Shown: positions 1-34,576 of the stretch, one piece after another
How positions within the stretch are numbered: the stretch's first letter is position 1
Layout of the letters: each line of letters begins with the position of its first letter
IMG/VR virus record: IMGVR_UViG_3300017969_000056
Span: 1-34,576 of that record
DNA: 34,576 nucleotides
Origin: a virus
Reading direction: 5' to 3' (one strand)
The notes under the pieces: generated by a model
Told to the model about the DNA's origin: nothing
Database searches by the model: none
Seen by the model: the letters and a program-made list of their open reading frames with translations, nothing else
Position numbers and translations under genes: made by a program

Positions 1-1282
1 CAACCCAGTTTAAGGTTTTGTCGGTAGTACCCTTAAGAGTTATACCGCCACCATCCGAAGTTGCATCACTTGGGCTTGCAGTAGAACCGAGTTCAAGATT
101 CTTATCATCTACAGTAACGGTAGTTGAATTAACTGTTGTCACAGTACCGTTGACAGTAAGGTCACCTCCAACAACAAGGTCATTACCAATGTTAGTTGTC
201 GAAGTGGCAGAACCAACATTAATTGTTGTTGCACCAGTAGTAAAAATATTACCTGTTGTTGAAGTAGTAGTAATATCTCCACCGTTAACTGCTGCATCGC
301 CGGTAAGTGTTAAGTCAACAAATGTTGGACTTGCACCAGTGTGAATATCTTGAGGCGTAGAAAGCGTTACGGCACGCCCTTCAGTGCCAGCACCAGTAAC
401 AATAACCTGATTAGTTGTACCGGCAATAGTGGCAACGTAATCCCCTGTTGTTTGTGAAGTAAGATTAACATTAGAAATACTTACTGCACCATTGGTCACA
501 GAAAAATCTGTAGAAGCAAAAGAAGCAATACCTTTATTAGTTGTCGAAGCATCTTCGCCAGAAATAGTCACCTTATCAATCCCAGTACCACCATCGGTTG
601 AAACAACGGTATCTATTCCTTCACCGGCTTCAAAAACCAAACCTTCAGTTAGAAGATCTATTGATCCAGTGCCACTTTCTCCAGAGAAACTTAAAGTAGT
701 GGCAACAGAAGCAGTGCCTGCAGCTGTTAGACGCCCCTGCTGATCAACAGTAAATGTAGGAATTGCAGTAGAGGAACCATAAGAACCAGGCGAAACCGCC
801 GTGTTATCAAGGTTAATAGTGATTGTGTCTGCAACAGTTCCATCAGTAGTAATAGCTGTACCGCCAGCGATTGTTAGCGTATCACCTGAACCAAGATCAA
901 CTACAGAAGTGCCAGAATCACCAGCAATATTTAGATCGTTACCACCAGCAACTGCCGAGTCAACATACGCGGTTGTAGCTACACTAGTAGAGTTATCACC
1001 CTGAGTCTGAGTAGCAGCTGTTGCTGTTGCACCTGTAAGATTTACAACACCAGTAAAAGTTTTATCACCAGAAATAGACTGAGTAGTGGAGCGGGTCACA
1101 TAAGAACCGTCACCACCAATAGCTATAATGCTTGTTGCAGTACCGCCTGCACCACCAGTACCCTTACCATAGTACAGGGTATCATCAGCCTCATTAAAAG
1201 CTAACTCTGCGTTTTCTAGCGAACTAGGCGCACCTGCTGACCCGGCACTAGACCTTCTTTTGATTCTGATTGTATTAGCCAT
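1..1282 (-). CDS. Tail fibre-like structural protein, partial (C-terminus outside window)
   Basis: An open frame runs from an ATG at 1282 to the window edge with no stop, about 427 codons. The start [14 protein letters not shown] followed by [19 protein letters not shown] resembles the N-terminal attachment segment of many phage fibres. The rest is low-complexity and rich in Gly, Thr, Ser, Val and Asn, typical of beta-structured fibre shafts. It includes [15 protein letters not shown] and, near the edge, DDKNLELG and [16 protein letters not shown], motifs common in fibres of environmental phages. A chaperone or receptor-binding tip would lie outside the window. The gene begins 2 bases after the stop of the gene before it, so it is probably co-transcribed with the structural genes. 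Receptor specificity cannot be read from this part. Confidence 0.75.
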
Positions 1283-1284
1283 TA

Positions 1285-1623
1285 TTAAAAGTTTCCTCCA
1301 TCAACAAGGTTTTCTTCAGGGTAATTCACCCATTCAGATCCACTATAACGCAGAACATCGCCACTACTAGCTGTACTTATAGTAACGTCAGTTAAACCAT
1401 TTAAAACTGATTGATTATTGATATCTGTTTCTGCTGCTATTATTCTATCTTTTACAGTTAAATGCGAACCGGCAGGATTTATACCTAAAACTGTTTGTAG
1501 CGCCTCAATCGCATCATTAGCATCAGCGTGCTGTCTAGCGTGCGGAACTGTAACAGAGTTAAGTCTGTCTGTATCGGTTGGATTAACTAAAACGTCTAAA
1601 GAACCGGGATAATTAGTTGCCAT
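1285..1623 (-). CDS. Small virion structural protein, fibre-associated
   Basis: This 112-residue protein begins [12 protein letters not shown] and contains [22 protein letters not shown], a segment often found at the start of phage fibre or baseplate proteins, where it forms a short helix before beta-rich sequence. The C-terminal part ([16 protein letters not shown]) resembles the repeat used in many tail fibres. There is no membrane segment or enzymatic motif. It lies between two structural genes, 2 bases before the next ATG, and is probably a fibre adaptor or short fibre. Assignment is from composition, these motifs and context. Confidence 0.6.
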
Positions 1624-1632
1624 TTTATATCC

Positions 1633-2043
1633 TTATAAACTAAATATTTTAGTAGCTAGATCACTCCACTGTATAGTAATGGAGATAGTTTCGTTAGTGC
1701 TATTCACTGGAAGACCATCGGCAGTGTCGATATATGCTATTAACCTAGAAGTAGAAGATAAGCCACTATCTTGATAGATAATAAGATAAGCAAAACCGCT
1801 TGTACCGTAGTTTTCTATAGTTTCATTCTCTGCATCAAAAACGCCGTCATCAATCTTTATTTGCTCTAAAGCAAACGATGTTGCTGCAATGTTTGCAGTG
1901 CCGACATCCGAAAGAAACTCATGATTCACTAAATCAACACTGTAAGTATTTTTTACTAAAGCTGTTTTTAAAGTAACATTTAAAAGATCTAAATCTGCTC
2001 CTAAAAAAGCTTCCTTAGCCTTAGCATAAAGTGCATTAGCCAT
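1633..2043 (-). CDS. Virion structural protein, unknown role
   Basis: 136 residues. The first part, MANALYAKAKEAFLGADLDL, is followed by beta-rich sequence ending in ISITIQWSDLATKIFSL. Its start codon overlaps the stop of the preceding gene by one base (TAATG), suggesting coupled translation. Proteins with this opening (xAKxxFLxGxxDL...) occur next to fibre genes in tailed phages, usually as unnamed structural proteins. No catalytic motif is visible. A fibre-network or baseplate role is inferred from position only. Confidence 0.55.
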   Translation of the reverse strand: MANALYAKAKEAFLGADLDLLNVTLKTALVKNTYSVDLVNHEFLSDVGTANIAATSFALEQIKIDDGVFDAENETIENYGTSGFAYLIIYQDSGLSSTSRLIAYIDTADGLPVNSTNETISITIQWSDLATKIFSL

Positions 2044-2822
2044 TAGATTCCCACCTCCGAAGAGACAATAACCCTATACTTGTATCCTGTTTCAAAATAA
2101 GTTTTACCATCTACGTAGTAAACTGGGGTTGAATCATTCGAAGGAAAATCAACATAAACATCAGGCTTCCACGAATGCATAGATATAGCCGGACTCAAAT
2201 TCTCCCAACGAGAAGGAGCTTTCTGTATCTTTTTTCTTTGAATCTTAAAAAACTTAGAAGTCAAAAAGTTTGAAGCTGGACGAGAACTAAAAGTTACAAC
2301 AACCCTACCATTATTCTCATCATTATTAATATAGAAATCCCCATTAGTTGGAGTAACTTCTTCTATATAAAAATTAGGATTCTTAGCTATTATCTGATAT
2401 CCAGTTTCAATATCAGCTCTTACAGACTTATCCTCAATCAGAACTTCATTAATTATAGTCCCGGCATTTTGAGTCTCTTGAATATAAGAAGGTGTAGCTG
2501 CAGTTGTAGAACTGGTAAAGGTTATCTGCTCCTCAGGAACAGCTAAACCAGAGGAATCTAAAAGACCAGAAATTTTAAGAACATAATCTGTGGCAGGAGT
2601 TAAAATATTGTCCCAATACAAGTTTAAGACACGACTAACTTGATTGTAGTCAGTTAGTGTGTCAATAACTCTGAACGGAGAAACAGTTTCAACAGGAGTA
2701 GCCTCATCTGTAAATAGTCTAAAACAACTATCTTTTATAGAGGATATTTTTATAGTCCTACCAAACTTGATCGTTACAGCATTTACAGTAACAATAGCAC
2801 TGTCTATCAGAAAAAGCGCCAC
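2043..2822 (-). CDS. Structural protein with Ig/Fn3-like beta domains
   Basis: 259 residues. Residues about 1-110 read like a bacterial Ig-like or SwmB-like domain: alternating hydrophobic strands with the ending YVLKISGLLDSSGLAVP, typical of adhesin-type repeats. The C-terminal half contains VVTFSSRPASNFLTSKFFKIQRKKIQ and another beta-rich stretch. There is no signal peptide or membrane segment. It is the first gene after the capsid gene and its hairpins, so it may be on a separate or attenuated transcript. Probably a decoration, neck or fibre-linked protein; the exact role is unknown. Confidence 0.5.
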   Translation of the reverse strand: MALFLIDSAIVTVNAVTIKFGRTIKISSIKDSCFRLFTDEATPVETVSPFRVIDTLTDYNQVSRVLNLYWDNILTPATDYVLKISGLLDSSGLAVPEEQITFTSSTTAATPSYIQETQNAGTIINEVLIEDKSVRADIETGYQIIAKNPNFYIEEVTPTNGDFYINNDENNGRVVVTFSSRPASNFLTSKFFKIQRKKIQKAPSRWENLSPAISMHSWKPDVYVDFPSNDSTPVYYVDGKTYFETGYKYRVIVSSEVGI

Positions 2823-2880
2823 TAGCCTACCTCACAATAAGAACCTACAACAATAGTAACAACTATACCCGAATATAGAA

Positions 2881-2946
2881 CTAGGGGACGGCAGATTATT
2901 CCACCGTCCCCTAGTTTATCAGGGCATTTCGTAACTATAACGCCCT
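2881..2946 (-). terminator. Tandem hairpins downstream of the major capsid gene
   Basis: Two inverted repeats lie between the capsid gene stop and the next gene. The inner one pairs 2921-2928 with 2939-2946 (AGGGC core). The outer one is a perfect 11-bp stem, CTAGGGGACGG at 2881-2891 with 2904-2914 and a 12-base loop. Read leftward, neither is followed by a long U run, so termination may be partial or the hairpins may protect the 3' end of the abundant capsid mRNA. This fits the need for more capsid protein than downstream products. Confidence 0.65.
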
Positions 2947-2955
2947 AAGGCTATA

Positions 2956-4014
2956 TCAGCTAGCCTCGTTAGTAACCTGAACCTCGTAGTTACGGGCAAG
3001 GCTGACGTTCTTAGCAACAGTGATACCCTCACCGTCACCAAGCATTACGATGTCGTAGCGCTCCTTCATCTTAAGGGAACGAATGTCACGAGTTGGATCA
3101 TCGAACTGATCTGTGCTCATGTCATCCTTAACCAAAAGGGTGCCAACCTCATTGCGGTCAATGAGGAAGAGGTCTGACTTGGCTGGTGTAGCGCCACTCT
3201 TAGCGGTGAAGCTGACGAATGGTGAAACCAGGACATTTAGACCCATGGGAGCGGTAGCGTTGAGTGCACCCTCAGCGGACTGAGGACGATAACCCCAACT
3301 TGTACCAACGCCAGAGGCTGCACCGCCCATGTGGAAGATGGCGTCCTTGAGGAACACCGACCACATTAGTGGGTGAAGAATGAAATCTGTTGGTACATGA
3401 TTTTCGGCCATAAGAACAGCAGCCATATCTACGATGTCATCCCAGGTAACGGTGCTGTTGGCGACGCCATCAACATCGAGACCAGTTGTGTTATCGTAAG
3501 AAACATCGTCATTATCGAAGACGATAGTAGCTGCATCCTTGAAACGGCTAAGAGCAATTTGCTCCTTAAGGCGAGCCATGGCACGGCCAGCAGCGCGGAC
3601 ATGTAGACCGACAATGTCCCAAAGTGAGTCAGCGATAACTTCCTCAGTGAAGGCGAGCTTAACGCCCTTCTTTGAAACTTTGCCCTCTACCTGCTTTGCG
3701 AAGGCGAGTGCTTGCTCTGGGTACTCTTGACCCTCAGGGATTTCGGCAGCTTGGATTGCGTTGACTGCTGGGAACTCCAAGGAGCGCCCCTTACCGAGGC
3801 GAACTGTTGAAAGTAGTGGAGTCACTAATAGTTGTGGCTCAGCTGCTTCCCTTAAAGTACGAGAAAGAACCTTGGGGAAAAGTGCAGCCGCATCAGCGGA
3901 CGCAAAAGCTTCCTTAATAGTAACTCTATTCTCTTCATCAATGTTCCCGTCCTCAGTCAGTGCAGCCTCCCAAGCTGGGAGACCCGAGAGGAGCTCTTGG
4001 ATTGTCTTACTCAT
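2956..4014 (-). CDS. Major capsid protein (HK97 fold)
   Basis: 352 residues, a normal length for an HK97-fold capsid subunit without an attached scaffold. Visible features are an N-terminal helical region (to about residue 60), the central GKGRSLEFPAVNAIQAAEIPEG segment, which resembles the E-loop and P-domain entry of actinophage capsids, and the C-terminal beta-rich part ending RYDIVMLGDGEGITVAKNVSLARNY. It follows the protease/scaffold gene and a probable decoration gene, the usual head-gene order. A good SD (GGAGGA) precedes the ATG. It is flanked downstream by strong hairpins. GC content and codon choice look more optimised than in neighbours, consistent with high expression. Confidence 0.85.
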   Translation of the reverse strand: MSKTIQELLSGLPAWEAALTEDGNIDEENRVTIKEAFASADAAALFPKVLSRTLREAAEPQLLVTPLLSTVRLGKGRSLEFPAVNAIQAAEIPEGQEYPEQALAFAKQVEGKVSKKGVKLAFTEEVIADSLWDIVGLHVRAAGRAMARLKEQIALSRFKDAATIVFDNDDVSYDNTTGLDVDGVANSTVTWDDIVDMAAVLMAENHVPTDFILHPLMWSVFLKDAIFHMGGAASGVGTSWGYRPQSAEGALNATAPMGLNVLVSPFVSFTAKSGATPAKSDLFLIDRNEVGTLLVKDDMSTDQFDDPTRDIRSLKMKERYDIVMLGDGEGITVAKNVSLARNYEVQVTNEAS

Positions 4015-4045
4015 CTTAGGATTATTCCTCCTGTGCTATAGTTTA

Positions 4046-4816
4046 TCAGAGTGTGAGATTGACGCGGAATGCACCAATCACATTATGTACGTCCAGGTTT
4101 GAACGAATACCGAGCTTGCCGCTATAAGTACCAGAGCGGGTAAGCTCATATACAGTCTTCAGTGCACCTGGATCAGATGGAAGCTGCATGTAGCTGAGAA
4201 GGCCATCATCGAAGTTTGTAGCAAACTTCTCAACCTCAATGACCTTGCCAACCTGCAGGTGTGAGTAAACAGCGCTGCTGTTGTACTGCTCTGCAGCGGT
4301 AAGCTTAACGGGACGACCCATATGGTCGGCACGTACAGCGTCCCCAATGGCAACGTCGGCGTTAAGGCCGTCAACCATTGGATACTCTACGTAACCATGT
4401 GTAATGAACCCGGCGCCCTGTGAGGTGCCCTTGTCAAATGGTCTGTAGAGATCGTACTGAGCGCAACCGATTGGAACTGAACGTGCAGGAACAGTCACAG
4501 TATCGGTAGAACCACTTGTGCTAGTTGGTGTAGCACCATCAAGTGGATCCCAGCCGCTCATGGTGTCGCCCCAGGTGACAGATGAAGATGTACCGTTTGC
4601 GGGAACAACTCTTGCATCGCCATTGCTGTCGGCAACCACCGAAAGGATAGTACCCTTGGTGACGACAATCTCGAAACGATCATCTTCACTGTCGTAGTAC
4701 CATGTGGGAAGACCCTGGTCAGGGAGCAGGTATGCGCTGGGGGCAACACCCTCAGAAACAACAAAGCGACCTGAACCTGTCTTGCTATGTACTTTACGGA
4801 ACTTTGCTAAACTCAT
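4046..4816 (-). CDS. Probable capsid decoration or head-associated structural protein
   Basis: 256 residues lying between the protease/scaffold gene and the capsid gene, the usual place for a decoration or head-stabilising protein. The sequence is soluble and beta-rich, with a Ser/Thr/Gly-rich linker around residues 75-110 (TPTSTSGSTDTVTVP). Its last part (YSGKLGIRSNLDVHNVIGAFRVNLTL) is a strand-rich ending. No catalytic motif is visible. Codon use is as biased as in the capsid gene, suggesting a high-copy protein. Being a decoration protein is inference; a second capsid-lattice protein is the main alternative. Confidence 0.6.
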   Translation of the reverse strand: MSLAKFRKVHSKTGSGRFVVSEGVAPSAYLLPDQGLPTWYYDSEDDRFEIVVTKGTILSVVADSNGDARVVPANGTSSSVTWGDTMSGWDPLDGATPTSTSGSTDTVTVPARSVPIGCAQYDLYRPFDKGTSQGAGFITHGYVEYPMVDGLNADVAIGDAVRADHMGRPVKLTAAEQYNSSAVYSHLQVGKVIEVEKFATNFDDGLLSYMQLPSDPGALKTVYELTRSGTYSGKLGIRSNLDVHNVIGAFRVNLTL

Positions 4817-4835
4817 TTTATTATCTCCTTAATTA

Positions 4836-6548
4836 TCAGAGTTTACGTCTACCCATAAGGGTGTCTACTAAAACCTGCTCAAAAGAATTAGTTGGAACTT
4901 CTTCATGCTCAGGCTCGTTATCTCCATCAATGGTGACAACATTCTCTTCAGCAACAACCTCAGCCTCAGACATAATCTCTGGCATAACCAAAGACTTCAT
5001 CTTAGCGGCAGGGGTCTTTGCCAAATCTCTAAGAGAGTCGGCAAGCGATGAAGCGGTTCTTGAGGCGTGCTCGCCAACAAGACTCTCTCTATCGTCAACT
5101 GACTCAATCCCTAAGGCAATCTTAGTATCAACAACTCTTTCGACCAAAGTCATGTGCAGTGCACCCTTTAGTTTTGAATTCTCATCTTTAAGAGATGAAA
5201 CTTCACCTTCAAGAAGAGCAATTTTTGCGCTTAGCTCATCAACACTTTGCTCATCACTACTTTGCTCCGTGGTGAGATCGCTGTCTTGATCAGCTTCTTC
5301 TTGAACTTCATCGGCAACTTCGTCCGATGACTCCTCTGGCTTTTCAGCATTTTCGGAATCTACAGCTTCTTCTTGTACTTCCGCCTCTTCTGAATCGTCA
5401 GCAGAGTTCTCTTCGGCAACTTCTTCCTCAGAATCCTCAGACTCTTCGGTTGTCGCCTCTTCTTCTGCCTCAACACTTTCCTCTTCAGCTACTTCTTCCG
5501 CAGCCTCTTCGACCTGATCGTCTTCAGAAGCTGACTCAGAAACCTGATCCTGTGTTTCATCGGCAGATTCATCTACCTCTTCCTGCTCTTCAACGGAGCT
5601 GGAAGCAGCGATGTTAGAAAGATCCTCACTTAAGCCAGTGGCAACAGCTAGGATGTCTTCATCTTTGGTAACATCATCCATCGTTGAAATCTCCTCAGAT
5701 TTTTCATTTTCAGAATCTTCATTAGATAGTAATGATTCTGTTTCGCTTATGTCACTTTCGCTCTCATGGAGAGCTAAAGCGCTTAGAAACGCTCCTTTAG
5801 TATGAAGATAAGTAGTCTTAAGATCCTTTTTCTTCATATTCTTAAGAATCGATTCATTTTCCTCTACGGAAACAATATCTTCTGTATCCATATGAAGAAC
5901 AAAGGCAGAACTCCTAGCAACCCAATCGTCAGAAGCCGCAACTGGAGCATCTCCACCAGCAACTTTAGTTGAACGAACACCAGACTTTTGATCAGCTGGC
6001 TGATTAACAAAAGAGTACTCCTTAAAAGAGATATCTTGCATATCTATGTACGCAAGCTTGCCCTTGTAGACCTTACCTCTTTTAAACTTCGGCAAGCGAG
6101 GACGACCAGATTCAGTTTCCTGAGCAAGATCATCACCACTTATACTGCAAACAGCTTTACCTGCCCTGCCACCAACAGAGCCAGTAAGATACCTCTTATC
6201 CATCACCTTTTGCGCAGCAACAGGGTCTGTTATAGCAACCTGCAGTCTAACAAAAGAAGAGCCATCAGATTCTTTATCCATCCTGGCAGCGATAACCCTA
6301 CCAATTGGCTCAGTGCTTAAATCGTGGTTGAGAATAATAGGCTTAGGATATGGCTCAACCCAAGATTCCAAAGCTTTCTCCAGCTCATCTGCGGAATAGT
6401 TATTGTAATTAGCCGTCAAACCCTCATGAATAGCAGCAACCTCTATGATGAGACCGTGCTTAGAGTTGAAGCTCTCTGAAAAGTCTAGATCTGATTTTGA
6501 AAAATCTGGAAGTTCAACCGTAAAGTTTTCTACAAAGTCAAATGACAT
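4836..6548 (-). CDS. Prohead protease fused to scaffold-like region
   Basis: 570 residues in three parts. Residues about 30-205 look like a phage prohead serine protease of the herpes-assemblin-like fold: IILNHD (His75) followed by PIGRV, and YLTGSVGG (Ser124 region). Residues about 270-440 are extremely acidic (repeated EE, SE, DE). The rest holds a coiled coil (LSAKIALLEGEVSSLKDENSKLKG) and a helical C-terminus, as in scaffolding proteins. The likely role is to guide capsid assembly inside the procapsid and then digest itself, with the acidic part filling the shell. It sits two genes before the capsid gene. A hairpin precedes the start. The catalytic residues are assigned by motif only. Confidence 0.75.
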   Translation of the reverse strand: MSFDFVENFTVELPDFSKSDLDFSESFNSKHGLIIEVAAIHEGLTANYNNYSADELEKALESWVEPYPKPIILNHDLSTEPIGRVIAARMDKESDGSSFVRLQVAITDPVAAQKVMDKRYLTGSVGGRAGKAVCSISGDDLAQETESGRPRLPKFKRGKVYKGKLAYIDMQDISFKEYSFVNQPADQKSGVRSTKVAGGDAPVAASDDWVARSSAFVLHMDTEDIVSVEENESILKNMKKKDLKTTYLHTKGAFLSALALHESESDISETESLLSNEDSENEKSEEISTMDDVTKDEDILAVATGLSEDLSNIAASSSVEEQEEVDESADETQDQVSESASEDDQVEEAAEEVAEEESVEAEEEATTEESEDSEEEVAEENSADDSEEAEVQEEAVDSENAEKPEESSDEVADEVQEEADQDSDLTTEQSSDEQSVDELSAKIALLEGEVSSLKDENSKLKGALHMTLVERVVDTKIALGIESVDDRESLVGEHASRTASSLADSLRDLAKTPAAKMKSLVMPEIMSEAEVVAEENVVTIDGDNEPEHEEVPTNSFEQVLVDTLMGRRKL

Positions 6549-6585
6549 CTAACTATCCTTCTGTTTGGTTAACCATGCTATATAG

Positions 6586-6617
6586 TAAATTTGTTTTTCT
6601 AACATTGAACAAATTTA
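6586..6617. repeat. AT-only inverted repeat before the protease gene
   Basis: A perfect 10-bp inverted repeat, TAAATTTGTT at 6586-6595 and its complement at 6608-6617 with a 12-base loop, fills the gap between the glycosyltransferase stop and the protease start. It contains almost no G or C, so it is a poor intrinsic terminator. It could be an operator, an mRNA processing site or part of an internal late promoter. No clear -35/-10 pair is seen. Confidence 0.45.
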
Positions 6618-6624
6618 TATGAAT

Positions 6625-7392
6625 TTATACCAATTGATATATATCTTTTCTTCTATCGCCTGTTTTTTTGTAGGATTGATACATTAAAGGCGACATTATA
6701 TGAGGAGCATATATGTAAGAGGCGCAAAAAAGATCGTACCCCATATTCCTACAACCTAAAGACCAACCCAAATCCTCACCCTGAGGATGAACCTCATAAT
6801 TAACGCTTTGATAAACTTTCTTACTCATCATTTTAGCGGCCATAATAATATCAGTCTTAAAATAAGTTCCCAAAGGATAATCTTTATCCCTAAAGCCCCT
6901 ATTACTTTCCGAATCCCTCCATGTCATAACACTTGGAAAGTTAGTTCCAACAGGAGTCATAAACATCAAGGGATTTACAGCATCTGCGCCATCTTTTATG
7001 TGAGATATTAAAAGCTCTAATGTATTAGGATTTTTTAAAAGAATATCAGAATCTAAACTAAAATAATAATCTGGCTCAATTTCTCTAACTTTAGATAAAA
7101 CAGAATTTCTTAAATTAACCATATTAACATACTTAGATATAGTCCATTGACGACCATTATCAGTATGCTCAAAGTGAGGAATATCATCCCTCTCAACGAT
7201 ATCAAAATGAGGAATTCTTTTATCTAACTGCTTCCAAGCCTTTAATCTTAAAACAGTCTCGTCATCATTTGGAGAAGTTTCAAAAACAAAACCAACGTTA
7301 GATAAATCTAATGACTGAGAAAGAACGCATTGAATCCACTCATCTAATATCCAACTTCTTTTATAAATTGGACAACCTATAATGAGTTTCAT
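6625..7392 (-). CDS. GT-A type glycosyltransferase in the head gene cluster
   Basis: 255 residues. It begins MKLIIGCPIYKRSW, the nucleotide-binding strand and loop of family 2-like glycosyltransferases, and has a DSD metal/nucleotide motif at residues 114-116 (YFSLDSDILL) after a hydrophobic strand. A later ED pair in HPQGEDLGWSLGCRNMGYDLFC matches the usual catalytic-base region. There are no membrane segments, so it acts in the cytoplasm on a sugar nucleotide. It is embedded between the gene after the portal and the protease gene, which suggests it modifies a virion protein rather than host wall sugars or DNA. The acceptor is unknown. Composition matches its neighbours, so there is no sign of recent transfer. 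Confidence 0.75.
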   Translation of the reverse strand: MKLIIGCPIYKRSWILDEWIQCVLSQSLDLSNVGFVFETSPNDDETVLRLKAWKQLDKRIPHFDIVERDDIPHFEHTDNGRQWTISKYVNMVNLRNSVLSKVREIEPDYYFSLDSDILLKNPNTLELLISHIKDGADAVNPLMFMTPVGTNFPSVMTWRDSESNRGFRDKDYPLGTYFKTDIIMAAKMMSKKVYQSVNYEVHPQGEDLGWSLGCRNMGYDLFCASYIYAPHIMSPLMYQSYKKTGDRRKDIYQLV

Positions 7393-7393
7393 T

Positions 7394-7705
7394 TCAATCC
7401 TGAGATTCAGTATCTTCTTTCTTTGCAGCTACTTGAGTAGCTTTAGCTGGAGCAGGTTTTGCCGGAGCCTTTTTCTCAGGTCTAGTATCAGCCGATACAT
7501 CCTTGACGTCCTCAATGGTTATAACGTCCTCTTTAACCTCTTGAACAGCTTCACTAGAAGCTAGAGCATTAACAATAGGAACTAGAATTTCTAATGCTAA
7601 ACGAGCTTGACCATTGCCAACTGCCATGTTAAAAGCTTTAACGGCGTCATCTGTTCTTGCATAAGAAATTAGCGCTTGATCTTCTAAAACAATTTTACTA
7701 CTCAT
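7394..7705 (-). CDS. Small head-module protein with Ala/Pro/Lys tail
   Basis: 103 residues. The N-terminal half is helical (DAVKAFNMAVGNGQARLALEILVPIVNALA), and the C-terminal half is a low-complexity tail of Ala, Pro, Lys and Glu (EKKAPAKPAPAKATQVAAKK). It overlaps the portal stop by 4 bases (ATGA) and ends one base before the glycosyltransferase start, so translation is coupled. Possible roles are portal chaperone, head completion or scaffold accessory. I do not recognise the family. Confidence 0.6.
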   Translation of the reverse strand: MSSKIVLEDQALISYARTDDAVKAFNMAVGNGQARLALEILVPIVNALASSEAVQEVKEDVITIEDVKDVSADTRPEKKAPAKPAPAKATQVAAKKEDTESQD

Positions 7706-9342
7706 AAATCACCTTCAATATCTTCATTATAATGAACCACATTATACTCTTTTTCAAGCAAACTTTCAACTGCTGTTAAAAGTTCACTGTCATTTCTTTT
7801 AATATTTGGAGAAGTTCTTCTAGAATTCTGATTTGCCGGACGAACAGAATTACCAACACCTCTTCTATTGTTTGGCAGGTTTCTTGCACCACCAGAAGAT
7901 GACTGCTGCTTATCTCCATCTTTAACTACATCAGTCCCACCGGGCTGCTGTTGAGCCTGCATTTGTGCCTGCATCTTCATCTGAACATTAGCCTGAATCG
8001 ACGCAAACAAAACCTCTTCATCAAAATCAGGATCCAAACCAAGCTCCATACGAGCCTCAGGAAGAGAAACTACAGAGTTAACAAACTTCTGAATAACATG
8101 AGTCTCTTTTTTAACCTGAGTATCAACATCAATCTCATTAAACTTGAAATAACATCTATCAGACGACCCCTCTTCATATGGATTAGCAATCGGGTCAAAA
8201 CCACCCTCTAGCAAAAGCTCATTAAATATATGAACTCTAACCATTTCAGAGAATATCTTTTGATACTGCTTCACTTTATCGTAAAGAGCTGTATCAAGTC
8301 TTTCTGTTACAGATCTGTTACCGCCATTCATAGACATGCCAAGATGGTGAGGCGCAACACCTAAGCCAACAGCAACTCTCTCTTTAAAATGCTCAAGATA
8401 GCTTGTAGCATCAATAGACGCACCATTTGCACCAACAACATCAATATCATGTCTATGAGGAAGAATAAGCCCACCTTCAGATCTCATATTCTCTATCTCT
8501 GATGCCGCACGCATTATCTCTTCTGGTTCTGCTGGCTGCTCAGGTGTACCAATACGATACTTGTAGAGAGGGAAAAGTTCTCTGTGAACAAGATTTTGAA
8601 TATCTTCTTCTATCTGACGTAAAGCGACAACATCATCTAGAACATTTGATAAAAACGGTGTACCAAATGCGCGACCCGTCTTTTTATCAAAATTCATATG
8701 GATAACTCTGGCCGCATCCCAAACAGGATCTTTTTCTGTCGGAGCATAAGTTAGAGGATCAGTAGCTTGCTGATAGCTACGAGGCCTATTGTACTTATCT
8801 CTTAAGATTCTAACTTGTTCAGTTGGAATAACATAGTATCCAACAAGAGTCTGAGAGGCATTTATTGGACTCAGGGAAGAAGGAAAATATTCTGATATAT
8901 CTCCTCTTGCCTTCACTATAAAAGCGTTTGCAAACTTGAATAGGTGATCTGATACCTCTAAAAGAAAATCGGAAAATGGCCTTTTCATAGCCATCTCCAT
9001 ATAATCTATTCTTTGATACAAATACTGGACAGCTTCTGGGTTTTCACCAACAATGTTCCAACCCTCTTTCCAAAAAAGCTCTTTATACTTAGCGATAGAC
9101 TGCTTAACGTAAGAATCAGTATCTACAGCCTGTATAATCCTATCAAAATCGTAAGGAGATGGCTCAAAATTAGTACGATTATCATAGTACCAAGTGGTAC
9201 CTTGATATCCGAGCGCCAACGCAGCCACACGCATCGACTTACCAATGGATTTTATCTCATCAGGTGCCAAAGCTTTAGCTATCACATTGTTTCTAGGAAA
9301 ACTATCTATCTGCCTAAATGGCAGAAAATCTAAAATGGCCAT
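7702..9342 (-). CDS. Portal protein
   Basis: 546 residues, in the normal range for phage portals. The order of features fits: an N-terminal wing (YVKQSIAKYKELFWKEGWNI), a beta-rich body with VGYYVIPTEQVRILRDKYNRPRS, then the conserved segment GVAPHHLGMSMNGGNRSVTERLD that marks many actinophage and HK97-type portals, and a long C-terminal helical region with a Gln/Met-rich stretch (VQMKMQAQMQAQQQPGG) and basic Asn/Arg-rich tail. It forms the dodecameric DNA-entry ring at one capsid vertex and docks the terminase. It leads the head module and is coupled to the next gene by an ATGA overlap. Confidence 0.85.
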   Translation of the reverse strand: MAILDFLPFRQIDSFPRNNVIAKALAPDEIKSIGKSMRVAALALGYQGTTWYYDNRTNFEPSPYDFDRIIQAVDTDSYVKQSIAKYKELFWKEGWNIVGENPEAVQYLYQRIDYMEMAMKRPFSDFLLEVSDHLFKFANAFIVKARGDISEYFPSSLSPINASQTLVGYYVIPTEQVRILRDKYNRPRSYQQATDPLTYAPTEKDPVWDAARVIHMNFDKKTGRAFGTPFLSNVLDDVVALRQIEEDIQNLVHRELFPLYKYRIGTPEQPAEPEEIMRAASEIENMRSEGGLILPHRHDIDVVGANGASIDATSYLEHFKERVAVGLGVAPHHLGMSMNGGNRSVTERLDTALYDKVKQYQKIFSEMVRVHIFNELLLEGGFDPIANPYEEGSSDRCYFKFNEIDVDTQVKKETHVIQKFVNSVVSLPEARMELGLDPDFDEEVLFASIQANVQMKMQAQMQAQQQPGGTDVVKDGDKQQSSSGGARNLPNNRRGVGNSVRPANQNSRRTSPNIKRNDSELLTAVESLLEKEYNVVHYNEDIEGDL

Positions 9343-9399
9343 AAATACTCCTATAAAGAACTAATGTAATAGTAGTTTGTAAAAAACTTTTTTATAAGC

Positions 9400-9603
9400 T
9401 CAGTTTGACTCTTCCATGCCAGCAGCATTAAAAGCGTTCTTGATTATAAGATCCTTAACGGCTTCTAACCAGAAAACTGTTTCGCCTTCACCAAAATCAC
9501 TTCTGTACTGAAGATTCTTATTTGAAATTTTTATTTCAATAGAAAAATCAGTTTTACTCTCTTCGCCCTCTGCGGGCTGAACATCAATTACTTCTTCTGA
9601 CAT
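9400..9603 (-). CDS. Small acidic protein of unknown function
   Basis: 67 residues from ATG 9603 (MSEEVIDVQPAEGEESK). I prefer this start to a GTG four codons earlier because GTGAGG then acts as the SD with good spacing. The N-terminus is acidic and disordered; the rest (FSIEIKISNKNLQYRSDF) is a short alpha/beta unit. It lies between a coiled-coil gene and the portal, so a head or tail assembly role is likely, but no family is recognised. Confidence 0.55.
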   Translation of the reverse strand: MSEEVIDVQPAEGEESKTDFSIEIKISNKNLQYRSDFGEGETVFWLEAVKDLIIKNAFNAAGMEESN

Positions 9604-9611
9604 TTTTAACC

Positions 9612-9797
9612 TCACTCAAAACTTTCATCTTTTTTAGCTGTTTTCTTAGAACTAGAATTAGATTCTGATTCTAGCTCCTCTATTTTTGCCGTAAGCTGTC
9701 TAATTAAAGTATCTTTAACAATTAGATCAGACGACATCTGTGCAATTCTCTCATTAAAAACTTGCACAAGAATATTTACATCAAGGTTATTTTCCAT
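9612..9797 (-). CDS. Small coiled-coil protein
   Basis: 61 residues from ATG 9797. An upstream ATG at 9815 would place the SD (TTTTAGGAGAACTT) inside the coding region, so 9797 is the better start. The sequence VQVFNERIAQMSSDLIVKDTL followed by IRQLTAKIEELE shows heptad hydrophobic spacing for a coiled coil, then a Ser/Lys-rich tail. It is probably a structural or assembly accessory protein; no family is recognised. Confidence 0.55.
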   Translation of the reverse strand: MENNLDVNILVQVFNERIAQMSSDLIVKDTLIRQLTAKIEELESESNSSSKKTAKKDESFE

Positions 9798-9851
9798 AAG
9801 TTCTCCTAAAAACAAAATTATATCACATAACTAGAAAACGATCAAATCAAA

Positions 9852-11771
9852 TCACATCATAGATTTTAATTCTTGAACTTCTTGATACAACTCTTGAACT
9901 GCCGCAACTAATGGAGAAACAATAGAATTGTAATCTAAATTTTGAATTATCATATTACCTTCATCATCTATAGCGTCTTTTTCTCCGAGAACTGCTGTCG
10001 GTAGCACCTCTTGCACTTCGTGTGCCAAAAAGCCCAGTCTGTATCTAGTGTCATATTCATTATTTAAGAATTTATACCTAGTTGGCTTTAATGCATTAAT
10101 AATATCTAAGCCATTGGTTACACTAGAATAATCTGTTTTAATTCTATAGTCAGATCCTGTTGCATATGTGGTATTGCTACCGTTGTGATATATTGTTCCA
10201 ACATTGCTGCTATATGTAAAAAAAGAAATGAGATAAAAATTACCACCTAAACCACCATGTTCTGTATTAACAGTTAAAGAGGTAAAGCTAGAATTACCAG
10301 ATCCAATTCTAGCCACACCTGATCCTGCACCAGTAGCAACCCTTGTCGTAAAGGCATTTGTTCCATTTAGATTGGCAACGATTGTTCCGTTAAAAGTCGC
10401 AGCGTTACTAACACCAAGAGTATTATTTACTGAAAATGGGCCATTTACATAGTTACCAAAACTAGTTGAATTACACTGTATGCCACCACCAAGAGTAAGT
10501 CGACCATTATTTGCTGTACCCAAATAAACCTTTTGACTTCCATTTAAAGCCATTTGCAGAAATAACTCATCATTACCTTGAGTGTTGCCCAGCAGCAGCT
10601 CTTTTGGAGGATTGGTAGTAGTATCTGTCTTTGCAATTCTTATAAATTCACCGAAAAAATCTGTTCTATAGTTTTGAAAGGCATGACTTCCGGTACTGGG
10701 ATTAGAGTAAACAGTAAGATCACCATAGTTTTGTATTTCTATATAAGAATCACCATTATATGGCTGGCCTGTCATTCCGCTATCACTTATAGAAAATGGA
10801 CCAACTCTAAATCTAGTTCCATCCCAATCAATATAGGAGCCGGCAGTTCCGGCCCTAAAGTATCCTGCTGATGTCCAATAGTTGTAACTGTTAATTGATA
10901 TACTATCTGCAGTAACAGAACCAGTAATCGTTAAATTAGAACCATCCCACTGAACATACTGTGAGGAACCTCCAACTTTAAATGTTCCATCATTATTCCA
11001 GTAATTGTTAGCGTTAATGACTATACTTGAAGCACTTATGGTGCCACGAACATTAGTCACATCAAACTCAGAATAACCATCACCAGTGATAACCCAGCCA
11101 GCAGTGCCTTGACTCCACACCCTGTTACCAAGACCATCAAGAGTATACGTTCCATCATAATCAGAGGACTTAATAATAGAATTAGTTCCATTTAAAGTTA
11201 TTTCATGAGCACCTATAGTTCCAGCAGTAATCTTCGAAGCGGTCAGAGAAGCAACATACTCATCATCAATCAAAGGAGTATCGCCAGAGACAACAATGTC
11301 AGTCCAAGCGCTCAAGTTACCACTAGTGTCAACACTACGAACACGACCAAAATAATAAACAGGGCTTTCCGAGGCGCTCGGATTAGAAGAATTATCTAAA
11401 GAAGTATTTTCATCTACAGAAACAACAAACACATTAGAAGGAGAAAAACCAGTTCTAAATGGTGACTCACCAGTTATAATTTCCCAGTTAGGACCAGTTC
11501 CAGTAATTTGAGCTTGCTTATAAACCTCATACTCATAGCTTTGAATATCCTTATCTGACACTGCATCAAAGACGAACATCACATTCAAAAAAGAAGCTAC
11601 CAACTCAAGATTAGAAGGAACCTCAGGAATAGTAGAATCGTTAGGGACAGTAAATCTAATTGCATCACTGTAGTCAGACAAAACATTAAGATCAGTATTT
11701 TTAGCTCTAACAGTAAGAACATATTCTTTACCGGGCTTTAAATTTTGTACAGTCCTTCTTACTTCAGCCAT
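9852..11771 (-). CDS. Tail fibre/tailspike with Fn3 domains and S74 intramolecular chaperone
   Basis: 639 residues. The first part (LKPGKEYVLTVRAKN, then SAWTDIVVSGDTPLID) is fibronectin type III-like. The middle carries repeats of YWNNDGTFKVGGSSQYVQWD and YWTSAGYFRAGTAGSYIDWD with similar spacing, a beta-shaft pattern. The last 100 residues match the peptidase S74 self-cleaving chaperone: GSDYRIKTD with Ser540 and Lys545 as the expected catalytic dyad, then LKPTRYKFLN, RLGFLAHEVQEVLP and a terminal coiled coil (VAAVQELYQEVQELKSMM). In this family the domain trimerises, folds the fibre and cuts itself off. Start overlap with the previous gene is 1 base. Confidence in the S74 domain is high. 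Confidence 0.85.
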   Translation of the reverse strand: MAEVRRTVQNLKPGKEYVLTVRAKNTDLNVLSDYSDAIRFTVPNDSTIPEVPSNLELVASFLNVMFVFDAVSDKDIQSYEYEVYKQAQITGTGPNWEIITGESPFRTGFSPSNVFVVSVDENTSLDNSSNPSASESPVYYFGRVRSVDTSGNLSAWTDIVVSGDTPLIDDEYVASLTASKITAGTIGAHEITLNGTNSIIKSSDYDGTYTLDGLGNRVWSQGTAGWVITGDGYSEFDVTNVRGTISASSIVINANNYWNNDGTFKVGGSSQYVQWDGSNLTITGSVTADSISINSYNYWTSAGYFRAGTAGSYIDWDGTRFRVGPFSISDSGMTGQPYNGDSYIEIQNYGDLTVYSNPSTGSHAFQNYRTDFFGEFIRIAKTDTTTNPPKELLLGNTQGNDELFLQMALNGSQKVYLGTANNGRLTLGGGIQCNSTSFGNYVNGPFSVNNTLGVSNAATFNGTIVANLNGTNAFTTRVATGAGSGVARIGSGNSSFTSLTVNTEHGGLGGNFYLISFFTYSSNVGTIYHNGSNTTYATGSDYRIKTDYSSVTNGLDIINALKPTRYKFLNNEYDTRYRLGFLAHEVQEVLPTAVLGEKDAIDDEGNMIIQNLDYNSIVSPLVAAVQELYQEVQELKSMM

Positions 11772-12691
11772 TACCTAACTCCACTAATTGAAACAAAAGT
11801 AATTTGATCAGAAAGCTCTTGATCCCCCAAAGTAACATAAGGATTATAGCTAAACTGATATGAATTTATTTTAAAACGATTTCCAGAAGACAACACATTT
11901 TTTCTAGAGTCTGTAGTAATCTTTAACCTATAATCTCTATAACTTAAATCATCTCTATCAATAAAAGCAAAATTATCACTCTTATCCTTTGAATAAGCAT
12001 CTATCGTTATAGGAGAATAATTTCTTAAATCATTTGCATCAATATTTATCGGCACAATCTCATATTTAAAGAATCCAAAATCTGGCCCCTTGGAACCAAC
12101 AACCTTAATGCTCGGTCCACTAAAAATAGCGTAAACAACAGAATCATTTTTTTCTGTCTCACCATTATACCAATTTGTTCCACTATTTATAAAAGAAAAA
12201 TTATAATAAGAAGTAGAGTTCAAATCTACAGAAAAAGAATTTACATCAACATTATCGAAATCAATATAAACATCCGAATCTTCTGGAGTGTTAATATAAT
12301 AATCTACCGTACCGTTATTATCAAAGGATTTTATCTTTCTTATATTAGGAGCCTTATAATATAAAACATACTGATATTCTATTTCTTGATCAGCCTGGTG
12401 ATCAACTGCCGCTTGAAAATATGCAATACCTTCATTAATAACAGTTTTAACTGGAACAAAATAATCTCCAGACCTTACATTCTCATAAACAACAACATAA
12501 GAATAATCATCCTCATTAGACTCTAAAGAAGAATCATAATAGCTAGATATATCATATTGAGATACATCAACAAACAACCATGTTCCTGCACTAATATTAT
12601 CATTAGGAGTAAACTTAGATATCCTCCTGCGTAAAACAGGATAAGTATACTCAGTTGCACTTTGTGTTTTTAAATATTTAAACCAGCTCAT
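11771..12691 (-). CDS. Virion structural protein, likely baseplate or fibre base
   Basis: 306 residues, rich in Tyr, Asp, Ser and Asn and strongly beta in pattern (YSYVVVYENVRSGDYFVPVKTVI). The composition resembles baseplate or neck proteins of environmental phages. There is no enzyme motif, signal peptide or membrane segment. It stops one base into the start of the S74 fibre gene and starts immediately after the preceding gene, so the three are translated together. I do not recognise the family. Confidence 0.5.
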   Translation of the reverse strand: MSWFKYLKTQSATEYTYPVLRRRISKFTPNDNISAGTWLFVDVSQYDISSYYDSSLESNEDDYSYVVVYENVRSGDYFVPVKTVINEGIAYFQAAVDHQADQEIEYQYVLYYKAPNIRKIKSFDNNGTVDYYINTPEDSDVYIDFDNVDVNSFSVDLNSTSYYNFSFINSGTNWYNGETEKNDSVVYAIFSGPSIKVVGSKGPDFGFFKYEIVPINIDANDLRNYSPITIDAYSKDKSDNFAFIDRDDLSYRDYRLKITTDSRKNVLSSGNRFKINSYQFSYNPYVTLGDQELSDQITFVSISGVR

Positions 12692-14281
12692 TTAACTAAT
12701 CTCTATGTAACTAATCTCATATTCATAATCTTCAGTTATAGAATCATCAATCTCTATACCAATGACAGTATCAAAAACAGGAACACCGCCCTCAATAACA
12801 TCAGGTATAAAAGTTATAACCCTAACAGATAAAGGTTTTATAGCATAATTATTTCTATTGTCCTGATCTCTAACAGAAGAAAAATCTATATCTCTAATAG
12901 ATATTCTAGCAGATCCGTCAACACCAGTATGGGCATGAGAGCCAATATCTACGCCATCTATCGTAACATTATCTTCCGTAGATATATTCCCTGTTATAAC
13001 TCCGCCACTTCTCAAAAGATACTGCGGATGATCATTAGAATCCAATCCGTCTAAATCAGAATGACTGGAACCATACGTATCATTTCTTTTTGTGTTAACA
13101 TTTATGTTTCTAAAAAATAATGAGTAGTTGTCTTCTTCTATGTTTTTTAGAACTGCTTTCTTTTTAACAGCCTTATAGGAAAGCTGAGAAATAAAATTTG
13201 AATACTTTCTCTTTTCATGAACGAGCATCATAACCATATCCATTTTTTCCATAAACATAGAAAAACGCTCTAACATGTCTGCTTGAATCGAAACAAAATT
13301 ACCTTTAATAAAAGTTGAAGCTACATAAATCTCTTTAGATAATGTAGGAAACATTTCATTGTGATTAGTTGTTTCTCTTTCAAGCTCCAATGGTGAAGCT
13401 ATATCTTTATTCAACCTTATTGATGGTCGAAGATAGTTATCATAAAAAATATCGCAATTATCCACCATATCTCTTTGAAGAGAAGATAAGATATTAGAAA
13501 TTTCTGAATCTACAGCATTTAACTTGATCGAAAAAAAAGTTTGGAACTGCGCGGCTTGCTTTTTTCCGATTTTATCCACTTCGGATGCTGGGACCTTTCG
13601 CGGAACTGATGCGATTGTCTTCTTGATCCGTTGTGCATAGTCTGTCGCCATCTTACACCAGGAATAGTATTGAGATGCGACTTTTTGCTGTGATTCATTT
13701 TCATATCCACCTCCAAAGTCAGATAATAATGATTTCTTAATACAAGAAAGCTCACTCATTACCAGCATCAACATTCTTCTAAAATTAAACAAATAAGAAA
13801 AAGTTGAATGAGCAATTGCTTCCCTATATTCTTCTATTAATCTTCTACCAGCCGTAGAAGAAATCTTCTCCGCAAAAACATATTGATCGAAACAAATATA
13901 ATCCGGAGCAGACGTAAGAGAATCAGTATTAATACTTACCTGAGAAAGATACCTGCTAGCCTCATCCCACATTCTAAAATGCGCCTGCTCTAAATCTGGA
14001 TCCACATAAGGATCAATATATATCTTTCTTAAAAGATCATCTTCAATAATTTTCTTGGTTTCAAAAACCAATTTTTCAGTATAGGAAACATGCTTTTTTA
14101 TATCAGCCAAAGGAATAGTGTAAGAAGTTCTGAAATAACTATTAGTTATCGGTCTAATGTCTTGAAGTTTCTTTTGAGATTGCTCTAAACCAGTAGGGTT
14201 ATCAAAGAAACTGTCAGAAAAACTATAGTCACCAAACAAACCGTTTTTATCGGAAGGAAAGTCTTGGATTTGATCACTCAT
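12692..14281 (-). CDS. Baseplate/fibre hub protein with C-terminal fibre motif
   Basis: 529 residues. Residues 1-390 are mostly helical, with many charged and aromatic positions and long amphipathic stretches (ISNILSSLQRDMVDNCDIFYDNY). At residues 417-430 is NDHPQYLLRSGGVITGNIS, the phage fibre segment found before trimeric shaft repeats, and then IDGVDIGSHAHTG. The protein therefore joins a helical base to a fibre-like end, as expected for a fibre anchor. It lies directly after the terminase gene in transcription order, 8 bases away. Confidence 0.6.
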   Translation of the reverse strand: MSDQIQDFPSDKNGLFGDYSFSDSFFDNPTGLEQSQKKLQDIRPITNSYFRTSYTIPLADIKKHVSYTEKLVFETKKIIEDDLLRKIYIDPYVDPDLEQAHFRMWDEASRYLSQVSINTDSLTSAPDYICFDQYVFAEKISSTAGRRLIEEYREAIAHSTFSYLFNFRRMLMLVMSELSCIKKSLLSDFGGGYENESQQKVASQYYSWCKMATDYAQRIKKTIASVPRKVPASEVDKIGKKQAAQFQTFFSIKLNAVDSEISNILSSLQRDMVDNCDIFYDNYLRPSIRLNKDIASPLELERETTNHNEMFPTLSKEIYVASTFIKGNFVSIQADMLERFSMFMEKMDMVMMLVHEKRKYSNFISQLSYKAVKKKAVLKNIEEDNYSLFFRNINVNTKRNDTYGSSHSDLDGLDSNDHPQYLLRSGGVITGNISTEDNVTIDGVDIGSHAHTGVDGSARISIRDIDFSSVRDQDNRNNYAIKPLSVRVITFIPDVIEGGVPVFDTVIGIEIDDSITEDYEYEISYIEIS

Positions 14282-14289
14282 AATATCAC

Positions 14290-16158
14290 CTAAAACATAG
14301 ACCTTTTAACATTAGTACCCGGTCTCCTTTTGAAACCAGAGCTAGCACCAATAGCAGAAACTCTACTTGTCAAAATCTTTTTCTTATCATACTTATCATC
14401 ACTATCAGAATCCATAGAAGTATCATTAGCTATTGGCATATAGAACTGATTAGAAAAACTACCAGTATTCGTAGCAACACTCATCTTATTTAAATCACCA
14501 TAGTTCTCTGTCACAGCGAGCAGAGCCAGCATCAGGGCATCGTGTGCGTGATCCATTGCAGAACCACCAGCTTCGAAAACCGGCCTACCTGTTGCTGTAG
14601 TTCTAACAACAACATAAGAAATCAACTGCATATACAACTCTTCGTCAGACTCAGGGAAAACAATCATTTCTCTTTCTAAAAACTGACGAAGATTATCAAC
14701 CATATATGGCTTCATCTCCTTCTTAATCATCAGCTTAGTGTAAGGATCTCGAACATCTATACTTTCACCAAAACCAATACCCTTAACTCTTTCTCGAATT
14801 TTAGAATTAGGATTTTCTACACCATACTTTTTTAAAAGCTCAACCTGAACCTCACCAAAACCTCTGTCAACATAAATGTGCTTAGGATTAAAACTGTGAT
14901 TCAACTCTATAATTCTATCCACAGCTTTAGTCAAAGTGTATTCAGATTTATTAATCTCTTCCCTGTACGCAAGTTTTACTTTGCCTCGCATTCTTTCATC
15001 TTCATAGTTTTCTGCACAGATTTCACAAACAACTATGTTAGTGCCAGCACCGTATTTATCCCAGTCAACGCCAATAGTATGAAAAGATCTTGCTGAAGAA
15101 ACTTCTGGAATATAATTCCATGATGGCTCTATAAAAGCTTTATCAACAAACTTTCTTGGGTACACGCCTTCAGAATCTTCACCCCAATCGGCTTCAATTT
15201 CATGTCTATAGCCAGAAGAAGAATACTGCTCCCTAAACTCCTCTTCTTGCTCTTTACTAAAAAATGGGTTGCAGTAAGATGGGAACCAAAATTCCTGAAA
15301 CCTTTCAGATCTACACCATTCCCAAAATCTCTCTCTTCTACCAGTCGGTGTAGACGCACCCATCAAAACTTTATCTGGCTGATCCTCCGCGGTTTTCTGT
15401 AGCATGGCGTAAAGTGCATCTAGGTCACCCGAGTGCATGTAGTCCATCTCGTCAAGAATTATAAGATGCGCCTCTTGACCACGAGCAACATCAGATTTTC
15501 CACCAGACCTCATACCTGAAGTAAAGAATCTAATCGTAGAACCATTAGAAAACTGAATCATAAATTGAGGACTTGTAACTTTTCTTGTTATAGAATTTAA
15601 AACAATATCGTTCTTAGATGCAATCCTGACTATCTCTTGATATATAAGCTCAACTTGTGTCTTCATAGGCGCAACAACAAGAGATCTACCATCAGAATGT
15701 GTATAACTATAGTGTAGTAATTGCACTGCCATTGAAAAAGTTTTACCTAAACGTCGGCCAGCTCTCAAAACCTTTCTTAAAGAAGGATCTCGTAATATAA
15801 GTATTTGATAAACTCTTGGATTTACATCCAAAAAATTTCTCGCCCAAACAACACTATCTTTAGCTATATGAAGTTGCCTTTGCTGCTCAGAACTAATACC
15901 AACTTCCACCAAATTCCTATCAACTTCAAATGGCTCATCAACCAAAAGAGCTAGCTCTCTGTTAGTCATTTTTCTTTCTAAAACAGGAGAGCCATCATTC
16001 CAACTTAAATGATTTAGCTTATTTTCAAACACCCATTCAATACGATTGATCTGCTTTATAAGTTCAGGATCTTGGGCAGCAATTATTTCCAAAAGATCCT
16101 CTCTAGGAAGATCCTCTAAAGCTTTTCTAAATTCTTGAGTTTTACCAAAAATACTCAT
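14290..16158 (-). CDS. terL: Large terminase subunit
   Basis: About 622 residues. The packaging ATPase has an Arg-containing Walker A (AGRRLGKT, about residue 134), Walker B LIILDEMD (about 232) and the coupling motif GASTPTGRR (about 267). The RNase H-like nuclease shows the acidic triad as GVDWDKYGAG (about 365), YVDRGFGE (about 430) and DHAHDALMLAL near the end. It cuts concatemers and drives DNA into the prohead through the portal. A GTG at 16164 is an alternative start; it would overlap the previous stop by 4 bases and no clear SD decides between them. The small terminase is not obvious nearby. The Ser/Asp/Lys-rich tail is probably flexible. Confidence 0.9.
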   Translation of the reverse strand: MSIFGKTQEFRKALEDLPREDLLEIIAAQDPELIKQINRIEWVFENKLNHLSWNDGSPVLERKMTNRELALLVDEPFEVDRNLVEVGISSEQQRQLHIAKDSVVWARNFLDVNPRVYQILILRDPSLRKVLRAGRRLGKTFSMAVQLLHYSYTHSDGRSLVVAPMKTQVELIYQEIVRIASKNDIVLNSITRKVTSPQFMIQFSNGSTIRFFTSGMRSGGKSDVARGQEAHLIILDEMDYMHSGDLDALYAMLQKTAEDQPDKVLMGASTPTGRRERFWEWCRSERFQEFWFPSYCNPFFSKEQEEEFREQYSSSGYRHEIEADWGEDSEGVYPRKFVDKAFIEPSWNYIPEVSSARSFHTIGVDWDKYGAGTNIVVCEICAENYEDERMRGKVKLAYREEINKSEYTLTKAVDRIIELNHSFNPKHIYVDRGFGEVQVELLKKYGVENPNSKIRERVKGIGFGESIDVRDPYTKLMIKKEMKPYMVDNLRQFLEREMIVFPESDEELYMQLISYVVVRTTATGRPVFEAGGSAMDHAHDALMLALLAVTENYGDLNKMSVATNTGSFSNQFYMPIANDTSMDSDSDDKYDKKKILTSRVSAIGASSGFKRRPGTNVKRSMF

Positions 16159-16160
16159 AA

Positions 16161-17591
16161 TCACCCATAACGAGCAGCCATCATACCTGCCTCAGATCCT
16201 AGCATACTTCTAGCATTTAATCTAGAATTTTGGATAGCCATAACACCCCTGGACCTTGAAGTTGCAGCTGCTTCAGTATCAACATAGCCCATACCAAACA
16301 GTGGCTTATAAATAGATCCTTGAATCGACTTTGCGGCATCTCGCGCAAGGTTAATTCCACTCTTAACTATTTCGCCACCCATCTTGCCAAGATCGTATGC
16401 TAAAGACGCTGTTGCTAAAACATTCAAACCAGGAATTGCCATGGCACCAAATCTAGCGGCTCCCACCATCGCACCCTGTCTTGTAAGTAAAGCTGATTGA
16501 GCCCCAGATTTGAATATACCTTGCTCCAAAACTTTTTGTGCACTAATAGCTGGACCAGCAAAACCCTTAGCTTTCAAGGCTTCATCAAACATACTTACCG
16601 CTCTCTGCGCACCTTCTAAAGCTTTACCCTCCAATCCTACAACATCGGCAAAGCCCATCGCTCCTCTAAAATATCCAGCCATATACCTTGTTCCGCTACC
16701 TGCCATTGAGCTAGCTAAAAGATTGCCTCTTACACCAACAGTTCCCTGTTGAGCTACTCCAACCATACTCTGCCGAGCAGCACCGTACGGTGTGGCACTT
16801 GTTACTGCTGGAATATATGAATTTGGCAAATACTGTCCACCCTTATAAATCTTTCCATTAATATTAACAACTTGTCCTGCCGCAACTCTATTTTTTGCAC
16901 CTAAACCTGGATTAACAACACTTGTAGTGCCGGTAGTTAATGCTGTATTATTCATCCCTGCAAGACGTTGTATATTAGTATCTATCGCACCTAACTTTCC
17001 TATAGCTCTACCCTTCCCTGCAAGAGCTCGTCTTTCCAACCTATCCGCCCTAGTACCAGCTGTAATAAAACTTAAAAGACCAGGACCAAAAGCCCCTTCA
17101 CCAGAAGCACCAGTGAAACTTGCAACACCAGGAATTTTACCTAAAAATTGCGAACCCATAAAAGGTGTATACGCACCCGTTGCTTTACCACCACTTAAAC
17201 CAACACCACCAAAAACACTTAAAGAATGAAAACGACCAAACGCCCTAGGTCGCATTGTAAAATTATTAACCCTAGAACTTCTAAAGAAATTTTGCCTACC
17301 AGCTGCAGCCATTCTTTGCCTTCTTGCCGAAGAACCCATATATTGATTAGGGGAAACTGAAGGCTGAGCGTTACCCGAAAATACCCTATACCTATCGGCT
17401 CTTCTACCTGCAAGAATTCTGCTATCATCCATGAATCCGCCGCGAAGTATAGTGTTAGCTCCTCTGTTTGCACCAAAACCAGCAAGAGCCGCCATTCCCG
17501 GCATGTCTTCCATCAACCTCATTGCAAGTGGCATATCTTGAGCGCCAGACCCGTAAGGTATCATCTGACCTGTCATAGGATCTACTGGCAT
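16161..17591 (-). CDS. Gly/Ala/Arg-rich virion protein
   Basis: 476 residues, unusually rich in Gly, Ala, Arg and Met with many short GxG segments. Near the C-terminus AARFGAMAIPGLNVLATASLAYDLGKMGG is hydrophobic and could enter a membrane; the middle has basic RAxR clusters. It is coupled by a 1-base overlap to the 198-aa gene before it. Composition resembles internal or ejected proteins that travel with DNA and act at the cell envelope. I do not recognise a family, and a tail-tube or tape-measure accessory role is an alternative. Confidence 0.55.
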   Translation of the reverse strand: MPVDPMTGQMIPYGSGAQDMPLAMRLMEDMPGMAALAGFGANRGANTILRGGFMDDSRILAGRRADRYRVFSGNAQPSVSPNQYMGSSARRQRMAAAGRQNFFRSSRVNNFTMRPRAFGRFHSLSVFGGVGLSGGKATGAYTPFMGSQFLGKIPGVASFTGASGEGAFGPGLLSFITAGTRADRLERRALAGKGRAIGKLGAIDTNIQRLAGMNNTALTTGTTSVVNPGLGAKNRVAAGQVVNINGKIYKGGQYLPNSYIPAVTSATPYGAARQSMVGVAQQGTVGVRGNLLASSMAGSGTRYMAGYFRGAMGFADVVGLEGKALEGAQRAVSMFDEALKAKGFAGPAISAQKVLEQGIFKSGAQSALLTRQGAMVGAARFGAMAIPGLNVLATASLAYDLGKMGGEIVKSGINLARDAAKSIQGSIYKPLFGMGYVDTEAAATSRSRGVMAIQNSRLNARSMLGSEAGMMAARYG

Positions 17592-18187
17592 CAGTAACCA
17601 CCCCTAGCATTATGCATACCCAAAACTATATCCCCAACAGCATTTAGCCCTGCAGCAGTGTTGCTTGAGGTACTTCTTCCGTAAGCTGTTTCATTAAAAA
17701 ATGCTCTGTTGTCTCTTAGTGTATTAGCAGTCATAGCTAGCGGCATACTACCCAAGGCAACTCCACCGGTAATTCCACCCACAAGTGCTCCACCTATCTT
17801 TGCCCTAACACCACCGCCCATTTTGGCGCCCATTATCGCCCCACCAAGAGCACCAACGCCAAGACCACCCATAGTAGCTACAGCTCCAGGAGCATTGTTT
17901 CCTCCAGAAAAAGTAAATGCCGCTCCAGGATCTGTTGCCTGTAACGCAGTTCCTATAGCTCCACCCATACCTCTGCCAATTAAATATCTACTATTTAATT
18001 CTCTTCCAACAAAATACTTGTCGGCATCGGGTGCCCCAAAAGCCACATCCATACTGGCATCTACAGCCCCACCAGCGGTCTCTTTAAGGAAGCCTGCGGC
18101 GCCAGCGGTAATTCCAATTGCTGCCAGGCCACTACGCCTGCTACCAACATTACCAACTATTCTGCCCAATCCTGTCATTAAAGCCAT
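17591..18187 (-). CDS. Glycine-zipper hydrophobic protein
   Basis: 198 residues, dominated by Gly and Ala. Residues about 103-155 contain repeated GxxxG motifs (GGLGVGALGGAIMGAKMGGG and IGGALVGGITGGVALG), a glycine-zipper pattern that packs helices in membranes or pores. Such sequences occur in phage proteins that form channels or are ejected. It sits between the 1116-aa exonuclease-domain protein and the other Gly/Ala-rich protein, so these may work together. A holin is unlikely because of its place among structural genes. Confidence 0.55.
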   Translation of the reverse strand: MALMTGLGRIVGNVGSRRSGLAAIGITAGAAGFLKETAGGAVDASMDVAFGAPDADKYFVGRELNSRYLIGRGMGGAIGTALQATDPGAAFTFSGGNNAPGAVATMGGLGVGALGGAIMGAKMGGGVRAKIGGALVGGITGGVALGSMPLAMTANTLRDNRAFFNETAYGRSTSSNTAAGLNAVGDIVLGMHNARGGY

Positions 18188-18191
18188 CTAA

Positions 18192-26607: not shown

Positions 26608-26749
26608 GGAGTGTGATATTCCTCCTAATTTTGTGGAATCTGTCCGCCCATGTGACAATGGTTCGATGGTTACTTGTGTAACGTGCCGTGATTGTGGCGA
26701 GTATTGGGAGGAGCCTTCCAGCGACGAAGAAAATTTTTCAGATTCGTAG
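26582..26749 (+). CDS. 55-aa zinc-ribbon protein after recA
   Basis: ATG 26582 (MKYQHMICEECDIP) overlaps the recA end by 26 bases; an alternative in-frame ATG is at 26597. TAG is at 26747-26749. Cysteines at 8, 11, 24, 32, 35 and 38 (ICEECD, RPC, TCVTCRDCGEYW) make a probable zinc ribbon, followed by an acidic, Ser-rich tail ending SDS. Function is unknown. Because of the overlap it belongs to the recA operon. Confidence 0.65.
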   Translation: MKYQHMICEECDIPPNFVESVRPCDNGSMVTCVTCRDCGEYWEEPSSDEENFSDS

Positions 26750-26760
26750 GTGGAAGTGTT

Positions 26761-26829
26761 ATGTCTGTTACACGAAGGTCGTTAAAGATTTATCTTAATG
26801 TTATATCTTTGATCTCACAATTGAAGTAG
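26761..26829 (+). CDS. Possible 22-aa peptide
   Basis: ATG 26761 to TAG 26827-26829 encodes 22 residues beginning MSVTRRSLKIYLNVISLIS, a basic amphipathic helix. The SD (GGTGGAAG) is weak. It ends inside the -10/-35 spacer of the next promoter. It could be a leader peptide of the recA operon tail or a chance frame. Confidence 0.25.
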   Translation: MSVTRRSLKIYLNVISLISQLK

Positions 26830-26837
26830 GTTACTAT
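26809..26837 (+). promoter_or_regulatory. Promoter for a probable leaderless mRNA
   Basis: TTGATC (26809-26814), 17 bases, then TACTAT (26832-26837). The expected start, about seven bases after the -10, coincides with the ATG at 26844, and no SD precedes that ATG. Leaderless mRNAs are common in actinobacteria, so this promoter and gene fit each other. Confidence 0.6.
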
Positions 26838-26843
26838 TAGTTT

Positions 26844-27152
26844 ATGGATATGAGTTTTATTCGTAGGCTACTAGATTTTTTTGATAACGCCGAAAAACAG
26901 GAGATTGATGGTTTTCCTGTGTATAACATGCCGTACGATCAAGATAATGACAATATCGAAGAACGTATTGTTACCATGCACTCTACCGCTGACGGTAAAA
27001 TGGTGATGTCTTTGTTTAACATGGAACAATGGGATATGGTGTGTAGTATTGCGGAGATCTCTGAGAAACCTGTTGATGTTGTTGTTGCGGAACTTGCGAA
27101 AGATAACGATATCACCACAATTGTTTTGGATCCCGGCGACGAAATTTTTTAG
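26844..27152 (+). CDS. 102-aa acidic protein, probably leaderless
   Basis: 102 residues beginning MDMSFIRRLLDFFDNAEKQE. It is acidic with a helical N-terminus, a central beta-like part (ERIVTMHSTADGKMVMSLFN) and a helix ending in DDITTIVLDPGDEIF-like acidic sequence. There is no SD; the promoter spacing predicts that transcription begins at the ATG itself. A strong bidirectional terminator follows, so it is a single-gene unit. It has the style of an early phage protein that acts on a host factor, but no family is recognised. Confidence 0.6.
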   Translation: MDMSFIRRLLDFFDNAEKQEIDGFPVYNMPYDQDNDNIEERIVTMHSTADGKMVMSLFNMEQWDMVCSIAEISEKPVDVVVAELAKDNDITTIVLDPGDEIF

Positions 27153-27175
27153 AACGTTCACCACACAAAAAAATA

Positions 27176-27224
27176 AGAGAGGGGCATAGTCCAAATGGCA
27201 AAAGGACTACACCCCTCTCTTTTT
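27176..27224. terminator. Bidirectional intrinsic terminator
   Basis: A long stem pairs AGAGAGGGG (27176-27184) with CCCCTCTCT (27212-27220) and TAGTCC with GGACTA, interrupted by a short mismatch. It is followed by T5 on the plus strand and, because A7 precedes it, by U7 on the minus strand. It ends both the rightward 102-aa gene and the leftward zinc-ribbon gene. Confidence 0.85.
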
Positions 27225-27267
27225 CTATATATACCTTATTATGGAGGATAAGATAACTGACATTATA

Positions 27268-27474
27268 TCAGTAATCATACCCTCTTTCAAACCCATAATC
27301 ATCAAACACAGAATCCCCATAATCTCCATGCGAAGCGTATGAAGAAACACCCACAAAATCGTCCATAGAGTTCACCCACTGCAAACAGTCGGGACAACGC
27401 AGAGACGACGACACAATATCGTCAGACACCACAAACTCTGAACCGCATTTCGGACAATCCACATATGTGCTCAT
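27268..27474 (-). CDS. 68-aa zinc-ribbon protein
   Basis: 68 residues with SD AAGGAG seven bases before the ATG. Cysteines 7, 10, 27 and 30 (DCPKCGSEF and RCPDCLQW) form a classical zinc ribbon of the type found in transcription-related and small phage proteins. The tail is rich in Tyr, Asp, Gly and Ser (FDDYGFERGYDY). It is transcribed leftward from its own promoter at 27547-27575 and ends at the bidirectional terminator, an isolated unit. Confidence 0.7.
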   Translation of the reverse strand: MSTYVDCPKCGSEFVVSDDIVSSSLRCPDCLQWVNSMDDFVGVSSYASHGDYGDSVFDDYGFERGYDY

Positions 27475-27546
27475 ATTTTCTCCTTAAGATGATTAAGCAT
27501 CTTGTCGTATATGTTGTACATCACCCCGTGTGAGATGACACACCTA

Positions 27547-27575
27547 TATATACACCACCCATCCTATTATTGCAA
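27547..27575 (-). promoter_or_regulatory. Leftward promoter of the zinc-ribbon gene
   Basis: On the minus strand TTGCAA (27570-27575), a 17-base spacer and TATATA (27547-27552) match a sigma70-type promoter. The transcript would begin near 27540 with a short leader containing a GTGTG/CACAC hairpin (27528-27543) before the SD. Confidence 0.55.
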
Positions 27576-27693
27576 CCCCAAACACAGAAAAACCAGAAAA
27601 AAGTTAACTCAAGCCGCCCCCAACACCCATAAAGCCACATAAACCTATAAAAAAACATACCCTAGTGAAAAATAAGAAAAATTTATGAGTCCC

Positions 27694-27766
27694 TAATAGT
27701 GAGTATATGTGTTGCCTTTAAGGCTTAACGTGCCCACCGGGGCATGGGGGTAACACAGGAAGGAGT
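27694..27766 (+). promoter_or_regulatory. Three-way-junction leader (A) before the HAD gene
   Basis: Closing helix GTGTT/AACAC (27709-27713 with 27752-27756) encloses two hairpins, GCCT/AGGC (27714-27724) and TGCCC/GGGCA (27731-27744). SD AAGGAG follows at once. The core TTGCCTTYARGGC...ACGT is shared with leader B at 30734. In both, TAATA lies 15 bases upstream of the closing helix, a possible -10. The 296 bases from 27475 hold no other gene; the part before this leader is AT-rich and plain. Confidence 0.5.
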
Positions 27767-27770
27767 CGCC

Positions 27771-28196
27771 ATGAACAAGGCAGTTCTGGTTGACATTGAC
27801 GGGACTCTCGTTGGGATCACACCTAACTGGAGTATGGATCGAGACGCTGAGTGGGTTGAAGAGACCCTCAAGGCGGAAGTGTACACGGATGCAGTGGAGA
27901 TGCTGCATCAGTACAAGAAGGAAGGCTACAAGCTGGTTGTTGTGACAGCTCGTGGCCAGAGCTGCAAGGCAAACACCTGGAAGAAGTTCCGGGAGATGGG
28001 TATAGATACGCTGGTTGACAGCGTGTGGCATCGTCCAGTGGCCTGGGAGGGTAAGGATAGTGCTTCATACAAGGAGGCGATGATCAAGCGTCTCTCCAAG
28101 AAGTACAACTTCGTGTGGGCCATGGAGGATGAGGATAGGAACAAGGAAGTCATGACGGCTGCAGGTATGCAGATCTGGCATGGCGAGGGTAAGTGA
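27771..28196 (+). CDS. HAD phosphatase resembling the PseT 3'-phosphatase domain
   Basis: 141 residues from ATG 27771; the upstream ATG at 27744 is inside the leader structure and lacks an SD. HAD motif I is LVDIDGTLVG (nucleophile Asp8, Asp10), motif II is VVVTARG (Thr59), motif III is a Lys near 106, and motif IV is MEDEDRN (about 119-124). The end, EDRNKEVMTAAGMQIWH, resembles the phosphatase half of T4 polynucleotide kinase. The kinase half is absent. It probably removes 3' phosphates from RNA or DNA ends, for example in repairing tRNAs cut by a host defence. A nucleotidase is the alternative. Confidence 0.7.
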   Translation: MNKAVLVDIDGTLVGITPNWSMDRDAEWVEETLKAEVYTDAVEMLHQYKKEGYKLVVVTARGQSCKANTWKKFREMGIDTLVDSVWHRPVAWEGKDSASYKEAMIKRLSKKYNFVWAMEDEDRNKEVMTAAGMQIWHGEGK

Positions 28197-28236
28197 CGTA
28201 AGTAGCAATAGGATCAACAAGGAGAACAAACGAAAC

Positions 28237-28320
28237 ATGTGGTACGTATTCATCTATTTCATTCCCGTGTCAATCATCTCTATCACTGTCTTTGTGCAGC
28301 TGTGGAGGAATGATAAGTAA
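28237..28320 (+). CDS. 27-aa single-pass membrane peptide
   Basis: ATG 28237 to TAA 28318-28320. The product is almost entirely one hydrophobic helix (WYVFIYFIPVSIISITVF) with a charged end, WRNDK. An SD (AAGGAG at 28219-28224) lies 12 bases upstream, somewhat far. It ends exactly where the next structured leader begins. It is the style of a small phage membrane protein; superinfection exclusion or lysis accessory are guesses. Confidence 0.5.
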   Translation: MWYVFIYFIPVSIISITVFVQLWRNDK

Positions 28321-28425
28321 TGCCGAAACCCCTACAACAGGGGTCTGTATGAGCTGGTTACTCATGCACTGATGATGGCAAACCGATCACTATCAGACAA
28401 CCAACTATGTACTTAGGAGGTACAT
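28321..28425 (+). promoter_or_regulatory. Structured leader (C) with SD hairpin
   Basis: The closing pair TGCC/GGCA (28321-28324 with 28377-28380) encloses hairpins ACCCC/GGGGT and ATGAG/CTCAT (28349-28365). The loop TGGTT of the second could pair with AACCA at 28399-28403. Next comes ATGTAC/GTACAT (28407-28412 with 28420-28425) with loop TTAGGAG, which holds the SD. The SD hairpin is certain by sequence; the upstream fold has alternatives. Confidence 0.55.
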
Positions 28426-28429
28426 TACA

Positions 28430-28957
28430 ATGGATAACATCACATTCAACCTGATCCAGGAGATGATTCTGGATCTCGAAGACAACTACGACCTTTGCCA
28501 CAGCAATGGGACGTACACCCACATCGTCAACCGCTACACCTACATCGTGGAGAGGATTGACCTGGAAAACAATGTCCGTATCATCTCTACTCTGGATGAT
28601 TCGATGAAGTATCTCGAATTCACTGGAGACCCACGGCAGGACAAGTATGGTTTCATCAACCGTATGCGTGACTACATCCGTAGTTCCGCAGTCAACACAC
28701 CCAACCATACTTCTGAGATGTCCAGCTACCATGTTGATGATGCTCTTAAGGCTGCGGCTGAAGGGCGTGTCTACCACTGGAATGGTGGACAGCTGTACAC
28801 GAAGGAGGGAAGTGCAGTCAAGGTTTACGACTTCACTACCAACAGCATCACATGGATGACACTGGCCAAGAGCTGGGTCTACATGCAGGAGAACCGCCTT
28901 CATAAGGTGGACATTGACAGTGTCAGGTACGCAGCTCGTAGTGTGCGTAACTGGTGA
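28430..28957 (+). CDS. 175-aa protein, unknown
   Basis: 175 residues (MDNITFNLIQEMILDLEDNY onward), soluble and acidic, with a balanced alpha/beta pattern and no catalytic motif that I recognise. The central AALKAAAEGRVYHWNGGQLY-like segment and the following beta strands suggest a compact two-part fold. Its SD is enclosed in a 6-bp hairpin, so translation is probably controlled. It overlaps nothing and precedes a small membrane protein gene by 32 bases, probably on the same mRNA. Confidence 0.6.
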   Translation: MDNITFNLIQEMILDLEDNYDLCHSNGTYTHIVNRYTYIVERIDLENNVRIISTLDDSMKYLEFTGDPRQDKYGFINRMRDYIRSSAVNTPNHTSEMSSYHVDDALKAAAEGRVYHWNGGQLYTKEGSAVKVYDFTTNSITWMTLAKSWVYMQENRLHKVDIDSVRYAARSVRNW

Positions 28958-28989
28958 TCAACCCAACAACAAGAAGAAGGAGACAAGAA

Positions 28990-29268
28990 ATGAACAATGA
29001 CAGAATCAACAAGAACATCCGGATGATGGTCATCGCAATGATGATCTTCATCTTCGGAGCTATCTTCATGGCCACCGTTGTGTACGGCATTCAGCTGTTC
29101 GCATGGATGGCTGTTGAAGCACACGATGCCGGAGCCAACATTGTTGGTACTTTCTGGCTGTTGGCAGCAACAGGATTTGCCGGTGCGGCTACCGTGTTTA
29201 TCGGTGCGCTGGGATATGGCATCCTTGAGCTGTGTGATGGCCTGAAGAAGGTCAAGAATACCTTGTAA
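28990..29268 (+). CDS. 92-aa two-helix membrane protein
   Basis: 92 residues from ATG 28990, chosen because AAGGAG lies 7 bases upstream; the frame is open further upstream to a GTG at the previous stop. Two long hydrophobic segments, MMVIAMMIFIFGAIFMATVV and the later FWLLAATGFAGAATVFIGAL, are joined by a short polar loop; both ends are charged. This is a holin-like layout, although no lysis gene is adjacent, so another small envelope protein is equally possible. A strong terminator follows 8 bases after the stop. Confidence 0.65.
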   Translation: MNNDRINKNIRMMVIAMMIFIFGAIFMATVVYGIQLFAWMAVEAHDAGANIVGTFWLLAATGFAGAATVFIGALGYGILELCDGLKKVKNTL

Positions 29269-29275
29269 TGCAGTG

Positions 29276-29326
29276 GGTTGTGCCCCTGGGGTCTTCGGAC
29301 TCCGGGGGCAACAACCTCTTTTTTTT
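29276..29326 (+). terminator. Strong intrinsic terminator with TTCG loop
   Basis: A stem of about 18 bp (29276-29293 with 29298-29316, one bulged A) closed by a TTCG tetraloop is followed by eight T (29319-29326). It ends the transcript of the membrane protein gene, and the T run is shared with the repeat element that follows. Confidence 0.9.
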
Positions 29327-29350
29327 ACGGATAGAGGCTTGACCTCTATT
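29319..29350 (+). repeat. T8-N4-ATAGAG inverted-repeat element, copy 1
   Basis: Eight T, four bases (ACGG), then ATAGAGG, loop CTTGA and CCTCTAT (29331-29349). The same layout recurs three more times below with the same T8 length and same four-base gap. Roles to consider are phage-specific promoter, operator or RNA 5' stabilising hairpin. Confidence 0.75.
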
Positions 29351-29352
29351 CT

Positions 29353-29395
29353 GGGGTATGTGTCACAGCCCCGCTCAATCCGGAGCAAAGTGACA
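29353..29395 (+). ncRNA. H-type pseudoknot leader, PK1
   Basis: Stem 1 is GGGG/CCCC (29353-29356 with 29369-29372) with a 12-base loop. Loop bases TGTCAC (29361-29366) pair with GTGACA (29390-29395), giving stem 2. Between them GCTC/GAGC (29373-29386) forms a small hairpin. The SD AAAGGAG begins two bases after stem 2, so folding should affect ribosome access. Confidence 0.65.
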
Positions 29396-29409
29396 GAAAG
29401 GAGTGATCC

Positions 29410-29619
29410 ATGTTTGCGTGGATCATTCACCTCCTCCGTCGTCTCTTCCCAGAGAAGACGATCCGCTGCTGGAGCTGCGGCAGAGAGTTCCCTGCCGAGC
29501 TCATCGCGGACGTTGATCTGTGTGGACCCTGCGATGTGCGGGAAACCCTCACGGGGTGGTGCGACGACTGCAATCGCTGGTGCAGCAGGTGCATCTGCCC
29601 GGAGCCGTGTGAGGAGTGA
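29410..29619 (+). CDS. 69-aa protein with four CxxC pairs
   Basis: 69 residues. An amphipathic basic N-terminus (MFAWIIHLLRRLFP) could touch the membrane. The rest has cysteines at 20, 23, 38, 41, 51, 54, 58, 61, 63 and 67 (RCWSCGRE, LCGPCD, WCDDCNRWCSRCICPEPC), enough for two zinc sites. SD AAAGGAG at ideal spacing. It is the only gene between two terminators, so it is a monocistronic cassette with its own pseudoknot leader. No family is recognised. Confidence 0.7.
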   Translation: MFAWIIHLLRRLFPEKTIRCWSCGREFPAELIADVDLCGPCDVRETLTGWCDDCNRWCSRCICPEPCEE

Positions 29620-29622
29620 GAT

Positions 29623-29678
29623 GTGTTCCCCGGGGATCGACAGAAATGTCGGTCCTCGGGGTAACACCCCTTTTTTTT
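29623..29678 (+). terminator. Strong intrinsic terminator with GAAA loop
   Basis: A stem of about 20 bp, GTGTT/AACAC outside and CGACA/TGTCG inside a GAAA tetraloop (29643-29646), is followed by four C and eight T (29671-29678). It begins 4 bases after the stop of the Cys-rich gene. Confidence 0.9.
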
Positions 29679-29705
29679 GCGAATAGAGAGATGGTATCTC
29701 TGTTC
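29671..29705 (+). repeat. T8-N4-ATAGAG element, copy 2
   Basis: Eight T, GCGA, then ATAGAGA paired with TCTCTGT (G-U pair included) around a 7-base loop; the full stem spans 29681-29705. The arms differ from copy 1 but still pair, so pairing is conserved. Confidence 0.75.
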
Positions 29706-29706
29706 A

Positions 29707-29724
29707 AGGGTCTAGGAGGGCCCT
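29707..29724 (+). promoter_or_regulatory. Hairpin with the SD in its loop
   Basis: AGGG (29707-29710) pairs with CCCT (29721-29724), leaving TCTAGGAGGG in the loop. The SD AGGAGG of the next gene is therefore inside the loop. This hairpin replaces the pseudoknot found in cassettes 1 and 4. It resembles in style the start-associated sequences of cluster K mycobacteriophages. Confidence 0.5.
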
Positions 29725-29729
29725 ATGTT

Positions 29730-29951
29730 ATGGATAATCAAGAGATTGTTTGCTACGTCTGCGGTCGGGTGACCAACCACTGGGGAGAGCATGAAAACCT
29801 GCTCGGCCTGGGCCTGGTCATGGATGACGAGACCGGAACCAGGTGGACCGACTTCGGTCTTCACCTGCAAAGGAACAACCCGAAGCTCTTCACCGAGCTG
29901 ATGGATGTTCTCGGTCAGGTCATGGACTACCAGATCCGCGAGGGGTTTTAG
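29730..29951 (+). CDS. 73-aa protein with one CxxC site
   Basis: 73 residues from ATG 29730. The frame is open further upstream through the terminator, but only this start has a properly placed SD; an out-of-frame ATG lies at 29725. The N-terminal CYVCGR (Cys8, Cys11) with His17 and His21 may bind zinc; the remainder is an acidic alpha/beta unit ending in VLGQVMDYQIREGF. Monocistronic cassette between terminators. Unknown family. Confidence 0.65.
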   Translation: MDNQEIVCYVCGRVTNHWGEHENLLGLGLVMDDETGTRWTDFGLHLQRNNPKLFTELMDVLGQVMDYQIREGF

Positions 29952-29952
29952 A

Positions 29953-30011
29953 AAGGAGGTGATTGCGCCCCCTTGGACTTCGGTCCTTGGGGGCAACACC
30001 CTCTTTTTTTT
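29953..30011 (+). terminator. Orphan SD followed by intrinsic terminator
   Basis: AAAGGAGGTGA (29953-29962) is a near-perfect SD, yet no usable gene follows. Within a few bases begins a hairpin, GCCCCC/GGGGGC and GGAC/GTCC around a TTCG loop (29967-29994), then eight T (30004-30011). The terminator ends the 73-aa gene transcript; the SD may be the remnant of a lost gene. Confidence 0.8.
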
Positions 30012-30034
30012 ATGGATAGAGGATCGGCCTCTAT
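30004..30034 (+). repeat. T8-N4-ATAGAG element, copy 3
   Basis: Eight T, ATGG, ATAGAGG (30016-30022), loop ATCGG and CCTCTAT (30028-30034). No pseudoknot follows. Downstream is only AAAAGGAAAG and an ATG immediately followed by TGA (30052-30057), so this looks like an empty cassette. Confidence 0.75.
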
Positions 30035-30140
30035 GGAAAAGGAAAGATTTAATGTGAAACGAAAATGTATAAGAACCATGTGTAAATCTAGCTTTTTAAA
30101 GTAATTATAGCCAATAGGGTAATTATAGGACTTTAGTCTC
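30035..30140 (+). other. AT-rich gene-free insert between copies 3 and 4
   Basis: About 105 AT-rich bases without a gene, in contrast to the GC-rich surroundings. It contains a start-stop ATGTGA with an SD-like AAAGGA, a six-codon frame, and a 10-base direct repeat GTAATTATAG (30101-30110 and 30119-30128). It may be decayed coding sequence. Confidence 0.5.
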
Positions 30141-30173
30141 TTTTTTTTGCGAATAGAGGTTAGATCTCTATTC
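30141..30173 (+). repeat. T8-N4-ATAGAG element, copy 4
   Basis: Eight T (30141-30148), GCGA, then GAATAGAG pairing with CTCTATTC (30151-30158 with 30166-30173) around a 7-base loop. Only a weak GAC/GTC stem precedes the T run here, so the T8 tract is kept even without a good terminator. Confidence 0.75.
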
Positions 30174-30174
30174 A

Positions 30175-30206
30175 CGGGTATCGCTTGCTGCCCGCCTAAA
30201 GCAAGC
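30175..30206 (+). ncRNA. H-type pseudoknot leader, PK2
   Basis: Stem 1 CGGG/CCCG (30175-30178 with 30191-30194) has a 12-base loop. Loop bases GCTTGCT (30183-30189) pair with AGCAAGC (30200-30206). The SD AAAGGAGG starts on the next base. Loop length, GGGTAT entry and AAAG before the last strand match PK1, while both stems differ in sequence, which is covariation. Confidence 0.7.
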
Positions 30207-30222
30207 AAAGGAGGAAGATGCT

Positions 30223-30489
30223 GTGAAGCATTTTCAGGTCACCATCCGGGAGTCCGACAACACCAAGTCGGTTCTCGTTGTCCCGGCCGAGAGGCAGTCG
30301 GACATCGCCAAGTTCCTCAAGGATCTCGGCGTTTCTGGCAGCATCAAGCCGATCAACATTCCGGATCCGCTGAAGGACATCACCGTCACCTGCGGGTGGG
30401 GGTCAGATGCCCACGCATGGCCCACTTTCAAGTGGAATGCCATCATCAGCAACAACCGCTGCCCTAGCTACCCCAATTGCCAGGGCTGA
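30223..30489 (+). CDS. 88-aa protein, GTG start, unknown
   Basis: 88 residues starting at GTG 30223, eight bases after SD GGAGG; the nearer ATG (30218) is followed at once by a stop. The sequence begins MKHFQVTIRESDNTKSVLVV and resembles a small alpha/beta domain; it ends SNNRCPSYPNCQG with two cysteines. It precedes the 63-aa Cys-rich gene by 11 bases on the same transcript. No family recognised. Confidence 0.65.
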   Translation: MKHFQVTIRESDNTKSVLVVPAERQSDIAKFLKDLGVSGSIKPINIPDPLKDITVTCGWGSDAHAWPTFKWNAIISNNRCPSYPNCQG

Positions 30490-30500
30490 AAGGAGGAGGT

Positions 30501-30692
30501 ATGCGGTGCCTCAAGCATGGGTGCAACACGCGCCCCCGAGCCAACCCTTTCGTGTGCTCTGTGCACATCGATGAGGTTGACATCCTGCTTCGTGATCATC
30601 TGATCAAGAATCACAAGCAGGGATTCCATCAGGAGGGTACCGGCGGAGATCACCGCTGCCCTCTCTGTGTCCCACAGCTCCCTCTGAGCTGA
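30501..30692 (+). CDS. 63-aa Cys/His protein
   Basis: 63 residues from ATG 30501, chosen for the strong SD AAAGGAGGAGG immediately upstream. Cysteines 3, 8 and 19 with His22 (MRCLKHGCNTRP, VCSVH) and Cys53 and 56 (HRCPLC) suggest one or two zinc sites. The middle VDILLRDHLIKNHKQG is a basic helix. A six-bp hairpin TCACCC/GGGTGA (30699-30717) follows the stop. Unknown family. Confidence 0.65.
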   Translation: MRCLKHGCNTRPRANPFVCSVHIDEVDILLRDHLIKNHKQGFHQEGTGGDHRCPLCVPQLPLS

Positions 30693-30718
30693 CGGACATC
30701 ACCCGCCACAGGGGTGAA

Positions 30719-30843
30719 TAATAATACTTGTGGGCTCCATTTGCCTTCAGGGCACGTCGGTTCATGACCGAGATGGAGCACTGCGCCTTTGTTCACTGGC
30801 GCTTCCCAAAGTAAGTGAACACACTACCACTTAGGAGGTGGTA
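30719..30843 (+). ncRNA. Leader B: three-way junction, pseudoknot (PK3) and SD hairpin
   Basis: Helix GCTCCAT/ATGGAGC (30734-30740 with 30773-30779) encloses TGCC/GGCA (30742-30754) and TCGGT/ACCGA (30757-30771). Then GCGCC/GGCGC (30783-30787 with 30798-30802) has loop bases GTTCACT (30791-30797) that pair with AGTGAAC (30814-30820). Finally TACCAC/GTGGTA (30825-30843) holds the SD in loop TTAGGAG. The ATG follows 2 bases later. TAATAA at 30719 may be a -10. Confidence 0.65.
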
Positions 30844-30845
30844 TT

Positions 30846-34576: not shown

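Follow-up and report, generated by a model that had tools for sequence, protein, structure and literature searches.

The stretch of DNA analysed here (the window, 34,576 nucleotides) belongs to an uncultured large phage in which, as in its relatives, several mRNAs carry a pseudoknot 5' of the Shine-Dalgarno sequence (SD), with the pairing kept while the letters vary. The leader elements and genes mapped below lie on the + strand. The first two of the three knots, PK1 and PK2, are embedded in a cassette that runs, in order, through a terminator, a T-run, a conserved hairpin termed the GGRTAGA element, the knot and the SD; as a rule, a further hairpin then closes off the SD or start codon. The PK1 cassette opens with an intrinsic-terminator-like hairpin (GCCCCTGGGGTC-TTCG-GACTCCGGGGGC) and a T8 run (29282..29326), identified from the sequence and from its membership in repeat family D1/D2. 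Directly 3' of the T-run stands the GGRTAGA hairpin, GGATAGAGG...CCTCTATTC (29329..29351), defined by a consensus over 52 leaders. PK1 (about 29352..29395), an H-type knot, is built from S1, GGGGT/GCCCC (29353-29357/29368-29372), and S2, TGTCAC/GTGACA (29361-29366/29390-29395), with a small hairpin, GCTC/GAGC (29373-29386), inside loop 3. The SD (AAAGGAG) and start-codon hairpin of gene C follow at 29397..29428; this hairpin, GAGTGATCCATG-TTTG-CGTGGATCATTC (29401-29428), has 12 bp and holds the ATG within its stem. Gene C itself (29410..29619) encodes a cysteine-rich orphan of 69 aa.

A second cassette (29671..29724) consists of a T-run, a GAATAGAGA hairpin and the SD-in-loop hairpin of gene D, AGGGTC-TAGGAG-GGCCCT (29707-29724), with no pseudoknot. 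It is followed by a cassette unit between T-runs and without a clear gene (30004..30148), possibly a small RNA, which also occurs in the relative L017 from about position 14594. The PK2 cassette begins with a T8 run and a GAATAGAGG...CTCTATTC hairpin (30141..30173). PK2 (30175..30206), likewise H-type, has S1 CGGGT/GCCCG (30175-30179/30190-30194), S2 GCTTGCT/AGCAAGC (30183-30189/30200-30206) and a short A-rich loop 3 (CCTAA), and adjoins the SD of gene E, AAAGGAGG, which together with the start hairpin GAAGATGCT-GTGA-AGCATTTTC, carrying the GTG start codon in its loop, spans 30207..30235. The product of gene E (30223..30489) is an orphan of 88 aa.

The leader of gene G is organised differently. 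A second pseudoknot (30699..30733; S1 CACCC/GGGTG, S2 CCACA/TGTGG; conserved segment GGGGTGAATAATAATACTT) and a three-way-junction-like fold closed by the stem GCTCCAT/ATGGAGC (30734..30779) precede PK3 (H-type, 30783..30821), in which S1 is GCGCC/GGCGC (30783-30787/30798-30802) and S2 is TGTTCACT/AGTGAACA (30790-30797/30814-30821). Sequence and fold both place an SD-in-loop hairpin, TACCAC-TTAGGAG-GTGGTA (30825..30843), 3' of PK3; this start hairpin is partly fixed by the codons of gene G. Neither the window nor any of the 34 loci scanned contains a tRNA, and the idea that the PK3 leader is tRNA-like was discarded for this reason. In the window this leader is without the T-run element, whereas many relatives have the cassette before the RNA polymerase gene. 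The knot-to-SD distance is 1-4 bases in class I (PK1, PK2) and about 11 bases in class II (PK3).

Gene G (30846..33170; 774 aa) is predicted to fold like a single-chain two-barrel (double-psi beta barrel, DPBB) RNA polymerase. Foldseek matched the model to 2j7n (E 1.5e-7) and to 8f5m and 8f72 (E <= 5.8e-4), and VIA aligned 580 residues with 7w84 at 6.7 A, with a Z of 11.6, while a sequence profile search of the PDB returned 0 matches. The motif DLDDT contains the invariant residues D439, D441 and D442, the third aspartate being off its canonical place in the metal-binding DxDxD motif. Neither the gene G protein nor the DNA of positions 25000-34576 has a match in cultured phages; for the portal protein the matches, at 36%, are to Bacillus phage vB_BauM_KLEB27-3 and Moorella phage MTATph1.

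The positions and H-type pairings of the three knots had been proposed in an initial annotation and are borne out by the sequence, as are the loops of 10-12 bases, the AAAG present in all three, and the GGGTAT common to PK1 and PK2. That annotation saw the leaders in part, having missed the further hairpins, the second pseudoknot and the junction-like fold. When the whole window was scanned on both strands with one strict descriptor, the ranges of which were set after the three knots had been seen, 7 matches were obtained; the top three on the + strand were PK3, PK2 and PK1, and an SD within 22 bases was found only at these. Six block-shuffled windows gave 2, 2, 3, 2, 3 and 0 matches with the same descriptor, of which 1, 0, 0, 0, 0 and 0 had an SD. 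Across loci, pseudoknots before the SD are enriched mainly behind the GGRTAGA element, at 11 of 54 starts compared with 2.0 expected from shuffles, a match list that includes two doubtful members (L041 and L075); the corresponding counts are 16 of 505 (9.4 expected) for other + strand starts and 4 of 301 (3.4 expected) for − strand starts. For this count, near-identical upstream segments were merged and loci L087-L112 were left out.

A more stringent question is whether the pairing is maintained when the sequence changes. The annotation had described the pseudoknots as covarying, and this proved correct in IMG/VR relatives, where homologues with compensatory changes, on whose existence that proposal depended, were found; it does not hold among PK1-PK3 themselves, since homology of PK3 to PK1 and PK2 is not shown and their mutual differences are thus not covariation. 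In the PK1 family, 94 of 94 cells are paired and both sides have changed in 5 of 14 pairs, with a covariation score of 0.401 against 0.200 in shuffles; slid controls collapse. Among leaders of gene G, all 7 S2 pairs form in 4 of 4 sequences and 4 of the 7 are double-changed. In L017 (the same contig as L087), PK3 keeps S1 while S2 reads GTCTGCT/AGCAGAC as against GTTCACT/AGTGAAC in the window. PK1 matches covariance model R1 with 71.9 bits, its own sequence being among the members of the model. A covariance search was run on 40 records with a model lacking S2, built from 7 PK1-type leaders and not including PK2 with its short loop 3. At E <= 1.2e-6 it gave 10 matches, spread over 8 records, of which nine were previously known; at the tenth (L023, position 17381), a new member outside the training set, S2 pairs 6/6 with two G-U pairs, as read by eye. 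Several members had been chosen by their pairing, so their 100% pairing is partly by construction, and the less biased tests are the gene G leaders, the L017 paralogues and the L023 match. The leader set was curated, in that automatic leaders with a wrong start or duplicates were removed and corrected or gene G leaders were added by hand; the locus listing of orthologous leaders contains duplicates and loci without a start found. Knotless orthologous leaders also exist (e.g. L072, L077 and L004). A degenerate PK1-family pattern detected 7 stretches in all viral contigs, all in records already known as recA-based relatives, and of 8 viral stretches with the segment GGGTGAATAATAATAC, only the window and the contig of L017 have it within the PK3-leader RNA. 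Gene E has no relative in viral contigs, and PK2 is therefore without an orthologous comparison.

The start sites behind the knots are mostly predicted to be folded. By a hand tally, the start-site fold has z < -1.5 in 16 of 17 pseudoknot leaders, in a set from which four leaders had been dropped and to which twelve, all of them pseudoknot leaders, had been added by hand. The value is reached in 10 of 43 other element leaders, near the + strand control (39 of 200; − strand, 12 of 117), so that closed starts are no longer claimed for GGRTAGA leaders in general. With a rough penalty of +9.6 kcal/mol applied, the estimated energy of the knot is lower than that of the best nested fold in 12 of 12 members, though by just 0.2 kcal/mol for PK1. 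The knot is predicted to open the SD clearly in PK2 alone (0.19 to 0.91) and to some extent in L011; most members are predicted to keep the SD paired with or without the knot, and in L113 the SD is less open with it.

Several known systems share parts of this arrangement. The start-associated sequences (SAS/ESAS) of cluster K mycobacteriophages and cluster EF Microbacterium phages are, in the portions of the reports available, repeats at the starts of some small non-structural genes, with a conserved SD-containing motif (GGGATAGGAGCCC) whose arms are able to pair and an upstream inverted repeat that in Adephagia overlaps a putative SigA promoter; RNA pairing of the inverted repeats was regarded by the cluster K authors as little supported (PMC3203893, PMC11373665, PMC7302621). 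Elements repeated at the translation starts of several non-structural genes are likewise present here (families D1-D3), and the cluster EF centre GTAGAG is close to GGRTAGA. However, the SD hairpins match neither the 13-bp GGGATAGGAGCCC of cluster K nor GGGAAAGGACCCC of cluster EF; SAS is one fixed sequence, whereas here the arms vary around a kept (T)TAGGAG loop (a further example is TGTAC-TTAGGAG-GTACA), and a pseudoknot, present here, is not reported in those portions. The motif TTTTATGGRTAGA lies at 27 places in 9 of 11 records, 2-4 per record and on one strand, the reversed pattern being found nowhere; a looser element pattern, with 72 of its 154 places on the − strand, is not specific by itself. 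In the IncB and IncI-alpha plasmids, a pseudoknot just 5' of the SD activates translation of the rep mRNA; those are replication genes, controlled by antisense RNA and leader-peptide translation. In the available parts of their descriptions, the bacterial toxin mRNAs tisB (PMC7708055) and timP (PMC11228461) need a pseudoknot for translation with a sequestered RBS, a combination that is predicted here too, but those knots are at a distance from the RBS (the tisB standby site is about 100 bases upstream and not adjoining) and these lie near the SD of phage genes.

The pseudoknots, their compensation in relatives and their placement before the SD can all be read in the sequence, and so can, as predicted folds, the closed initiation regions on their 3' side. 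On this basis we tentatively propose, at somewhat short of an even chance, that PK1-PK3 are cis-acting translation-control leaders in which the knot serves as a ribosome-loading or gating structure before a closed start site. The lineage places the modular cassette ahead of small accessory genes and, among many of the relatives, ahead of the RNA polymerase gene too. By its specific shape, the knot would give the 30S subunit a place to land and would gate its entry, perhaps via ribosomal protein S1; it would keep the ribosome beside a folded SD/AUG, leaving the control of translation to the leader rather than to the sequence upstream of it. A promoter in the region of the GGRTAGA hairpin may restart transcription after each terminator.

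It is unlikely, in our estimation, that the knots are instead translational operators, whose shape a phage RNA-binding protein recognises so as to block or time initiation; at PK3 the RNA polymerase itself could be the regulator. The shape kept amid varying sequence and its sharing by several genes would suit such a role, as would the precedent of T4 gene 32, also an H-type pseudoknot upstream of a phage gene RBS. Yet, as far as the available part of that account goes, T4 has one gene, bound by its own product, with the knot 67 nt upstream of the start and an open A+U-rich stretch between (PMC3014915), whereas here the knots of several genes abut the SD and a folded start. Neither a candidate binder nor a conserved RNA-binding gene linked with these leaders was identified, and no conserved single-stranded loop is shared by all members. 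Quite unlikely, too, is a stabiliser or insulator that slows mRNA decay, or prevents the SD from being caught in a misfold with upstream sequence, with no direct action on the ribosome. This would agree with a sequence-free structure just 3' of a T-run and 5' hairpin, and with the predicted freeing of the SD in PK2 and L011, but the knot lies beside the SD and not at the 5' end, where the conserved hairpin already sits, and predicted SD access is unaffected in most members.

We regard a ligand-binding riboswitch of the SAM-II or preQ1-II type as very unlikely. The preQ1-II riboswitch is an H-type knot near the SD whose loop 3 bears an additional hairpin, a topology that PK1 resembles, but its SD lies within the second stem and its pocket is conserved, and neither holds for these knots, in which the SD falls outside S2'. 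All that members retain is the pairing, the SD and an A-rich strand 5' of S2'; no pocket is conserved in stem 2 or in the loops, and the same knot precedes unrelated small genes, which speaks against the ligand sensor suggested in the initial annotation. The downstream genes, unrelated orphans and a polymerase, form no single metabolic pathway. In line with the annotation's remark that no known element matches by sequence, cmscan of positions 25000-34576 (E <= 5) gave 7 Rfam matches, with neither preQ1-II, preQ1-III, SAM-II nor any other family matching at PK1-PK3. That the knots are remnants or variants of self-cleaving ribozymes (pistol, HDV-like) is highly improbable: the same phages do carry pistol (34365-34429 and in L004), and a hammerhead II match below threshold lies at 28321-28387, but no pistol, hammerhead or other Rfam ribozyme family matches the knots, and the P3/L3 that an HDV-like core requires between its two strands is absent; both the HDV-like and the pistol readings of the topology were dropped. 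Chance pairing in GC-rich DNA, where complementary hexamer pairs are common and the finder gives some matches even in shuffles, is barely credible given the rarity in the window, the enrichment before the SD and the S2 pairing in the new model member, being refuted by covariation for PK1 and PK3, while PK2, without an orthologue, rests on rarity, place and its PK1-like cassette.

Returning to the translation-control reading, a wider version of it is possible, if on balance unlikely: that these leaders are an undescribed plug-in class in which the knot's shape rather than its sequence, along with the closed SD/AUG hairpin, sets ribosome entry for a gene group including the RNA polymerase, and that this polymerase transcribes the cassettes from promoters between terminator and knot, so that transcription and translation would be coordinated in one regulon. 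The openly licensed PMC literature, as far as accessible, yielded no leaders like these on phage leader pseudoknots and translational repression, and nothing joining phage RNA motifs, pseudoknots, covariation and the SD. A 2010 review, in its available part, suggested that the pseudoknot of T4 gene 32 might be the only one in viruses used to autoregulate translation (PMC3014915); here, several such knots occur in one phage lineage, before unrelated genes and with clear covariation. As natural, sequence-diverse replicates of one shape, they offer a direct test of whether a knot beside the SD recruits or blocks ribosomes, and they may also explain the role of start-associated elements in other phages.

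All three H-type pseudoknots proposed in the initial annotation, PK1 (29352..29395), PK2 (30175..30206) and PK3 (30783..30821), which lie on the plus strand before the Shine-Dalgarno (SD) sequences of genes C, E and G, respectively, were confirmed in the sequence. Since the strict H-type descriptor was fixed after the knots had been seen, its scan of both window strands is not a blind test; it gave seven matches, with PK1, PK2 and PK3 as the top three on the plus strand and the only ones with an SD within 22 bases, and six block-shuffled windows gave 0–3 matches each, at most one with an SD. A broader test, covering the window and the fetched loci, looked for knots whose end lies no more than 8 bases from an SD. 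Such knots were found at 11 of the 54 starts behind the conserved GGRTAGA hairpin element (2.0 in dinucleotide shuffles), compared with 16 of 505 other plus-strand starts (9.4 in shuffles) and 4 of 301 minus-strand starts (3.4).

A terminator, a T-run and the (AT)GGRTAGA hairpin are common to 52 leaders, which were found through the element itself. The sequence TTTTATGGRTAGA is present in 27 copies in 9 of 11 relatives, with 2–4 per record on a single strand (the reversed control has no copies in the 11); in the ~200 kb records they cluster within ~3–8 kb, and one such record has one copy at its opposite end. The element is followed on its 3' side by nothing, by a hairpin with the SD in its loop (29707-29724 in the window), by a knot or by larger folds; SD-in-loop hairpins also occur without the element (28408-28424 and 30825-30843). 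Folded start sites (z < -1.5) characterize 16 of the 17 knot leaders, some of them related, versus 10 of 43 other element leaders and 39/200 and 12/117 in controls. The start hairpin of PK1 spans the ATG with 12 bp (-17.8 kcal/mol), and that of PK2 has 9 bp with the GTG in the loop.

In PK1 family leaders, loop 3 contains an additional hairpin, and an [AG]AA strand precedes the 3' strand of stem 2 (S2). Using a descriptor with the SD as its sole sequence term, 29 distinct matches were obtained across 2.95 Mb of sequence (window and loci, each on both strands), the top six of which are all PK1-type leaders: two in L017 (L numbers denote loci or records of IMG/VR relatives), and those of the window, L019, L023/L024/L026 and L032/L033. 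In the PK1-type alignment, 94 of 94 cells are paired, 5 of 14 pairs are altered on both sides and the covariation score is 0.401 versus 0.200 when shuffled (0/500), figures that are inflated by kinship among the sequences, as the tool itself warns; when the partner strand is slid, pairing falls to 19–40%. A covariance model of seven PK1-type rows, with stem 1 (S1) and the loop hairpin paired and S2 pairing left out, was run on 40 records; besides the members already known, it picked up a single additional site, in the record of L023 (E 1.2e-6), again located before AAAGGAGG, where S2 (TGTTGT...GTAACA) is by inspection 6/6 paired, including two G-U pairs. Because at least three unrelated kinds of genes lie behind PK1-type leaders, the leader moves independently of its gene.

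In L006, L007, L008 and L036, the leader of the gene G orthologue contains an H-type knot with constant S1 (CCG/CGG) and S2 of GTATGGA/TCCATAC, GCATGGA/TCTATGC or GTGCAGA/TCTGCAC, with 4 of 7 S2 pairs altered on both sides; these and the PK1-type pairs supply, in relatives, the compensatory changes implied by the covariation initially claimed. Different knots occupy the same place in L010, L011, L012, L013 and L019, and the gene G leaders of L072, L077 and L004 are without a knot; in L113/L115, inspection reveals a PK2-like knot 5' of a small upstream ORF. A leader of ~130 bases is common as a whole to the window and L017, despite only 21% identity between gene G and the L017 downstream protein; it includes the segment GGGGTGAATAATAATACTT in an altered stem, the string GCACTGCGCC, the PK3 S1, a compensated S2 and an SD hairpin. 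In the window, the start of the PK3 leader lacks the T-run and GGRTAGA element, and the upstream segment of this shared leader also scores as an H-type knot with the strict descriptor.

Eleven orthologues of gene G (30846..33170) can be aligned from end to end, and gene G has no Pfam or PHROG match above the cut-off. By Foldseek, its AlphaFold model (pLDDT 80, pTM 0.78) resembles QDE-1 (E 1.5e-7) as well as P74 gp62 and P32 gp64, both phage RNA polymerases; it also matches maize RDR2 (Z 11.6, rmsd 6.7 A across 580 residues). The putative catalytic motif, DLDDT, is unusual and differs from DxDxD. A single-chain two-barrel RNA polymerase fold related to QDE-1/RDR and the phage enzymes is thus predicted, so that PK3 probably precedes a gene for a phage RNA polymerase; transcription of the cassettes by this enzyme is our guess.

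The window, a 34,576-base IMG/VR virus record, has genes for portal, terminase, major head and tail fibre on its minus strand; its plus strand carries RecA/UvsX, a polynucleotide-kinase-like gene and small orphans. Positions 25000-34576 have no DNA match among cultured phages; the relatives were retrieved through two proteins, gene G and RecA, and as several sit on ~200 kb contigs, we infer that the window is probably a piece of a larger genome. Within the structural block, a 1116-aa protein (18192-21542, minus strand) without a PHROG match contains FDVETTG, which resembles a DnaQ-type exonuclease motif.

The window and its relatives hold other candidate structured RNAs. A pistol ribozyme is present in the window (34365-34429; Rfam 72.4 bits) and in L004 (12632-12699), and a hammerhead type II match (28321-28387; 34 bits, just below the gathering score of 37) lies immediately 5' of the leader belonging to the gene at 28430, with the SD-in-loop hairpin TGTAC-TTAGGAG-GTACA after it. 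Long leaders of 100–180 bases, some ending in a pseudoknot, follow the element at L008 7004, L011 7210 and L013 7212; L010 4363 and 7290 and L006 7123; L072 16166 and L077 17526; and L019 15278 and L078 17051. These look like at least four additional structured RNA classes, and those in L006, L008, L010, L011, L013, L019, L072 and L077 have no Rfam match. A cassette unit with flanking T-runs and no evident gene (30004-30148), which has GGAAAGGAAAGATTYAATGTGA-like sequence in common with L017, is a possible small RNA, and TTTTTAATAGATCATAGATCTTTATTC (33315-33345), 5' of the gene at 33497, is a possible degenerate copy of the element.

In organization, the closest parallel is with the start-associated elements (SAS/ESAS) found in phages of clusters K and EF (PMC3203893, PMC11373665, PMC7302621); by sequence, the present elements are not members. 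The SAS paper PMC3203893 makes no mention of pseudoknots. Class I knots (PK1 and PK2 type) adjoin the SD, and class II knots (PK3 type) lie ~11 bases 5' of the SD hairpin. In tisB (PMC7708055) and timP (PMC11228461), whose ribosome binding site is sequestered in the mRNA, translation requires a pseudoknot, and the present leaders likewise combine a knot with a closed start. On this likeness, our tentative first choice, put at somewhat less than an even chance, is that the knots would be ribosome-loading or gating structures. An operator bound by a protein, of the kind known from T4 gene 32 (PMC3014915), ranks second. The ligand sensor initially entertained is disfavoured: the letters of the knots vary while their shape stays constant, which argues for recognition by shape rather than for a ligand pocket. 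A plain SD switch was rejected as a general mechanism, since a simple fold calculation predicts release of the SD by the knot in PK2, partial release in L011 and none in most others, and an SD that becomes less open in L113. Under the preferred reading of ribosome loading or gating, the knot would load or gate the ribosome at a folded start site.
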